A stretch of 64,000 bases of DNA from Xanthomonas fragariae. Its GTDB lineage: Bacteria > Pseudomonadota > Gammaproteobacteria > Xanthomonadales > Xanthomonadaceae. Position numbers and translations under genes: made by a program. A model generated the notes under the pieces. It saw only the letters and a list, made by a program, of their open reading frames with translations. It did not search any database and was not told the origin of the DNA. How positions within the stretch are numbered: the stretch's first letter is position 1; each line of letters opens with the position of its first letter. Below are positions 1 through 64,000 of the stretch, piece by piece. Location of the stretch: the NCBI RefSeq assembly GCF_900183975.1, contig NZ_LT853882.1, forward strand, positions 3,837,501 to 3,901,500, given 5' to 3'.

Positions 1-653
1 GGCGCTTGCAGATCAACGACACCGCACAGGCGCGCGCTGCGTTGCGGAAAGCGCTGGAAGCACCGATCGCAGTGTTCACCAGCCCTGCAGCCGTAAAGGC
101 GGCGCATCGTCTTGCGCCGCTGCAACGTCCGGCGCAGGCGCAATGGGTGAGCGTGGGCAACGGCACCGCCCGCACATTGCAGGCCTGCGGGATCGACACC
201 GTGGTACGCCCCGCGCGCATGGACAGCGAAGGGCTGCTCGCGCTGCCGCTGTTCCAGCCACCGCCGGACACGGTCGGATTGATCACCGCACCGGGTGGAC
301 GTGGCATGCTGGCACCTGCGCTGGAACAGCGCGGCGCACACATCCTGCGCGCCGATGTCTATCAACGCATTGCACTGCGATTGCGGGCATCGGCAGTGCA
401 GGCCTTGTCCGTCGCACTGCCACGCAGTGTGTTGGCACTGAGCAGCGCCGAAGCATTATCGTTGGTCTTGCAGCAACTGCCTGCTACGCTGATCGAGGCG
501 TGGCGGCAGCGGCCAGTGGTGGCCTCCAGCGATCGCATGCTCGAATCCGCACACGCTGCCGGCTTCATGCATGTCGTACGTGCCGCAGGTCCACTGCCCG
601 TGCAGTTGGCCGCTGCCGCTGCCGCAATCATGACGCCGCCGCGACTTTGCTGA
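1..653 (+). CDS. hemD: Uroporphyrinogen-III synthase, 5'-truncated by window edge
   Basis: This is the C-terminal ~215 residues of HemD, which cyclises hydroxymethylbilane to uroporphyrinogen III in haem/sirohaem synthesis in the cytosol. The reading frame is open to base 1, so the true start lies upstream; a TTG at 6 is only an internal codon. Visible features are an FTSPAAV segment near the start, SVGNGTARTL and a GLITAPGGRGM loop typical of the two-lobed HemD fold. It is followed by hemX and hemY in the same direction, the usual gammaproteobacterial order, which supports the assignment as much as the motifs do. Confidence 0.9.
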   Translation, partial: RLQINDTAQARAALRKALEAPIAVFTSPAAVKAAHRLAPLQRPAQAQWVSVGNGTARTLQACGIDTVVRPARMDSEGLLALPLFQPPPDTVGLITAPGGRGMLAPALEQRGAHILRADVYQRIALRLRASAVQALSVALPRSVLALSSAEALSLVLQQLPATLIEAWRQRPVVASSDRMLESAHAAGFMHVVRAAGPLPVQLAAAAAAIMTPPRLC

Positions 654-756
654 ACTCCGAACTCAAGCACAGCTTGCGGGCCTCTGCCGCTGCACGCCAT
701 GCTGTATGAGTTGACTGCGGCGCCTGCGCCAGTCGTGACCGCCCGAGGATGCCCGA

Positions 757-1734
757 ATGACTGACATGCCCGCTCCCACGCGACGCTTTCCGTTGGCATG
801 GCTGCTACTTGTCATCGCCGTGGTGGCGGTGGGCGCGGCGCTGTTTCTGGGCTGGCGCACATGGCAGACGTATCGGGCCGAACAGCTGCAAGCGGCCGAA
901 GCGCAGCAACAGCGCTGGGATGGCATGCAACAGATGTTGGAAACGCTGCGACGCGATCAGCGACTGGCCAACGAGCGCCAGCAAGATGCAGCGTCAACCA
1001 ATCGCGTGCTGCGCGATGAGATGCTCGGCTTGAGTCAGCGCAGCGCGCTACTTGAAGAAACCGTGCAAAAACTGGCAGATACCAATCGCCACGGCGCACA
1101 AGCGCTGCGGTTGGATGAAGTGGAACTGATGCTTGGGCTCGGCCAACAGCGGCTGAGCATTGCCGGCGATGCCGATGGTGCGCGCCGCGCCTATGCGCTG
1201 GCGAACGGCACGCTCAACGGCATCGACGATCCGGGGTATCTCAATTTGCGTCAGGCGCTAGTGCAGGAACGCGATGCGCTGGATCGCCTGGGTGCCGGCC
1301 CGCAAGCGCAGGTCGAACAGACATTGGACAAACTGGCCACCGATCTGCACCGTTTGCCGGAACGGACCGCGCAAAAAACCAATGCGGCACAGCCGTGGTG
1401 GCAGAAAGTACTGGCACCGCTGGTGGACATTCGTCCCAGCCGTGGCGATGCCCTGCTGACCGGCAGCGACCGCAACGCCGCGCACGATGCGTTGCAGATC
1501 GAAGTCAGCCTGGCCCGCGCGGCTGCAGAACGTGGCGATGTCGATGGCTTCGCGCAATCGCTGCGGCGCATCGATACTTGGATTATCCGGCTGTGGCCGG
1601 ATTCGCCACAACGTCGCCAAGTGCGTACGCGCGTGCGCACCCTGCAACAAGCGCCACTGCGTCCGCGCCTGCCGGAACTGGGCACCACCCTGCTGCAATT
1701 GCAGGCCATGCGTGAAGGGAGATCCACCCAATGA
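757..1734 (+). CDS. hemX: HemX-like membrane protein (uroporphyrin-III C-methyltransferase family)
   Basis: The 325-residue protein has one N-terminal transmembrane segment (about residues 13-33, LAWLLLVIAVVAVGAALFLG), then a long charged helical, coiled-coil-like region rich in Q, R and E (about 40-120) and a helical C-terminal domain. This is the HemX architecture: an inner-membrane anchor with a periplasmic domain. Despite the family name, no SAM-binding motif is visible and methyltransferase activity is doubtful. It lies about 100 bases after hemD and overlaps hemY by four bases (ATGA), so the three are probably cotranscribed. The role in haem synthesis is inferred from linkage. Confidence 0.88.
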   Translation: MTDMPAPTRRFPLAWLLLVIAVVAVGAALFLGWRTWQTYRAEQLQAAEAQQQRWDGMQQMLETLRRDQRLANERQQDAASTNRVLRDEMLGLSQRSALLEETVQKLADTNRHGAQALRLDEVELMLGLGQQRLSIAGDADGARRAYALANGTLNGIDDPGYLNLRQALVQERDALDRLGAGPQAQVEQTLDKLATDLHRLPERTAQKTNAAQPWWQKVLAPLVDIRPSRGDALLTGSDRNAAHDALQIEVSLARAAAERGDVDGFAQSLRRIDTWIIRLWPDSPQRRQVRTRVRTLQQAPLRPRLPELGTTLLQLQAMREGRSTQ

Positions 1735-2996
1735 AAGTGTTGCGTACCGTCTTGATTCTGTTGGTTGCCGTAGCGCTGGGCGTGCTCGGTGCGCAGTGGC
1801 TGTCGCACCAGAACAGTTACGACCTGGGCAACGTGGTGGTCAGCGTTGGTGGCAACGACTACCGCGCGGCCATGCCGCAAGCGGCGCTGATCCTGGTCAT
1901 CGCGCTGTTGGTGTTGTGGCTGTTGTGGACGCTGATCAGCCTGCCGTTCCGCGTCTGGGGCAAGTACCGCCACAAGAAAGGCCGTGCACGCCTGATCGAA
2001 GGCCTGCGCGCGGCCGATCATGGCCAGTGGCAGCGCGCCGAACGCCTGCTGGTAAACGCCAGCAAAGACGACGAAGTCAGCGGCATTGCGTTGGCAAGCG
2101 CAGTACGGGTGGCCGACGCGCGCGGCGATGAGGCAGCGGCCAATGCACTGGCCCAGCAATTGGCCGAGCGCGACCCCACCGCGCATGCGCTACTGCAAGG
2201 CGAGCGGCATCTGGCACGGCAACGCCCGGTCGAGGCGATCAATGCACTCGACATCGCCAACGCTCAACCGCTGCCGGCGCGTGGTCTGCTGCTGCGTACG
2301 CATGCCTTGGCGCAGATCGGTCGCGCCGATGAAGCTTACGGCCAGCTCGGCGCCTTGCGTCAGCAGGCAGTGCTGGCACCCGACGCCTACAGCGCGCTGG
2401 AAGCGACGTTGGCCGAACAAACACTGTTGCAGGCCAGCGACGCCAATGCACTGGCCGAGCGTTGGGAAACATTGCCCAAACCGCTGCGCACTTATCCAGC
2501 AGTGCTCGGCGCTTACGCACAGTGCGCGGCGCTACTGCATTGGGACGATGCGGCCGTCCACAGCCTGGAACAGGCGCTGGACACGCAGTGGGACGAATCG
2601 CTGGTGCGTCTGTACGGCGTGCTGCCTCTGGAAAAATACGATTCGCGTCGCGCCAGTGCGCAGCGTTGGCTGACCCAGCATCCGGATAGCCCGGGCCTGT
2701 TGCTGACGCTGGCGCGGCTAGCACGCCACCAACAGCAGTGGTCGCAGGCCGAAGAATTTCTGCATCGCGCTGTGGCCAACGGTGCCGGTAGCCCGGCCTG
2801 GGAAGAGCTCGGACACGGCTTCGCGGCGGCCGGCGATCTGTTGTCAGCGCAGCATTGCTATGCCAATGCCTTGCGTGCCGCACGTGGTGAACCGGTGCAC
2901 GAGGCCATGCCGCAGCACTTACTGCGCGGGTCGATCGTTTCGACGTATGAAACACCGCCAGCCGATCCGCTCGCGCCGGACGATCGCGCTCTGTAA
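1731..2996 (+). CDS. hemY: HemY protein, TPR-containing inner-membrane protein of the hem operon
   Basis: The 421-residue protein begins with a transmembrane helix (about 5-25) and has a second near 49-70, then a cytosolic stretch of helical TPR-like repeats (for example around AERLLVNASKDDE, LLLTLARLARHQQQW, and AEEFLHRAVANG). This is the proteobacterial HemY_N/TPR protein, not the protoporphyrinogen oxidase of Gram-positives that shares the symbol. The ATG overlaps the hemX stop, showing translational coupling. The precise biochemical function of the family is not settled; it is linked to late haem synthesis. Confidence 0.9.
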   Translation: MKVLRTVLILLVAVALGVLGAQWLSHQNSYDLGNVVVSVGGNDYRAAMPQAALILVIALLVLWLLWTLISLPFRVWGKYRHKKGRARLIEGLRAADHGQWQRAERLLVNASKDDEVSGIALASAVRVADARGDEAAANALAQQLAERDPTAHALLQGERHLARQRPVEAINALDIANAQPLPARGLLLRTHALAQIGRADEAYGQLGALRQQAVLAPDAYSALEATLAEQTLLQASDANALAERWETLPKPLRTYPAVLGAYAQCAALLHWDDAAVHSLEQALDTQWDESLVRLYGVLPLEKYDSRRASAQRWLTQHPDSPGLLLTLARLARHQQQWSQAEEFLHRAVANGAGSPAWEELGHGFAAAGDLLSAQHCYANALRAARGEPVHEAMPQHLLRGSIVSTYETPPADPLAPDDRAL

Positions 2997-3025
2997 TCGA
3001 TAACGTTTGATTACAAGAAGCAATT

Positions 3026-3077
3026 CGGGATTCGGGATTCGCAAAAACAGGCTTCCCATCGCGAATCCCGAATCCCG
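3026..3077. terminator. Perfect 17-bp inverted repeat between convergent genes
   Basis: CGGGATTCGGGATTCGC at 3026-3042 is the exact reverse complement of 3061-3077, with an 18-base loop. It sits between the convergent hemY and thiolase genes and has no clear U-run. It can serve as a two-way terminator, but its GGGATTCGGGATTC repeats also recur in the intergenic element near 26.4-26.55 kb, so it is probably a member of a dispersed Xanthomonas palindromic (REP-like) family. Confidence 0.6.
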
Positions 3078-3091
3078 CCGCGCAGCAGCGA

Positions 3092-4405
3092 TCAGCGCTC
3101 GACGATTGCCACCACACCCATGCCGCCAGCCGTACAGATCGAAATCAACGCACGGCCACCACCGCGTTCTTCCAGCTGCTTGGCCGCGGTGGTCACCACA
3201 CGCGCGCCGGTAGCGGCGAACGGGTGGCCGGTGGCCAGCGACGAGCCAAGCGGGTTGATCTTGTCCGGGTCGATGCGGCCCAGCGGCGCGTCCAAGCCCA
3301 GGCGATTGCGGCAGTAATTTTCACTTTCCCACGCGCGCAACGTGCACAACACCTGCGCGGCAAAGGCTTCGTGGATTTCATAAATATCGAAGTGCTGCAA
3401 GGTCAGGCCCTGGCGCGCCAACATTTGCGGCACCGCTATAGTTGGCGCCATCAACAGGCCTTCACCATGCACGAAATCAACCGCCGCCACCTGCGCATCG
3501 CGCAGATAGGCCATCGGCGTGTGGCCGTGCGCCAGCGCCCAGGCTTCGCTGGACAACAGCACCGCAGCGGCGCCATCGGTCAGCGGCGTGGAATTGGCGG
3601 CAGTCAGCGTGCCGCGACCGGAAGCCTTGTCGAACGCCGGGCGCAACGTGGCCAGCTTTTCCAGCGAGGTATCTGCGCGCAAGATGTTGTCGCGCGAGAC
3701 GCCGCGAAACGGGACGATCAGCGAATCGAAGAAGCCGCGCTCATACGCTGCGGCCAGCTTATGGTGCGAGGCCACCGCCCACTCGTCCTGCGACTCGCGC
3801 GAGATGTTCCATTCCTTGGCCATGTCCTCACAATGGTCGCCCATGCTCTTGCCGGTGCGCGGCTCGGCCACGCCAGGGAATTCGGGCTTGAGTTCGCCGA
3901 GTTTGAAACCTCCCATCAGGACTTTGAGCTTGTCGCCGGTGGCCTTGGCCCGATTGGCCGCCAGCAACCGTGCACGCAACTTCTTGCCGTAGACGATCGG
4001 CACTTCCGAGGTCGTGTCCGAGCCGCCGCCGATGCCCGAGTCGATCTGGCCCAACGCGATCTTGTTGGCGATGGTAATCACCGAATCCAGGCTGGTGCCA
4101 CAGGCACGCTGCAAGGTGGTGCCTGGGGTCAACGGCGACAGCCCGGACGACAGCGCCGCCTCGCGCGCCAGGTTCCAGTCCGCGGAGTGCTTGATCACCG
4201 CACCCATCACCACCTCGCCCAGTTGCCGCCCATGCAGCCCGAAGCGCTCGACCAGTGCGCCCAGCGTGCGCACCGACATGCCCAGGTTGCCCACGTCCGC
4301 GTATGCGGTGTTCTGACGACAGAACGGGATACGGACGCCGCCCAGAATGGCGACGGGACGGGCTGCGGGCATCGGTTGACCTAGCATGGAGGACTCGAGG
4401 GACAT
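3092..4405 (-). CDS. Acetyl-CoA C-acyltransferase (thiolase, FadI-like)
   Basis: This thiolase of about 437 residues would cleave 3-ketoacyl-CoA (fatty-acid beta-oxidation) or condense acetyl-CoA units in the cytosol. The acyl-accepting cysteine is in RACGTSLDS (about residue 100), the histidine motif is YEIHEAFAAQ, GHPFAATGAR is the conserved glycine loop, and the second catalytic cysteine is in ICTAGGMG near the C-terminus. The length fits the long FadI branch better than the ~390-residue FadA/AtoB branch. Three in-frame starts exist (4429, 4405, 4387); 4405 is a compromise. It stands alone, convergent with hemY and divergent from the next gene. Confidence 0.88.
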   Translation of the reverse strand: MSLESSMLGQPMPAARPVAILGGVRIPFCRQNTAYADVGNLGMSVRTLGALVERFGLHGRQLGEVVMGAVIKHSADWNLAREAALSSGLSPLTPGTTLQRACGTSLDSVITIANKIALGQIDSGIGGGSDTTSEVPIVYGKKLRARLLAANRAKATGDKLKVLMGGFKLGELKPEFPGVAEPRTGKSMGDHCEDMAKEWNISRESQDEWAVASHHKLAAAYERGFFDSLIVPFRGVSRDNILRADTSLEKLATLRPAFDKASGRGTLTAANSTPLTDGAAAVLLSSEAWALAHGHTPMAYLRDAQVAAVDFVHGEGLLMAPTIAVPQMLARQGLTLQHFDIYEIHEAFAAQVLCTLRAWESENYCRNRLGLDAPLGRIDPDKINPLGSSLATGHPFAATGARVVTTAAKQLEERGGGRALISICTAGGMGVVAIVER

Positions 4406-4455
4406 GGCCTGCACAGGGCCGGCAGGCATAATGGCCGCAGTGTAGCTTCGACCCC

Positions 4456-5361
4456 GTGATGGGCCAACCGCAAATCATGAGCAAGACCGAACACGGCGTG
4501 ATCGCCATGGGTGTGATGGCGCTGGAATTGTCGGGCGGAACCTCCCCCGAGCGTGGCGCCCTGCCGCCCGAGCAAGCTGGCATGCTGGCCGAACGCATTG
4601 GACGCGACTTGACGCAATGGATTCCTGAAGTGCGTGCGCTGGAGCTGAGCGTGGCGATGGCGCATTTCGACCCAGCCGAAGTGCTGCGACCGGGCTGGCC
4701 GCTGCATCGCCGGCTGGAAGAGCTGCATGCGCGCGCGCCCGGACGCGACCAAGGCCCGCGCGTGCTGGCCTTCGGTGCCGATGCGCAAGGCCAGATTCCG
4801 CTGCCCTTCCAGGCAGACGCACAGCTCACCGGCGGCAGCTTGCGCGTGCTGCCGTTCCTGCTCTGCGGCGATCCGGAAATCGTCGCCACGGTGGCCGATG
4901 CGATGGAGCAAGTGCTGCTGGCTCAGGGCATGGCCCAGGCCGACACCGCGCTGCTGGCGCAGGAAAGTTTCGGCGCACGCATCGAACATGCGCGTTACCT
5001 CACCACGCACGACCTTGCGGCGATGATTTCCATCCAGTACGACAACCAGGGCCTGGCACCGTTGTGGCCGCTGATTGAAGCCGCCCTGCTCGCCCCGTAC
5101 ACCGAACAATGGCTGGACCAGTCGCCCGAACCGGTGCTGCGCTACGTCGACGGCGAAGTGCGCATTGCGCTGTTCGACCCGGCCGATTGGTGCGATTACT
5201 ACACGTATGATCGCGAGAACTGCGAACGCCTGCGCGGCGTGTACGAGCAATATCTCTCGCGTCAGCGACAAATGGCCGCTGTCTTGGAAGCACATGGGCT
5301 GCCGGTGCTGTATGTGCATGTAGAACCGGGCCAGCACCCGCGGCAAGCGTTGGCGGCGTGA
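4456..5361 (+). CDS. Conserved hypothetical protein, about 300 aa
   Basis: I do not recognise a named family. The product is acidic and cytosolic-looking, with no signal peptide or membrane helix. It has a glycine-rich start (VIAMGVMALELSGGTSPE), a LPFLLCGDPEIVATVADAME block and a C-terminal DWCDYYTYDRENCERL segment. The frame keeps normal Xanthomonas codon usage throughout, so it is a real gene. It is divergent from the thiolase with about 50 bases between, so the two may share a promoter region. ATG codons at 4456 and 4477 are both possible starts; neither has a strong ribosome-binding site. Confidence 0.7.
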   Translation: MMGQPQIMSKTEHGVIAMGVMALELSGGTSPERGALPPEQAGMLAERIGRDLTQWIPEVRALELSVAMAHFDPAEVLRPGWPLHRRLEELHARAPGRDQGPRVLAFGADAQGQIPLPFQADAQLTGGSLRVLPFLLCGDPEIVATVADAMEQVLLAQGMAQADTALLAQESFGARIEHARYLTTHDLAAMISIQYDNQGLAPLWPLIEAALLAPYTEQWLDQSPEPVLRYVDGEVRIALFDPADWCDYYTYDRENCERLRGVYEQYLSRQRQMAAVLEAHGLPVLYVHVEPGQHPRQALAA

Positions 5362-5604
5362 GCGATACGCCGGTGGTTTCGGCCCCTGCACTGCAGGGCA
5401 TGCCGGAAACCGGCGTCATGTGGCGGAGCTGGACCGCGCGCGCGTCTCACGCACGCTTGCTGGGCCTGGAACCGATGCACCGCGATGCGCATGGCCGCCT
5501 GGACAGGTGTTGCTGCTGTTCTTGCAGGGCAGCAGGTCGACACGGTGAGGCTATCCGGCGACACGATCCAACCGCATGACGGCAGTGTGGCCGCATGCAT
5601 CTAA
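5358..5604 (+). pseudogene. Possible broken small gene after the 4456 gene
   Basis: A GTG at 5358 overlaps the preceding stop and opens a frame (SDTPVVSAPALQGMPETG) that loses sensible composition after about 45 codons, becoming a run of cysteines. A neighbouring frame then reads VLAGQQVDTVRLSGDTIQP to a TAA at 5602. This looks like one short gene with a frameshift near 5510, but no family is recognised and chance is not excluded. Confidence 0.3.
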
Positions 5605-5653
5605 GTTGTCTGCGGATTAGGGCGGCCGGCAGCTCATCAACATGCAAAAGCGA

Positions 5654-5678
5654 CGCCGCGGTAATAATCACCGCGGCG
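5654..5678. terminator. Strong GC hairpin, possible terminator
   Basis: CGCCGCGGT (5654-5662) pairs perfectly with ACCGCGGCG (5670-5678) around a 7-base AT loop. It lies after the 4456 gene and 14 bases before an IS element. There is no U-run on the + strand; on the - strand it is followed by GTCGCTTTTGC, a weak one. Confidence 0.45.
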
Positions 5679-5691
5679 CTTCAAGTATTTA

Positions 5692-6573
5692 GAGCGTCTA
5701 ACAAAACCCCTTGAATCTTGTCTCGCCGGTGGCAAAATTGCGGACATGACACGTCGCAAAGAGATCCCCATTGCGCTGTGGAAGCGCATCGAGCCGCTGA
5801 TTCCGCAAGTGAAGCGTTCGCCCAAAGGTGGACGGCCGCATATCAGTGATCAGCAAGCCCTCAACGGCATCGTCTATGTCCTGCGCACGGGCGTGCCGTG
5901 GGAAGGACCTGCCTATGGAGCTGGGCTACGGCAGCGGCATGACCTGCTGGCGCCGGTTGCGTGATTGGCAGGCCGCCGGTGTGTGGCATCGTCTGCATCA
6001 GGTGTTGCTGGCCGAGCGACGTCGCGCTCAGACGCTGGACCTGAGCCGAGCTGGTCTGGACGCCGCTAGCGTAGCCTCCCCCCCGGGGGGCCCATATACC
6101 GGGCCGAACCCGACCGATCGCGGCAAACTCGGCAGCAAACGGCATCTGATCGTCGATCGCAACGGCATCCCCTTGGCGGTATGCGTCACCGGCGCCAATC
6201 GGCACGACTCGGTCGTGTTCGAGGAGTTGATCGACGCCTTGCCGCCAATTGGTGGCAAACCAGTGGTGGCAAACCAGGGCGCCTGCGATGTTGGCCAGAC
6301 AAATTGCACGCCGACAAGGCTTACGACATCGACCGCTGTCGCGCCTTCCTCAAGCAGCGCGGCATCATTGCGCGGATCGCACGCAAGGGGATCGCGCGCA
6401 ACGACCGGTTGGGCCGTCATCGCTGGGTCGTCGAGCGCACCCATGCCTGGTTCGCAGGCATGGGCAAACTGCGCATCCGCTTTGAACGCCGCATCGATCT
6501 CCACTTGGCGTTGCTCTCGCTTGCTTGCTCCATCATCTGCTTACGGCTTCTTCCTGGGTTTTGTTAGACGCTC
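5692..6573 (+). mobile_element. IS5-family (IS427-like) insertion sequence, 882 bp, inactive
   Basis: The ends are GAGCGTCTAACAAAACCC (5692) and its exact reverse complement at 6556-6573, flanked by a 3-bp TTA target duplication (5689-5691 and 6574-6576). Length, ends and TTA target fit the IS427 subgroup of IS5. The ends closely resemble those of the four short MITEs in this window (GAGYGGCTAACAAAACG), so this element type is the likely source of the transposase that moved them. The transposase reading frame is broken. Confidence 0.88.
5746..6567 (+). pseudogene. IS5-family transposase, multiply frameshifted
   Basis: The product starts in one frame (MTRRKEIPIALWKRIEPLIP, N-terminal DUF4096-type domain). 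It then passes to a second frame (MTCWRRLRDWQAAGVWHRLH, then GSKRHLIVDRNGIPLAVCVTG) and finishes in a third (KLHADKAYDIDRCRAFLKQR, HRWVVERTHAWFAGMGKLR). The first switch may be the programmed frameshift of this subgroup. The second is caused by a 14-bp tandem duplication of TGGTGGCAAACCAG (6250-6263 and 6264-6277). A C7/G6 tract near 6078-6090 sits at a region of abnormal sequence (SPPGGPYTGPNPTD). No functional enzyme is expected. Confidence 0.85.
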
Positions 6574-6575
6574 TT

Positions 6576-6865
6576 AGTCATCCCTGAAAAACCTCTTTCA
6601 AGCACCAATCGTCAGCGGTGATCGGTGCACGGTGCTCAAGGATGCTCATCCCATCGCCCGGATCCAGGCGCGCAATAACGCAATCCAGCGCATCAGCCAG
6701 CGCAGGTTGTAGCCGGCGGCGCAGCCAAGCACGTGCAGCGCATCGTCTTGGGCGCCTTTGAGCCTGCAACGACGCAGCCGACAGTCTTCTTTCATATGTA
6801 CAACGCTCGACGCGATCGATGCGTCTCTTGGACTCATCCCCGCATCGGTACAGGAACAGCACCAA
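6576..6865 (-). pseudogene. C-terminal remnant of an IS1478-like IS5-family transposase
   Basis: On the minus strand one frame ends with GAQDDALHVLGCAAGYNLRW and LMRWIALL (stop at 6646), the characteristic end of IS1478-like IS5 transposases. The neighbouring sequence GTCATCCCTGAAAAACC (from about 6577) matches the outer ends of two further remnants at about 26605 and 34235. Only the last ~55 codons survive; the 5' part is missing and replaced by an integrase fragment. Confidence 0.6.
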
Positions 6866-6882
6866 GATGAGGATCTCATCTG

Positions 6883-7059
6883 ATGGCGCGGGGACGTAAA
6901 CGGAAGTTCAACCCGGCAATTCCGGCTCACATCGAGCAGGAGGCAGTTCCAAAAAGTATGTACTGGGACAACGGTTGCTGGTACATGCTTGAAGACCATC
7001 CGGCGGCTTCAACCCTGGATCGCACCACCAACGGTTGTGAAGTGGTCCAGGCGACCTGA
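6883..7059 (+). pseudogene. N-terminal fragment of a phage-type integrase
   Basis: The 58-codon frame reads MARGRKRKFNPAIPAHIEQ, then PKSMYWDNGCWYMLEDHP. This matches the start of tyrosine-recombinase-like phage integrases common in Xanthomonas, whose N-terminal domain often begins MARGRxRKxNPxIPxHIDQ. The frame then runs into unrelated sequence and stops; the catalytic domain is absent. It is probably the scar of a lost prophage or genomic island. Confidence 0.55.
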
Positions 7060-7080
7060 CCTGAGCAACTTCACCGCCAA

Positions 7081-7520
7081 GTGCAGTTGCTCAGGTCATC
7101 CAGCCGCCTGGACCTGTCAGAACGAGACCGTCTGCATGCGTTGTATGAAACCGGCATATCGATGCATGCCATCGCCAGTGCATTGGAGCGTGCGCGCAGA
7201 ACGATCAGCCGCGAACTGCGTCGCAATCAGCACGCTCGGCAGTATCGGCCAGATCACGCGCAGCGCATCTGGACGCTGAGCGCATCGCCCAGATCGAGGT
7301 TTTGCTGGGTGAGGACTTCAGTCCGGAAAAGATTGCCGGCCGCACCGGATTGGCAAGTCACGAATGGATCTATGGGCACATTGATGCCGACAACGGTAAG
7401 CAGTTCGCCGATCATCGGCTTATTGCTGCTTGCTTGCAGAGCGATTTCTATTTTGCAGATCCGTACTGTGCACGGCAGCGTGGCAGCAACGAAATTGCCA
7501 ACGGATTGACCCGCCCGTAG
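7081..7520 (+). pseudogene. IS30-family transposase remnant
   Basis: The start contains the IS30 helix-turn-helix (LSERDRLHALYETGISMHAI, then ALERARRTISRELRRN). A frameshift near 7290 moves to a second frame with EDFSPEKIAGRTG and HEWIYGHIDAD. That text jumps directly to DNGKQFADHRLIAACLQSDF and RGSNEIANGL. In intact IS30 transposases a DDE-domain stretch of well over 50 residues lies between these parts, so there is an internal deletion as well as the frameshift. Confidence 0.75.
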
Positions 7521-8143
7521 AAGAACGTCACCGGCCGCGATTTGCCGTTGCGCGCAGGCGCGATGCAGGCCACATACGACAGGGTTGCCTGTGGCTGGCT
7601 GAAGGATCCTTCGCAATTAGATGGCCGGTGCGCACGCTATAGCCCACCGTCTGTTGCTTGCCACGTCACAAGTAGTGCGATGCGCGGCAGGCGCAGCACA
7701 GAAAGACGATGGCATGTCGATTTTCTAAAGCCGCTTTCGTCGGTAGCATGGACGGACACCTCCGCCACCCAGCGTGTGCCTATGTCGACCGTCACGCGAC
7801 ACCGCGTTCTGCATACCAGCCTCGAGCGCATCTATCGCGCATTCCTGGTGCACATCGCGGTTCATCGCACGCGATCTGCATTAATGCGGCGCAGCAATGA
7901 ACGGGGTGTCGTCAGATTGACTACTGCGCTGCACGTCGCGCTAACGCAATGGGCACCATCATGCGTTACCAGCTGTGCAGCCCTAGGGTATCTAGGCAGC
8001 TTAAAGGGTGCAGGCATCCGCAGTTGGACCACTTTCTCGACAGACACCGCGCACTGCGCGGTGTCTTCGTTGTGTGCGCTGATCGGGGCGCGCGCTGTGT
8101 GACGACCAGTGCCATCGCACCAACGCTTCGCGCCATAACCGCG
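7521..8143. other. No recognisable gene (about 620 bp)
   Basis: This stretch follows the IS30 remnant. Its open frames are short, lack coherent composition and match nothing I recognise. It is probably decayed mobile-element or island DNA. Confidence 0.5.
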
Positions 8144-8455
8144 CTAAAACGTGCCCTGCTTCCACAGCCGCACCAGTTCGGCCGGCGCATGTTCTTCGGG
8201 AATGCGCAGCGGCTCGCTGGCGCCGTCCCAGACGATGCTGAAATAACGGCAGTCGCCACCACCGGCCTGCGGAAGCGACAGCGCATGCACCAGGCATTGG
8301 TCCAGCAAGGTCTTCAGGTGTCGCCGCTGCGCATCGTCCAATTCATCCATCACCACCTGGCGCTCGCGGCGCATGGCCGGAAATGCCGCCACACCGCCTT
8401 CGCGTGCCAGCCGTAGCGTCATGCCCGCATCCACTGGCGGCCGTTGTGGACTCAC
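8144..8455 (-). CDS. Emfourin-like protealysin inhibitor
   Basis: This 103-residue soluble protein starts with a GTG that overlaps the stop of the M4 metalloprotease gene (GTGA), so the two are translationally coupled. Size, lack of a signal peptide, the N-terminal MTLRLAREGGVAAFPAMRRE strand-turn-strand and its place directly downstream of a protealysin-type protease fit emfourin, the small protein inhibitor of protealysin-like proteases. It would hold the cytosolic protease inactive. The family call rests on context plus overall pattern; no catalytic residues are expected. Confidence 0.7.
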   Translation of the reverse strand: MSPQRPPVDAGMTLRLAREGGVAAFPAMRRERQVVMDELDDAQRRHLKTLLDQCLVHALSLPQAGGGDCRYFSIVWDGASEPLRIPEEHAPAELVRLWKQGTF

Positions 8456-9510
8456 GCGAGCACGCCCACGTCGCGCCAGGCCTGTTGCACCATTTTCGAC
8501 TCGCTGCTGCCGACGCCGTAATCGGCGCTGGCCACGCTGACGGTCAATCCGGCAAAGGTGGCGAAGTCAGCACTGGCGGCGAGCTCGCCGCCAATGAGCG
8601 CGCGGTACCAGATGCGGCCAGTCTTTTCCCATGCAGCGCCGCCGATCGCGACCGCTGCGCGATAAAACGCGTGATTGGGAATGCCGGAGTTGTAGTGCAC
8701 GCCGCCATCGTCCTCCTGCGTATCGATATAACCGGCCATGGTGGGCGATTGCGGATCTTTGCCCAAGGCAGGGTCATCGTACGCGGTGCCGGGTGTTTGC
8801 ATCGAGCGCAAGCCCACGCCTTTGATGTCGGGCATCAGCAAGCCTGCGCCGATGATCCAGTCGGCCTCGCTGGCGGTCTGGCGCAGTGCGTATTGCTTGA
8901 TCAATACGCCAAACACATCCGACAGCGATTCGTTCAAAGCGCCCGACTGCCCTCGATAGATCAAGTTTGCAGTGCGCTCGGTCACACCGTGAGTCAGCTC
9001 ATGCCCGACCACATCGATGGCGATGGTGAAGCGGTTGAAGATCTCGCCGTCGCCATCGCCGAACACCATTTGCTCGCCGTTCCAGAACGCGTTGTCGTAG
9101 CCGCGCGCGTAATGCACGGTGCCGATCAACGGCATGCCCGCACCGTCGATCGAATTGCGCCCGTACACGGTCTGGAAGAAATCGTGGGTCGCGCCGAGGT
9201 AGTCGTAAGCCTCGGTCACTGCAACGTCATTGGTCGCAGCCACAGCTTCGTCGCGAACGAGCGTGCCGGGCAGCGCGGAGCCTTGGTACGCGTCGTAAAT
9301 GCGCCGCTGCACCGCTTGCGTGGTGTGGCTTGCAGCCGCAGCGTCGGCACGTGCAAGCAGACCAAGCGCGCTCTGCTGACGCAGCTGGGCGGTGAGCTGA
9401 CGGGACAGCAGCACACACTCTCGCACATGCTCGGGCGCCGTCTGCGCCACGTGGTCGAGCAGATACGGCGGCAGGATCCCGGCGGGGCGCTGGGTAAGGA
9501 ACGCGGACAT
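8452..9510 (-). CDS. M4 family metalloprotease, protealysin type
   Basis: This 352-residue zinc metalloprotease has the thermolysin signature VVGHELTHGVTE (zinc ligands in HELTH), a distal NESLSDVFG providing the third ligand Glu, and DDGGVHYNSGIPNHAFY with the catalytic histidine region. The N-terminus has no signal peptide; instead it has a short ~50-residue propeptide with ILPPYLLDHVA, the PPYLL-type motif of protealysin-like precursors. The enzyme is therefore probably made and matured in the cytosol or released by a non-Sec route. The downstream gene encodes its probable inhibitor. A GGAGGTCGC ribosome-binding site precedes the ATG. Confidence 0.9.
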   Translation of the reverse strand: MSAFLTQRPAGILPPYLLDHVAQTAPEHVRECVLLSRQLTAQLRQQSALGLLARADAAAASHTTQAVQRRIYDAYQGSALPGTLVRDEAVAATNDVAVTEAYDYLGATHDFFQTVYGRNSIDGAGMPLIGTVHYARGYDNAFWNGEQMVFGDGDGEIFNRFTIAIDVVGHELTHGVTERTANLIYRGQSGALNESLSDVFGVLIKQYALRQTASEADWIIGAGLLMPDIKGVGLRSMQTPGTAYDDPALGKDPQSPTMAGYIDTQEDDGGVHYNSGIPNHAFYRAAVAIGGAAWEKTGRIWYRALIGGELAASADFATFAGLTVSVASADYGVGSSESKMVQQAWRDVGVLA

Positions 9511-9619
9511 AAGCGACCTCCATAGTGGCTGCGCCCGCGACTATGCGGGCGCCGGCTTCAGAAATTCGTTAGCACGGGCGCGCGGCGCACGCGCTGTTTG
9601 TCGCGCTGATGCCTGGCAT

Positions 9620-9979
9620 TCATTGCAGCTGCGACAACGCCTCCTGGATCGGCGTCTGCCCGTCGACAAAACCCACCGTTTTGCCGATGGTGGCCGGTGT
9701 TGCAAAAGCAGCGGCGATCACCTTCGCCACGTTGGTACGCGACACGCCGCCATCGGCGCCAGCCGACCACACCACTGCATCGTGGCCCGCGCACTGCACG
9801 GAGATGGCATCGGTGTGTTCGATATCGAACACCACCGGCGTGGCGCCATCGGCAATCATGTCCTCTTCGTGGTCGGGATTGCGGAATAACGCCGTCGCCC
9901 GATACCCGCCGCGCACCAGCGGCGATGCAAGCAAACGCGCGACCTTGCCATGGCCGCCGATCAACACGATATGCGTCAT
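9620..9979 (-). pseudogene. NAD(P)-binding (NmrA/SDR-like) protein with internal deletion
   Basis: The start MTHIVLIGGHGKVARLLASP is a Rossmann fold beginning with GGxGxVA. The sequence continues through HDAVVWSAGADGG and then jumps directly to a C-terminal part (NVAKVIAAAFATPATIGKTV, GFVDGQTPIQEAL). Full-length relatives are about 210 residues and carry ~90 residues between those points, including the YxxxK-type region. Here the frame is open but only 119 codons long. It is most likely an in-frame deletion derivative and non-functional. A longer frame upstream of 9979 has no homology-like content. Confidence 0.6.
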
Positions 9980-10291
9980 CCACATCTCCAACAGTGCGCG
10001 ACGCCAAGTCGCCGTATGCGGCCATCCTCGCCAATACGGTGCTAACGCGGTGTCATCGCAACGTCCACCGACGGCCAACGCATGCTGCTTCATTGAGAGC
10101 ACCGATTTGCATCGCTTCCCGTCCTGATCACCACCATGATCAACGCATGCGGTACGGCGTCGAAACTGCATATTGCATAGGGCACGCTACGCACGGGCAG
10201 CCGTCAGCACACCACTACAAGACACGCAAGCCGCAATGACCGCATCGATCGCATCTGGGACACTACGCCCCCCCTATTTGCGAGATGCCGT
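9980..10291. other. Intergenic, nothing recognised (about 310 bp)
   Basis: The region separates divergent genes (9979 leftward, 10292 rightward) and presumably holds their promoters. Open frames here are antisense or of random composition. Confidence 0.5.
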
Positions 10292-10738
10292 ATGTCCACC
10301 TCCACCGAGTTCGGTCCCCGCGTTGGCTGTGGCGCTTTCATTCGCCGTGGCGATGGCCGCCTGCTGCTGGTGCAACGCGGGCGTGCGCCCGAGCAAGGCC
10401 ATTGGGGATTGCCCGGCGGCAAAGTGGACTGGATGGAGACGGTGGAACACGCAGTGGTACGCGAAGTGCTTGAAGAAACCGGATTGCGTGTCCAGTTACA
10501 AGGTGTGCTGTGCGTGGTCAGTTACCTCGAGCCGGCGCTGTCGCCGCCAGAGCACTGGGTGGCGCCAGTGTATCTGGCCGCGATCGAAGGCAGCGAACAA
10601 GCCGTGCGGCGCGAGCCGGAAGCGATCCTGAGCATTGGCTGGTTCGCGCTGGATGCGCTGCCATCGCCGTTGACCACCTCCACATTGCAGGCACTGCAGC
10701 AGTTGCACGCGACCAGCGCCGCTGCCCCTGGCGTCTGA
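10292..10738 (+). CDS. NUDIX hydrolase
   Basis: The 148-residue protein carries a complete NUDIX box, GKVDWMETVEHAVVREVLEE followed by TG (residues about 46-67, GX5EX7REXXEEXG), which binds Mg2+ and hydrolyses nucleoside-diphosphate-X substrates. The N-terminal VGCGAFIRRGDGRLLLVQRG and HWGLPGGK match ADP-ribose/8-oxo-dGTP-type NUDIX enzymes. The exact substrate cannot be read from sequence. No signal peptide is present. Confidence 0.85.
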   Translation: MSTSTEFGPRVGCGAFIRRGDGRLLLVQRGRAPEQGHWGLPGGKVDWMETVEHAVVREVLEETGLRVQLQGVLCVVSYLEPALSPPEHWVAPVYLAAIEGSEQAVRREPEAILSIGWFALDALPSPLTTSTLQALQQLHATSAAAPGV

Positions 10739-10871
10739 GTGGCGCCTCATCGGGCAATGGATATCGGCGGCGTCCATTGGAAACTGCAGCCACACGATCT
10801 TCTTCGTACCCATCGCTACGCTGGCGGTTGCTTTCTGTCGTGGGTCGCACCGTCTTCCGATCTTCGCGCCT

Positions 10872-11237
10872 TTGTGGTTCGTGCCGTCATCGTGTGCATT
10901 GTTCGGTATCGGTATCGGCATCGTGCCCGGCCGTGTCGGTGCGTTGTTGGCCGCACCGCTGACGGTGGTGAGCTTTGTAATTGATCAAACGTCTGTACGT
11001 GCAGGAAGCGTTGGATACACCGACGGCGATTGCTGGGCAGAAACAGACGTGACACGCGCGTTTTTGCAGTGGTGGATCTGGGGCGTGAATCAGGTCTGCA
11101 TGTCATGGGACCGGCCGGGGCATGCGTTCCATCTGACCGATAAACTGCCGGAAAGCCAGCAGGCACTGCGCGTGGCCGCACTTTTTTTGAGCAGCCATCT
11201 GGGTCTGCCACTACCGCCGCTGGCGACATCGCTCTAA
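10872..11237 (+). CDS. Small membrane protein, start uncertain, possibly degraded
   Basis: The frame reads as membrane protein from about 10743 (RLIGQWISAASIGN, then TIFFVPIATLAVAFC, PLWFVPSSCALFGIGIGIVP, GALLAAPLTVVSFVIDQTS) but has no good start codon at its beginning; the first usable one is TTG 10872. After about residue 50 the sequence changes to GDCWAETDVTRAFLQWW, which looks different and may follow a frameshift. I do not recognise the family. It may be a decayed gene downstream of the NUDIX gene. Confidence 0.4.
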   Translation: MWFVPSSCALFGIGIGIVPGRVGALLAAPLTVVSFVIDQTSVRAGSVGYTDGDCWAETDVTRAFLQWWIWGVNQVCMSWDRPGHAFHLTDKLPESQQALRVAALFLSSHLGLPLPPLATSL

Positions 11238-11341
11238 CGCCGCGCTGACGCCGGCTAGGCGCGGCGCTTACATCCTTTTGCCTAGGTTGAGGCCGACTAG
11301 GTGCTGCACATGCAGCGCCGATATTGATCAGGAGAAATCGG

Positions 11342-11740
11342 ATGAGTCTGCAAATTCCTCAAGGTGCGCTGGTTGTGGTGGCCGACGGCGGCGAAGCGCG
11401 TTGGTTCACCAACACCGGTAATGAAGCCAAGGTGGTGCTGCGTCAGCATGCGCGCACCGATGTACAGAACGTCGATGACGACGGCCCCGCCGGCAAGGCG
11501 CCGCAGGATCTCACAGGGGCAGACCTGGACGAAATGACCTTCGCCAAGCAGCTGTCGCATGCCTTGAACGATGGCGCGCTGAAGCAGGAGTATACGCACT
11601 TGGTGCTGGTTGCCGACCCGACCACGCTAGGCCGCGTGCGCCCGCTGTTGCACAAGGAAACCCAGCAGCGCCTGGTGGGCGACCTTGCCAAGGACTTAAC
11701 CAACCTGCCGTTGGCAGATATCCAGCGCGCATTGTCATAA
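11342..11740 (+). CDS. Host attachment protein (AtsE/Host_attach family)
   Basis: The 132-residue cytosolic-type protein opens with LVVVADGGEARWFTNTG and ends with LVADPTTLGRVRPLLHKETQ and LVGDLAKDLTNLP, the pattern of the Host_attach family named after plant attachment genes. An AGGAG site precedes the ATG, favouring 11342 over the upstream ATG at 11324. The TAA stop lies exactly on the left border of a MITE, so the last residues may have been altered by that insertion. Family function in adhesion is reported, not proven here. Confidence 0.75.
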   Translation: MSLQIPQGALVVVADGGEARWFTNTGNEAKVVLRQHARTDVQNVDDDGPAGKAPQDLTGADLDEMTFAKQLSHALNDGALKQEYTHLVLVADPTTLGRVRPLLHKETQQRLVGDLAKDLTNLPLADIQRALS

Positions 11741-11881
11741 AATTGCTAACAAAACGTCGCGAACAGTCGCCAGCTGGGTGCGGGCGGCGCGGAGAAACCA
11801 CAATGTAAGCGCCGTACATGCCGATTCCGGGCAGCGGGCGCGCCCGCATGGCGGTGAGCGCAGTGGTTTTGTTAGCCACTC
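11740..11881. mobile_element. MITE copy 1 (142 bp)
   Basis: The right end is TTTTGTTAGCCACTC and the left end GCTAACAAAACG, inverted copies of each other, with the outer five bases of the left end mutated (AAATT instead of GAGTG). The internal sequence (CGAACAGTCGCCAGCTGGGT, GGCGGTGAGCGCAG) matches the copies at 37465, 41889 and 53640. It is non-coding and must be moved in trans by an IS5-type transposase. No target duplication survives. Confidence 0.8.
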
Positions 11882-12158
11882 TTGGAGCGCAACCGGGCTT
11901 ATCGATACAACCAAGCTACCACCGTCGCGTTTTTTTGGTGCGGTCGATCTGAGGACTGGTATTCGGCCCGCTCGGCGACCGTTATGGGGCGATGGCAGAT
12001 CTCAAGATTCATCTTGTGGGCTTTCGCTGCGTAGACGCCGATGATCACGCATTGTGGCTGAAAATTGCGGCATTGCCGCGATAGTGTCCAGTTCGCTCGT
12101 CCAGCGCTCACGTGGCGCTGAGTACCATCGGCCCAGGCCCCAACGAACAAGAACAGGC

Positions 12159-12977
12159 ATGACGATGCTTCCGATACCGGTGATGGACGCTGCCGCGCAG
12201 CGCGATTTGGTCATAGCCCACGCATTGCTGGAAAACCCCGGCGTAGCGGCGCAATTGGCCAACGCGCTGGGCGCGCCGATCGAGAGTCTGATCACCCGGC
12301 GGCTGCCCAAAATAATCACCCGCAGCATCGACGGCGCCACGCGCCGTGTACTGCAGGTGGCGATGAAATCAGCCTTGCTGAGCTTGCGCGACAAAGCCGA
12401 TACGCAGCGGCCCGCGTCTACCGCGCGCCACATCATGGTGGTGGCAGTGGCCGGCGGTGCAGGTGGCTTTTTCGGACTGCCCGGCCTGATGGTGGAGCTG
12501 CCGGTGACCACCACAGTGATGCTGCGCTCCATCGCCGATATTGCGCGTTCCGAAGGCGAATCGCTGCAGAACCCGGAGACCGCACTGGCCTGTCTGGAAG
12601 TGCTGGCACACGGCGGGCGCAGTATCAGCGATGATGGCGCCGAATCGGGCTATTTCGCATTGCGTGCGGCGATGGCGCAGCAGCTCAGCGCCGCCACGCA
12701 TTACGTGGCGGCGCATGGATTCGCCAGCAAGGGCGCACCGGCACTGGTGTCGTTGGTGTCGCGTGTTGCCGCCAAATTTTCGATAAACGTGGGCGAAAAA
12801 CTCGCCGTGCAGGCGGTGCCGCTGGTCGGTGCGGTGAGTGGCGCCACGCTCAACACGTTGTTTATGCGCCACTTCCAGTCAATGGCGCGCGGGCATTTCA
12901 TCGTGCGTCGGTTGGAGCGGCGTTTTGGCAAAGAGGCAGTGCGACGTGCGTATGCGGCGTTGCCCGCGTCGGGTTGA
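12159..12977 (+). CDS. EcsC family protein
   Basis: The 272-residue protein has the EcsC arrangement: an N-terminal helical part (LENPGVAAQLANALGAPIES), a glycine-rich hydrophobic segment (VVAVAGGAGGFFGLPGLMVE, about 93-113) and a C-terminal KLAVQAVPLVGAVSGATLNT hydrophobic stretch before FMRHFQ. The family is named after the third gene of the Bacillus ecs locus; its biochemical role is unknown. It is probably membrane-associated. The start ATG at 12159 is followed in frame by a second ATG at 12165. Confidence 0.85.
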   Translation: MTMLPIPVMDAAAQRDLVIAHALLENPGVAAQLANALGAPIESLITRRLPKIITRSIDGATRRVLQVAMKSALLSLRDKADTQRPASTARHIMVVAVAGGAGGFFGLPGLMVELPVTTTVMLRSIADIARSEGESLQNPETALACLEVLAHGGRSISDDGAESGYFALRAAMAQQLSAATHYVAAHGFASKGAPALVSLVSRVAAKFSINVGEKLAVQAVPLVGAVSGATLNTLFMRHFQSMARGHFIVRRLERRFGKEAVRRAYAALPASG

Positions 12978-13196
12978 ACGACTGCGTCTCGCAGTCGCGG
13001 AAGATGCTGATCAGGATCATCATCGCATGAGCGGCCAGGCGATGAGCTCGGCGAGGTGTGGGATATTGCTCAAGGTCACCTCCAAAAACCTCGAATCCAT
13101 CAATTGCGCGCTATGCGCATCAATGACTTGCAAGTGCCTTGGTCGAGTCTTTTGGGGTTATCAGAGGTGCCCATAAGATCGTCAGGACATTTTTCG

Positions 13197-13838
13197 ATGA
13201 CCAAGCCATTTTCGCCTGCTTCTGCACGTAATCGCGACCCGATCCTGAACGTGTTGCGCACGCACTTTGCCGATCGACATCACGTGCTGGAAATCGGTGC
13301 GGGCACCGGCCAGCACGCGGTGCATTTTGCGGCGGCAATGCCGTGGTTGCGTTGGCAGGCCAGCGATCATCCGGACCATCTACCGGGTATGCGTCAGTGG
13401 TTGGACGAGGCAGCGCTACCGAATACGCCGCCGCCGATCCCATTGCAGGCGGTGTTGACGCCCATGCCAGGTTTGGCACCAGCACCGCCATTGCCGCCTG
13501 TGCAGTCGGGCGAACCGGTTGGCTATGACGCAGTTTATAGCGCCAACACTTTGCACATCATGGGCTGGCCGCAGGTGCAGGCGTTGTTCGCGGGATTGCC
13601 TGCGGTGATGGGGCTGCAGGCGGTGTTGGTGGTCTATGGGCCGTTCAATCGCGATGGACAATTCACCAGCGAGAGCAACCGGGCGTTCGATGCGATGTTG
13701 CGTGAGCGAGATGCAGCCTCTGGAATCCGCGATGCGGAAGCGGTAGACGGGGTGGCGGCGGAGGTGGGATTGCGGTTGGTTGAGGAAGTGGCAATGCCGG
13801 CAAATAATTTTTGTCGGGTGTGGCGACGGAGTAAATAG
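13197..13838 (+). CDS. DUF938 SAM-dependent methyltransferase-like protein
   Basis: This 213-residue protein begins KPFSPASARNRDPILNVLRT, the diagnostic DUF938 start, followed by VLEIGAGTGQHAVHFA, the SAM-binding glycine motif. It ends with AMPANNFCRVWRR, the NNxxLxxxR-type C-terminus of the family. A proline-rich insertion (TPMPGLAPAPPLPPVQ) sits mid-protein. The substrate is unknown. The long upstream extension of the open frame to 13056 is non-homologous, so the ATG at 13197 is preferred. Confidence 0.85.
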   Translation: MTKPFSPASARNRDPILNVLRTHFADRHHVLEIGAGTGQHAVHFAAAMPWLRWQASDHPDHLPGMRQWLDEAALPNTPPPIPLQAVLTPMPGLAPAPPLPPVQSGEPVGYDAVYSANTLHIMGWPQVQALFAGLPAVMGLQAVLVVYGPFNRDGQFTSESNRAFDAMLRERDAASGIRDAEAVDGVAAEVGLRLVEEVAMPANNFCRVWRRSK

Positions 13839-14201
13839 TAGGGTCTGAACAAGTATGCGGCAGCAGCAACCCGCACCACCGATGTCGGACAAGGTGGCGA
13901 AGGTACGACGGTCCATAGCGGTTCTCCGTTCACTGCGCGCATCCCATTGCCGGACGCCAGTGGTTGAGCCGCACGGCGCGGGCGGGTTTGGTCAAGTGCA
14001 GATGACCGCCCGTTTTGGTATCCCGTATGCCGGGCCAGAATTCAAGTCGCCCATACCGAACGCGACTGCTGCTTGTGGCAACGGCCAATCCTCTAGCATG
14101 CACCGGGGCGATGGTTGAGCGCATCGCAGCCGCCCTCGTTCGTGTGTATCTGCGGCAGGCACACGCTCTATCTCTGCCGCATCACTTTTTTGGACTCTTC
14201 G
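13839..14201. other. Intergenic, about 360 bp, nothing recognised
   Basis: The region lies upstream of the pectate lyase and should contain its promoter. No PIP-type TTCGC pair with N15 spacing was seen in it. Confidence 0.5.
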
Positions 14202-15524
14202 ATGAACACAGTTTCGCGTGCCGCGTTGGCAATCGCGTTTAACGTTGCCGCGCTGCCTTCGATGGCATTGGCCGCCGATTGGTACGTCTCTGCGACAGGT
14301 TCTGACAGCAATCCCGGAACACTCGCCGCACCGTTTTCCAGCATCATGGCCGCGCAAACTGCGGCATCCGCTGGCGACACGGTCTACCTGCGCGGCGGCA
14401 CCTATCGTCTGAGCAATACCAGCATCAGCACCGTCGGACCAGTACGTGCGGTGGTCAACAATATTGTAAAAAACGGCATTTCCTACGTCGGCTATGCGGA
14501 AGAATGGCCGGTGTTCGATTTTTCCTCGGTTACTCCAACGGATCGGCGCGTGGTGGCCTTTCGCGTAGCCGCCAGCAACTGTGTCTTCAAAGGCTTTGAC
14601 GTCGTTGGCGTTCGCATCACCATCGCCGACCGGCCGACCCAGTCGAAAGCCTTCTTTGTCGACGGCGGCAATAGCAACCTGTTCGAAAACCTCGCCATCC
14701 ATGACGGCAATGCGATTGGCTGGTATGTGGTCGCTGGCAGCAACAATCGCGTACGCAATGTCGATGCGTACAACAACAAGGGTTTGAACGCATTTTCGGA
14801 TGGCAATATCGATGGATTTGGGGCGCATCCGACTCTTGCGGGAAGTACCGGCAACATCATTGAGACCAGCCGCGCTTGGTTCAACAGCGATGATGGCTTC
14901 GACCTCATCAATGACGCTGCGGCAGTCACCCTGCAGAACAATTGGTCGTTCTATAACGGGTACGACACCGATTTTACTCCGCTGGGCAACGGCGCCGGTT
15001 TCAAGGCAGGTGGCTATGGCCGCAATGGTGCAGCCTATCCCAAGCCGGTGCCACGCCACGTGGTTCGCTTCAATCTCGCCGTTCGCAATCGCACCAACGG
15101 TCTTTATGCCAATCACCACATCGGCGGGCAAGACTGGATCAGCAATACGGGGATCAGTAACGGACGCGCCAACTACGATATGCAATCCACGCTCGATGAC
15201 AATCGTACCGATGTCCCGGGCTACGATCACTATCTGGCCAATAACCTCGCTTACGGTACCCGTCTGGAAATCACCAACCTGGGATCGGCGGCGGAAAACG
15301 ACATAGGACGCAATTCCTTCACCCTGCCGCTGAGCGTTGTGACCAGTGATTTCGTCAGCCTGGATGACCGGCAACTCATGCGTCCACGCCAGCGTAACGG
15401 CTATCTGCCCGCGATCACCTTCGCGATACCAGCGCCAGGCAGCGCACTGATCGATGCCGGCACCAATACCGGAAACCCCTTCAACGGACGCGCACCGGAT
15501 CTTGGTGCATTTGAATCCCGGTAA
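14202..15524 (+). CDS. Secreted pectate lyase, PL9-like parallel beta-helix
   Basis: This 440-residue exported protein has a Sec signal peptide (MNTVSRAALAIAFNVAALPS, cleavage near MALA-AD). The mature part starts WYVSATGSDSNPGTLAAPF, the standard opening of right-handed beta-helix polysaccharide lyases. Repeated N-rich coils follow (NSNLFENLAIHDG, GSNNRVRNVDAYNNKGLNA), with the NSDDGFDLIND block typical of family 9 lyases such as PelX/PelL. It would cleave polygalacturonate in plant cell walls after type II secretion. The ATG at 14202 is chosen because it directly precedes the signal peptide. It is a plausible virulence factor. Confidence 0.85.
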   Translation: MNTVSRAALAIAFNVAALPSMALAADWYVSATGSDSNPGTLAAPFSSIMAAQTAASAGDTVYLRGGTYRLSNTSISTVGPVRAVVNNIVKNGISYVGYAEEWPVFDFSSVTPTDRRVVAFRVAASNCVFKGFDVVGVRITIADRPTQSKAFFVDGGNSNLFENLAIHDGNAIGWYVVAGSNNRVRNVDAYNNKGLNAFSDGNIDGFGAHPTLAGSTGNIIETSRAWFNSDDGFDLINDAAAVTLQNNWSFYNGYDTDFTPLGNGAGFKAGGYGRNGAAYPKPVPRHVVRFNLAVRNRTNGLYANHHIGGQDWISNTGISNGRANYDMQSTLDDNRTDVPGYDHYLANNLAYGTRLEITNLGSAAENDIGRNSFTLPLSVVTSDFVSLDDRQLMRPRQRNGYLPAITFAIPAPGSALIDAGTNTGNPFNGRAPDLGAFESR

Positions 15525-15753
15525 ATGCGGCACAGATGCAATGGTGCTGCGGCACAGCATCAGCGTGGCAACACTGCTCACAGAAGCTGCGTTGCAACCG
15601 CTGCACGTGGCGAGGCATCGGTATGAGGCAGGCCAGGCAGGCAGTCCTGGACGCTGTGGTGCAATCCGTTGTGGAGCCGGCGCGCACGTCTAGTGAGACG
15701 TGAAAGTTGATTGGGCCGCGACGGGCCGCAGCCTTGCGGCTTGTCGCAGATGC

Positions 15754-15784
15754 GCACAACACCACCCGAACGCTGGTGTTGTGC
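15754..15784 (-). terminator. Hairpin after fbp
   Basis: GCACAACACCA (15754-15764) pairs perfectly with TGGTGTTGTGC (15774-15784) around a 9-base loop, three bases beyond the fbp stop. It lacks a long U-run but is well placed to end fbp transcription. Confidence 0.6.
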
Positions 15785-15786
15785 TG

Positions 15787-16842
15787 TTAATCAATCTTGG
15801 TCTGATGCCGGCCCGGCGCACATCCTTGACCCTGCGCCTCATCAAATTCAAGGTGATACCGCGTGGCCTCATTCACTTCGTTCTTCGAGCCCAAAAACAC
15901 CGGCACACGTTGATGCAACTGCGTGGGTTGAATATCCAGAATGCGTTTGCGCCCCGTGGTCGCGGCGCCGCCGGCCTGTTCGACCAGCATGCTCATCGGG
16001 TTGGCTTCGTACATCAGGCGCAGTTTGCCGGGCTTGGATGCGTCTTTCTTGTCCCAGGGATAGATGAAGATGCCGCCGCGGGTGAGGATGCGGTGCACGT
16101 CGGCGACCATGCTGGCGATCCAACGCATGTTGAAGTCCTTGCCGCGGCTGCCCTCCTTGCCGGCGAGCAGGTCGCCTACATAGGACTGCATGGCCGGTTC
16201 CCAGTGACGTTGGTTGGACATGTTGATAGCGTATTCAGCAGCGTCGTCGGGCACGCGCATGTTGGCCTGGGTCAGCAGGAAGCTGCCTTCTTCGCGCTCC
16301 AGGGTGAAGGCGTGGGTACCGTGGCCGAGCGTAAGCACCAGCATCGTGCTGGGGCCATAGATGCAGTAGCCGGCGGCAACCTGTTGGGTGCCCGGCTGCA
16401 GGAAGTGTTCGTCGCCCGGCTTCTGGGTGCCTTCCGGAGCGCGCAGCACAGAGAAGATGGTGCCGACCGAGACGTTGACGTCGATGTTGGAGCTGCCATC
16501 CAGCGGATCGAACAGCAGCAGGAAATCGCCGCTGGGGTATTGGTCGGGTACCGGTTGGCTGTGGTCCATTTCTTCCGACGCGCACGCAGCCAGATGGCCG
16601 CCCCAGGCGTTGGCTTCGAGCAGGATGTCGTTACTGAGCACATCGAGCTTTTTCTGCGCCTCGCCCTGCACGTTGCCGGTGCCGGCATCGCCGAGCACGC
16701 CGCCCAGGGCACCCTTGCTCACGGCAATGGAGATGCGCTTGCAGGCGCGCGAGACGATGGTGATCAGCTGGCGCAATTCCGGGTCGATACGGCCGGCGTG
16801 TTGCTCTTCGATCAGGAAGCGGGTCAGCGAGGGACGCGACAT
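15787..16842 (-). CDS. fbp: Fructose-1,6-bisphosphatase, class 1
   Basis: The ~351-residue enzyme dephosphorylates fructose-1,6-bisphosphate in gluconeogenesis in the cytosol. The metal/substrate motif [14 protein letters not shown] is intact, as are [11 protein letters not shown] near the N-terminus and GGIFIYPWD plus [19 protein letters not shown] near the C-terminus. [14 protein letters not shown] at 16842 is the preferred start; a further ATG at 16887 adds a non-conserved extension. The C-terminal tail after [12 protein letters not shown] is about a dozen residues longer than usual. It is single, facing the aminotransferase gene in the same direction. Confidence 0.93.
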
Positions 16843-17001
16843 GGGAGTGGGCAGCCTGTGTAGGAAGTGGTCCGTCATTGTCGCCATTGCGCTGTTAGAT
16901 TTCGATTACTTGATGCGCGTTTTGCATCGAAACTGATCGAACGTGCGCGAATGTTGCGGGCGACCTTGGAGGCCGACATGCTCCATCTGCCCTTCGTCCC
17001 C

Positions 17002-17024
17002 CTTCCCACCGCAGGTGGGAGAAG
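17002..17024. repeat. Dispersed Xanthomonas intergenic palindrome
   Basis: CTTCCCACC-GCA-GGTGGGAGAAG forms a hairpin within a CCCTTCGTCCCCC...GAAGGAGCGG context. A related element (CTTTCTCCCGCCTGCGGGAGAAGGTGCCCGAAGGGTGG) occurs near 29376. This type is widespread between Xanthomonas genes and may act as a terminator; here it lies between fbp and the aminotransferase. Confidence 0.55.
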
Positions 17025-17096
17025 GAGCGGCGAACGGCCACGAAAAACCGGAAGGCTTGCGCGCTCCCGGTCTGGTGTTTCAAGCAAGCGCTGCGA

Positions 17097-18299
17097 TCAC
17101 ATCCGGCTGACAGTCGCCACCGCCTGTGCCACATAGTCGAGGTTGCGCTGGCTCAGTGCGGCCACGCAGATGCGGCCCGTGCCGACGGCGTAGATCGCAA
17201 ACTCGTCACGCAGGCGATCCACCTGCGTTCTGGTCAGGCCCGAGTACGAGAACATGCCGGCCTGGCGCTGGATGAAGTCGAACTCCGGTGCGCCCAGCGT
17301 GGCGAGTTTTTCCACCAGTCCGGCACGCAAGGCGTGGATGCGCTCGCGCATTTCGGTGAGTTCCTGCTCCCACAGATCGCGCAGCTCCGGGCTGGTCAGC
17401 ACCCCGGCCACCAGTGCAGCGCCATGCGTGGACGGGCTGGAATAGATCGTGCGGATGATGCGCTTGACCTGCGACTGCACGGCCTTGGCTTCGGCGGCGG
17501 TAGCCGAGACCACCGACAGCGCGCCCACACGTTCGCCATACAGCGAGAACGATTTGGAGTAAGAGCTGGCGACGACGTAGTTGTCGATGCCTTCGGCAGC
17601 GAGCAGACGCACCGCGTAGGCATCGGCCTCGATGCCCTTGTCGAAGCCCTGGTAGGCGATGTCGACGAACGGGAACAGTGTGCGTTCCTTCAACACGCCG
17701 GCGACCTGCTTCCACTGTTGCTTGCTCAGATCCGCACCGGTCGGGTTGTGGCAGCAGGCGTGCAGCAGCACCACGGTGCCCGGCGCGAGCTTGGCCAGAT
17801 CGGCGAGCATGCCGTCGAAGTTCAGACCATGGCTGGCGGCATCGAAATAGGTGTAGTCGACAACCTCGAAGCCGGCCGCGCCGAATACCGCGCGATGGTT
17901 TTCCCAGCTGGGGTTGCTGATGGCGATGGTGGAAGTGGGCAGCAGCTTTTTGAGCAGGTCTGCGCCCACGCGCAGTGCACCGCTACCGCCGACGGTCTGC
18001 GAGGTCGCCACGCGGCCGGCGGCCACCAGCGCCGACTCGGCGCCGAACAGCAGCTCCTGGGTGGCCTTGTCGTACGCGGCCAGGCCGTCGATCGGCAGAT
18101 AGCCGCGCGGTTTGGCGTCCTGCGCGAGCTGCTGCTCGATCTTGTGCACGGCGCGCAACAGCGGGATGCGCCCGTTTTCGTCGTAATAGATGCCCACACC
18201 CAGGTTGACCTTGTTGGGGCGGCTATCGGCGTTGTAGGCATCGGTCAGGCCCAGGATGGGGTCGCCTGGAACCTGTTCCACGTTTGCAAAGAAGGACAC
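17097..18299 (-). CDS. tyrB: Aromatic-amino-acid/aspartate aminotransferase
   Basis: The ~400-residue PLP enzyme transfers amino groups between aromatic amino acids or aspartate and 2-oxoglutarate. It has the class I signature: SNPSWENHRAVF, HACCHNPTGADL, and SSYSKSFSLYGERVG with the Schiff-base lysine in SKSFSLYGER. The N-terminus SFFANVEQVPGDPILGLTDA marks the real start, a GTG at 18299; the longer open frame upstream is not homologous. Whether its main substrate is aspartate or tyrosine cannot be told from sequence. It is upstream of fbp on the same strand with about 255 bases between. Confidence 0.88.
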   Translation of the reverse strand: MSFFANVEQVPGDPILGLTDAYNADSRPNKVNLGVGIYYDENGRIPLLRAVHKIEQQLAQDAKPRGYLPIDGLAAYDKATQELLFGAESALVAAGRVATSQTVGGSGALRVGADLLKKLLPTSTIAISNPSWENHRAVFGAAGFEVVDYTYFDAASHGLNFDGMLADLAKLAPGTVVLLHACCHNPTGADLSKQQWKQVAGVLKERTLFPFVDIAYQGFDKGIEADAYAVRLLAAEGIDNYVVASSYSKSFSLYGERVGALSVVSATAAEAKAVQSQVKRIIRTIYSSPSTHGAALVAGVLTSPELRDLWEQELTEMRERIHALRAGLVEKLATLGAPEFDFIQRQAGMFSYSGLTRTQVDRLRDEFAIYAVGTGRICVAALSQRNLDYVAQAVATVSRM

Positions 18300-18589
18300 G
18301 GCATGACTCGCTGAAGGACGAAAAAGTGAAGGACTTCCGGGGTGCTCGACCGCGGCAGGGTCAAAGCCCTCCATCGTATCAGGGCATGGCAGGCAGAGCA
18401 TGCTTGGTTCCGTACGCAACGATATCGATGCAGCGATACGCAATGGACGCACCCGTCACATCTTCATTTCGGCGTGTGTGGCGCGGCTGATGCGCGCAAC
18501 GCCGCCACTCGCATGGACTGGACGCCGGTGAGCGATTTCATCGTCGGCGACCGCGATGCGCTGCCCGGCGTGTTGTTTCAGTTACCTTT

Positions 18590-18769
18590 TCAGTGGTCTG
18601 TCTCGGCTGAAGGCGCGGTACCCGGCTTCTTGGCCGGCGTGTCGCCATCGGCCGGAATCAACCGCTCGGGCGCATCGCCCGCACCGCGGTCTTCGTAGTG
18701 TTCGGCATCGCGTTTGCCGTGCTGTTCGCCCAGTTGGGCGGGCTGGTCGCGCAGTGGGTCGCGGGACAT
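18590..18769 (-). CDS. Small acidic hypothetical protein, 59 aa
   Basis: This frame was too short for a 60-residue cut-off. It starts MSRDPLRDQPAQLGEQHGKR with an AGGAG eight bases upstream of the ATG, has regular GC-rich third positions, and ends AKKPGTAPSAETDH before TGA. It is hydrophilic and probably disordered, with no recognised domain. The good ribosome-binding site and codon pattern make it more credible than the long frames on the opposite strand. Confidence 0.55.
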   Translation of the reverse strand: MSRDPLRDQPAQLGEQHGKRDAEHYEDRGAGDAPERLIPADGDTPAKKPGTAPSAETDH

Positions 18770-18921
18770 GGCGTACTCCTGGATGCAAGATGGGCAGCCA
18801 GTTCACCGCGCGCGCGGTGAAGAGCACGCAAATCGCAAGACGCATGTGTATTTCTCACGCATGGATCACCGCAGCGGCATTACTGATGTGGCCCCCCAAC
18901 GCCGCACCGTGGAGCAGACCC

Positions 18922-20043
18922 ATGCGCCGCCTGGACCGCCGCCCCGATCGTCGCCTGTTCACTGCTCATGTCCACCCCGCGCCGGTCGACCCCACGCTGG
19001 CCAAGCGCGCTGCAGTCAACCATGGCAATACGACAACGGCCACCGATGCATCTGCACGCAAGACACCAACCGAACGCGTGCGTTCGACGACATCCAAGGC
19101 CACTGCAACATCGACAACGACGGCGTCCGGATCCACCGCCTCCAAATCCGCATCCTCCACCTCCGCATCTGCAGACGGGGTGACCATCACCCATCCCGAG
19201 CGCGTGGTGTTCCCCATTATGCGAATCAGCAAGAGCGATGTGGCCGACTATTACCGCGCAGTGGCACCGCTGATAGTGGCGGAGATTGCACGTCGCCCTT
19301 TGTCGTTGCTGCGTTGCCCGGACGGCGCCGGTGGCGACTGTTTTTTCCAGAAGCACAAAGGCCGTCACTTGGGCGCACATATCAAGGCGATCGCACTGCA
19401 GCAAAAAAGCGGCACTGTGGATTATCTGTACGTCGAAGATATCGCCGGCCTGCTGGAGCTGGTACAGATGAACACGCTGGAGCTGCATCCATGGGGCGCG
19501 CAAGTCGACGACCCGGAGCATCCCGATCGGTTGGTCTTGGACCTAGACCCTGGCGAAGAAGTCGCATGGCCAGGCGTGGTTGCTGCAGCGCGCGAAATTC
19601 GCGCCAGGTTGCGTGCAGCCGGGCTCGAAAGCGCAGTGCGCCTGTCCGGCGGCAAGGGCCTGCACGTGGTGGTGCCGATCGTACCGGAAGCGAGCTGGGA
19701 CCAGGCACGTGACTTCTGCTAAGCCTTCGCGCAAGCGTTGGCGACGCAGGCACCAGAGCGCTACATGGCAACCATGAGCAAGGCCAAGCGCCACGGGGTG
19801 ATCTTCGTCGACTGGCTACGCAACGGCCGCGGCAATACCAGCGTGTGCTCGTGGTCGCTACGCGCCCGCGACAAGGCCACTGTGGCAGTGCCGTTACGCT
19901 GGGAAGAGCTCGGCAAGATCAGCGGGCCGGATGCGTTCCCGATGGACAAGGCATTGCAGCGTGCCCAGCGTCAGCGCGCAGATCCATGGGCATCGGTACT
20001 GGCGCTCAAGCAACGCCTGCCGACGGGCAATGAAAAAAATTAG
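18922..20043 (+). pseudogene. ligD: DNA ligase D polymerase (primase) domain remnant
   Basis: The frame has a low-complexity T/S-rich linker (about 19020-19180) and then a LigD-type polymerase domain: VTITHPERVVFPIMRISKSD, PLSLLRCPDG, FFQKHKGRHLG, LVLDLDPGEEVAWPGVV (metal-binding DxD), VRLSGGKGLHVVVPI, then KRHGVIFVDWLRNGRGNTSV. LigD acts in bacterial non-homologous end joining with Ku. Two faults kill it: an in-frame TAA at 19720-19722 inside the domain, and absence of the phosphoesterase and ATP-ligase domains. No ku gene is near. Confidence 0.85.
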
Positions 20044-20151
20044 CGACAGCGACCAGACGCAACGCCACCGTCGTCGTGTTTTGCCCGAGCCGCAGGCCAT
20101 GCATGCGGCCGGAGTCGCATTGTCACCGGTCGATTTCCGAGTCGATTCCCG

Positions 20152-21312
20152 TCAAGGCGAAACCACAGTCTCCCGCGTCACCCGGCTCAGCGCATCGCCG
20201 CTGATCTCGGCAATCGAATGCGTACCGGTCAAGGTCATCGCCACGCGTATCTCGCGCTCGATCAGGGAGAGCAGATTCTCCACACCGGCCTGGCCAGCGG
20301 CCGCCAGTGCGTACACGAACGCACGCCCGAGCAGCACCGCGTCGGCGCCCAGCGCGAGCATGCGAACCACGTCCAGGCCGCTGCGGATGCCCGAGTCGGC
20401 CAGGATCTTCAGCTGCCCCTTCACCGCATCGGCAATCGCCGGCAACGCACGCGCGCTGGACAACACGCCGTCGAGCTGGCGGCCGCCATGGTTGGACACC
20501 ACGATGCCGTCGGCGCCGAAACGCACCGCATCGCGCGCATCCTCCGGGTCGAGGATGCCCTTGATCACCATCGGCCCGGTCCAGAACTCGCGGATCCATT
20601 CCAGGTCTTTCCAGGCGATGGACGGGTCGAAATTGGCGCCCAACCAGCCGATGTAATCCTGCAACCCGGTCGGGCTGCCGCGATAGGTCGAGATGTTGCC
20701 CAGATCGTGCGGCTTGCCGAGCAAGCCAACATCCCACGCCCAGCGTGGATGCGTCACCGCCTGCAACATGCGCCGCAGCGCCGCGTTGGGCCCGCTCATG
20801 CCCGAGTGCGCATCGCGGTAGCGCGCGCCGGGCGTAGGCATGTCCACGGTGAACACCAGCGTGGTCACCCCAGCGGCCCTGGCGCGCTCCAGCGCGTTGC
20901 GCATGAACCCGCGGTCCCTGAGCACATATAGTTGGAACCACATCGGTCGCTCGATCGCCGGCGCCACTTCTTCGATCGGGCACACCGACACCGTGGACAA
21001 CGTAAACGGAATCCCGCACGCGGCCGCCGCACGCGCCGCCTGCACTTCGCCACGTCGCGCGTACATGCCGGTCAGGCCGACCGGCGCCAACACCACCGGC
21101 ATCGCCAGGGTTTGGCCGAATAACTCGGTACTCATGCTCAAATCGGACATATTGCGCAGCACCCGCTGGCGTAGTGCGATATCGGCCAGATCCGAGACGT
21201 TGCGCCGCAAGGTGTGCTCGGCATAAGCGCCGCCATCGATATAATGAAACAAAAACGGCGGCAAGCGCGCCTGCGCGGCAGCACGGTAATCGGAAGCGGC
21301 AGAAATGATCAT
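20152..21312 (-). CDS. lldD: L-lactate dehydrogenase (FMN-dependent)
   Basis: This 386-residue member of the alpha-hydroxyacid oxidase family oxidises L-lactate to pyruvate and feeds electrons to the respiratory chain at the inner membrane. It contains the FMN/active-site motif [10 protein letters not shown] with catalytic His, plus [36 protein letters not shown] and [20 protein letters not shown]. The N-terminus [20 protein letters not shown] matches LldD, so the ATG at 21312 is used and the longer frame is ignored. No lld regulator or permease is adjacent. Confidence 0.92.
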
Positions 21313-21484
21313 CGAAGACGAACGGCAGCTGCGGGGTGTCTCTGAGTGTAAGACGATCCGTGGTGCGGGTGGACCGCGCTGTCGTGCATGCTGATGTGTG
21401 CCTGGGCCGTAGCAGTCGATCAACGCGAAGAGCGATGAGAACGAGATTGGAGTTCCCAAACGTGCTCCAGCGCAATCTACTGCA

Positions 21485-22656
21485 CTAAGGAAGGTCTGAA
21501 CAACTCCCTCTGATCCTGCGACAATCGCACAGAGCCCAAGGAGACGACGACGATGCAACTGTCTTTCGGCGACGCGGAGTACAACGGCAAGCGCAAGCGG
21601 ACGCGTCGGGAGGTGTTTCTGTCGGAGATGGATCAGGTGGTGCCGTGGAAGAGCCTGCTGGAACTGATCGAGCCACACTACCCGAAGTTAGGCCAGCCGG
21701 GCCGACAGCCTTACCCGCTGGAAACGATGCTGCGCATCCACTTTTTGCAGCAGTGGTATGCACTGAGCGACCTAGGGGCCGAAGAAGCCTTGTACGACAC
21801 GGTGTCGATGCGCCGTTTCGCGAAGATCGGCGGGCTAGACGATGTGCCGGACGAGACCACGATCCTCAGCTTCCGCCGGCTGCTGGAGACGCACGATCTG
21901 GCGCGCAAGCTGTTCAACCGGGTCAATGCGCATCTGTCGCGCAAAGGGCAGAGCCTGCGCGGCGGAACCATCGTGGACGCCACGATTATTGCCGCGCCCA
22001 GTTCGACCAAGAACCGGGACGGGCAACGTGATCCGGATATGCACCAGACGAAGAAAGGCAACTAGTACTATTTCGGGATGAAGGTGCACATCGGCGTGGA
22101 TGGTCAATCCGGCCTGGTGCACCACGTGGAATGTACGGCGGCCAACGCTGCGGACATCACGCAGGCGCACAAGTTGCTGCACAGCTAAGGAAGATACGGT
22201 GTGCGGGGACAGCGGCTACACCGGACTGGAGAAGCGCGAGGAGATGGCGACCAAGCGCGAGCTGCGCTACCTGATCGCGGAAAAGCCCTCGAAGCTGAAG
22301 CAGATCAAGAACAAGCGCGAATTGAAATGGGCCAAGCGTTGGGAGCACGCCAAGGCCAGCCTGCGGGCGAAGGTGGAGCATCCGTTTCGAGTGATCAAGC
22401 GTCAGTTTGGCTACGTCAAGGTGCGCTATCGCGGCCTGGCGAAGAATACGGCGCAGGTGCTGACGCTGTTTGCGCTGTCGAACCTGTGGCTGAAACGAAA
22501 GCAGTTACTACCTGCTGTGGGAAGCGTGCGCCTGTAGCCCGGGGATTCCCCTCGAAATGCGCCGAAAATGGCGCAAAATCCGATGATCCGAACGCGACTT
22601 TGAGCAACGATGCCACATCCCGCGTTCTCAGGCCTCGTTGATCAGAGCATCCTTAG
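21485..22656 (+). mobile_element. IS5-group insertion sequence, about 1.17 kb, inactive
   Basis: The ends form an imperfect 20-bp inverted repeat: CTAAGGAAGGTCTGAACAAC at 21485 against CTAAGGATGCTCTGATCAAC read inward from 22656 (three mismatches). CTAA/TTAG at the tips matches the YTAR target preference of IS5, so the outermost four bases may be target duplication rather than element. The single transposase gene is broken. Confidence 0.75.
21553..22537 (+). pseudogene. IS5-group transposase with nonsense and frameshift
   Basis: The sequence [58 protein letters not shown] and the C-terminal KVEHPFRVIKRQFGYVKVRY define an IS5-subgroup DDE transposase of about 325 residues. A TAG at 22063-22065 replaces the codon before YYFGMKVHIGVDG (normally Gln). 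A single-base insertion near 22188 shifts the frame before KEDTVCGDSGYTGL. Both are simple, recent-looking lesions in an otherwise well-preserved gene. Confidence 0.88.
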
Positions 22657-22918
22657 CTAACGGCTACATTCAAAATTTGTAGAAGATATTTTTACGCAAC
22701 CAACGCTCGAAAAGCGTCGGATCGCGCATCCAAGGTTGTTAGTGCGTGATTATGGTCTCGCATAGTCTTTTTCTCGTTTAGCGGCCCAAGTGGGGTTTTT
22801 GATAAGGATAGTGTCGAATTCATAATTCGACCTGTGGGTGTATGCGTTGCAGCTGAGGCAGCAGCCGGTGCCGGCTCGATCCTGAGGCCGAAAGTACAAT
22901 CGCCACCGGCGCGGTGAT
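22657..22918. other. Intergenic, about 260 bp, nothing recognised
   Basis: Slightly AT-richer than its surroundings. It contains no open frame of coding character and separates the IS from the carotenoid oxygenase gene end. Confidence 0.45.
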
Positions 22919-24436
22919 TCAGGCAGCGGCAGCAAAATGTCCATGGAATCCTAACGGCAGCGCGTACGGCAGCCATGCTTCGGCAATCGGCCCGGCATCG
23001 ATGTGGCGTGCGTCCAGCACCATCAGCCAACTGCGTGCGCGAGTGGTGTCCAGCACGGTGCCGACCAACCACCCGTCGTCGGGGCGCTCACTACCGGGCT
23101 TGGGCACGAACACGTGCTCTTCGGCCAGCACATCGGCACCATAGCGATGCACCTGGCGGCGGTCACGCTCCAGGTCGTAGCCGGCGACTGCGCTGAGAAA
23201 TGGCGACGCATTGGCCCCATCGCTGCACGGCGCATACAGGCGGGCGCCACGCGTGCCTAAGGTGCGTGCGTCAAATGTCGGCAGTTCTAGATTATCCACT
23301 GCATGCGGCTGCCAGCGCGCGCTGCCGTCGGCCAGATCCAGATGCAGGCTGCGCAGTTGCACCGCAGCAGGTTGCGCCGACGCGTCGCCCAGCATGGCGG
23401 CACGCATCGGTGAGCGCGCCTCCTCCGGGTCGGTATGCACCACAGCGCGCACGACGATGCGTTTGCGGTGTTCGTAGGCATCGGCGAAATGATAGGCCAC
23501 CGCAAAGTCGGCCTCGAACCAGCGTGGCTGGTCCAGCGCTTCCTTGGGCACCACTGCGATCCGACACGGCGCATCCGGTGTGAAACGCATCTGCTCGAAG
23601 AAAGCGCCGTCGCCGTCGAGCCGTCGATACGGCGCCAGAACAAAGACCAGATGGCGTTCGGTCATCGCAAAGCTGTGCAGGTAGCCGGGCGCATCGGTGC
23701 GCATCAGCTGCACCGTACGTAGCGTGGCGTTGGCATTGAGGTGCCAGATCACCACACCGGTGGCGCCGATCAGGCCGATCGAGCCGAAGTTCCAGACACT
23801 GCCGTCGTGATCGATCAGCGGGTGCGCGGAGAACGGCATCGCGGCCAGATCGTCGCGCCAGGTCACCGGACCAAGCGTGTCCAGTGCGTCCGGGTCCAGC
23901 TCGATCGCCGATCCCGCCTCCCAAAGCGCGAACAGCCGGCCATTGAGCATCGCCACTGAAGTATTGGCGGTGTTGACGTCATCGTTGTTGCGCGCTGGCT
24001 GCATGTCCGGCACCGAGGTTCCGGCAGCGCGATAGAGGAAGCGACCTGCCTGCTGTTCCTGGGTGAACTTGTGCGTGGCCACCATGCGTGCACGGTGCTG
24101 CACCTGGGCACCATTGAGCCGCCAGCGGTGCACCATACCGTCGCCGTCGGACCAGTGCGCGTAGCGAAAACCCGCCCGTTCGGTCCATGCCGGACTGTTG
24201 CGATACAAGCTGCCAGCAAGGCCGTCTGGCAGCTTGCCGCGCAGGGCTGCGGTGGTCGGTCCGAATGTCGGGCTGGTCACGCTGCGCCATCTCAGCAGCC
24301 ACGGCGTGCGCTGCAGCTGATCGTGAAACCGCGCCGCCTCGGCAGCCTGCGCTGGCAGGCTGCGCAGCGCCAAACCGCCAAATGCTGCACTGCCGGTAGC
24401 GGCCAACAAGGACTGTAGGAAACGACGGCGGTGCAT
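22919..24436 (-). CDS. Carotenoid oxygenase family protein (Tat-exported)
   Basis: This 505-residue member of the RPE65/carotenoid cleavage dioxygenase family oxidatively cleaves polyene or stilbene-like substrates. The seven-bladed propeller's four iron-binding histidines appear in FSAHPLID, YLHSFAMTE, AYHFADAYE and GFHGHF near the C-terminus. The N-terminus MHRRRFLQSLLAATGSAAFG is a twin-arginine signal (RRRFL), so the folded metalloprotein is probably exported to the periplasm. It follows a DUF2141 gene by 30 bases in the same direction; the two likely form an operon. The natural substrate is unknown. Confidence 0.87.
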   Translation of the reverse strand: MHRRRFLQSLLAATGSAAFGGLALRSLPAQAAEAARFHDQLQRTPWLLRWRSVTSPTFGPTTAALRGKLPDGLAGSLYRNSPAWTERAGFRYAHWSDGDGMVHRWRLNGAQVQHRARMVATHKFTQEQQAGRFLYRAAGTSVPDMQPARNNDDVNTANTSVAMLNGRLFALWEAGSAIELDPDALDTLGPVTWRDDLAAMPFSAHPLIDHDGSVWNFGSIGLIGATGVVIWHLNANATLRTVQLMRTDAPGYLHSFAMTERHLVFVLAPYRRLDGDGAFFEQMRFTPDAPCRIAVVPKEALDQPRWFEADFAVAYHFADAYEHRKRIVVRAVVHTDPEEARSPMRAAMLGDASAQPAAVQLRSLHLDLADGSARWQPHAVDNLELPTFDARTLGTRGARLYAPCSDGANASPFLSAVAGYDLERDRRQVHRYGADVLAEEHVFVPKPGSERPDDGWLVGTVLDTTRARSWLMVLDARHIDAGPIAEAWLPYALPLGFHGHFAAAA

Positions 24437-24466
24437 GCACGGCTCCTTATGGCCAGCTCAGAGAAC

Positions 24467-24889
24467 TCAGCGCATTTCCACGCTGATGTGTTTGCCGCTC
24501 GCAGGCAGGTCGAAGGCCGCCTCGTCGAACGTTGGCTTGCGCATTGTGTGTGGGTTATTGCTGAAACCGTAACCTTCCACCGGCATGCCAATCAGATTGG
24601 TTTCGAGCTTGCCGTTGCTGTTCTCGTCGTGATTGACCATCACCGCGTAACGGCCGGGCGGAAGGTTCTTGAACTGGATGTGCGGCGTGCTGCTGGTGAT
24701 CGGTACGGTCTGCGCCTGCACCGGTCGTTGTGCACCATCCAGCTGTGCGGTTGAGGCAATCACCACCACACGCAACATGCCTTGCTGTGAGCGCAGGCCG
24801 CTCAAGCCCACGTCCAGATCCGCGGCGTGCGCGATGCCGCCGAGGAGCAAGCCCAAGATGCCGACCAGGGTGCAGGTCCTATACCGCAT
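24467..24889 (-). CDS. DUF2141 periplasmic protein
   Basis: The 140-residue protein has a Sec signal peptide ([19 protein letters not shown]) and the DUF2141 pattern: [35 protein letters not shown] and [20 protein letters not shown]. The family occurs beside carotenoid/isoprenoid genes in many bacteria, as here next to a carotenoid oxygenase; that link is the only functional clue. AGGAG precedes the ATG. Confidence 0.83.
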
Positions 24890-25178
24890 GCAAGTCTCCT
24901 TCAGTGCGCCGGATGCAACACGTACCCGGCCGTGCTACGCAACTGGGCAGGTCCTTGCAGTGGCGACCATCGCAGTCTCGATCCGCGCAACAATGCCTTG
25001 CGATGCACAGTGCCGCCATCGCGTTGAGCACGCGCGCCGCAAACCGACGCCATGCGCGGTTCCAGCACGATGGTCTGGCCGTTGCCTCCATACAGCAGCG
25101 TGTGTTGCGCATCCGGCTGTTTCGCGCGCAGGCCAGCGATTAAGATGCCCCCAGCATCCTGCTGACGAGGAGAACACG
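24890..25178. other. Region upstream of DUF2141 and fabV; possible gene scrap
   Basis: On the minus strand a frame of about 80 codons ([20 protein letters not shown], then [20 protein letters not shown]) ends with TGA at 24901-24903, 11 bases before the DUF2141 start. It has no start codon and no recognised family, so it may be the tail of a lost upstream operon gene. On the plus strand the region carries the fabV leader with a GACGAGGAGAAC ribosome-binding site. Confidence 0.35.
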
Positions 25179-26387
25179 TTGATCATCCATCCCAAAGTGC
25201 GCGGCTTCATCTGCACCACCACGCACCCGCTTGGCTGCGAGCGCAATGTACTTGAGCAGATCGCCGCAACCCGTGCGCGCGGCGTGCGTCACGACGGCCC
25301 GAAAAAGGTGCTGGTGATCGGCGCGTCCAGCGGCTACGGCCTGGCCTCGCGCATCACCGCCGCGTTCGGCTTCGGCGCCGACACACTGGGCGTGTTCTTC
25401 GAAAAACACGGCAGCGCCACCAAGGCCGGCACCGCCGGCTGGTACAACTCGGCAGCCTTCGACACGCAGGCCAAGGCTGCAGGCCTGTACAGCAAGTCGA
25501 TCAATGGCGATGCGTTTTCGGATGCCGCGCGCGCGCAGGTGATCGAGTTGATCAAGACCGAGATGGGCGGGCAGGTCGACCTGGTGGTGTACTCGCTGGC
25601 TTCGCCGGTGCGCAAGCTGCCGGGCACGGGTGAAGTGAAGCGTTCTGCGCTCAAGCCGATCGGGCAGACCTACACCGCCACCGCCATCGACACCAACAAA
25701 GACACCATCATCCAGGCCTCGATCGAGCCGGCCACCGAGCAGGAGATCGAAGACACCATCAACGTGATGGGCGGGCAGGATTGGGAATTGTGGATCGATG
25801 CGCTGGAAGGCGCCGGCGTGCTCGCCGATGGCGCGCGCAGCGTGGCCTTCAGCTATATCGGCACCGAGATCACCTGGCCGATCTATTGGCACGGCGCACT
25901 GGGCAAGGCCAAGGTCGATCTGGACCACACCGCGCAGCGCTTGAACGCGCGCCTGAGCAAGTATGGTGGCAGCGCCAATGTGGCGGTGCTCAAGTCGGTG
26001 GTGACCCAGGCCAGCGCCGCGATCCCGGTGATGCCGCTGTACATTTCCATGGTCTACAAGATCATGAAGGAAAAGGGCCTGCACGAAGGCACCATCGAGC
26101 AGCTCGACCGCCTGTTCCGCGAGCGCCTGTATCGCGAAGATGGCCAGCCTGCCGAAGTGGACGATGAGAACCGCCTGCGCCTGGACGACTGGGAACTGCG
26201 CGACGACGTGCAGGACGCCTGCAAGGCGCTGTGGCCGCAGGTCACCACCGAAAACTTATTCGCACTGACCGACTACGCCGGCTACAAATACGAGTTCCTC
26301 AAACTGTTCGGCTTCGAGCGCAACGACGTGGATTACGACGCCGATGTTGCGACGGACGTGACCTTGGATTGCATCGAGCTGGGTTGA
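25179..26387 (+). CDS. fabV: Enoyl-[acyl-carrier-protein] reductase FabV
   Basis: This 402-residue NADH-dependent trans-2-enoyl-ACP reductase performs the last step of each fatty-acid elongation cycle and is naturally insensitive to triclosan. The start is TTG at 25179, preceded by GAGGAGAACACG. The motif [11 protein letters not shown] binds the cofactor. Tyr236 and Lys245 form the Y-X8-K catalytic pair of FabV, matching the numbering reported for X. oryzae FabV and confirming this start. Other landmarks are [20 protein letters not shown] and the C-terminal [15 protein letters not shown]. It is monocistronic. Confidence 0.95.
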
Positions 26388-26410
26388 TTGCCGGGAGGGG
26401 AGATTCGGGA

Positions 26411-26550
26411 CCGGGGATTCGCAACCGCGGCGTGTTGCGTCGCTGATCTTCAGCCAACCCGAAGACGTTGCAGCGACGGCAGCCGGCATTCGATGCCGGT
26501 TGTCGTTGGCTGATGTAACGAATCTCCTCTCTCCAATCCCGAATCCCCGG
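26411..26550. repeat. Intergenic palindromic element after fabV
   Basis: CCGGGGATTCG (26411-26421) is inverted at 26540-26550 (CGAATCCCCGG). Inside lies a second hairpin, CCGGCAT-TCG-ATGCCGG, with flanking AACGACA/CGACGGC pairing. The GGGATTCG ends match the palindrome at 3026-3077. It may end fabV transcription. Confidence 0.55.
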
Positions 26551-26727
26551 GAAGGCAATCGCCAATCTTGCGGTCACTACGGCCGTGGTGGTGGCATGAC
26601 TTAGTCGCCCCTGAAAAACCCCAACCACCCAACGACCGCAAGGCCTTGATGTCTGCACCGGCGTTGATACGCCCAGGGTTTCCTAGACATCTCAAGGCCA
26701 TGGAAAATGGTCGATTCGGAGGTGTCC

Positions 26728-26982
26728 ATGAGCAGCAAGCGGTATACGGATGAATTCAAGATCGAGGCGGTCCGGCAAGTGACCAATCGTGGTTTCAAGG
26801 TGGCAGAAGTCGCGGAGCGACTAGGTGTCACCACGCACAGCCTTTATGCCTGGCTGCGCAAGTTCGGCAAGCCTGGCGTGGTGCAGCGCGCCGAGGTTCG
26901 GCGGCTGAAGGCAGAGTTGCGTCGAGTGACCGAGGAGCGCGACATCCTAAAAAAGGCCGCCGCGTACTTTGCCAAGGGGTAA
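26728..26982 (+). CDS. IS3-family transposase OrfA
   Basis: The 84-residue helix-turn-helix protein, [20 protein letters not shown] with [20 protein letters not shown], is the DNA-binding half of an IS3 transposase, with a leucine-zipper-like [20 protein letters not shown] tail. GGAGGT precedes ATG 26728. The A6G at 26949-26955 can shift ribosomes by -1 into orfB. The frame is intact. Confidence 0.88.
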
Positions 26983-26999
26983 GGGCAAAGTACGCCTTC

Positions 27000-27854
27000 A
27001 TGCAAGCCCACTGTGGGGAATTCAGGGTGTGTGCGATGTGCCGGGTATTGCGGGTCAACCGGTCGGGCTATTACGCCTGGTTGTGCTCGCCCAACAGTGA
27101 GCGCGCCAAGGAAGATGAGCGCTTGCTTGGACTGATCAAGCACCACTGGCTGGCCAACGGCAGTGTCTATGGGCATCGCAAGATCACCAGGGATCTGCGC
27201 GATCTGGGTGAGCGTTGCAGTCGCCATCGGGTGCATCGGCTGATGCGCACCGAGGGACTGCGTGCCCAGGTGGGCTATGGTCGCAAACCGCGCTTCCATG
27301 GAGGAATGCAGTGCAAGGCGGCGGCCAACCTGCTTGACCGACAGTTCGACGTGACTGAGCCGGACACGACCTGGGCGAGCGATTTCACCTTCATCCGCAC
27401 GCATGAAGGCTGGATGTACCTGGCTGTTGTGATCGATCTGTTTTCCCGGCAGGTTGTCGGCTGGGCGATGCGCGATCGGGCCGACACCGAGTTGGTCGTG
27501 TAGGCCTTGTTGTCTGCGGTGTGGCGGCGCAAACCCAACGCTGGTTGCTTGGTTCATTCGGACCAAGGGTCTGTCTACACCAGCGATGACTGGCGCAGTT
27601 TCCTGGCGTCCCATGGCTTGGTGTGCAGCATGAGTCGGCGTGGCAACTGCCACGACAACGCACCCATGGAGAGCTTCTTCGGACTGCTCAAACGCGAGCG
27701 GATCAGGCGGCGGACCTATTCCACCAAGGACGCCGCTCGCGCCGAGGTATTCGACTACATCGAGATGTTCTACAACCCCAACCGCCGCCACGGTTCAACT
27801 GGCGACCTGTCCCCTGTAGAGTTTGAACGGCGCTACGCGCAACGAGGGTCTTGA
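27000..27854 (+). pseudogene. IS3-family transposase OrfB, nonsense mutated
   Basis: The catalytic half contains the DDE core: [20 protein letters not shown] (first Asp) and [12 protein letters not shown], then VHSDQGSVYTSDDWRSFL (second Asp), and NAPMESFFGLLKRE (Glu). A TAG at 27501-27503 (normally Gln) interrupts the frame between the first and second Asp; otherwise the gene is complete in one frame. A suppressed stop would restore it. Confidence 0.87.
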
Positions 27855-27880
27855 GTGTCTACGGAACCCTGGGCGTATCA

Positions 27881-29358
27881 CCTACGAAGAAGGCATCAAC
27901 CTCAACAGCGCCCTGCTGTATCTCAACTGGGGCGACCCGCGCACCGTCGAGCGCCTGATGCAAACCGTCAAAGCCTTCGACACCATTATCCAAGTGAATC
28001 CGCAGCGCCACCTGCTATTCGCCAGCAACTGGTTCGGCGGCCGCAAGGTCTACCGCGAACCCAACTGGCAATGGCAAAAGCCCTATTCCTTTCCCATCGT
28101 GCACCCCGCCCTGCTGCTGGGCGGCTATAACGCCGACCCCAACAGCCGCCGCATCGTCACAGGATTAGCCGACGGCTATCTCGCCCACGCCTACACCAAC
28201 GCCAAGGGCAACTGGGCGCTGCCCAACGAGATCAACTGGCAAACCGGCAAAACCCGCGGCGGCGAACTGTTCGAAGGCAGCGGCGGCGCCGACACCTTGC
28301 ACACCTTCTGGGCCGCCTACCGCTGGACCGGCGAGGCGCGTTATCTCAAACCGATTAACTACCGCGTCGCCAACAGCGGCCCCACTGGCCTGGCACTGCT
28401 CAACGAAAACTTTCTCGATGTCATGGGCAAGCGTAGCGCATGGAGCGGCAAGCTCATCGACGCTGTGAACAAACAAGACGGCAGCACCCCGGATTTTCCG
28501 CACCATGTAGCCTGGGAACAGACCGGCAACCTCGATTATCTCGCCACCATTTACCGCGCCGAAACTCGCGAGAAACTGCAAAACGTCTACATGAACACCG
28601 AAGGCCACTGGTGGAGCGACCGTGTCGAATCCCCCACCGTCAACCTGCAACGCGCACGCCTTGGTGGCGTGGCCCTCAAGCGCAATCAAACCTACCCCGG
28701 CCACACCGTGAGCTGGCGCTTCAATGACCCGGAAGCCGCCACCCAAGTCGCCATCGCCATCCCCGCCCCACAGCAAGGGCGTTTCACCGTCATCGCCTAC
28801 AACAGCGCACGCATGACAGGCTGGAATGTGGCGCCGGGCCAATGGCGCATCACCCAAGGCGTGGACCGCGATAACGATGGCAAGATCGACGGTGCAGGCA
28901 AAACGTATGAGGTCGCTTTCGAGAAAAGTGCCTCGCTAGATATCGAATTCCCCGCGGGCCGCACCACCCTTCTGCAACTCGAACGCATTGCCGAAGCTAG
29001 CCCGGTGGAGCTGCGCCCGGATCTGGGTATCGGCTATGGCGATGTGCGCGTGACTGAAGATGCCATTGAAGTGACGGTGCATAGCCTCGGCCATGCCGAT
29101 GCGCCGGCCGGGTTTGTGGTGCTGGAGAATGTGCGTGGGAGGGAGCTGGTGCGGGTGGGGTTTCCGGCACTAGCAGCCCCACGCGATCTGCACCCAATAA
29201 CAATGCAGGTACGGCTGCTGCTATCCAATGCGGCAAACAAGCAAGCTGCGCAATTGCGCTTGATCATCGAGGGCGAGGTGGCAGAGATTACCGAACGCAA
29301 CAATACGCTTCCACTATTGGCGCCAACCAACTTGATAACGCCAAAACAAAGCCGGTAG
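27881..29358 (+). pseudogene. Large extracellular-type protein, 5' end removed by IS3
   Basis: About 490 C-terminal codons survive, starting right at the IS3 right end (YEEGINLNSALLYLNWGDPR). Tryptophan- and aromatic-rich helical sequence (EPNWQWQKPYSFPIVHPALL, GGADTLHTFWAAYRWTGEAR) suggests an alpha/alpha-toroid carbohydrate-active or structural domain. It is followed by beta-rich segments and a C-terminal CARDB-like domain (VELRPDLGIGYGDVRVTEDA, FVVLENVRGRELVRVGFP). I cannot name the family. The lost N-terminal part presumably held the signal peptide and further domains; there is no start codon context, so it is dead. Confidence 0.6.
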
Positions 29359-29375
29359 TCCCGACAAGCCTTAAG

Positions 29376-29420
29376 CCTTTCTCCCGCCTGCGGGAGAAGG
29401 TGCCCGAAGGGTGGATGAGG
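29376..29420. repeat. Dispersed Xanthomonas intergenic palindrome
   Basis: The hairpin CCTTTCTCCCGC/GCGGGAGAAGG is followed by TGCCCGAAGGGTGG, related to the element at 17002. It marks the boundary between the core-like gene remnant to the left and the AT-rich cassettes to the right. Confidence 0.55.
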
Positions 29421-29532
29421 GAAAAGTAGACGGAATTCTCGTCAGTTGCTCAAGCAGATTGACGCAGCCCCCAAACTCAGCGAGGATCATCAATCGCCAT
29501 ATTTATGTTCATATTTTCTCTATTCCAAAGCC

Positions 29533-29955
29533 ATGAACCTGAGCAAATCAGATATAGCAAAACGTCAAATTGAGACAGCCTGTGAGATCTTTCTCAACGA
29601 AGGTGATTTTCTCGCCATCGTGACGCTTGCTGGCGCAGCCGAGGAAATTCTTGGGAATCTCCTGAAGCGTGCCGGTAAAGCAAACAGCATGGACGACATC
29701 GTCGCACTGGATCAGCGGCTTTCTGGCGGGCTTCCTTTTAAAGATGTAATCGCTGAGGTCAACGCTGCCCGTAATGCCCTCAAGCATGCCCGTGATGCAT
29801 CCGAGGACACCGTGCAGGTGCGTCCCGAGGATGCTCATGCAATGCTCTCAAGAGCTATCTCAAATTATGTTTCGCTCACGGAAGACATATCGGAATCCAT
29901 GCTTTTTGTATTTAACAGAATTATTGCCCTGCATCATCCCAGCGTTGCTGGCTAA
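29533..29955 (+). CDS. Integron-cassette protein with HEPN-like RxxxxH motif
   Basis: The 140-residue helical protein is AT-rich in codon usage, unlike its neighbours. MNLSKSDIAKRQIETACEIF starts it; AAEEILGNLLKRAG and VNAARNALKHARDASED follow. RNALKH fits the R-x4-H signature of HEPN-domain ribonucleases, and the AAEEIL helix is also HEPN-like. ATG 29533 is chosen over the upstream in-frame 29446. The TAA stop lies inside the R'' box of an attC site, as is usual for integron gene cassettes. A role as toxin or defence RNase is inferred, not shown. Confidence 0.6.
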   Translation: MNLSKSDIAKRQIETACEIFLNEGDFLAIVTLAGAAEEILGNLLKRAGKANSMDDIVALDQRLSGGLPFKDVIAEVNAARNALKHARDASEDTVQVRPEDAHAMLSRAISNYVSLTEDISESMLFVFNRIIALHHPSVAG

Positions 29956-30009
29956 CCATTTATTCAGGCCAGCTCCGCCTCACGGCGCGACTTAACCAAG
30001 GTATTAGCC
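29950..30009 (+). repeat. Integron attC recombination site 1
   Basis: This 60-bp imperfect palindrome lies directly after the first cassette gene: R'' box GGCTAAC (29950-29956), arm TTCAGGCC, central CCGCC-TCA-CGGCG hairpin, arm GACTTAA, and R' box ATTAGCC (30003-30009). Length and layout match attC2 exactly. The first G of the consensus GTTRRRY is A here, which may weaken cleavage. Confidence 0.75.
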
Positions 30010-30012
30010 ATC

Positions 30013-30639
30013 ATGAAAAATGATCGCCGCGTTTTCATTGACGCCGAAATTCTGGTGCTTGGGCAGCGCCGCTTCATAAAATCGGTAGCTATTCCTCTAT
30101 ATGAGCAGCTGGAAGAAATAGCGCCGAATTTTCCTGAGCCTGATGACAATGACCATTTCGAAAATATAGTTCACTCAAATCTGCAGGCCTTTTTCAATGA
30201 ACTTGGTGGTGTTGCAACGGTTGGGGTTTTCTTAAGCGAGTGGGCAGCAAAAAAGCTGCTGGATGAGATATACGAAGCAACAATTAGACCTCGCTTCAAA
30301 AAAGTCTTTGAGGATTTTTTTAATAGATCAAGCAATGGTAAATTTTATTCCACCGCAATTTCAGCCAAAAGCAGATTAGATAATAACATAATTCTTGTTC
30401 TATCCATTGGCCGCAGCATGGAAGAAATTGAAGCTTGCAACAACCTTGTTTCTACCGCCTTCCAGAAAGGAATAGATCAGATCAAGGATCATCCAGATGG
30501 GACCGTCCGCTCCTATATCATCGAAGATCGCAACATCAGATTCAGCGGGCATTACCAGTCAAGAGTTCAAGCAGTAGATGCGTTGGCAAAGTCCATGTCG
30601 CCTTTTGGAACGATCAAGGCAATGCGACATGATGGCTAA
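30013..30639 (+). CDS. Integron-cassette hypothetical protein, 208 aa
   Basis: This AT-rich gene starts three bases after attC1 and ends with a TAA inside the R'' box of attC2, so ORF plus site form one complete cassette. The product (KNDRRVFIDAEILVLGQRRF, ELGGVATVGVFLSEWAAKKL, NIILVLSIGRSMEEIEACNN) is soluble, alpha/beta-looking and has no signal peptide. The GVATVGVFLSEW part is hydrophobic but short. I do not recognise the family; function unknown. Confidence 0.65.
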   Translation: MKNDRRVFIDAEILVLGQRRFIKSVAIPLYEQLEEIAPNFPEPDDNDHFENIVHSNLQAFFNELGGVATVGVFLSEWAAKKLLDEIYEATIRPRFKKVFEDFFNRSSNGKFYSTAISAKSRLDNNIILVLSIGRSMEEIEACNNLVSTAFQKGIDQIKDHPDGTVRSYIIEDRNIRFSGHYQSRVQAVDALAKSMSPFGTIKAMRHDG

Positions 30640-30693
30640 CAATTCGTTCAAGCTGATGCCGCTTCGCGGCACGGCTTAACTCATACATTAGGG
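30634..30693 (+). repeat. Integron attC recombination site 2
   Basis: This is a textbook 60-bp attC: R'' GGCTAAC (30634-30640), L'' TTCAAGCTG with an extra-helical base against L' CGGCTTAA, terminal hairpin TGCCGC-TTC-GCGGCA, and R' ATTAGGG (30687-30693). The unpaired C in TTCAAG versus CTTAA is the conserved strand-selecting bulge. As in attC1, the R' box begins with A instead of G. Confidence 0.82.
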
Positions 30694-30702
30694 TGCACTC
30701 AG

Positions 30703-31332
30703 ATGATCACGCGATCTATGGAAGAAAAACGTGCCGATTACATCTCATCAATGGGAGAGGAGCTTGGTACTAGCTTCTACGAGCTCTTCCGGAAATTGAT
30801 CGAGCTTCACGTCCTTTGGCAGCAGTACCGCCAGCTGTTTGAAGATGACACTACGATTCACTTGCTCAATCGAACCGCTGGCTTGTTCTTCAAGATCGTG
30901 CAAGACGAGCTTTGGGACAGTGTCTTGCTTGGGATTTCGCGGATGACAGATCCGACAGCAACAGGCAAGAAAAAGAACCTTACAATACAGTCATTGCCTC
31001 CGTTGATTATGGATACAGTGATGCGGGCTGAGGTTCAATCACTTTGCAACAAATCGTTGGAGTCAGCCGAATTTGCCCGCGAGCATCGCAACAAGCGCAT
31101 TGTTCATCAAGATCACGACTACCACAGCAAACGAGATTTGGATCCTCTTAATGGCATAAGCAGGGCTCACGTGGAGCAGATGCTAGCGGCGTTGCAGGCT
31201 GTTCTAAACCGAATCGATTCATATTTCAGAGGCATCACTGTTATGTACGAGAAATTTGTGGATGCGAGCGGGGCTAGGACTCTAGTCAACAAACTGAGAG
31301 AGCTAGAACGGCTACAGGCTGGGGTCACTTGA
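30703..31332 (+). CDS. HEPN/AbiU2-like cassette protein
   Basis: This 209-residue helical protein begins ten bases after attC2. LFFKIVQDELWDSVLLGISR, MTDPTATGKKKNLTIQSLPP and ESAEFAREHRNKRIVHQDHD match the AbiU2-type HEPN pattern, with RNKRIVH as the R-x5-H RNase motif. AbiU2 relatives belong to abortive-infection phage defence. It has lower GC than flanking genes. A degenerate third attC start (CCTAATAATCCATTCAA, 31365-31381) follows its stop. Activity against phage is an inference. Confidence 0.68.
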   Translation: MITRSMEEKRADYISSMGEELGTSFYELFRKLIELHVLWQQYRQLFEDDTTIHLLNRTAGLFFKIVQDELWDSVLLGISRMTDPTATGKKKNLTIQSLPPLIMDTVMRAEVQSLCNKSLESAEFAREHRNKRIVHQDHDYHSKRDLDPLNGISRAHVEQMLAALQAVLNRIDSYFRGITVMYEKFVDASGARTLVNKLRELERLQAGVT

Positions 31333-31364
31333 GTTGTGCCGCAGGCTCGCCGTAGCTGGCGGGA

Positions 31365-31390
31365 CCTAATAATCCATTCAACCTGTGGCG
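31365..31390 (+). repeat. Degenerate or truncated attC end
   Basis: CCTAATAATCCATTCAACC closely resembles the R''-L'' half of attC2 (GCTAACAATTCGTTCAAGC), but no R' half or hairpin follows. It lies about 33 bases after the third cassette gene and may mark the truncated right end of the array. Confidence 0.4.
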
Positions 31391-31500
31391 TGTGTTGATG
31401 CACAAGTGCAGAAACGGATGCCATTCCACCTCTGGTGACGCGGCGCGAGTTGTAGCAACACGAGTTGACATCCCAACCAACCCACAGCAATCTCTACCCC

Positions 31501-31728
31501 AAGGAGCGTAGAAACTCCTCAGACAGCGGTACCCACCTCCGAGATACCGGTGGGTTTTTTGTGCCCGTAGTTTCTTGCGAGCGCAACCGACGCGATGCCT
31601 GCGTCGGGAGGGCGGCTAATACAACACCCTTCGGGGGAATATGCCCGCCGTCTGTCTGCGGTTTCTAACCTCCCGACATCCCGTCGCCGGCCGGCGGCGG
31701 GGCCTGTTCGTCAAGGAGGCCCTTTGCC
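31501..31728 (+). promoter_or_regulatory. Structured leader of the symE-like gene
   Basis: The 228-base leader holds three hairpins: an intrinsic terminator at 31531-31560, CCGACGC/GCGTCGG (31587-31593 with 31601-31607), and a CCC-TTCG-GGG tetraloop (31627-31636). A SD-like AAGGAGG follows at 31714-31720. Such a folded leader ahead of a SymE-type toxin is what type I toxin-antitoxin systems use, with an antisense RNA pairing to the leader. The antisense promoter itself was not identified. Confidence 0.5.
31531..31560 (+). terminator. Intrinsic terminator in the symE leader
   Basis: ACCCACC (31531-31537) pairs with GGTGGGT (31549-31555) and is followed by a run of T to 31560. It lies about 170 bases before the symE-like start codon, so it would stop a short upstream transcript or attenuate the toxin mRNA. 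Confidence 0.7.
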
Positions 31729-32085
31729 ATGCGTCAGCCGCCATCTCGCACCACCACCACCGCCCGCAAGCGGGCACCACGCCAACCACCGCGCGACGCG
31801 GTCTGGCACATCAGAGAGTCGCCGCGCACCCTGATGCTCACGCCCGAGCAAGTGGCCGCCGCCAACGCGGCCGATCTTGCCAAACAACAGCGCGCACTAC
31901 GCCGCCCGCGCCCACCGCAACACTGCACCGTCGGCTATGGATATTACCCCGCCAGCGGCCAACGCATCCCCACGCTGCGACTACGCGGCCGCTGGCTGGA
32001 ACAACTGGGCTTTGCCATCGGCTGCAAACTCCACATCCGCCTGCGCGACGGCGAGCTGGTCGTCAGCGTTGCAAGCGCAGATTGA
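31729..32085 (+). CDS. SymE-like type I toxin
   Basis: The 118-residue protein has a basic, disordered N-terminus (RQPPSRTTTTARKRAPRQPP) and a C-terminal AbrB-like SymE domain: HCTVGYGYYPASGQRIPTLR, then LRGRWLEQLGFAIGCKLHIR and LRDGELVVSV. SymE relatives are SOS-linked toxins (RNA cleavage or nucleoid condensation has been reported for the family) silenced by an antisense RNA. AAGGAGG stands eight bases before ATG. It directly follows the cassette array. Confidence 0.75.
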   Translation: MRQPPSRTTTTARKRAPRQPPRDAVWHIRESPRTLMLTPEQVAAANAADLAKQQRALRRPRPPQHCTVGYGYYPASGQRIPTLRLRGRWLEQLGFAIGCKLHIRLRDGELVVSVASAD

Positions 32086-32830
32086 AAGGGGGAGTCGACA
32101 GCTGCACCGCGCTTGAAACGCAGGCGTGTGCGTCCGGCATATGCCGGACAACGAATGCCCTACGGCCAACGCCAATGGTAAAGCGCGCAATAGCACGTGG
32201 CTTTGATGCCGTTGCGTGCAAAGAACGTTGGCATCGCTCATCCCGCTTGCAACTGCACGGCATGCACGCGCATCACGTTCTCTCGTCGGCTTCAGATGGT
32301 CATCGCATCCACGCCATCTGGCGCTGTCTTGCCGCTGGCGGAAGAGAGCCAGTGCTGATCAGGAACAGTTTTCACCGCATCCGCATCCGCATCCGCATTG
32401 CGATGTGATGTGATGTGATGTGATGTGATGTGATGTGATGCGAGAGCAACCCATACATGCAATGCGTATACACAACGCGTGTGGCTGTTTCGCATTTTTG
32501 AGGCTGCATGACGGTGGCGTGCCGGGTGGCGTTATTGCCCGGCTGCTGCTGTGCCGGGTCTGCACATGCCGGGCTTTGATGGCAGGCACGTTCGGGGATA
32601 CGGCCCGGTGAGCTGCGACACATCGTCTGGCAGGCTGCCGTGGACGCGCCGCCTCTGAGGCTGGTGGCCCCCTGAGGCCGCAATTGGGGCGGTGAAAGCC
32701 GCGTCAGACTGAATGGAATTATTCGAAGCATTTACACACCCAGCGCTCTAGATCGCCCATATACTTCGGATTGCGTCACGCTTCCATAGTGATCTGTGTC
32801 GCTTATTCTAGGTAGACAAAGGATCTGGAT
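32086..32830. other. Gene-free stretch of about 745 bp
   Basis: No convincing coding frame is present. It contains a CATCCG triple (about 32378-32396) running into a GATGT array, and otherwise GC-rich sequence without recognised features. It ends at the promoter region of the TupA-like gene. Confidence 0.5.
32402..32440. repeat. Pentanucleotide microsatellite (GATGT)7.8
   Basis: Thirty-nine bases consist of nearly eight perfect GATGT units, directly preceded by three ATCCGC units. Perfect short repeats like this change length by slippage; here no gene frame is affected. Confidence 0.85.
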
Positions 32831-33907
32831 ATGATTGACGACACGTTAGACATGGTGGTGCTGCCACCGGTTGGGTCGCTGGCCGTCGGCCGGCTGTTGG
32901 CGTCGCTGCCGGCGCCCTCACTTACTTGCGCAACCCGGCAAGCTGCAGGGCTACCTGCCCCGTATGCAGCGCCCGTCAGTGCGCCGACGCTCAAGCGGTT
33001 GCTTCGCAAAGGTGTGCGCCGGCTGGTCAGGACGCTGCCTTGGCGGCACCAGGACCGGATCTATTATTTCAATACGTTTGGCCGGCTTCCGAATCTGTAC
33101 AACCCGACGTGCTTCAATGAGAAAGTGCTGTATCGCAAGTGCGTGCACGGCGATTACCCGGTCTATCAGCGCCTGGCGGACAAGGTCGCGGTGCGGCCGT
33201 ATGTGGCCTCCAGGATCGGCAATGCGCATCTGATTCCGTTGCTGCTGGACAGCAACAACCCGGAAGACCTGCTCAGCCTGCCGCGCTGGCGGCAGACGGT
33301 GATCAAGGCCAACCACGGCGCGAGCATGGTGGAGATTGTGCGCGACGAGCCGGATGCGGTGCAGCGGCGACGCATCATCGAGCGCTGCGGCCAGTGGCTG
33401 CGCCGCGACTTCTCCGAAATGGAACGCGAGATCCATTACCGCAACATCCCGCCGCGCATTCTGGTGGAGCACTACATCGGCGATGCGCAAAACGCGCCGG
33501 TGGACTACAAGTTCCATATGTTCCGCCAGGTGGATGGCAGCTTTCACTATGTGCTGCAAGTAATCTACGGCCGCTTCGACACGCCGGCGTTGTCGATGAC
33601 CTTCTTCGTTGGCAACCTGCACGAGGCTTTCCACCGCATCCGCGACGACGGCCGGCAACCTCCGTGCGCACCGCAGCTACTGGAGCAGGCGCTGGAACTG
33701 AGCAAAGTGCTGGCCAGCGATTTCGATTATGTGCGGGTGGATTGGTATATCCAGAACGGCCAAATCTATTTTGGCGAACTCACCTTCACACCGGGCGCCG
33801 GCCTGGTCACAGGCTTGGGCCGCGGGCTGGACCGGATCATGGGCGATATGTGGGTGCAACGGCGTGCGCCGGTGGAGCCGTGTTTTGCGACGGCGCGCAG
33901 GTCGTAG
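32831..33907 (+). CDS. TupA-like ATP-grasp protein, 3' end captured by IS remnant
   Basis: This 358-residue protein of the ATPgrasp_TupA family is used in cell-surface polysaccharide or peptide ligation. Landmarks are DRIYYFNTFGRLPNLYNPTC, FNEKVLYRKC, VIKANHGASMVEIVRDE, EHYIGDAQNAPVDYKFHMFR, DYVRVDWYIQNGQIYFGELT and FTPGAGLVTG, which cover lysine and acidic ATP/Mg ligands. The last ten codons and the TAG stop appear to come from IS-derived sequence starting about 33895, so the native C-terminus is probably replaced. The catalytic core is complete, so function may persist. Confidence 0.78.
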   Translation: MIDDTLDMVVLPPVGSLAVGRLLASLPAPSLTCATRQAAGLPAPYAAPVSAPTLKRLLRKGVRRLVRTLPWRHQDRIYYFNTFGRLPNLYNPTCFNEKVLYRKCVHGDYPVYQRLADKVAVRPYVASRIGNAHLIPLLLDSNNPEDLLSLPRWRQTVIKANHGASMVEIVRDEPDAVQRRRIIERCGQWLRRDFSEMEREIHYRNIPPRILVEHYIGDAQNAPVDYKFHMFRQVDGSFHYVLQVIYGRFDTPALSMTFFVGNLHEAFHRIRDDGRQPPCAPQLLEQALELSKVLASDFDYVRVDWYIQNGQIYFGELTFTPGAGLVTGLGRGLDRIMGDMWVQRRAPVEPCFATARRS

Positions 33908-34250
33908 GCATGCTTGAGATAAAGCAAACCTGCCATCAAACGCACCGGCAGTGCGGGACGACCGCCAGCGGCCGCAGTGGCCGGAAAATGTGGCCAAAGC
34001 GCCTGTTCCAAGGCGGCCCACGGCATGCGTTGGCTCAGCTGCGAGAGTGGATGACGCAGGTCGATTTGATTTTCCGGCCGCGAACGAAACAACTCGTCGG
34101 CGCAAATGCGCCTAGCAGTAGGACGGCGTATCCGCATGGGCGGAAACTGCAAGAAATCAGGCATCAGCGTAGCGAAAACCGGCAGTTCTGGCACGCCTGT
34201 GCGGCTTATAAAGCGTGGCGGTGATTGAGTGTTGAGGGTTTTTCAGGGGC
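33900..34250 (-). mobile_element. 5' remnant of an IS1478-like IS5-family element
   Basis: The minus strand encodes the transposase start: ADELFRSRPENQIDLRHPLS, SQRMPWAALEQALWPHFP, GGRPALPVRLMAGLLYLKHA, YDLR. The sequence then breaks off at the TupA-like gene. The outer end CGCCCCTGAAAAACCC (about 34232-34248 read on the minus strand) matches those near 6580 and 26605. About 230 residues of transposase are missing. Confidence 0.75.
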
Positions 34251-34257
34251 GAGTAAG

Positions 34258-34415
34258 TCAGATGATGGAGTAGGCAAGCGACAGCCACGCCAGATGGAGA
34301 TCGATCCGTCGCTCGAAGCGGAAGCGTCGCATACCGAATCCGACGAACCAGGCATATGTGCGTTCGACCACCCAGCGGTGCCGTACGAGTTGGTCGTTGC
34401 GTTCGATCCCTGACG
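34258..34415 (-). pseudogene. C-terminal remnant of IS427-type transposase
   Basis: The minus strand encodes ERNDQLVRHRWVVERTYAWF, GFGMRRFRFERRIDLHLAWL and SLAYSII to a stop, very like the end of the transposase at 6380-6540. Everything upstream is gone. It abuts a 15-bp tandem repeat and the next gene. Confidence 0.75.
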
Positions 34416-34418
34416 AGC

Positions 34419-34463
34419 GATGCGTGAAATGCTGATGCGTGAAATGCTGATGCGTGAAATGCT
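34419..34463. repeat. 15-bp tandem repeat, three copies
   Basis: GATGCGTGAAATGCT is repeated perfectly three times at the broken edge of the transposase remnant. It encodes nothing recognised and probably arose during decay. Confidence 0.85.
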
Positions 34464-34507
34464 GTCGCGCCGCTTGCGGTGATCGCGACCGCGGTCTGCA
34501 TCGCGCG

Positions 34508-35086
34508 CTACCTTGTGTAGGAGCGGCGCCGCAGACGATAGGTTGTCGCAGGCGGGATGTTCCAATACGTCCGCCCGATCCTGACAGCCTCCAGATCGAG
34601 CGCATCGAGAATGTGCGCCGGAACCGAGCATTTGAAGCCGTAGGTAAACAGATACATACGGCCGCCCGGTTTGAGATGCATAAAGGCGCCACGCACGATG
34701 GCAGCCACCTGATGCGCCGGCATGTTCAGAAAGCCAAGGCCGCAGACCACCGCATCGACGCAGCTCCCATCGAAGCGGGGCACCGATTCAAGATTGCAGA
34801 CATCCATCTGCCGCAACGTCGCATGCGGAAAGCGTTGCTTGAGCAACGACGAGAACGTCTGGTTGTACTCGAGCAGAATGAGGTTTTTTTCGCGCACGCC
34901 TTTGTCGATCATCGCGCGGGTAAAAACGCCGGTACCAGGCCCAAGTTCGAGGACGCGCCCGGTGCGTTCCGATAGCTCGGACGTGATGGTGGAGGCGAGC
35001 GCACGCCCGGAGGGGACGATCGCTGCAATGGAGCAGGGTGCTGTGATCCATTCGCGAAAAAACGAAACCATATACGAACGAGCCAT
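34508..35086 (-). CDS. PmtA-like phospholipid N-methyltransferase
   Basis: This 192-residue class I SAM methyltransferase begins VSFFREWITAPCSIAAIVPS and GRALAS, the amphipathic membrane-binding start of PmtA enzymes. It continues with RVLELGPGTGVFTRAMIDKG (SAM loop) and DAVVCGLGFLNMPAHQ. Such enzymes methylate phosphatidylethanolamine towards phosphatidylcholine at the inner membrane face. The C-terminus (RTYWNIPPATTYRLRRRS) also fits. Full length for the family; single gene. Other SAM methyltransferases of this size cannot be fully excluded. Confidence 0.75.
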   Translation of the reverse strand: MARSYMVSFFREWITAPCSIAAIVPSGRALASTITSELSERTGRVLELGPGTGVFTRAMIDKGVREKNLILLEYNQTFSSLLKQRFPHATLRQMDVCNLESVPRFDGSCVDAVVCGLGFLNMPAHQVAAIVRGAFMHLKPGGRMYLFTYGFKCSVPAHILDALDLEAVRIGRTYWNIPPATTYRLRRRSYTR

Positions 35087-35779
35087 CTATCCTCACAACG
35101 TTGAAAGAGTTCGGCCAACCTGCCGTGGGCGCAACTGCCATCCGATCATTGGACGGCAAGCATTCGGCAACGCAGGGCGAGTGCATCAATCTGTCCGCAG
35201 TCTATCTTCGATGCCCGATTATTTGGAAAGCGCAGCTGCTCATCAGCATCGACGACCTATCGGCATCAACGCATTGTCGCAATGTTGAGACTGTGCGTCG
35301 TAGCAAACTCGTTAAGCGATTGCCGATAGATGTCATTGGCCGAATGCAACGCGGCTGATGAAACTGCACGTCAGACAGGCGAAAGACAACAGCGCAGATC
35401 GGCTGCACCGCGCTCGCCGCTGAGTCTGAACGCTTCGCGCAGCGGCATGGCTGCACTTCAAGAATTCTTCAACTGGCTAAATATTCTTTAACAGCCGGCT
35501 GAAACGATGCCACGCAGTCACAGTTTGCTGGTGCTTCAGACCCGCTGTTGCTCCATAGCGTTGCGCATGTCGTCAATGTTATCGGTTGATCCACTGTCCC
35601 TTGCAACGCCATCCATCGCTCACGCGCGCAGGCATGGCGCGTTGCCTGGTGCGACGTTGGCAGTCGCGCGCAATGGCACACCCGCGGCGTAAGCCATGCA
35701 GCGGCTTGATGCAATGCCGCCACCCATCCACTCGACAGTGCGCTCCGGCGCCTGTCTGTTTCTTGCCTCAGAGCTCGCA
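35087..35779. other. Gene-free stretch of about 690 bp before the efflux locus
   Basis: Where a TetR-type regulator might be expected upstream of an RND system, no helix-turn-helix protein or other coherent frame is visible on either strand. Confidence 0.45.
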
Positions 35780-36875
35780 ATGACCATGAATCCAACAGAC
35801 ACAACGGCCAGCGAACACGCCGCCGCTGGTGCATCCAAAGGCGGACAGCGACGCTTCGCATTGCCAGTGGCGTTTTTTCTGTTGGCCAGTGGCGTCATCG
35901 CTGCGGGCTGGTGGTGGTCCGCGCGCGCGCAGCCGGAAGCCGAGGATCTTCCGATCGCCGAGTTGTCGGTCACTGCGGTGGCGCCACGGCAGGTGGAATG
36001 GCCAGGCACGTTATCGGCGACCGGCATCGTGGCGCCCTGGCAGGAAGCGGTGATCGGTTCGCAAAGCAACGGGTTGCGCCTGTTGACGCTCAACGTGGCG
36101 GTTGGTGATGCGGTGAAGCGCGGGCAGCTGCTGGCCCATTTCGATAACGCAACCTTGCTCGCGGCAAGAGATGCCAACTGCCTGCAGCTGCAGCAAGCCG
36201 ACATCACTGCCCCTGACGATGGGCTCATCAGCGCGCAGAGCGCGACGCTAGGTGCGGTGGCCAACAGCGGCCAGGAACTGTTTCGCCTGGTGCGGCAGGG
36301 GCGTTTGGAATGGCGTGGCGAATTCACTCCGGAGCAGATCGCGCGGATCGCGGTGGGCCAGCAGGTCAGCCTCAGGCTGCCCGACGGGAGCGCTGCGGTT
36401 GCACGCGTGCGCCAGATCGCGCCGCTGCTGGATGCGCGCTCCCGACTCGGTGTGGTGTATGCGGATCTCCAGCCCGGCAGTCTGCTGCGTGGCGGGATGT
36501 ACGTCGACGGCGCGGTGGCGTTGCCGGCCACCCGCGCGCTGGTGGTGCCGGCGTCCAGTGTGGTGGTGCGCGATGGCTGCAGTACCGTGTTCCGCATCGT
36601 CGGCAGCGGTGCCCAATCCAAAGTGCGCGCGCAACAGGTGGCGGTTTGGGCGGCGCGTCAGTACCGAGGTCGAACTCCTGCAACCGTTGACTGAAGGTGA
36701 GCGCATCGTGGCGCAAGGCGCCGGGCTGCTGGCCGATGGCGATACGGTATTGGTCAAAGCGACATCGACCGGCCCACTGGTCGGCATGCAGCTCATTCCA
36801 CGTGCGCCGCGATGCACGTTGCTACCTGGTCGCTGCGCAATCCCATTCCTGTGGTATTGCTTTCTTTCCTGCTGA
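35780..36875 (+). pseudogene. RND efflux periplasmic adaptor (MFP), internally deleted and frameshifted
   Basis: The protein starts MTMNPTDTTASEHAAAG, has a membrane anchor (LPVAFFLLASGVIAAGWWWS) and lipoyl/barrel sequence (GTLSATGIVAPWQEAVIGSQ, VAVGDAVKRGQLLAHFDNAT, RLPDGSAAVARVRQIAPLLD). The alpha-hairpin expected between LLAARDAN and LQQADITAPDDGLISAQ is missing, an in-frame deletion of tens of residues. Near 36657 the frame shifts, and the conserved ending STEVELLQPLTEGERIVAQG continues in another frame. A functional adaptor is unlikely. It is followed directly by the pump gene. Confidence 0.78.
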
Positions 36876-39800
36876 CGCCGGCGGGCCTGTACGGCTTCAA
36901 GAACCTCTCCATCCAGGCGCTGCCGGATCTGGAGTTACCCACCGTCAACGTCACCTTGTTGCAGCCAGGAGCGGCACCAGCGCAGCTGGAAACCGACGTT
37001 GCGCGCAAGGTGGAAGACTCGATCGCCACGGTCGGCGGCCTGCGGCACCTGCGCACCACCATCAGCGATGGGCAGGTGCAGATCGTGGCCGAATTCCGGC
37101 TGGAAAAATCGCTGTCCGATGCATTGATCGAAACCAAGGACGCGGTCGACCGGGTGCGCTCGTCATTGCTACCGGAACTGCTGCAGCCGGCCATCAGCGC
37201 GGTGACCGAGAACAGCACGCCGATCCTGACCTATGCGGTGACCTCGACAACGCTGGATGAAACCCAGTTGTCCTGGCACGTCGACGATGGTGTAGGTGAA
37301 GGTGCCCGGCGTGGGGCGCGTGCAGCGCCTGGGTGGTGTGCAGCGCGAGATCCGGGTCGAGGTGGATCCGGTGCAGATGACCGCACTCGGCGTTACCACC
37401 GCCGATGTTTCGCGCGCGCTGCAACAGACGCAGCAGTATTCCTCCGGCGGACGCGCGCAACTAAGAGCGGCTAACAAAACGACTATGCTCACCGTCAAAC
37501 GGGCGGGGCCGGTGCCTGGAATCGGCATGTACCACTCGTACACTGCGTTTCCTCTGCACCGTCCGCACCCACCTGGCGACTGCTCGCTACGTTTTGTTAG
37601 CCGCTCTAAGTGGCGCCAAGCAATCGGTGCGCATGGTGGCAGGCGTGCGACAGGCCGCGCAGTTGCCGGGCATGTCGATTGCGCTCGCCACTGGCGGCAG
37701 CGTGCGCCTGGATCAGATCGCGCGCGTGCGCGACGGCTACGCCGACCGCCGGCAGGCCGCGCTTCTCGACGGCAAGCCGGTGATCGGGCTCAGCATCTAT
37801 CGCACCGAGGGCTTCGACGAAACGCAGATCGCCAACGGCGTTGCGCAGGCGCTGCAGCATCTGCAGCAGACCGGCACCCAGCTGCGCATCACTCCGGTCT
37901 CCAGCACCGTGGCCTACACCTTGGAGCAGTTCGAAGGGTCGATGTCCATGCTCTACGAGGGCGCGCTGCTGGCGGTGCTGGTGGTGTGGCTGTTCCTGCG
38001 CGACTGGCGCGCGACCCTGATCGCCGCATCGGCGCTGCCGCTGCCCATCCTGCCCGCGTTCGCGGTGATGTGGTGACTGGACTACTTGCTCAATACGCTC
38101 ACCTTGCTGGCCTTGGCGATGGTGGTCGGCATCCTGGTCGATGACGCTATCGTCGAGATCGAAAACATCGAGCACCATCGGCGTATGGGCAAATCGGCCT
38201 TTCAGGCCACTGCCGATGCCGTCAACGAAATCGCATTGGTGGTCACGGCCACCACCGCAACCCTGGTGGTGGTGTTTGTACCGACCACGTTGATGGGCGG
38301 CATCCCGGGGCTGTTCTTCAAACAGTTCGGGTGGACCGCAGTGATCGCCGTGGTCGCCTCGTTGCTGGTGGCGCGCCTGATCACCCCGATCATGGCCGCC
38401 AGATTTCTCAGTTCACGCTACAGCGATCGTCCGGAACCGGCGACCGGCGCAGTGACTGCCAGCTATTTGCGGATGGTGCAGTGGAGCCTGCGCCACCGCG
38501 CTGCGACGTTGGGCGCTGCCGGCGTGTTTCTACTGTTGTCGCTAGCCTTGTTGCCGTTGCTCTCCAAAGGTCTGGTGCCGCCCAGCGACCGCGGCACCAT
38601 CACCGTCAAGGTCGAGCTTGGGCCGGAAAGCGACATCGACCAGACCCGTCAGGTCACCGAGCGGGTACGCGCCGCGGTTGACCGCATCGACGGCGTCGGT
38701 GCGGTGTTCACCAACATCGGCGGCAATGCAGCCGGGCGTGATGCCCAGGTCGCGGAAGTGCGCAAGGCTGAGATGACTTTGGTGCTGTCCGAACGCAAAA
38801 CACGTGCACCGCAAACGCAGATCGAGCGCGAGGTGCGGCGAGTGTTGGTCAATATCACAGGCGCACGCGCCACCGTGAGTGGCAGCGGGCCGGGCGAGCA
38901 GCTGTCGATGATTCTGACCAGCGATTCGGAAGACGCGCTCAACGCGACCGCCTCTGCATTCGCAGGCGAATTGCGGGCGGCCGGCTTGTCCGGCGTGCGC
39001 ACCCCCGCAAGTCTGGAACGCCCGGAACTGGTTGCGCGGCCGATCGAGAGCCAGACCGCCCGTTATGGAGTGAGCAGCGCCGATATCCGCCAGACCTTGC
39101 GTACCGCGACCAGCGGCGATTTCGAACCGCAACTTGCCAAGCTCAATCTGGACAACCGGCAGATCAACATCCGCGTGCAGGTGCCTGACCGGGTCAGTGC
39201 CGATCTGGATGCGTTGTCTAATCTACGCGTGCAATCACGCGATGGCCTGATGCCTTTGTCCAGTGTCGCGGTATTGGCAATGGAAAGCGGCCCCACCCAG
39301 ATCGACCGCGACGATCGCCAACGCTACGTCACGGTGAGCGCCGACCTGAGCGACATGCCGTTGAGCAAGGCGCTGGCGCTGGCCAACACGCGCGCCTCCA
39401 TCCAGCACCTGCCCTCGAATGTGTCGCTGATCCAGTCCGGCGATGCCGAAGTGGCGGCGGATTTGTCGTCGGGATTACTGCTGGCAATCGTGATCGCCAG
39501 CGTGTGCATGCTGTGCGTGCTGATTCTGCTGTTCAGCGACTTCTTCCAGCCGCTGACGATCCTGTCGGCCATTCCGCTTTCGCTCGGCGGCGCGTTTGTG
39601 GCGCTATTGCTCTTCGGCAGCGAGCTCGATGTGCCGTCGATGATCGGCCTGGTGATGCTGATGGGCATCGTTACCAAAAACTCGATTCTCTTGGTGGAAT
39701 ACGCCGTGATTGCGATCCGCGATGGGGCAGCGTCCGTAGAAGCCGCCTTAATCGATGCATACCACAAGCGCGCCCGCCCGATCGTGATGACCACCATGGC

Positions 39801-40032
39801 GATGATCGCCGGCATGCTGCCGATCGCATTGGGCTTCGGCGCGGATGCCAGTTTTCGCCAGCCCATGGCCATCGCGGTGATCGGGGGCTTGATCAGCTCG
39901 ACGTTGCTGTGCCTGGTGGTGGTTCCCGCTGTGTTTAGCTGCATCCACGATGTCCAAGCATGGGTCCATCGACGCTGGCGTAGTGCAGTCGGCACGCAGG
40001 CTGATCCAGCAGATTCGCAGGGCCGTGGATGA
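36812..40032 (+). pseudogene. RND multidrug efflux pump, three lesions
   Basis: A full-length HAE-1/AcrB-type proton-driven inner-membrane transporter can be followed: start MHVATWSLRNPIPVVLLSFL, periplasmic QPGAAPAQLETDVARKVEDS, first membrane block YEGALLAVLVVWLFLRDWRA, VGILVDDAIVEIENIEHHRR (proton-relay Asp pair), and second block MLMGIVTKNSILLVEYAV. It is broken by a one-base shift near 37285, a MITE at 37465-37606, and an in-frame TGA at 38074-38076. The part from 38086 to 40032 remains open (648 codons), but it lacks the N-terminal third. Confidence 0.9.
37465..37606 (-). mobile_element. MITE copy 2 (142 bp) inside the RND pump gene
   Basis: The ends GAGCGGCTAACAAAACG and CGTTTTGTTAGCCGCTC are perfect 17-bp inverted repeats with a 3-bp TAA target duplication (37462-37464 and 37607-37609). 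It is inverted relative to copies 1, 3 and 4. Insertion plus duplication adds 145 bases, which shifts the pump frame by +1; the frames before and after agree with exactly that shift. Confidence 0.92.
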
Positions 40033-40276
40033 TGTACTGCAAGCGATGCACGTCGCACGCCGGGAGCTCGTCGCGCCCACCGTGCGCGCTTGGCGCAACG
40101 CAGGCGCGTTAACGCAGATGCTCAGATCAGATGCTCAGATGCTGCATTCAATGATGAGCGATGCAGCAAGGTTGCAATCACGCGAAAGAACGACGCATGC
40201 AGACAACGCCGCATGCGCCCGCTGCCGCAGCCGTCAGACGCACGGCTGCTAGCGGCCGCTATGATCGCAACGCATC
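40033..40276. other. Intergenic, about 240 bp
   Basis: It contains a short direct repeat (CAGATGCTCAGATCAGATGCTCAGATG type, about 40116-40142) and no gene. Confidence 0.5.
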
Positions 40277-40621
40277 TCAGCCACAGTAGATCGCGGTGAT
40301 GTTGTCGTTCGGGCCGGTCTCGACGGTGAGGTGATCGCCGCCGCTTTCGCTGGCGCCCTGGGCCGGGTCGGCCAGGCCGCTGGCGGTGGTGCCGCCGGTG
40401 GCGCGTTCGCCGCGGCGCACGCTGACCTGCAGGCTGTCGCTATCCACGCGCGCACGTTCGATGGTCTGCGCCGCCGCAGCCAGGCCGACCGCACCGCGCA
40501 CCTTGTCGATATGGCACTGGCCGGAGATGACACCGTCGATGGGCTGCACCTGTGCGACCTGAGTGGATGCACAAGCCGACAACAACACAACGGCAGCGAA
40601 CGGAGCGAGGGTGCGGATCAT
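40277..40621 (-). CDS. I78-family peptidase inhibitor, lipoprotein
   Basis: The 114-residue protein has a lipoprotein signal (FAAVVLLSAC with lipobox LSAC, Cys about 17). The mature domain has ISGQCHIDKVRGAVG, then DHLTVETGPNDNITAIYCG, where the two cysteines and the C-terminal N-I-T-x-x-x-C-G pattern match the I78 (potato-inhibitor-like) family. It would sit in the outer or inner membrane and inhibit serine proteases in the periplasm. A T/G-rich insertion (GERATGGTTASGLADPAQGA) is not typical of shorter members. Confidence 0.78.
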   Translation of the reverse strand: MIRTLAPFAAVVLLSACASTQVAQVQPIDGVISGQCHIDKVRGAVGLAAAAQTIERARVDSDSLQVSVRRGERATGGTTASGLADPAQGASESGGDHLTVETGPNDNITAIYCG

Positions 40622-40764
40622 CGGGGATCTCCAGCGGAACAATGGTGCAAGCGTGAAGGTGACGTTGTCGGTGTGGCATGAAGACGCCCAGCCGCGGCGC
40701 GCGATGGGGCGATCCTGGTGCTGCATGGGATCGTATGCGACCGTGTATGCCGCGCCGACGGCTA

Positions 40765-41621
40765 GAGCGTGTTATGAACTTTGCCCTTGTCACGCTAACG
40801 TATACGGATGAAGCCTCGTAAGCCTTATTCCACCGATATTTCCGACGAAGAATGGGCCTTTGCGGCTCCCTATTTGACGCTGATGGACGTGCAGGCACCG
40901 CAGCGCAAGTATGAGCTACGCGCGATGTTCAACGCACTGCGGTGGATCGCGCGCGCCGGCGCACCATGGCGATTGCTTCCCAACGATTTTCCGCCCTGGG
41001 AAGCGGTGTATCAGCAAACACAGCGCTGGCTGCAAGCGGGCTGCTTTGAGGCCATGGTCAGTGATCTGCGCTCACTCTTGCGTGTGGCGCAAGGGAAAAA
41101 AGGCCAGCCGAGCGCGGTCATTTTCGATGCTCGCACGCTGCAGTCCACCTGCGAAAGCGGGCCGCGTGCTGGATACGATGGCTATAAACGCAAGAAAGGC
41201 AGCAAGGTACACATGGCCGTCGATACGCTTGGACATCTGCTCGCTGTCCAGGTGACGCCGGCTAATGAGCAGGAGCGCGCGCAAGTCCGATCGTTGGCAC
41301 AAGAGGTACAACACGTGACCGGTGAAACGGTCAAGATCGCCTTTGTTGATCAGGGCTACACCGGTCAAGAACCGGCGCAGGCGGCCACGGAAGAAGGCAT
41401 TGAGTTGCACGTGATCAAGCTGCAAGAAGCGAAAAAAGGCTTTGTCTTGCTGCCGCGCCGTTGGGTTGTCGAGCGCAGCTTCGGATGGGCCAATCGTTTC
41501 AGACGGCTGGCACGCGACTACGAGCGATTGCCGGAAACCTTGGCCGGTTTGCACTTCGTCGTCTTCACGATCCTGATGCTTGGAAATGCAGCCACCCTCT
41601 TTCAAAGTTCATAACACGCTC
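40765..41621 (+). mobile_element. IS5-family insertion sequence, 857 bp, apparently intact
   Basis: The perfect terminal inverted repeat GAGCGTGTTATGAACTTTG lies at 40765-40783 and 41603-41621, flanked by CTA and TAG, consistent with a CTAG-like target. It encodes one full-length transposase and is the only element in the window that looks active. Its ends differ from those of the MITEs. Confidence 0.92.
40808..41614 (+). CDS. IS5-family transposase (full length)
   Basis: The 268-residue DDE transposase has an N-terminal DUF4096-like domain (YSTDISDEEWAFAAPYLTLM, ELRAMFNALRWIARAGAPWR, LLPNDFPPWEAVYQQ). Then VIFDARTLQSTCESG (first Asp), VDQGYTGQEPAQAATEEGIE (second Asp) and LLPRRWVVERSFGWANRFRR (Glu) form the catalytic triad. 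No frameshift or stop is present. The stop lies within the right inverted repeat. Confidence 0.93.
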   Translation: MKPRKPYSTDISDEEWAFAAPYLTLMDVQAPQRKYELRAMFNALRWIARAGAPWRLLPNDFPPWEAVYQQTQRWLQAGCFEAMVSDLRSLLRVAQGKKGQPSAVIFDARTLQSTCESGPRAGYDGYKRKKGSKVHMAVDTLGHLLAVQVTPANEQERAQVRSLAQEVQHVTGETVKIAFVDQGYTGQEPAQAATEEGIELHVIKLQEAKKGFVLLPRRWVVERSFGWANRFRRLARDYERLPETLAGLHFVVFTILMLGNAATLFQSS

Positions 41622-41888
41622 TAGAAGATATCCGCTTATGACGCCAGCGCTTTCGGGCAGTGCGCCGTATGACCATCCGACAGACTCAGGCTGTGGCGCG
41701 ATCCATTGCAGGCAAGCGGTAAGTGACGCATGACCATCGATGCTTCGCGTCCTGCATTGTGCCTGGCTTGCAGCGCACTCGCGCCTGCATGCGGCAACGG
41801 CGCCGGTACATTCGACCATGACGCTGGCCGCACTGGAACGAACGGCGCAGATCCGCGTGGACCATTGGGGTGTGGCCCATCAACCCAA
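41622..41888. other. Intergenic, about 265 bp, nothing recognised
   Basis: The region lies between the IS5 element and MITE copy 3. Short frames have no coherent content. Confidence 0.45.
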
Positions 41889-42031
41889 GAGTGGCTAACC
41901 AACGTAGCGAACAGTCGCCAAGTGGGTGCGGACGGCGCGGAGGAACCGCAGTGTTCGCGTGGTACATGCGCCGATTCCAAGCACCGGACGCGCCCGCCTG
42001 GCGGTGAGCGCAGCAGTTTTGTTACCTACTC
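41889..42031 (+). mobile_element. MITE copy 3 (143 bp)
   Basis: The left end GAGTGGCTAACCAACG and right end TTTTGTTACCTACTC are partly decayed inverted repeats; CAA/TAA flanks suggest an eroded TAA duplication. The interior (CGAACAGTCGCCAAGTGGGT, GGCGGTGAGCGCAGCAG) closely matches copy 1. It is the most mutated at its ends of the four. Confidence 0.85.
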
Positions 42032-42045
42032 TAAAGCGCCATGAA

Positions 42046-42078
42046 GCAAAGCCCCTCTCCTACGGGGAGGGGCTTTGC
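42046..42078. terminator. Strong hairpin terminator, bidirectional
   Basis: GCAAAGCCCCTCTCC (42046-42060) pairs with GGGGAGGGGCTTTGC (42064-42078) with one G-U pair and a three-base loop. It lies downstream of the minus-strand 2H phosphoesterase operon and probably ends its transcript. Confidence 0.75.
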
Positions 42079-42176
42079 ACTGCGGCACGGTGATGCTTGA
42101 AGCCATGATTGAAGTGCACGCCTGAAACAGCGAACCGCACTCGCATAGGCCCAGACACGTCTCCAAACTCAAACCC

Positions 42177-42965
42177 TCACACCTCACGCACCGCACGAAA
42201 CGCGTACATATCAGTGAACGTACAAAAGTGGAAATGCGGTACTGTGATCGGGCCGGCAGCAGCCAGCCGCGCTAGCCAGTCGCTCAACGCGAGGCGATAC
42301 GCCGCCTGTTCTGCTGCATCAAGCGTGTTGCACAGGTAGCCCAGCGTGATATGAAATTGGAAGTTGGTGTAATCCGGTCGCTGCAAGCGGGTCAGCGTCA
42401 TCAGCGCCTGACGTGCCGCTTGCAGGCGCTGCGCGGTCTGCCCATCAGCGGGCTGTAACGGAATGAGCAGATTGTCGTTGCCACCGGTCCTCGCCGCAGC
42501 GGGATCGACCAGGAAGCGGCATGCGCCCAGCGGCGCGGCGGTGCGGTGCGTCAGCCGCGCAAGGAAGCTGGCATTGATGTCGCTTAACGCCACATCGCGC
42601 CCCAGATCGCTCGGCCATGGCCCGCGCGCGCGGTCGATTTCATTGACCCCACCGAATAACGTCACGTGGTAACTGCTCGGCGGCAGCAACGCGAGCTTGT
42701 TGGCGAAGCGGTGCTCGGGCAGTTCGCGGTAGATATCCAGCACGCGGTCGAAGCTGTCATAGCCATCGCCCTGTTGTTCAAGATGGCCAACAAACGTATT
42801 GCCGGCAAACGTCATCGGCCGTCTGGAGCGCAGGAACTTGCGGCCCACATCCGGCAGTGGCGTTGTCTTGGCGAGCGTTGGCAGGGCGGTAGCCGACACC
42901 GCGGCGCCGGCAGCGGCAGCCAACAGGCGGCGTCGGCTGATGGTGGTGTCCAGAAGTGACGACAT
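42177..42965 (-). CDS. 2H phosphoesterase-type protein (DUF1868), Tat signal
   Basis: The 262-residue protein starts MSSLLDTTISRRRLLAAAAG, a twin-arginine signal (SRRRLL), so export of a folded protein is likely. The two HxT motifs of the 2H superfamily are YHVTLFGGVNE and FHITLGYLCN, about 120 residues apart as in DUF1868. Relatives act on 2',3'-cyclic phosphate or similar bonds. It begins ten bases after the TonB-dependent receptor stop, forming an operon; a joint role in uptake and processing of a phosphorylated ligand is an inference. Confidence 0.8.
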   Translation of the reverse strand: MSSLLDTTISRRRLLAAAAGAAVSATALPTLAKTTPLPDVGRKFLRSRRPMTFAGNTFVGHLEQQGDGYDSFDRVLDIYRELPEHRFANKLALLPPSSYHVTLFGGVNEIDRARGPWPSDLGRDVALSDINASFLARLTHRTAAPLGACRFLVDPAAARTGGNDNLLIPLQPADGQTAQRLQAARQALMTLTRLQRPDYTNFQFHITLGYLCNTLDAAEQAAYRLALSDWLARLAAAGPITVPHFHFCTFTDMYAFRAVREV

Positions 42966-42975
42966 GCGGAGTTCC

Positions 42976-45633
42976 TCAGAGTTTGACATTGACGCCGACC
43001 ATCACGGTGGGGGCCATCTTCCAGGCCGATTGCACATATTCCTGATGGCGGCCGATGCGGTATTCGTAGCCCTGGCCGGCCAGATTGAGGACGTCCAGGC
43101 TCACTGCCACCGCTGGCGATACATCCCAGGCCAGCTTCAGATCGATGCGATCCAGCGGTTGCTGGTAGCGGTTGCGATAAAACTCCTGCTGGTTGCTGTA
43201 GTTGGGGTAGCGGTCGTCCCATACCTCGCCGGTATGGCTCCAGGCCAGCGAGGTGCGCAGCGAGCCACGCGCATAGTTCAGGGTCAGATTCCATAGCTGC
43301 TTGGGCTGCTGTGGCAGCACCGCCAGCGTGGTGCGGGTGCCATCGCCAAGCATCACTGGGTAGTCCACATCCAGGAACGTGACATTGGCACCGACCGACA
43401 GGCCAGCGAGCGCGGGCAGCCACGGGCCTATTTCCTTGATCGCACCGAGTTCGGCACCACGTATGCGCACCGGCCGGTCGGTATTGCGTGGCTGGGTGAC
43501 CAGTACCTGCTCGCTGTCGATGCTTTGCAGCTGGCCGTAACGGAAAATCTCATTGTGGATGGTCTTCTGGAACAGCGCGATCGACAGCAGGCTGCCGCCA
43601 TCGTCGAAGGTCCAGTCGTGGCCAAGGTCCAGGTTCTGCGAGCGGCGCGGTTGCAGGTCAGGGTTGCCCCGGTTGAGCGTTGGCGGGTTGCTGCCCAGCG
43701 CGAGCACGCCGCCGTTCAAGGCCATCTGGTCCAGGCGCGGTCGCCCGATCGAACGAGATACTCCAAAGCGCAGCGTTCCGTTGGTGCTGGTCTGCAGTTG
43801 GCCAGCAAGCGATGGCAGCCAGTTGCCGTAAGTTCGCACCGCAGTGACGGGCGTCCAGGCGGTTCCGCTCAATTGCTGGCCGGTGCTGCCAAAACGCGTC
43901 TGCTCCAGGCGCACGCCGCCAGCCAACCGCCAGCGTTCACCGCGCCATTGCGCCTGGGCGAAGCCGGCGCGCACCTGCTCATCGACGCCGTAACTGCCGC
44001 TGTTATGCGCATTGGTGTCCACTACCCCGCTCGCATCGCCAGCGTCGGCATCCCAGCGTGCGTCGGCCAGTGCCGGGTCGATGGTCATCATCGGCATGGT
44101 GCAGCCCAGGGCGCAGGTCGGACTGCCCAGCACGTCGGCCAATTTGTAAGGCAACCCATTCCAGGTGGTGCGCTGTACCGATGTCTGCATGTGCGTGCGC
44201 ACCTGTCGCACGCCCCACGCCAGACCAAACCCACGGCTGTCCTCGTCCATGTTGCGACGCAGCTCCAGTTGCAGGTCGCTGACCCGTTCGGCGTAGCCGG
44301 TGCGCTCCTGCTGGTGATAGAGGTTTGGATAGCGCGCCGGGTCATCGGCCAGCGCGGGGTCCAGAGGCGTGAATGCGGGCAGGGTGCCGCTCCAGTCGAA
44401 ACCGTATGCCAGGCGATTTTGCTGAAAGCGATCCCAAGTTTGCGGGTTGTCCACCGTGGCGCGCGAGGTGCTTGCGCGCAGTGCGCCGCGCCACTGTGCC
44501 GGCAGCTCGGCCAGCAGCTCGCCATTGATACCGGTCAGCCCGCGCTTCCAGCGCAGCTGCCCCAGCTCGACGACCTGGTTGAGGTTGTCCAGCGCGCCGC
44601 TTTGCGGGCCGGTGCGGGTCAGGCGTGCGTCGTTCTGCACCTGGGCAGACTGAGTGTCGCGGTCGGAGGCCTCGCGCTGGCGGAACGCATAACCGGATAC
44701 ATGGCCGCTGAGCGGGCCATCCGGCTGCCAATCCACGCGCATGGTCACGCCGCGGCGTTCGCGGGTGTTGTCGTAGTTGTACCAACGGCGTTCGCTGGGC
44801 ACTGCATCACCAACCCCGCCATAGGCCACCGGAGCGCGCGTGCCATCGGCGTTGTACCAGTTCAAGCCGCCACCGTTTTCCTGCTGCGGCACCGAGATCA
44901 CCCGACGCCAGACACTGGCCGCGCCCAAAAACGCAAACTCACCGTCGCGCCCGAAGCGCTTGCCCCACTTCAACTCTCCTTCGCCCACCGGCGTGCGGCC
45001 GCCATAGCGCTGTTCCATCAAGTTGGCGCCACCCTTTGCCGAGAAGGTCAGCAGGCCGTCTGGGCGGCCAAAGCCAGTCGCGGTGACCAGGTTGGTGGCA
45101 CCACCGATCGCGCCGCCGTCGTTTTCCGGCAGCAGTGACTTCACCACATCGATGCGGTCGACAAAGTTCGCCGGCAGCACATCCATCATTGCCTGGCGGC
45201 TACCGATGTCGTTGCTGGCGAAAGCAAAGCCATCGATCAGCATGCTGTTGTAGTTGCCGTTGAGACCGCGCACCGTCACGTAGCGCGGTTCGCCCTGGTA
45301 CTCCACGGTGCTCACGCCGGTGACGCGTCGCAGTGCATCGCCGACGTTAAAATCCGGCAGTTGCCCGATGCTGTCGGCGGCGACCGAATCCACGATGGTG
45401 GGCGCGGCCTGCTTGGTGGCGATGGCACGTGTGTTCTGCGACTGGAACGAGGTGCGTACCTGCACCGAATCCATCGTCTGCGCGTCGGCCTCGGCGGGCG
45501 CCTCGGCAGCGCTGGCCGATGGGGGAAGCCAGCCGGTCAAGGCCAGCCCCAGCGCAAGCGACAACGCATGCCGGGACTGTGGGTAAGGCCGGGGGGGACG
45601 AGGAGGGCGGGAATAAGAATGCAACAAGCACAT
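42976..45633 (-). CDS. TonB-dependent receptor, outer membrane
   Basis: The 885-residue protein has an N-terminal signal region (ALSLALGLALTGWLPPSASA). The plug domain follows (TIVDSVAADSIGQLPDFNVG, DALRRVTGVSTVEYQGEPRY, VTVRGLNGNYNSMLIDGFAF, NDGGAIGGATNLVTATG), then a 22-strand barrel ending in AWKMAPTVMVGVNVKL with a terminal aromatic/hydrophobic strand. The GQLPDFNVGDALRRVTGV plug matches the large TonB receptor subclass expanded in Xanthomonas for plant carbohydrates. The ligand cannot be inferred. The Tat-exported 2H protein gene follows. The first ATG (45633) gives a long basic lead; an internal start is possible. Confidence 0.9.
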   Translation of the reverse strand: MCLLHSYSRPPRPPRPYPQSRHALSLALGLALTGWLPPSASAAEAPAEADAQTMDSVQVRTSFQSQNTRAIATKQAAPTIVDSVAADSIGQLPDFNVGDALRRVTGVSTVEYQGEPRYVTVRGLNGNYNSMLIDGFAFASNDIGSRQAMMDVLPANFVDRIDVVKSLLPENDGGAIGGATNLVTATGFGRPDGLLTFSAKGGANLMEQRYGGRTPVGEGELKWGKRFGRDGEFAFLGAASVWRRVISVPQQENGGGLNWYNADGTRAPVAYGGVGDAVPSERRWYNYDNTRERRGVTMRVDWQPDGPLSGHVSGYAFRQREASDRDTQSAQVQNDARLTRTGPQSGALDNLNQVVELGQLRWKRGLTGINGELLAELPAQWRGALRASTSRATVDNPQTWDRFQQNRLAYGFDWSGTLPAFTPLDPALADDPARYPNLYHQQERTGYAERVSDLQLELRRNMDEDSRGFGLAWGVRQVRTHMQTSVQRTTWNGLPYKLADVLGSPTCALGCTMPMMTIDPALADARWDADAGDASGVVDTNAHNSGSYGVDEQVRAGFAQAQWRGERWRLAGGVRLEQTRFGSTGQQLSGTAWTPVTAVRTYGNWLPSLAGQLQTSTNGTLRFGVSRSIGRPRLDQMALNGGVLALGSNPPTLNRGNPDLQPRRSQNLDLGHDWTFDDGGSLLSIALFQKTIHNEIFRYGQLQSIDSEQVLVTQPRNTDRPVRIRGAELGAIKEIGPWLPALAGLSVGANVTFLDVDYPVMLGDGTRTTLAVLPQQPKQLWNLTLNYARGSLRTSLAWSHTGEVWDDRYPNYSNQQEFYRNRYQQPLDRIDLKLAWDVSPAVAVSLDVLNLAGQGYEYRIGRHQEYVQSAWKMAPTVMVGVNVKL

Positions 45634-46225
45634 GGCACGATCCGACGTCGGGCGGCCCCAGCGTGGGGCCGCAGGCGGATCAAATTAAGCGGCTTACTTA
45701 AAACGATTATGACAACGGCGGACGTTTCGCCCCGCACGCGCCCCCTCTTCGCAAAACAGGCCATCCGCTCGCATTACCGTCGCCGCAGCGAGCGCATGCT
45801 GCTGGATCTGATCCGATGGATCTGATCCGACGCACCGGGCAGGTCCCGAGCGCTGATCTGCCGCGCGCCAGTGGGCTCAGCGTGCCCGGTAGCACCGGTC
45901 TGAATGGACAACGATACCCATTGCGCAGCATTGGCGGAGGAGGTGTACGGGATTGGCCACCAATCGCCGGACTTGGTCTATCTGTACATCGCCGCAGGGT
46001 TCGCCGCTGGTGTGATCGCTGCGGGTAGCGTGCGCCGCAGCGCGCATGCAAACGCGGCGCGCTTGGCCGGATCGTTGCATCGCCGTATCCCACATTGCTG
46101 GTCGGGCAGGTGCAGGCGCACGCCACCGTGCTGGGCGCGGCCACGCTGCCGTTCAAGGAAACGCTGTTCTAGAGCCGGCGCTGGACCACGCAATGCGCTG
46201 CACCGGTGTTGCCGGGAGGCGTCGT
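45634..46225. other. Intergenic region between receptor and avrBs2, about 590 bp
   Basis: It holds the divergent promoters of the TonB-receptor operon and avrBs2. The long open frame that runs through it into avrBs2 from 45904 has no coherent protein character. No other feature is seen except the PIP box at its right edge. Confidence 0.55.
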
Positions 46226-46250
46226 TTCGCATCGCAGCGGCATACTTCGC
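46226..46250 (+). promoter_or_regulatory. Perfect PIP box upstream of avrBs2
   Basis: TTCGC (46226-46230), 15 bases, TTCGC (46246-46250) is the exact plant-inducible promoter consensus bound by the AraC-type regulator HrpX. It ends 64 bases before the avrBs2 start codon. It places the gene in the hrp regulon. No clean YANNRT -10 box at the ideal 30-32 base spacing was found. Confidence 0.88.
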
Positions 46251-46314
46251 CTTGGTTGCGAATTGTCATATGGCACGCGGTTTACTGGCCGCCCGCAGTG
46301 CTCTTGAGGTCGTC

Positions 46315-48465
46315 ATGCGTATTGCTCCATTGCAACCAGCCGCCACGCCCACCACCGTGCTGGCAACACCGACGCACACCGGTGCGATCACCCCGATGGA
46401 GGTGCCGCACGTGCCAGGGGGCAACCCGCCATTGCGTGCACGGCCGCGTCGCCAGGCTGCCGTGCCACCGCCGCTGGTGCAATTGAAAGAAAGCGCGATG
46501 ACCGGCGAGCCGGCATTGGTGGCGCTGGACAGCGAGTTCTCCGAGCAGCGCCTGGTCGAAGTGCAGGCAAGGCAGATCACCGTGCAGGCAGCGCAAAGCA
46601 AGCTTGCCAGCCATCTCGCGCAGGCCGGCACCGCGCCCGCACCGGACAGCATCGCGGCACGCTTTGCCGCCGGAACGCTGGAGCCGGTCTACCTGGATAC
46701 CGCCGCGTTCAACGCCATGGCGCGCAGCCTGCCCGGACGCGAAGGTGCAACGGCCGACCCGGTGCTGGTCGATGCGCAGCAAGGCCGAATCATTTTCGAT
46801 CTGCAGCGCGCATTTGCGCCTGGCGACACCTTCAGCGACGCAGCACGCACCGCGTTGCGCAAGGCGCTGGATCTGCCCGGTCATGGGCTGCCACCGCCGG
46901 GCTGGCTACAGCCCGCCACACCCAGGCAGCCGCGTCGCAAGGTGCAGCAGGCTGCGCGCTACCACGGCCACGAGGTGCCGGCGCGCGATGGCGGCGCAGC
47001 CTTCTTCAAGGCCAACGACCATCATCTGGTGGCCGGCAAGGACGCGCTGCTGCGCAAGCACCGCAAAGAACTCGTTCATGACCAGTATTTCCAGGTGCCG
47101 AGCACGCGCGCGCTGGGTAAGGACGTGATGATACATCGTGGCTTGTTCGACAACCACGCCGGCATTCCGGAAAACTCGCTTGTCGCCATTGATCGCGCCT
47201 ACGCGCAGGGGTATCGCACCATGGAGCTGGATGTCGAAGTCAGTGCCGACGGCGTGCCGGTATTGATGCACGACTTCACCATTGGCCGCATGACCGACGA
47301 CCCGCAGAACAGATTGGTTTCGCAGGTGCCGTTTGCCCAGTTGCGTGACATGCCGCTGGTGATCCGCAACCCGGTCGATGGCAACTTCATCAAGACCGAT
47401 CAGACCATTGCCGCCGTGGAGCAGGCGCTGGAGCACGCGTGGCAAAAGCCGGAGCCGATCTCGGTGGCGCTGGATTGCAAGGAAGACACCGCCGAGGCGG
47501 TGGCGATGCTGCTGATGCGCCGGCCGGATCTGCGCCAGGGGGCCGCGATCAAGTTGTATGCCAAGTACTACACAGGCGGCTTCGATCAATTTCTGTCCAA
47601 CCTGTACAAGCACTATCAGATCAATCCGCTGCACTCCGATGATGCGCCGCGCCGTGCTGCGCTAGATCGCCTGCTGGCCAAGATCAATGTGGTGCCGGTC
47701 TTCAGCCAGGGCATGCTGGCCGACCCGCAGGTGCGCGACTTTTTCCCGGGCAAGGACGATGGCCCCGAGGGTCTGGCCGAAACCGCGGTGCAATGGCTGG
47801 AAAGCTGGAAAAGGATGCGCCCGGTCATGGTTGAGGCGGTGGCCACCGATCAGCAAAGCAATGCGGGCAAGGCCATGGAACTGACACGCACACGATTGCG
47901 TCAGCCGGACTCGGCTTACGCGCAGGCGGCGTTTTCGGCCGGCTACCGCTATGAGGATTTCTCCCTGCCACGCGCCAACCACGACAAGGACTATTACGTC
48001 TGGCGCAACTTCGGCGAGATGCAAAAGCTCACCAGCGAAGCCTTTGGTATCCAGCGCACCACCGCCGGTGCCTTTCGCAACGCTGGTGAAAGCCTGTTGA
48101 CCGACCAAGTCGACGAAGAACTGCTCGCGCTGCTGGAAAACCGCACGCTGGCGCGCGGCCATACCGGCATGGAACTGGACCTGCCGCCAGAGACCCCCAT
48201 CGACACCGCACGCGATGCGGAGATCGTGCAGCAGCGCACCAGCGAATTCCGCGCCGCGTCCAAGCCAGCCGACCCGGCCCATGTCGCAGCAGTGCGCGAA
48301 GGCAGCCTGCTGGATCGTTCGGCAGACCTGCCGCACTACGCCCCAGCAAGGCGCGCGGTGGATGCCCGCGCCGAATCCCTGGGGCGGTTGACCGATCAAT
48401 ACCGTGGCGCACCGGTGACCCATTACCTCAACGAACAAGCCAAACAGATTGAGCCGGAGGAGTAA
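46315..48465 (+). CDS. avrBs2: Type III effector AvrBs2 (glycerophosphodiester phosphodiesterase domain)
   Basis: The 716-residue effector is secreted by the Hrp type III system into plant cells, where it suppresses immunity and is recognised by pepper Bs2. A serine/proline/arginine-rich N-terminus (MRIAPLQPAATPTTVLATPT) serves as secretion signal. The GDPD domain starts about residue 270: MIHRGLFDNHAGIPENS with His274, ELDVEVSADGVPVLMHDF with Glu304, Asp306 and His319. Those are the residues reported as catalytic in AvrBs2, and their numbers support the ATG at 46315. The frame is complete. A PIP box lies upstream. Confidence 0.95.
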   Translation: MRIAPLQPAATPTTVLATPTHTGAITPMEVPHVPGGNPPLRARPRRQAAVPPPLVQLKESAMTGEPALVALDSEFSEQRLVEVQARQITVQAAQSKLASHLAQAGTAPAPDSIAARFAAGTLEPVYLDTAAFNAMARSLPGREGATADPVLVDAQQGRIIFDLQRAFAPGDTFSDAARTALRKALDLPGHGLPPPGWLQPATPRQPRRKVQQAARYHGHEVPARDGGAAFFKANDHHLVAGKDALLRKHRKELVHDQYFQVPSTRALGKDVMIHRGLFDNHAGIPENSLVAIDRAYAQGYRTMELDVEVSADGVPVLMHDFTIGRMTDDPQNRLVSQVPFAQLRDMPLVIRNPVDGNFIKTDQTIAAVEQALEHAWQKPEPISVALDCKEDTAEAVAMLLMRRPDLRQGAAIKLYAKYYTGGFDQFLSNLYKHYQINPLHSDDAPRRAALDRLLAKINVVPVFSQGMLADPQVRDFFPGKDDGPEGLAETAVQWLESWKRMRPVMVEAVATDQQSNAGKAMELTRTRLRQPDSAYAQAAFSAGYRYEDFSLPRANHDKDYYVWRNFGEMQKLTSEAFGIQRTTAGAFRNAGESLLTDQVDEELLALLENRTLARGHTGMELDLPPETPIDTARDAEIVQQRTSEFRAASKPADPAHVAAVREGSLLDRSADLPHYAPARRAVDARAESLGRLTDQYRGAPVTHYLNEQAKQIEPEE

Positions 48466-48781
48466 TCCCGACGCCATGATCCTGCACTGGCACGGCGTCG
48501 CCCGGCGGCATGCGGGCGCGCCGTGCCAGCGCTGGCGGCAGCCTGACATGGCGCACGGTACGAGTGCCGGATGCATCGTTCGGATGGTGGCATGTCCGGC
48601 ATGGGCGCATGGTCTAGCGCGACGAGTGCCGGTTCCGGTGTCTACGCGTAACGGCAGTGCTTCTTGTGAGCACATACGCAGTCGCACTGGCGGCGCTGTG
48701 CGTGTGCCACCGCCAGCGGAGTGAGCCGCACCCCACACACTCGCGTGACGCCAGCGCGCCACTGCCGCAGTTGATCCGGAG
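48466..48781. other. Intergenic, about 315 bp, nothing recognised
   Basis: Region between convergent avrBs2 and the nuclease gene. No clear terminator hairpin or gene was identified. Confidence 0.45.
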
Positions 48782-50314
48782 TTATGGCGTCTCCAGCATC
48801 GGAATCACCTCGCGGTCCTGCGCTTCCACCGCCACCAGGCGCTGCATCAAGAGCGACAAGGTCACTACGTCCTGATGGTTGTGCTCGGCCACAAGGCGCA
48901 GGTTGCGCGCACTGCCGCCGCGCAGGTAACTCAACCATGCGGCCGGCGCTTCGAAGCCGGGCAGATTGTCTTCGCGCACCACGCGCAGCAGGTGCCGCTC
49001 GATGGTGGCCAGCTTGCAGTTCTCCCAGGTGCCGCGATACCGGCGACGGGTGGGAAAGAGCAGATCGACATGATCCAGCGCGGAAATCGGATCGCCGCGG
49101 CGTGCCAGCCGGTAGCGCATCTTCAACAACGGCGCGTCGTAGCAGCGGCCGTTATAGCTGGACAGCACCGTCTGCGGCGACAGCCAGTTGCGGAACAGAT
49201 CCAGCATCGCGCTTTCGGCGGCCATCGTGGACATCATCAACTGACGCACGCGCAGGCCGCTGCCGTGTGCATCATGCACCTGCCAATCGGCCACGCCGAT
49301 CATGAAGGCGCGCGTGCCGGTGCCGCCGGCCAGGCCGGTGGTTTCGGTATCAAAGAACAGCAGATCCATCGGGTCCACGGCGTCTTCGCGTTTGGCGAAG
49401 GCCAACGACAACGCGTCACGTGGAATCGGTTGCGGCAAAAAGGCTTCGATCAGATGCAGGCCGGGTGCGATCTCGTTGCCGGGCAGATGGCGATCGGTAG
49501 AGGCTGCACGCACTGGGGCGTGCGCCGAGACCGCACGCTCGCGCAGGCCGATCATCCTGCGCAAGCCGGCGATGTCGGTGCGCGGTTGCGGTGCAGGTGG
49601 CGGCGCGATGGACGTTTTGCGCGATGCGGGCAGACGCTTTGCGGCGACGGCGACGGCAACGGCAGCGGCATTGTCAGTCGACGGCGAGGCCGGCTTGTGG
49701 CGCACCTGGTGCTCCACCCAGGCGAACACCGACGCATCGCGTGCCGGCGCTGCCGCAACCGGCGCCTGCAAGGCGCGGCGTGTCATGGCCGGGGCGTGGG
49801 CCGGGGTACGCTGATCGTGTGCAAGGTTCGCGGTCCCCGCCTGCGCGCTTTGTGCAGCAGCATCGCGTGCAGAAGAGCGCCACGCCTGCGAAGCGGCACC
49901 CGGCGAAGGCTGACGCTGCGCGCGCGTGGGCAGTACCGCATCGTCCTTGCGCGGTGCAGGCGTCAGTCCGCCGACTTGGCGGCGTAGCAAGCGCAAACGT
50001 TCTGCGCTCTCGCCAGGATCGCTGCCAGGCGCCGGTCCCGCCGGCTCGCCCGGCGGCGGCGGCGCTGCAGGTAGTTCACTTGCGCCACGCGTGCGCGCAT
50101 CGCCTGCAACAGCGCTCACACCAGCTGCATCACCAGATGGTCGCCTGGCCGCTGCGAGGTGCGTCTGCGTTGCATCGGTATCCGCCTCAACGACCGCAGG
50201 CGACGCATCCGCACCAGGCAGTGCATCGCCATGTGCAACCACCGCCGGCATACGCACATCCGCATGGCCTGCCTGGCGGCGCAGCAAACGCAGCCGGTCC
50301 GCACTTACCGTCAT
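48782..50314 (-). CDS. MrfB/YprB-like RNase H-fold exonuclease
   Basis: The 510-residue protein has two parts. Residues 1-300 are low-complexity, Ala/Pro-rich and contain two copies of an RLRLLRRQxG motif (near residues 7 and about 95). The C-terminal ~190 residues are a DEDD-type RNase_H_2 domain: LLFFDTETTGLAGGTGTRAF (first D and E), LSSYNGRCYDAPLL, LDHVDLLFPTRRRYRGTWEN and LRLVAEHNHQDVVTLSLLMQ (last D). Its ATG overlaps the helicase stop (ATGA). This matches the Bacillus MrfA-MrfB (YprA-YprB) pair that repairs mitomycin-type lesions; function here is inferred. Confidence 0.78.
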   Translation of the reverse strand: MTVSADRLRLLRRQAGHADVRMPAVVAHGDALPGADASPAVVEADTDATQTHLAAARRPSGDAAGVSAVAGDARTRGASELPAAPPPPGEPAGPAPGSDPGESAERLRLLRRQVGGLTPAPRKDDAVLPTRAQRQPSPGAASQAWRSSARDAAAQSAQAGTANLAHDQRTPAHAPAMTRRALQAPVAAAPARDASVFAWVEHQVRHKPASPSTDNAAAVAVAVAAKRLPASRKTSIAPPPAPQPRTDIAGLRRMIGLRERAVSAHAPVRAASTDRHLPGNEIAPGLHLIEAFLPQPIPRDALSLAFAKREDAVDPMDLLFFDTETTGLAGGTGTRAFMIGVADWQVHDAHGSGLRVRQLMMSTMAAESAMLDLFRNWLSPQTVLSSYNGRCYDAPLLKMRYRLARRGDPISALDHVDLLFPTRRRYRGTWENCKLATIERHLLRVVREDNLPGFEAPAAWLSYLRGGSARNLRLVAEHNHQDVVTLSLLMQRLVAVEAQDREVIPMLETP

Positions 50315-52806
50315 GCAAGCACATCCAGCCCCAGGTCGTCGTCCATCTGGCTGGCGTGACGCAACGGCGCATCCGCATCGAACAGCAGCGCCAGCACCGT
50401 CAACGCCAGCGACTTGGGCGATTCGCCCTTGCCTGCTTCGTGCGCGGCCAGCACCGGCCCCACACAGGCCGGGCAACCGGCGCTGCAATCGCAACGCCGC
50501 ACCAATTCGTCCGCGCGCTGCAACAGCTCGGCCTGGCGCAGCCACAGCGGCTCGCTCAAGCCCACCCCGCCAGGGAAGTTGTCGTACAGATACACCGTGG
50601 GCACGAACGCCTGCGGCAGTTCCACCGTGGCTGCGTCGCCTTCTTCCACGCCACGCAGTTGCCCGCGCCCGGTCTGGTCGGCCACCGCAAACCACGCACC
50701 GTCGCCATTGCCCACGGCCTTTTGCAGGTCGCGCGCATCGGCCATCACCGCCACCGTGGCCACCACATGCAGCGCGTAGGCAGCACCCAGAAATCCGTCC
50801 AGCGCATCCTGCTTGGAGGCGAACGCCTTGCCCAAGGTCGCCTGCGGCAACTGCCACCACACCGCAGTGGTGTGCAATTCCTGATCGGGCAGATTGACCG
50901 GCCCGTAGCCGATGTTTTCATGCGTGTAGTAGCGGATCTTCTTGTAGCCGGACACACGCCGCACCACATGCACCTCGCCGTGATGACAGTCGCCGCGCCC
51001 GGCCATGCCGCCATCGAAGCGGTCCAGCACCTTCAACTTGGTGTAGTCGATGCTGTCGGTGTAGTAGTCCACATGCGTACGCGTCACGTACGCCTTGCGG
51101 CCCTCCCAATCCAGCCGCTCCACTTGGTACGGCGTGCTCTGCACCATGTGGATGGCACCTTCGTACAAGGTCAGCGCGGCGGCCGAATAATCCACCTCGG
51201 CAATGATCTGCTGCTTGCCGTCGGTCTTGTCCACCACCACGAAATTGCCATCGGCCACCGAGCGCAGGCTCACCGCATTGGCCGGGTAACTGTCGGCGAT
51301 CCATTCCCAGCGATCGCCTTCCTGGTGGATCACCTCGCTCTCGGCCAGCGCTTCCAGGAACACCAGCGGGTCGATCGGCCCGAACGGCTCGCTGGCAATG
51401 AATGGCAGCTCGAACGCGGCGCAGCGGATGTGATCGAACAGGATCAGCGGCTGGTCCGGCGCAATACGCGCATGCTCGGGTGAGGCATCGGCGAAGAAAT
51501 CCGGATGCCGCACCACGTATTGATCCAGCGGTTGCGAACTCGCTACCAGCACGCTCAGCGCCAGTTGCTGGCGACGCCCGGCGCGGCCGAAGCGCTGCCA
51601 GGTCGCCGCCACGCTACCGGGGTAACCGTTGAGGATCACCACGTCCAGCGCGCCGATATCTACGCCCAGTTCCAGTGCCGAGGTCGACACGATGCCGTCG
51701 ATGTTGCCCGCCCGCATCGCACGTTCCACCTCGCGCCGCTCGGTGGGCAGATAGCCGCCGCGATACGCACGGATGCGCAGCGGCTTGCGCGGGTCGTTGT
51801 CGAAGATGTCCTTCAGGTATTTGGTCAGCACTTCCACCATCAAGCGCGTCTGTGCGAACACCAGCGTCTTGAGCCCGCTCTTGATCGCGATGCGCGCAAT
51901 GCGGTTGCTCTGCGAACGCGCCGATGCACGCAGCCCCAGATCCGCATTGACCACCGGCGGGTTCCACAACAGCACGTGCTTGTCGCCGGTGGGCGCGCCG
52001 GATTCGGTGATCGCATGCACGCGTTCTTCGATCAAGGCCTGCGCGTGCGCATGCGGGTTGCCGATGGTGGCCGAGCACAACATAAATTGCGGGTTGGCGC
52101 CATAGAACGCGCAGATGCGCTTGAGCCGGCGCAGCACATTGGTGACATGGCTGCCGAACACGCCGCGGTAGGTGTGGATCTCGTCGATCACCACATAGCG
52201 CAGGTTCTCGAAGAACTGCGCCCACTTGGTGTGATGCGGCAGGATCGCCTGATGCAGCATGTCCGGGTTGCTCACCACGATGTCGCCATGCAGGCGGATC
52301 GCCTGGCGCGCATCGCCGGGCGTGTCGCCGTCGAAGGTGAAGGCCTTCACCCCCAATTCGCCGGCGCGGTTCAACTCCAGCAGCTCGGCCACCTGATCCT
52401 GCGCCAGCGCCTTGGTGGGGAACAGGTACAGCGCCTTGGCGCCGGCGGTCATCGCCGCACTCACCACCGGCAGCGTGTAGCACAGCGACTTGCCCGACGC
52501 GGTGGGCGTCACGATCGCCACATGCTCGCCGCGCTGGCTCGCCGCCCATGCTTCGACTTGATGACTGTAGAGCTGGGTGATGCCGCGCGCATGCAATGCA
52601 TCGGCCAGCGCGCTGGGCACATCGGCCGGGATCGGCGCATAGCTGCCGTCGCGGCCGGGAAGGGTGAAGCTGCCGGTGATGCGGTCGTGGTAGCGCCGTT
52701 CCAGGCGCTGCGTGAGCAGCGCGCCATCGCGGCTGGGCCGCCCATCGGTAGTGGCCAGCGCGCGTTCGGCGGTTTCGGTGCGGGCAGCAAGGGCAAACGG
52801 AGGCAT
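50311..52806 (-). CDS. MrfA/YprA-like DEXH helicase with DUF1998 domain
   Basis: This 831-residue superfamily 2 helicase has Walker A in IVTPTASGKSLCYTLP, Walker B DEIH in YVVIDEIHTYRGVFG, SAT motif in LCSATIGNP, and motif VI GRAGRR in WQRFGRAGRRQQLALSV. The C-terminal DUF1998 carries the four-cysteine cluster CDCSAGCPACVG, which binds metal in MrfA. It is translationally coupled to the DEDD nuclease gene downstream. MrfAB of Bacillus acts in UvrABC-independent excision repair. The ATG at 52806 precedes the conserved start; a longer frame upstream is rejected. Confidence 0.88.
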   Translation of the reverse strand: MPPFALAARTETAERALATTDGRPSRDGALLTQRLERRYHDRITGSFTLPGRDGSYAPIPADVPSALADALHARGITQLYSHQVEAWAASQRGEHVAIVTPTASGKSLCYTLPVVSAAMTAGAKALYLFPTKALAQDQVAELLELNRAGELGVKAFTFDGDTPGDARQAIRLHGDIVVSNPDMLHQAILPHHTKWAQFFENLRYVVIDEIHTYRGVFGSHVTNVLRRLKRICAFYGANPQFMLCSATIGNPHAHAQALIEERVHAITESGAPTGDKHVLLWNPPVVNADLGLRASARSQSNRIARIAIKSGLKTLVFAQTRLMVEVLTKYLKDIFDNDPRKPLRIRAYRGGYLPTERREVERAMRAGNIDGIVSTSALELGVDIGALDVVILNGYPGSVAATWQRFGRAGRRQQLALSVLVASSQPLDQYVVRHPDFFADASPEHARIAPDQPLILFDHIRCAAFELPFIASEPFGPIDPLVFLEALAESEVIHQEGDRWEWIADSYPANAVSLRSVADGNFVVVDKTDGKQQIIAEVDYSAAALTLYEGAIHMVQSTPYQVERLDWEGRKAYVTRTHVDYYTDSIDYTKLKVLDRFDGGMAGRGDCHHGEVHVVRRVSGYKKIRYYTHENIGYGPVNLPDQELHTTAVWWQLPQATLGKAFASKQDALDGFLGAAYALHVVATVAVMADARDLQKAVGNGDGAWFAVADQTGRGQLRGVEEGDAATVELPQAFVPTVYLYDNFPGGVGLSEPLWLRQAELLQRADELVRRCDCSAGCPACVGPVLAAHEAGKGESPKSLALTVLALLFDADAPLRHASQMDDDLGLDVLA

Positions 52807-52913
52807 ACGGCAAGGCTCCCAAAGAGGGAGATCAAATAAAAAGCATGTCTCAGGGCATGAGACCAGCGCCCAGCCTGCGTCACTGAGAAGATTCGGCAAG
52901 CCGGGTATCCTTT

Positions 52914-52923
52914 CCCCCCCCCC
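52914..52923. repeat. C10 homopolymer tract
   Basis: Ten cytosines lie in the promoter region between the divergent helicase and HlyIII genes, 55 bases before the HlyIII start. Tracts of this length are prone to slippage and could tune spacing of promoter elements. Confidence 0.7.
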
Positions 52924-52977
52924 ATTGCGTCACCGTTACCTCGCACGCTGTGGGCTCCCCTACATTGAAGAGCTGCC

Positions 52978-53640
52978 GTGCCCGTGTCCCACAACGTCAC
53001 TGCTCCGCATTACAAGACCGCTTCCGCCCGCCGCGCCGATGTCCTCGTGCATGCCACCGGCCTCTTTTGGGCCATTGTCGGCGGCGCCTGGATGGTCTGG
53101 CGCGCCCACGCAAGCCAGACGATGCTGCCGGCCATCTGCGTCTACGCGCTTGGGCTGCTGGTGATGTTCGCCTGCTCGGCTGCCTACAACTTCGCCCCGT
53201 CGCAGCGCCAACCGATGCTGCGCAAGTTCGACCACGCCGGCATCTTCGTCATGATCGCCGGCTCCTACACACCGTTTTTTCTTGTCACGCTCGACGGCAC
53301 CTGGCGCTGGGCGATGCTGGTGGCGGTCTGGAGTGTGGCCTTGTTCGGCGTGTTCGCCAAGTTGTGCTTGCCCGGCATCGCCAAGAGCTTCTGGGTGGCG
53401 ATCTACCTGTTGCTGGGCTGGGCCGGCATCGTGGTGATCAAACCGATCATAGCCGGCCTGGACAGCACCGTGCTCTGGCTCATCGCCGTTGGCGGCGCGT
53501 TCTACACCGTGGGCGTGACCTTCTACGTGCGTAAATCGATGGTGTACAACCGCGCCATCTGGCACGCCCACGTGCTGGGCGGCGCCTTGTCGCACTGGTA
53601 TGCGATCTGGCTGTGTCTGCAGCCGTTGGGTGGGGTTTAG
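52978..53640 (+). CDS. Hemolysin III (HlyIII/PAQR) family membrane protein
   Basis: The 220-residue protein has seven predicted membrane helices (for example VHATGLFWAIVGGAWMVW, AICVYALGLLVMFACSAAYN, AMLVAVWSVALFGVFAKLCL). The conserved PAQR residues are in the S-A-A-Y-N-F and KFDHAGIFVMIAGSYTPF (D and H) segments and in IWHAHVLGGALSHWYAIW (zinc His pair). GTG at 52978 is the start. The stop TAG lies one base from the border of MITE copy 4. Role in membrane homeostasis is family-level knowledge. Confidence 0.85.
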   Translation: MPVSHNVTAPHYKTASARRADVLVHATGLFWAIVGGAWMVWRAHASQTMLPAICVYALGLLVMFACSAAYNFAPSQRQPMLRKFDHAGIFVMIAGSYTPFFLVTLDGTWRWAMLVAVWSVALFGVFAKLCLPGIAKSFWVAIYLLLGWAGIVVIKPIIAGLDSTVLWLIAVGGAFYTVGVTFYVRKSMVYNRAIWHAHVLGGALSHWYAIWLCLQPLGGV

Positions 53641-53773
53641 GAGGGGGCTAACAAAACGTAGCGAGCAGTCGTCAGGTGGGCGCAGAGGAACCGGAGTGTA
53701 CGCGTGGTACGTGAGGATTCCGAGCACCGGCCGCGCCCGCCTGGCGGCGGCGCAGTAGTTTTGTTAGCCGCTC
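53640..53773 (+). mobile_element. MITE copy 4 (134 bp)
   Basis: The left end GGAGGGGGCTAACAAAACG (slightly mutated) and right end GTTTTGTTAGCCGCTC are flanked by a TTA target duplication (53637-53639 and 53774-53776). The interior matches the other three copies but has a deletion of about nine bases (GGTGGGCGCAGAGG region). It has cut off the 3' end of the toxin-like gene on the minus strand. Confidence 0.9.
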
Positions 53774-53776
53774 TTA

Positions 53777-54145
53777 CTTGAACCTCTTTCTCGTCAGGAA
53801 ATCTAGTAAGCCCATCGACTGGCATCACATTCATACCAACAGATTGCAAGGCATCGGTATCGACTACGTAAATCCATCCCAGCTTTATCCCTGCGCCAGT
53901 AGCAAACTTGACTACAACATCTTTCCTTCGAGAAAAAACACGAAAGCAGCCGGGTATTTTTCACTATTAAAACTGTGTGCGAATTGGGCATTGTGTTGGC
54001 ATTTTCCGATTTACCAGGGATCGCCTGCGTGTATATTCATGTCGCCAGCATAAAACTCAAGCTCGGCCTCGCGCCCTTTCGCTATTATTCGACCGCTATT
54101 TCTTTCATCCAGCTGCGCACTCACTCCTTGATATATTAGAGCCAT
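53777..54145 (-). pseudogene. Degraded ADP-ribosyltransferase-like toxin/effector gene
   Basis: AT-rich minus-strand DNA. The start MALIYQGVSAQLDERNSGRI, IAKGREAELEFYAGDM (44 codons, 54011-54145) stops at TAA. A second open piece (53774-53960) reads GCFRVFSRRKDVVVKFATGA, GIKLGWIYVVDTDALQSVGM, then VPDGLTRF-like text up to the MITE. The pattern S/TxxxxVxxFATG...GWIYVVDT is like cholera-toxin-type ADP-ribosyltransferases. The middle and the C-terminus are missing. The assignment is by pattern only; the gene is clearly dead. Confidence 0.45.
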
Positions 54146-54201
54146 CTTTCTCTCCAAACCAACGAGTAGGCAGCAAACAAAACTGCAGCTTTGAGTTTGC
54201 C

Positions 54202-54531
54202 TCAGAGCTGGCTCTTGACCGCAGTTTCTACCTGCGCCGGCGACTGGAAGCCGGGCAGGCGCGCCACTTCGCTGCCATCGCGGTACAGCGCCAACGTGGG
54301 GGTCTGGCGCAGGCCCAGATTACGGAAGAACTCCTCGCCCACCACTTCCAGCTTGACCTTCAACAGGGCCACGCCGTCGGCCGCCGCGCTGGCGGCGAAC
54401 TTGCTCAGCGACATGTCGAGCATGCGGCAACCGGGGCAGTTGTCCTTGTAAAAATCCACCAGCGCGCGCGGATGCGCGGCCAAGCTGGTGGTGTAGTGCT
54501 CAGGCGACGTGACGGTAATGGTTTGCATCAT
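54202..54531 (-). CDS. Thioredoxin-family protein with CPGC active site
   Basis: The 109-residue single-domain thioredoxin fold protein reads ALVDFYKDNCPGCRMLDMSL with the redox motif C-P-G-C instead of the usual CGPC. LRQTPTLALYRDGSEVARLP provides the conserved cis-proline loop. It overlaps the flavodoxin gene by about 30 bases and lies at the end of the nrdA-nrdB-flavodoxin series, so it is a candidate electron donor for ribonucleotide reductase. No signal peptide. Confidence 0.85.
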   Translation of the reverse strand: MMQTITVTSPEHYTTSLAAHPRALVDFYKDNCPGCRMLDMSLSKFAASAAADGVALLKVKLEVVGEEFFRNLGLRQTPTLALYRDGSEVARLPGFQSPAQVETAVKSQL

Positions 54532-54985
54532 GGGGATCGTGCTTGCATTGGGCCAGAACCTCGTCGGTCCAGGCGGCGATGGCCTGCGCGTCGCGCAGGC
54601 CGTGGGGCATCTGTTCGATGGTCAAACGCGGAAACGGGCTGGCGAAGAACTGCGCAATGCGATGTACCGCGCCGCAGAAAAAATCCTCACCCCACTGCGT
54701 TTCGCCGGTGCCAAACACCGCAACGCGCGGTGGCTTGCCCAGCGTCTCGACCAAGTCGACGATGAAACGTTTCATCTCTGCCGGCGTGCGGCCACCGTTG
54801 TCGGTCCAGGTGCCGAGCAGGAACAGGTCGTATCGTCCCGGCGCGTGCGGCACTTGCGCCAATATCTGCACATCGGTTTCCACCCAGGTCACTGTGTGAC
54901 CGGCCGCTTCGCAACGCAGCGCCACCGCACGCGCCAGATCGCGCGTGTTGCCGCTCAACGATGCGAGTGCGAGCAGAATATTCAT
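54500..54985 (-). CDS. Flavodoxin
   Basis: The 161-residue FMN-binding protein has the phosphate loop LASLSGNTRDLARAVALRCE, LFLLGTWTDNGGRTPAEMKR (isoalloxazine loop) and RVAVFGTGETQWGEDFFCGA. It is a short-chain flavodoxin. Placed between nrdB and a thioredoxin gene, it probably supplies electrons for assembly or maintenance of the reductase radical cofactor. NrdI itself is a flavodoxin, but this protein has the ordinary flavodoxin loop, so NrdI identity is not claimed. Confidence 0.85.
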   Translation of the reverse strand: MNILLALASLSGNTRDLARAVALRCEAAGHTVTWVETDVQILAQVPHAPGRYDLFLLGTWTDNGGRTPAEMKRFIVDLVETLGKPPRVAVFGTGETQWGEDFFCGAVHRIAQFFASPFPRLTIEQMPHGLRDAQAIAAWTDEVLAQCKHDPHDANHYRHVA

Positions 54986-55035
54986 TTAGGCGGGGAATAT
55001 TGGAATGGAGAATAGGGAATCGGATGAGCGCGGTG

Positions 55036-55142
55036 CTGTTGGCTGTTGGCTGTTGGCTGTTGGCTGTTGGCTGTTGGCTGTTGGCTGTTGGCTGTTGGCT
55101 GTTGGCTGTTGGCTGTTGGCTGTTGGCTGTTGGCTGTTGGCT
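55036..55142. repeat. Heptanucleotide array (CTGTTGG)15 between nrdB and flavodoxin
   Basis: Fifteen perfect units of CTGTTGG fill 55036-55140, plus a CT stub. The array is flanked by imperfect inverted copies of AATGGAGAATAGGGAATCGG (55004-55023) and CCATTCTCTATTCCCGATT (55147-55165). It lies in the 182-base gap between the nrdB stop and the flavodoxin start. All three + frames across it are open, but no gene is implied. Confidence 0.95.
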
Positions 55143-55167
55143 TTTTCCATTCTCTATTCCCGATTAC

Positions 55168-56211
55168 TCACAAATCGTCAAAGCCGTTATCCGAGTTGGT
55201 CTTCTTGTACGAGGCATTGCGCATCTCGAAGAAGTCGGTCTTGGTCTCGGTGAAGTTGTCGGCGTAGGCCTTGATCCACGGCATCACGTTGTCGTTGGCG
55301 CCTTCGTACAGCTTCTCGATGCCGAGCATGCCGGCCATCTTGTTGGCGCGGTACTTTACGTAGCGGATCATCTCGTCCACATCGATGCCGTCGATGCCGT
55401 CCAGCACTTCGGCGGTCCACTGGGTTTCCAGGTCGATCGCGTGCTCGAAGGCTTTGTGCACGTAATCGGTGAGCTGGTCGCCTTGCAGCGCCTGGTTCTC
55501 GCCGATGATGGCGCGGATCAGTTCGCTGATGAACTTGGAATGCGCCAGCTCGTCGCGGTTGATGAAGCTGATGATCTTGCCGGTGCCGGTCATGCGGTTC
55601 TGACGGACCAGATTGTAGAAATACGCAAAGCCGGAATAGAAGTTGATGCCTTCAAGGATCGAAGACTGGATCAGCGCGCGGATCAGCGTTTCGGCTGTTT
55701 TGTCGCGCATGAAGTCTTCGTAGGCGCCCATAATCGGCGCGTTGCGCTTGATGATGGTCGGGTGCGTGCGCGCAATCTCGAACACGCGGTTCTGATCGGC
55801 CAGGCCGGTGATCGAGGCCAGCACATAGCTGTAGCTCTCGTTATGGATCACTTCCTGCTGGCCGATGATCGCGGCATTGGCATGCGCGGCCGGGTCGGTG
55901 ATGTATTCGGCGACGTTGTAGATGAAGCGCGTCTGCGGCGAATCCAGCGTGGCCAGCAAGCCGATAATCGAATCGTAGGCATTTTTCTCGCGCGCTGACA
56001 GCTCGTTGTACTGGCGTGCGTCGCCCTTCATGTCCACCTCGTCGGGGATCCAGAAGTTGGTCGACAGTTCCTTGTAGGCCCGATAGAAGGACGGGTACGG
56101 GATGTCGTTCCAGTTGAGGATGCCGGAGGTCTGGCCATTGATGATGGCGGTGGAGCGATTGGGGTAACGCGGCTCCAGGATCTTGATACGCTCAAGCGGT
56201 GTTGCGGACAT
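55168..56211 (-). CDS. nrdB: Ribonucleoside-diphosphate reductase subunit beta
   Basis: The 347-residue class I R2 subunit holds the diiron-tyrosyl radical. Metal ligands are visible in QQEVIHNESYSYV (Glu120, His123), SILEGINFYSGFAYF (Glu) and RDELAHSKFISELI (Glu, His); an Asp near residue 90 fits by spacing. The radical tyrosine Tyr127 follows Glu120 by seven, as in E. coli Y122. The C-terminal NSDNGFDDL tail is the R1-docking peptide. It follows nrdA with a 166-base gap in the same direction. Confidence 0.95.
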   Translation of the reverse strand: MSATPLERIKILEPRYPNRSTAIINGQTSGILNWNDIPYPSFYRAYKELSTNFWIPDEVDMKGDARQYNELSAREKNAYDSIIGLLATLDSPQTRFIYNVAEYITDPAAHANAAIIGQQEVIHNESYSYVLASITGLADQNRVFEIARTHPTIIKRNAPIMGAYEDFMRDKTAETLIRALIQSSILEGINFYSGFAYFYNLVRQNRMTGTGKIISFINRDELAHSKFISELIRAIIGENQALQGDQLTDYVHKAFEHAIDLETQWTAEVLDGIDGIDVDEMIRYVKYRANKMAGMLGIEKLYEGANDNVMPWIKAYADNFTETKTDFFEMRNASYKKTNSDNGFDDL

Positions 56212-56377
56212 GGGTCTCTACTCGTGTTCCGGGCGGTCGCCCTCGTGTGGAGCGGTGACAGCGACAGCAAATCGTTCTGGGGAAAGAGCCCCCTGAGTCA
56301 GAGGGCGCGCCGAAGGCGCGGGGTCTGGATGCTGGTGAGGCAGGGTCAACGATTCGGGATGCGAAGTGCGAATGCGC

Positions 56378-58876
56378 TTAGCTACTGCACCACTCGCATT
56401 CGCTGATGTCGATGTCGTTGGAACGCACGTAGTACGTGGTCTTCAACCCTTCGCGCCAAGCGGTCATGTGCAGATCCAGCAACGTGCTGGCGCGGATGGT
56501 GCTGGGCACGTAGAAGTTGAAGCTGATCGACTGGTCGATGTGACGCTGACGCCGCGCGTTCTGGCGCACGCTGGCGAACTGGTCGACCTTGTAGGCGCCC
56601 TTTTCGTAGTACGGCCAGGTGTCCAGCGACAGGCCGGGAGCGGCGACCGGACGACGGAAATCCTTCTTTTCTTCGTAGTAGAACGCGCTGTAGATCGGGT
56701 CGATCGAGGCAGTGGAACCGGCGATCTGCGCGGTGCTCATGTTCGGTGCCACCGCCAGCATCCAGGCATTGCGCACGCCATTGACAGCCACCTGCGCGGA
56801 CAACTCCAGCCACTGCGGGCTGTTGTAGTCGCGTGCACGGAAGTACTCGCCGGTGTGCCAGTCGCTGCCGCGGAACACGCTGTAGGTGCCCTTTTCCTTG
56901 GCCAGCTCCATGCTCGCATGGATGGTCAGATAGTTGATGCGCTCATACAGCTCGTCGCTGTAATCCTCGGCTTCCTTGGCATTCCAGTGGATGCGCTTCT
57001 GCGCCAGCAGGTGATGCCAACCGAAGGTGCCCAGACCGATTGCGCGATACTTCTGATTGGTGATGGTGGCCTGCGGCACGGGCAACTGATTGAGATCGAT
57101 CACGTTGTCGAGCATGCGTACCTGGATCGGAATCAACCGCTCCAGCACGTCGGCGCCCAGCAGATCAGCCTGGTCGTCCTGCGCGGTGATTGCGCGGCCC
57201 AGGTTGATCGAAGACAGATTGCACACGACAAAATCGCCCGCTTTCTTGGTGGTGACGATCTGATTGCCGCTGATGATCTCCTGCATCATCCGCGTCGGGC
57301 TCATGTTCTGCAGGATCTCGGTGCACAGGTTGGACGAATAGACCATGCCCTCGTGCTTATTCGGATTCTTGCGATTGACTTCATCGCGATAGAACATGAA
57401 CGGGTTGCCGGTTTCCAGCTGGCTGACCATGATCCGCTTGAAGATCTCGATGGCCTTGACCGTCTTGCGGGTGATGCGCTCGTCGGCAACCACTTCTTCG
57501 TACTTGCGACGGAAGCTGCTGTTTGCGTCGCCCTTCTTCTCATCAAAGAAGTCCTGCAGGTACCAGCCCTTGATCCGCTTCACTTCGTGCGGATCGAACA
57601 GGTACCAGTCGCCGCGACGCTCGACCGCTTCCATGAACAGGTCCGGGATGCACACCGAGGTAAACACGTCATGCGCGCGCAGACGCTGGTCGCCGTTGTT
57701 CAGGCGCAGGTCCAGGAACGACTCGATGTCGCGGTGGAAGATGTCCAGATAGACCGCAATGGCGCCCTTGCGCTGGCCCAGCTGATCCACCGACACGGCG
57801 GTGTTGTTGAGCTGCTTGATCCACGGCACCACGCCGCCGGACGAATTAGACACGCCGCGGATCGCAGACCCCGACGAACGCACATAACCCAGATACGCGC
57901 CTACGCCGCCGCCGTGCTTGGACACGCGCGCCACGTCGGTATTGGAGTCGTAGATACCCTGCAGGCTGTCGTCAACGGTGTCGATGAAGCAGCTAGACAG
58001 CTGGCCACCGACCTTGCCCGCGTTGGCCAGCGTCGGGGTAGCCACGGTCATATAGAGATTGGACAGCGCCCAATAGGCCTCACCCACCAGCTGCATGCGG
58101 CGCTCGCGGCTGCCTTTGCCGTTGCCGACTTCATCCTGCATCAGGTACAGCGCGATGGTCAGCCAGCGCTCCTGCGGCAGCTCAAACACGCCACGCGAGC
58201 TGTCGGTGGCCAGGTAACGGGTGGCCAGCAGGTAGAGGCCGTTGTAGGCGAACAAGGTGTCGCGCTCGGGCGCGATCATCTTGCCTGCTTCGATCAACTC
58301 TTCCTTGGAGTAGCTGCGCAGAATGTCGTTGGAATAGATATTGCGGTCGGCCAGGCTCTCCTGCAGGCCAACGAACGAGCCGTACTTCTGGCTGGCGTCG
58401 TAGAAACGGTTGCGGCTGGCGCGCTTGTACAGGCGGCGCAGATACAGACGCGCAGCGAAGTGCTCCCACTCCGGAGTGGTCAGATCAACGCGGGCCTCGG
58501 CCTCGCGGATCAGATGGTCTACCAGGTCGTCAGCATTGACGCTGTCCTTGCGCTCCACGAAACCGAACACCGAACGCTTGTAGTCGGCCACGTCCAGCTG
58601 CGGGAATTCGGCATGGATCTGGTCGATGGCGCGCTCCAGGCGCTGCGGCTCGAACGGGATCCGGCGGTTGCCGGCTTCTTTGGTGATCCAGGTGGCGACG
58701 GTTTGTTCTTCGATTGTCTGTGCGTGCATTGCAATGGCTTGGCGGGGAGGCGGCACGACATCCGACGGATCGGTCAATTCCGGCGCGCCGCGACCAGGCG
58801 CGCTGACGCTGGTGGGAACGCTGGTGGGTGTTGCGGTACCGGCGGCGATCGCGGCAAGGGTGTCGTTGGTGGTCAT
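56378..58876 (-). CDS. nrdA: Ribonucleoside-diphosphate reductase subunit alpha
   Basis: The 832-residue catalytic subunit reduces ribonucleotides to deoxyribonucleotides. It has an N-terminal ATP-cone (TWITKEAGNRRIPFEPQRLE), SNLCTEILQNM (active-site Cys and Glu), LSSCFIDTVDDSLQGIYDSN and VVCNLSSINLGR (redox cysteines), GTFGWHHLLAQK, and a C-terminal ECEWCSS with the shuttle cysteine. The usual C-terminal CxxC is reduced to C-x-W-C. GGAGGACGC precedes ATG 58876; the 50-residue Thr/Pro-rich lead before TIEEQTVATW is not conserved. Tandem NrdR-like boxes lie about 370 bases upstream. Confidence 0.95.
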   Translation of the reverse strand: MTTNDTLAAIAAGTATPTSVPTSVSAPGRGAPELTDPSDVVPPPRQAIAMHAQTIEEQTVATWITKEAGNRRIPFEPQRLERAIDQIHAEFPQLDVADYKRSVFGFVERKDSVNADDLVDHLIREAEARVDLTTPEWEHFAARLYLRRLYKRASRNRFYDASQKYGSFVGLQESLADRNIYSNDILRSYSKEELIEAGKMIAPERDTLFAYNGLYLLATRYLATDSSRGVFELPQERWLTIALYLMQDEVGNGKGSRERRMQLVGEAYWALSNLYMTVATPTLANAGKVGGQLSSCFIDTVDDSLQGIYDSNTDVARVSKHGGGVGAYLGYVRSSGSAIRGVSNSSGGVVPWIKQLNNTAVSVDQLGQRKGAIAVYLDIFHRDIESFLDLRLNNGDQRLRAHDVFTSVCIPDLFMEAVERRGDWYLFDPHEVKRIKGWYLQDFFDEKKGDANSSFRRKYEEVVADERITRKTVKAIEIFKRIMVSQLETGNPFMFYRDEVNRKNPNKHEGMVYSSNLCTEILQNMSPTRMMQEIISGNQIVTTKKAGDFVVCNLSSINLGRAITAQDDQADLLGADVLERLIPIQVRMLDNVIDLNQLPVPQATITNQKYRAIGLGTFGWHHLLAQKRIHWNAKEAEDYSDELYERINYLTIHASMELAKEKGTYSVFRGSDWHTGEYFRARDYNSPQWLELSAQVAVNGVRNAWMLAVAPNMSTAQIAGSTASIDPIYSAFYYEEKKDFRRPVAAPGLSLDTWPYYEKGAYKVDQFASVRQNARRQRHIDQSISFNFYVPSTIRASTLLDLHMTAWREGLKTTYYVRSNDIDISECEWCSS

Positions 58877-59542
58877 GCGTCCTCCATGCGTAGGCACACG
58901 AACCCGGCTGGGGACGGGCTGCGGCCGGATCCGGATTCCCTGGCCAGCGATGGCGGTGCGCGACGACCGGCACGCAAGACCCACAGTCTGCGGCGGCATC
59001 GATCGCACCAGCCATCTCCTTACCGGAGATTCCACGGCCGCCACCGCGCGGTGTGCTGTCGCGTGGTGGTCGGTGGCAAGACAACAGCGGCGCAACGAAA
59101 CCACGCCGCCTGCTCCATGCCGAAGCCCGGGTGGCTGTAGTCATACATTGCGGCCGCGGCTGGAAGTGCATTTGGACCGCAGCCATGCCGCACATCCTGC
59201 TCCCACTGGTCCGGACGCCTTGGGGGGCGCCCAACCACCGACGCCCCCAAGATAGTGGGGTACCTGGGAGGGGTCAACACCAAATGTGGGAAAAACCCGC
59301 AAACCCTTGTGGCACAAAGCACTCTCTGACGAACGGTCGTTGCAAGGGCGCGAACCAGCCAATTCGACTGCGCAGTCAAGGCCCAAACCGGCATTTCTGT
59401 CGACCAGTGGGGTCCGGTTGGGTTGGCTGCCACACGCGCCGATACTAAAGCTGATCACAGTTGTATGAACTCTGCCTCAGCCACCGAGCGGGCCCATGCC
59501 GACGGCACCAGAGCGCATCTGCCCGCCTGCCACCGCCCATAC
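58877..59542. other. nrdA leader and promoter region, about 665 bp
   Basis: Gene-free between divergently spaced nrdA and the DUF475 terminator. Apart from the NrdR-like boxes at 59245-59292 nothing firm is seen; short frames on both strands are non-coding in character. Confidence 0.5.
59245..59292 (-). promoter_or_regulatory. Tandem NrdR-like boxes upstream of nrdA
   Basis: Two 16-base palindrome-like boxes, CCCCAAGATAGTGGGG (59245-59260) and ACACCAAATGTGGGAA (59277-59292), are separated by 16 bases, so their centres lie 32 bases or three helical turns apart. That is the arrangement bound by the ATP/dATP-sensing repressor NrdR (consensus ACACWATATATWGTGT). Individual matches are moderate; the spacing is the stronger argument. 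They lie about 370 bases upstream of nrdA, implying a long leader. Confidence 0.5.
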
Positions 59543-59572
59543 GCAAAGGCCGCCTTGAGAGGCGGCCTTTGC
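59543..59572 (-). terminator. Perfect hairpin terminator after the DUF475 gene
   Basis: GCAAAGGCCGCCT (59543-59555) pairs perfectly with AGGCGGCCTTTGC (59560-59572) around TGAG. It lies six bases beyond the DUF475 stop, with AAAGG/CCTTT edges able to form a short U-containing tail. Confidence 0.85.
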
Positions 59573-59578
59573 GCGGCA

Positions 59579-60619
59579 TCAGATCTCGGTCGGGCCGATA
59601 TGGTGGCGCTTGCGGTAGCGGATCGACGACCACACCGAGGCGGCGATGAAGGCCACACCGATCAGGCCGGTCAGCACTTCCGGCACGTGGTAGACGGTGC
59701 CCACCAGCATGATGATCGCCAGCACGCCGATGGCGTAATGGGCGCCGTGCTCCAGGAATACGAATTCGTCCAACGTGCCCTTGTGCACCAGGTAGACCGT
59801 CATCGAGCGCACGAACATCGCGCCGATTGCCAGGCCCAGCATGATGATCACCACATCGCGGGTGATCGCGAATGCACCGATCACACCGTCGAACGAGAAC
59901 GAGGCATCCAGCACTTCCAGATACAAAAAGGCGGCAATGCCCGAGCGCTTGGCCGGGCCCATGCCGTCTTCGCTCTCTTCGGCCTCGAACAGGGCATCCA
60001 CGCTGCCCACCAGCAGATACAGCAGAATGCCGCCCAACCCGGCGAACAGCACGCTCTGGAAGATGTCATTGGGCAAAAACAGCCTGGTGCCCAGCAGCAC
60101 CGACACCGCCACGATCACCGACATCGCATCGGCCTTGCCCAGCTTACCGACCAACCGCTCCACCAGGCCGAGCCAATGCAGCTTGCGGTCCTTATCGAAC
60201 AGGAAGTTGAGGAACACCAGCAGCAGGAACATGCCACCGAAGGCGGCGATCGACGGGTAATGATCGGTCAGCACCTGGCTGTAGCGGTCCGGCTCCTTCA
60301 ACGCCATCTGCATCACCGGCCCCAGGCCCATGCCGGTGGCCACCGACACGATCACGATCGGGAACACCAGGCGCATGCCGAACACCGCGATCAGGATGCC
60401 GACGGTGAGGAACAACTTTTGCCAGAACGCGTTCAGGTGTTTGAGCACGCCGGCGTTGACCACCGCGTTGTCGAACGACAACGACACTTCCAGCACGCTC
60501 AGCACCAGGCACAGCCATAGCGCCTGCCAGATGCCCATGGCGGAGGTGTGGCCCCACCAGGCGGCGAGGCCAAGGCAGATCGCTGTGACCAAGAACGACA
60601 TTCTGAAATCGCGAAACAT
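59579..60619 (-). CDS. DUF475 (TerC-like) integral membrane protein
   Basis: The 346-residue protein has about eight membrane helices. It carries the acidic family motifs LSVLEVSLSFDNAVVNAGVL near residue 45 and YLEVLDASFSFDGVIGAFAI in the second half, a duplicated E-x(6)-FDxxxxxxxx arrangement shared with TerC transporters that probably binds a metal ion. Start ATG 60619 has GGGAGTGTC upstream. The family is linked to tellurite and manganese homeostasis; the substrate here is unknown. Monocistronic. Confidence 0.88.
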   Translation of the reverse strand: MFRDFRMSFLVTAICLGLAAWWGHTSAMGIWQALWLCLVLSVLEVSLSFDNAVVNAGVLKHLNAFWQKLFLTVGILIAVFGMRLVFPIVIVSVATGMGLGPVMQMALKEPDRYSQVLTDHYPSIAAFGGMFLLLVFLNFLFDKDRKLHWLGLVERLVGKLGKADAMSVIVAVSVLLGTRLFLPNDIFQSVLFAGLGGILLYLLVGSVDALFEAEESEDGMGPAKRSGIAAFLYLEVLDASFSFDGVIGAFAITRDVVIIMLGLAIGAMFVRSMTVYLVHKGTLDEFVFLEHGAHYAIGVLAIIMLVGTVYHVPEVLTGLIGVAFIAASVWSSIRYRKRHHIGPTEI

Positions 60620-60728
60620 TGACACTCCCAGGCGGGCCGAGACGATCGCCGGACGAATCGGGCAAGGCGGAGGATGCCTGGCAGTCCGGCGTGCGGTGGA
60701 GGATGGAAAACCGCGGCGTGACGCAACG

Positions 60729-63437
60729 TCAGGCCGGGCGCAACTCACTCATTATAGTGAGTGTCACCGCCATCAGGGTCGCATCGTCCGGATCCGGGCG
60801 TGCGCCAAAGCCCAGGCTCTGGCACATCACCAGCATGGTGCGGTTCTCGCGCAGCACCTGGCCTTCGATCTGTTTGAGGCCCAGCCAGCGCGCGTACTCG
60901 ATCATGATGCGCATCAGTTGCCAGCCGATACCGTGGCCCTTGAGGTCGGAACGGATCAAAATGCCGTACTCGCCACGCTGGTAATCGGCATCGGCATGCA
61001 GACGCACCGCGCCGAGCATGTCGCCGCTCTTGGGGTCGATGGCCACCAGCGCGATCGAACGCGCGTAGTCCAGCTGGGTCAGCCGCGCGATGAATTCGTG
61101 GCTGAAATGCTTGACGGACTGGAAGAAGCGCAGCCGCATGTCTTCATCGGTGACCCGCGCGAAGAACGCGCGGAACAACGCGTCGTCCTCGGGGCGCACC
61201 GGGCGCACCAGCGCGTGCGTGCCATCGCCCAGCCCGATCTGGCGTTCCCATTCCTTGGGATACGGAAAGATCGCAAAGCGCGGATGGCCACGGCCTTTAT
61301 GCAGTTTGCGCGCCGGTGCCACCGCCACGCGTGCGCCCAGCGCGATCACCCCATCGTGGTCGGCCAGCAGCGGGTTGATGTCCAACTCGGTGATTTCGGG
61401 GATGTCGGCGGCCAGCTGCGCCAGCTTGACCAGCACCAAGGCCACCGCGCGCTCATCGGCCGCCGGCACATCGCGGTAGGCCTTGAGGATGCGCGAGACG
61501 CGGGTGCGGCCGATCAACTCGTGGGCCAGGCGCAGGTCCAGCGGCGGTAATGCCAGTTCGCGATCGTTGATGACTTCCACGGCGGTGCCGCCGCGCCCGA
61601 ACACGATCGCGGGGCCGAACACCGGGTCGTCGGCGATGCCAGCAATCAATTCGCGCGCCTTGGGCCGCACCACGGTGGGCTGCACGATCACCGCTTCGAT
61701 GATGGTGTCGGCGTGCCCGGCACGTGAACGCGCCAGGAGGCCGGTTGCTGCTTCGCGCACCGCCGCTACGCTGGACAGGTTCAAGCGCACGCCATCGACA
61801 TCGGACGTGTGCGCGCTGTCGCTGGGCAGAACTTTCAAGGTCACCGTGCGGCCGATGGCCAGCAGCGGGTCGGCCAGCAAGGCGGCCTCGTTGGCGGTGG
61901 CGGCGACTTGCAAGGGCACGATCGGAATGCCGTAGGCGGCCAGCAACCGGTTGGTGGCGACCGGATCCAGCCAACGCCGGCCTGCGGTAAGGGCTTCATC
62001 GACCACTGCACGGGCGATGCCGGCATCCACCACAAAATCTTGCGGCAGGCTGGGCGGCGTTTCCATCAACGCCGCCTGCGCTTCGCGATAGCGCACCAGA
62101 TGGGTGAAGCCGCGCACCGCATCCGATTCGGTGGCATAAGTGGGCACGCGCGCGGCATTGAGCGCGGCAATCGCCTGATCGTCCTGGCCCAACCACACCG
62201 CAAACACCGGTTTTTCGCGCTGACAGCGGCTGCGCTGGTCCAGCGCGCGGGTCAGCGCCTTGGCCGCATCGGCCGAGGAGGTAAACGCAGTCGGCACGTT
62301 GACCACCAGCAGCGCGTCGTTCTCCGGGTCGTCCAGCAAGGCTTCGATCGCTGCGGCGTACCGCGGCCCGTCGGCATCGACAATGATGTCCACTGGATTG
62401 CTGCGCGACCAGCCTTGCGGCAACGATTGATCCAGCCGCTCTAGGGTCTTGGCCGACAACTCGGCCAGGGTGCCGCCGCGCAACACCAGCTGATCCACCG
62501 CCAGGTGCCCCACCCCGCCGCCATTGCTGAGAATGGCCAGCCGCCGGCCCGGAAAACTGCCGAGCCGGCCCAGTGTCTCGGCCGCGGCAAACAATTCGTC
62601 CAACGCGCCTACCCGCAACAGCCCGGCACGCGCGAACGCTGCGCCATACACCGCATCCCAGCCAGCCAGGGCCTGCGCATGGGTGTCGGCATCGGGATTG
62701 ATGCGGAACTGGCGGCCGGATTTGACCACCACCACCGGTTTGGCGCGCGCGGCGGCGCGTGCGGCCGACATGAACTTGCGCGCATCGCCGATGCGCTCGA
62801 CGTAAAGCAGGATCGCGCGGGTGCGGTAGTCGGTGGCGAAGTAGTCGAGCAGATCGCCAAAGTCGACATCCAGCGTATCGCCCAGCGACACCACCGCCGA
62901 AAACCCGACCGAGCGCGCCACGCCCCACTCCACCAGCGCGGCGGCAATCGCGCTGGATTCGGAAATCAGTGCCAGATCGCCGGCCTGCGGGCAATGCGCG
63001 GCGATGCTGGCGTTGAGCCGTGCGTGCGGGGCGATCACGCCCAGGCAGTGCGGGCCAAGGATGCGCATGCCCTTGGCGCGCGCCGCCGCTTCCATCCGCG
63101 CGGCCGGCGAGCCCGTGCCGCTGCCCAGTCCCGCGGTCAGGATAATCGCCACCGCGACCCCGCGCCGCGCCGCGATGGAGACGATGCGCGGCACGATCCG
63201 CGCCGGGGCGGTGATCACCACAAGATCCGGCACCCAGGCCAGATCGGTCAACCGCGCCACCGTGCGCACGCCGTCGATCTCGCTATAACGCGGGCTCACC
63301 CAACCGATCTGCCCGGGAAACCCGGCCGCCCGCAGATTACGCACCACCGCGCGCCCGGCCGAGCGATCGCGCGGACTGCCACCCACCACCGCCACGGTGT
63401 CGGGACGAAAGACCTGCTGCAGGTGGTACGTACTCAT
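60729..63437 (-). CDS. PatZ/Pat-like protein lysine acetyltransferase
   Basis: The 902-residue fusion of a non-catalytic NDP-forming acyl-CoA synthetase and a GNAT acetyltransferase controls acetyl-CoA synthetase and other enzymes by lysine acetylation. Domains in order: CoA-binding (TVAVVGGSPRDRSAGRAVVR, 1-130), ligase-CoA with ALISESSAIAAALVEWG, ATP-grasp (NRLLAAYGIPIVPLQVAATA, about 480-690), and C-terminal GNAT (IRSDLKGHGIGWQLMRIMIE acetyl-CoA loop). The synthetase active-site histidine (usually ISHSG) is replaced by ISESS, so that half is regulatory. Intact, single gene. Confidence 0.88.
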   Translation of the reverse strand: MSTYHLQQVFRPDTVAVVGGSPRDRSAGRAVVRNLRAAGFPGQIGWVSPRYSEIDGVRTVARLTDLAWVPDLVVITAPARIVPRIVSIAARRGVAVAIILTAGLGSGTGSPAARMEAAARAKGMRILGPHCLGVIAPHARLNASIAAHCPQAGDLALISESSAIAAALVEWGVARSVGFSAVVSLGDTLDVDFGDLLDYFATDYRTRAILLYVERIGDARKFMSAARAAARAKPVVVVKSGRQFRINPDADTHAQALAGWDAVYGAAFARAGLLRVGALDELFAAAETLGRLGSFPGRRLAILSNGGGVGHLAVDQLVLRGGTLAELSAKTLERLDQSLPQGWSRSNPVDIIVDADGPRYAAAIEALLDDPENDALLVVNVPTAFTSSADAAKALTRALDQRSRCQREKPVFAVWLGQDDQAIAALNAARVPTYATESDAVRGFTHLVRYREAQAALMETPPSLPQDFVVDAGIARAVVDEALTAGRRWLDPVATNRLLAAYGIPIVPLQVAATANEAALLADPLLAIGRTVTLKVLPSDSAHTSDVDGVRLNLSSVAAVREAATGLLARSRAGHADTIIEAVIVQPTVVRPKARELIAGIADDPVFGPAIVFGRGGTAVEVINDRELALPPLDLRLAHELIGRTRVSRILKAYRDVPAADERAVALVLVKLAQLAADIPEITELDINPLLADHDGVIALGARVAVAPARKLHKGRGHPRFAIFPYPKEWERQIGLGDGTHALVRPVRPEDDALFRAFFARVTDEDMRLRFFQSVKHFSHEFIARLTQLDYARSIALVAIDPKSGDMLGAVRLHADADYQRGEYGILIRSDLKGHGIGWQLMRIMIEYARWLGLKQIEGQVLRENRTMLVMCQSLGFGARPDPDDATLMAVTLTIMSELRPA

Positions 63438-63596
63438 TGGACGGGGGACGCGAATGCCATCGCATTACGGTACACGCACTGGTGTGCGGCGGCGTGGATG
63501 TGTCGCGTGCGGTGCGTGCCGAGTTAGCCGCTGCATGCGCCGGGCATGCAGCGGCGCCTGAAGGCGGCGCGGCGGTGCGCTGAGATCCGACCGGTG
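63438..63596. other. Short intergenic gap
   Basis: About 160 bases between the mgtE end and the PatZ-like gene. Only a weak GCCGGGCATGCAGCGG-type repeat is visible. Confidence 0.4.
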
Positions 63597-64000
63597 CTAC
63601 AACAACGTGCCGCTGAGGATCGCGGCAGCGATACTGAAATAAATCACCAGTCCGGTGACGTCGACCAAGGTGGCAACGAACGGCGCGGAGGCACTGGCCG
63701 GGTCGAAGCCGAAGCGTTGCAGCACGAACGGCAGCATCGAGCCGGACAGCGAACCGAAGGTGACGATGCCGATCAGCGCTGCGCCGATGGTCAACGCCAC
63801 CATCTGCCAGTGCGGGCCGTAGTCGTACAGGCCGGCAGTCTGCCAGATGGTGATGCGCACGATCGCCAGAACGCCGAGAATGGTGCCCAGGGTGAGCCCG
63901 GTCGGCAGCTCGCGCAGCGCCACTTTCCACCAGTCGCCCAGGCGTAACTCGCGAAGTGCCAGCGAACGGATCAGCAGCGAGGTGGCCTGCGAGCCGGAGT
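63597..64000 (-). CDS. mgtE: MgtE magnesium transporter, C-terminal part
   Basis: About 134 C-terminal residues are visible and the 5' part lies beyond the window. SGSQATSLLIRSLALRELRL enters the membrane domain and is the conserved MgtE SGSQxxxxxxRALA segment. The helices VALTIGAALIGIVTFGSLSG and SMLPFVLQRFGFDPASASAP, then FVATLVDVTGLVIYFSIAAA, form the pore with the PA/D region that binds Mg2+. The protein imports Mg2+ at the inner membrane. The frame is open to base 64000. Confidence 0.9.
   Translation of the reverse strand, partial: SGSQATSLLIRSLALRELRLGDWWKVALRELPTGLTLGTILGVLAIVRITIWQTAGLYDYGPHWQMVALTIGAALIGIVTFGSLSGSMLPFVLQRFGFDPASASAPFVATLVDVTGLVIYFSIAAAILSGTLL

What the first reader, a model, noticed from the sequence alone, without database searches (positions are those of the whole stretch)
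29446..31390. Integron gene cassettes with two 60-bp attC sites but no integrase in the window
Three AT-rich genes are separated by sequences that are each exactly 60 bp, begin GGCTAAC (containing the stop codon of the gene before), contain a hairpin with an extra-helical base (TTCAAGC against GCTTAA in attC2) and end ATTAGNN just before the next start codon. This is the attC design of integron cassettes. No tyrosine recombinase of the IntI type is visible in 64 kb, so it is a CALIN-type array (attC cluster lacking an integrase) or a displaced part of the Xanthomonas chromosomal integron. Both R' boxes start with A instead of the cleaved G, which may have frozen the array.
Basis: partly seen in the sequence, partly recalled or inferred. 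Interest (0 to 1): 0.85.

Follow-up and report, generated by a model that had tools for sequence, protein, structure and literature searches.

The report
Frozen integron cassette remnant, strawberry pathogen
Three foreign genes in a strawberry pathogen sit in the worn-out remains of a gene-capture array that has lost its recombinase; this kind of remnant is known in the genus, but a recent survey had reported none in this species.

Summary
Two 60-bp attC sites (29950-30009, 30634-30693) separate three genes. A covariance model built only from other Xanthomonas genomes scores them 36.3 and 71.7 bits, its only two hits at E up to 1 in the 4.3-Mb genome. No IntI was found there: the relatives are XerC and XerD. 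The genome is Xanthomonas fragariae, judged from its plasmids.

It is a CALIN at a known position, between lamG and sRNA-Xcc1/symE; 17 of 19 lamG regions fetched from relatives hold attC sites. So it is an old array site, not a fragment moved from the ilvD integron. A 2025 survey reported no attC in six X. fragariae genomes.

The array looks dead: both R' boxes have A for the crossover G (A in 3 of 138 comparison sites), attC1's stem is broken, attC3 is cut. Genes 1 and 3 are HEPN-like; relatives of gene 3 (AbiU2) lie beside attC in three of eight loci.

New lead: a conserved promoter-like element follows lamG in relatives and here stands directly before gene 1.

The parts
27883..29358 (+). 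3' fragment of the lamG-type gene; in sister genome G019 the gene is 1266 aa with a Laminin_G_3 domain; here the 5' part is missing at this place, next to an IS3-type transposase
29459..29489 (+). conserved promoter-like element TTGAC-N14-CRGCGAGGATCA (17 bp between TTGACG and GAGGAT) at the array head
   Evidence: promoter function inferred only
29492..30003 (+). cassette 1 (start approximate), its 5' end lost: no TTAGCC-like start seen; homology with G019 ends between 29489 and 29497
29533..29955 (+). gene 1, 140 aa, HEPN-like: motif RNALKH; N and H invariant and R nearly invariant in 36 aligned sequences
   Evidence: HEPN_Apea weakly in 9 of 36; all-helical model, pLDDT 92.6
29950..30009 (+). 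attC1, degraded: 36.3 bits, 5 of 21 model pairs broken, R' ATTAGCC
30004..30687 (+). cassette 2 (684 bp); its start TTAGCC is complementary to GGCTAA of its own R'' at 30634, as in a complete cassette
30013..30639 (+). gene 2, 208 aa, function unknown; the only homologues found are in Xanthomonas
   Evidence: model pLDDT 37, uninformative
30634..30693 (+). attC2: 71.7 bits, 3 of 21 model pairs broken, inner stem intact, R' ATTAGGG
30688..31384 (+). cassette 3, 3' end cut; shared with sister genome G019 (30682-31377, 96%)
30703..31332 (+). gene 3, 209 aa, AbiU2-type HEPN protein (PF18734)
   Evidence: relatives beside attC in X. cissicola L154 and Pseudoxanthomonas L152 (both sides) and X. dyei L153 (5' side)
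31364..31384 (+). attC3, left half only (R'', spacer, L''), 31 bases behind the stop of gene 3
31603..31685 (+). sRNA-Xcc1 (RF02221), 77.1 bits
31729..32085 (+). symE gene (67.8% GC, unlike the three cassette genes)

Best explanation
A relic CALIN in X. fragariae at the old lamG cassette site of Xanthomonas. Cassettes were once inserted and exchanged there by an IntI acting in trans or since lost. In this lineage no IntI is left; attC1 and attC2 carry A for the crossover G, attC1's stem is degraded and attC3 is cut, so the cassettes are probably no longer mobile. Shown: attC identity, no IntI found, attC at the same locus in most relatives examined, site decay, a cassette set different from the sister genome's. 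Inferred: that the sites are inactive, that a deletion joined gene 1 to the conserved promoter-like element behind lamG, and that genes 1-3 are now transcribed from it as an ordinary operon in which two of three genes are HEPN-type (RNase or defence-like).
For: attC scores and genome-wide uniqueness; no IntI, XerC/XerD only, while 16 of 35 genus genomes have a match over the IntI cut-off; attC in 17 of 19 lamG regions fetched from relatives; sRNA-Xcc1 in 11 of 12 of these scanned; relatives of gene 3 beside attC in 3 of 8 loci; crossover A in 2 of 2 here against 3 of 138; attC1 folds no better than shuffles, z -0.36, attC2 z -2.75; third half-site.
Against: Inactivity of the sites was not measured; attC2 is structurally good, and 3 of 138 comparison sites, one of them beside a full-length IntI, also have A. 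The promoter-like element was not reported by a sigma-70 consensus scan; GAGGAT matches TATAAT at 3 of 6. Two of 19 lamG regions (L162, L167) had no attC hit, and in L165 the hits lie beyond sRNA-Xcc1.
Confidence: 0.88

Rival explanations
1. A displaced piece of the ilvD chromosomal integron, moved to this place by IS-mediated rearrangement in this strain.
For: IS3-type transposase remnants beside lamG; no attC found at ilvD here.
Against: The lamG 3' flank matches the sister genome up to 29489-29497 and resembles the flanks of other relatives, and 17 of 19 relatives' lamG regions have attC.
Confidence: 0.06
2. The array is still mobilisable: attC2 (perhaps attC1) can be used by an IntI supplied in trans, for example from another Xanthomonas or a plasmid.
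For: attC2 keeps its stem, extra-helical base and R''/L'' boxes; the sister genome has different cassettes before the same AbiU2 cassette.
Against: Crossover base A in both sites; IntI1 is reported to need GNT (PMC10127599, passages). The junction shared with G019 extends 6 bases left of the crossover, so the different neighbours need not be IntI products.
Confidence: 0.1
3. Not attC: chance inverted repeats between three co-transcribed genes.
For: attC1 alone is weak as a fold.
Against: E 1.4e-11 and 9.5e-4 genome-wide with an independent model; the three best half-site matches of the window fall at the three gene ends.
Confidence: 0.005

Closest known systems
CALINs next to lamG and/or secF in Xanthomonas (Colombi et al. 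2025, PMC12444791; outline, text parts 2 and 3 of 8 and found passages seen)
   Same: Same locus beside lamG, attC sites without intI, mostly unknown genes, symE/sRNA-Xcc1 close by
   Different: That survey names lamG/secF CALINs for five species and reports neither intI nor attC for X. fragariae (n=6); it describes symE and sRNA-Xcc1 as opposite to the cassettes, here they run in the same direction
Xanthomonas chromosomal integron at ilvD (IntI plus cassette array)
   Same: Same attC family: attC2 aligns over its length with sites of relatives
   Different: No intI found, another locus, crossover G replaced by A
AbiU2 / HEPN families and the 'integron cassette HEPN' group (HEPN superfamily analysis 2013, PMC3710099; passages seen)
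   Same: Gene 3 is AbiU2 by Pfam; gene 1 has an RNxxxH-type HEPN motif; HEPN genes in cassettes were already proposed there as dormancy RNases
   Different: Gene 1 itself matches no Pfam or NCBIfam family; no activity shown

Membership tests
CALIN | at least two attC sites close together | tested here: met
   attC2 71.7 bits, attC1 36.3 bits, 684 bp apart, plus a half-site; IntegronFinder itself not run
CALIN | no integron integrase nearby | tested here: met
   whole genome: best TIGR02249 stretch 77.4 bits; the two ORFs hit score 131.6 and 107 bits as whole proteins against a cut-off of 265 and are XerC and XerD over their own cut-offs
attC site | imperfect inverted repeat with R''/L'' and L'/R' boxes and an extra-helical base | tested here: met
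   attC2: 18 of 21 model pairs kept; attC1: 16 of 21
attC site | bottom strand folds better than chance | tested here: inconclusive
   attC2 z -2.75, attC1 z -0.36
functional attC site | GTT crossover triplet in R' | tested here: not met
   ATT in both
complete (mobile or chromosomal) integron | intI, attI and Pc | tested here: not met
   no intI found in the genome; attI not searched for
AbiU2 HEPN | PF18734 match with the HEPN Rx4-6H motif | tested here: met
   56.9 bits, cut-off 26.8; RNKRIVH seen in the translation
HEPN (gene 1) | all-helical fold with Rx4-6H motif | tested here: inconclusive
   motif conserved in 36 sequences, helical model, weak HEPN_Apea in 9 of 36, best E 0.0017; no match of the window's own protein; fold comparison not obtained
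Pc-like promoter | transcription start driving the cassettes | not testable with these tools
   conserved sequence only; consensus scan negative

The most novel reading that the evidence does not exclude
The lamG cassette site of Xanthomonas is an expression platform independent of intI: a promoter core (TTGAC-N14-CGGCGAGGATCA) is kept at fixed spacing just behind lamG even where the surrounding flank is of an unrelated class (consensus of class I against class II: 4-5 of 20 identical in each upstream block, 5 of 14 in the spacer, 9 of 20 just downstream, then 4 of 20 and 3 of 30, but 5 of 5 and 12 of 12 in the core; rows were picked with the pattern). Cassettes landing or sliding there are expressed without an integrase. 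In X. fragariae a deletion then welded a HEPN gene straight onto this promoter while the attC sites died, turning a mobile array into a fixed operon.
Probability: 0.3. Interest if true: 0.6.

Novelty: new member of a known kind. Interest (0 to 1): 0.36.

Why it matters
It corrects a current picture in which X. fragariae shows no integron trace at all, and suggests how such relics can escape a rule that demands two recognisable attC sites. It offers an example of how an array decays once the integrase is gone: lost crossover bases, a broken stem, a half-site. The promoter-like element behind lamG, if real, would help explain how integrase-less arrays stay expressed and why they persist at this locus across species.

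Tried and rejected
Rejected: displaced ilvD fragment (lamG flank shared with relatives); chance repeats (independent covariance model); an intact third attC (only the left half remains). Led nowhere: a sigma-70 consensus scan reported one promoter-like site, at 30143, none at the element; gene 2 by structure (3 aligned sequences, pLDDT 37); gene 1 against PDB sequences (one chance-level hit, E 0.086); PADLOC (no family for genes 1-3 or symE at E up to 1). The promoter-like motif was not found by regular expression in the 12 array loci L096-L107, so it is probably not simply the ilvD integron's attI/Pc. Genes 1 and 2 were searched in 35 genus genomes: gene 1 in the own genome and distantly (40%) in one other, gene 2 in the own genome only, so within these 35 the three genes are not seen together elsewhere, with or without attC. 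Not established: why two cassettes share the G-to-A change. Selection for freezing, simple C-to-T decay and inheritance were weighed; only for attC2 is there evidence that the A is older than the split from G019. In the paper searches made (listings) and passages seen I met no report of a promoter behind lamG; that is a limited search.

Full report
What was checked. The stretch 28500-32500 was read. The units 29950-30009 and 30634-30693 are each 60 bp, begin GGCTAAC with the stop codon of the gene before, and end ATTAGCC and ATTAGGG. The genes are AT-rich (49.6, 43.1, 48.6% GC; window 62.4%).

Are they attC sites? A search of 35 Xanthomonas genomes with 29940-30710 gave matches in 32 of 35 (own included); in the part of the list shown, all matches in other genomes lie within query positions 675-770, that is on attC2 and its edges, many are spaced like cassette arrays and several lie near IntI genes. 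In 12 fetched array regions (L102 gave no site) nhmmer gave 304 matches, 156 after removing overlaps, 137 of them full-length. Thirty-eight diverse sites were aligned (39 selected, one with a long insert left out). The attC structure written on that alignment is supported: 87.5% of cells paired, 11 pairs with changes on both sides, neither reached by any of 500 shuffles, and 26.5-40.7% paired when slid. The covariance model R1, which holds no window sequence, finds attC2 at 71.7 bits and attC1 at 36.3 bits, and lists nothing else in the genome at E up to 1 (150 of 1,817 first-look candidates scored). With filters off on 28500-33000 the only other hits are the reverse strands of the same two sites (9.1 and 7.9 bits). 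On the alignment to the model 3 of 21 pairs are broken in attC2 and 5 of 21 in attC1, the pair at the crossover base in both. Folded alone, the bottom strand of attC2 is better than shuffles (z -2.75) and that of attC1 is not (z -0.36).

A third site. Scanning both strands of the window for the left half of the consensus, the three best matches (3, 4 and 5 mismatches of 21) are 30634, 29950 and 31364. The last begins 31 bases behind the stop of gene 3. In 200 first-order shuffles of the local 4.5 kb (plus strand) a match with 5 or fewer mismatches came up in 2. The covariance model does not report it. The sister genome has a similar half-site at the same place, diverging earlier. Of 8 loci with relatives of gene 3, 3 have attC beside the gene: X. 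cissicola and Pseudoxanthomonas on both sides (the upstream one in Pseudoxanthomonas weak, E 0.016), X. dyei on the 5' side only; the Pseudomonas, Aliidiomarina and Halomonadaceae loci have none at E up to 0.1.

Where it is. The first 12 kb of both plasmid contigs are 100% identical to X. fragariae plasmids, and the sister genome's gene 3 product is the X. fragariae protein P0001. Upstream lies the end of the lamG gene, whose 1266-aa form in the sister has a Laminin_G_3 domain. Downstream lie sRNA-Xcc1 and symE. Of 19 lamG regions fetched (lamG was matched in 34 of 35 genomes), 17 contain attC at E up to 0.01; L162 and L167 do not, and in L165 the hits lie beyond sRNA-Xcc1. sRNA-Xcc1 was found in 11 of the 12 regions scanned. 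Colombi et al. 2025 (PMC12444791; outline, parts 2 and 3 of 8 and found passages seen) describe CALINs at lamG and/or secF in five species, call symE/sRNA-Xcc1 the most widespread cassette, and state that X. albilineans and X. fragariae (n=6 each) had neither intI nor attC, with a CALIN threshold of two attC. They also note that integrons were detected by PCR in some X. fragariae isolates in an earlier study (not seen by me).

No integrase. The best TIGR02249 stretch in this genome has 77.4 bits. The two ORFs hit score 131.6 and 107 bits as whole proteins against a cut-off of 265, and are XerC and XerD over their own cut-offs. In the genus 16 of 35 genomes have a match over the cut-off. The ilvD region of this genome (L176, L177) gave no attC.

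Decay of the sites. With one HMM and one rule the crossover base was A in 1 of 79 sites in six arrays beside full-length IntI genes, 2 of 59 in five other arrays (1 more unclear), 5 of 45 in relatives' lamG regions, and 3 of 3 in this lineage (two in the window, one lone attC in the sister, L179) (partial sites left out: 12, 5, 25). An earlier count on the same arrays gave A in 3 of 136 readable sites, and a cruder count on covariance-model hits gave A in 14 of 58, 11 of 55 without the lineage's three, some of them weak sites where the box may be misplaced. Window 2 of 2 against 3 of 138: p 0.001; lamG 5 of 45 against 3 of 138: p 0.02. Sites are related to each other, so these p values are only a guide. 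IntI1 is described as needing only GNT (PMC10127599, passages), and the G/C of GTT/AAC is said never to be found in the L box of attI, which prevents exchange there (PMC2727003, passages). The A before cassette 3 is also present in the sister, where the middle of that site is occupied by another palindrome, so it probably predates their split.

The head of the array. Homology to the sister ends between 29489 and 29497. Just before it stands TTGACGCAGCCCCCAAACTCAGCGAGGATCA (29459-29489). A pattern of its core with up to 2 mismatches hit 5-14 times per genome in 35 genomes, most of the 2-mismatch hits far from lamG; the reversed control gave 0-2 per strand. All 11 exact matches in the listed part of the output (genomes up to G018) lie 104-166 bases behind the lamG match (coordinates). 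Of the 19 lamG regions, 18 have it at 0 or 1 mismatch near lamG and one (L159) at 3. Flanks fall into two classes (class II: L159, L168, L171, L174). Their consensus sequences agree in 4, 4 and 5 of 20 upstream, 5 of 14 in the spacer, 9 of 20 just downstream and 4 of 20 and 3 of 30 beyond, but in 5 of 5 and 12 of 12 in the two core blocks. Rows were chosen by the pattern, and the L159 row is a copy elsewhere in that locus, so the fixed position behind lamG is the independent evidence. The 17-bp spacing and the A and T of GAGGAT suggest a promoter; the consensus scan did not report it.

The genes. Gene 1 has 264 homologues at E up to 1e-3 (120 listed), gene 2 three including its own cluster, gene 3 241 (120 listed). 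In 36 aligned sequences of the gene 1 family the motif RNxxKH is invariant or nearly so; 9 of 36 weakly match HEPN_Apea, the window's own protein none; the model is all-helical with pLDDT 92.6. Gene 3 is AbiU2, a HEPN family; HEPN domains in integron cassettes were proposed in 2013 to act as stress RNases (PMC3710099, passages). Cassette 2 looks complete: its start TTAGCC complements its own R''. Cassette 1 lacks such a start and cassette 3 lacks its end.

Selection. Between the window and the sister, gene 3 has 2 synonymous and 19 non-synonymous changes (dN/dS 2.9), while symE, lamG end and TupA-like have 0.20, 0.19 and 0.27. The contrast with the pooled neighbours is strong (p 2e-5) but a neutral split is not excluded (p 0.2). 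So gene 3 is either relaxed or diversifying, and its low dS hints at a more recent common copy than the flanks have.

Verdict. A genuine, probably dead CALIN at a known Xanthomonas position, in a species for which the survey found none. Ordinary in kind; the promoter-like element behind lamG is the part worth following.

Noticed in passing
window 30703-31332 and L065 4783-5412: Gene 3 (AbiU2) has 2 synonymous against 19 non-synonymous changes between two close genomes, while three neighbouring genes have dN/dS of 0.19-0.27; dS is also far lower than in the neighbours.
   Followed up: partly
L157 9325, G002:C13:48220, G016:C10:164807: Further copies (1-2 mismatches) of the lamG promoter-like element; these lie 40 to about 440 bases behind the symE match, as if a second array head.
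   Followed up: no
L179 4577-4638: The sister genome has a lone attC (63.2 bits, also A at the crossover) in a gap between two open reading frames that look like a lipocalin and a WYL-type regulator (by eye), with no cassette gene.
   Followed up: partly
L065 4437-4527 and 4701-4773: Two cassette ends in the sister genome contain palindromes in the place of the attC middle; they resemble REP-like repeats (recalled, not tested).
   Followed up: no
window 26730-27854: IS3-type transposase beside the truncated lamG; its second reading frame is interrupted by a TAG at 27501-27503.
   Followed up: no
window 7968-8070, 11744-11819, 37527-37602, 41893-41967, 53646-53712: Known Xanthomonas sRNA families: sX2 once and sX9 four times in 64 kb.
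   Followed up: no
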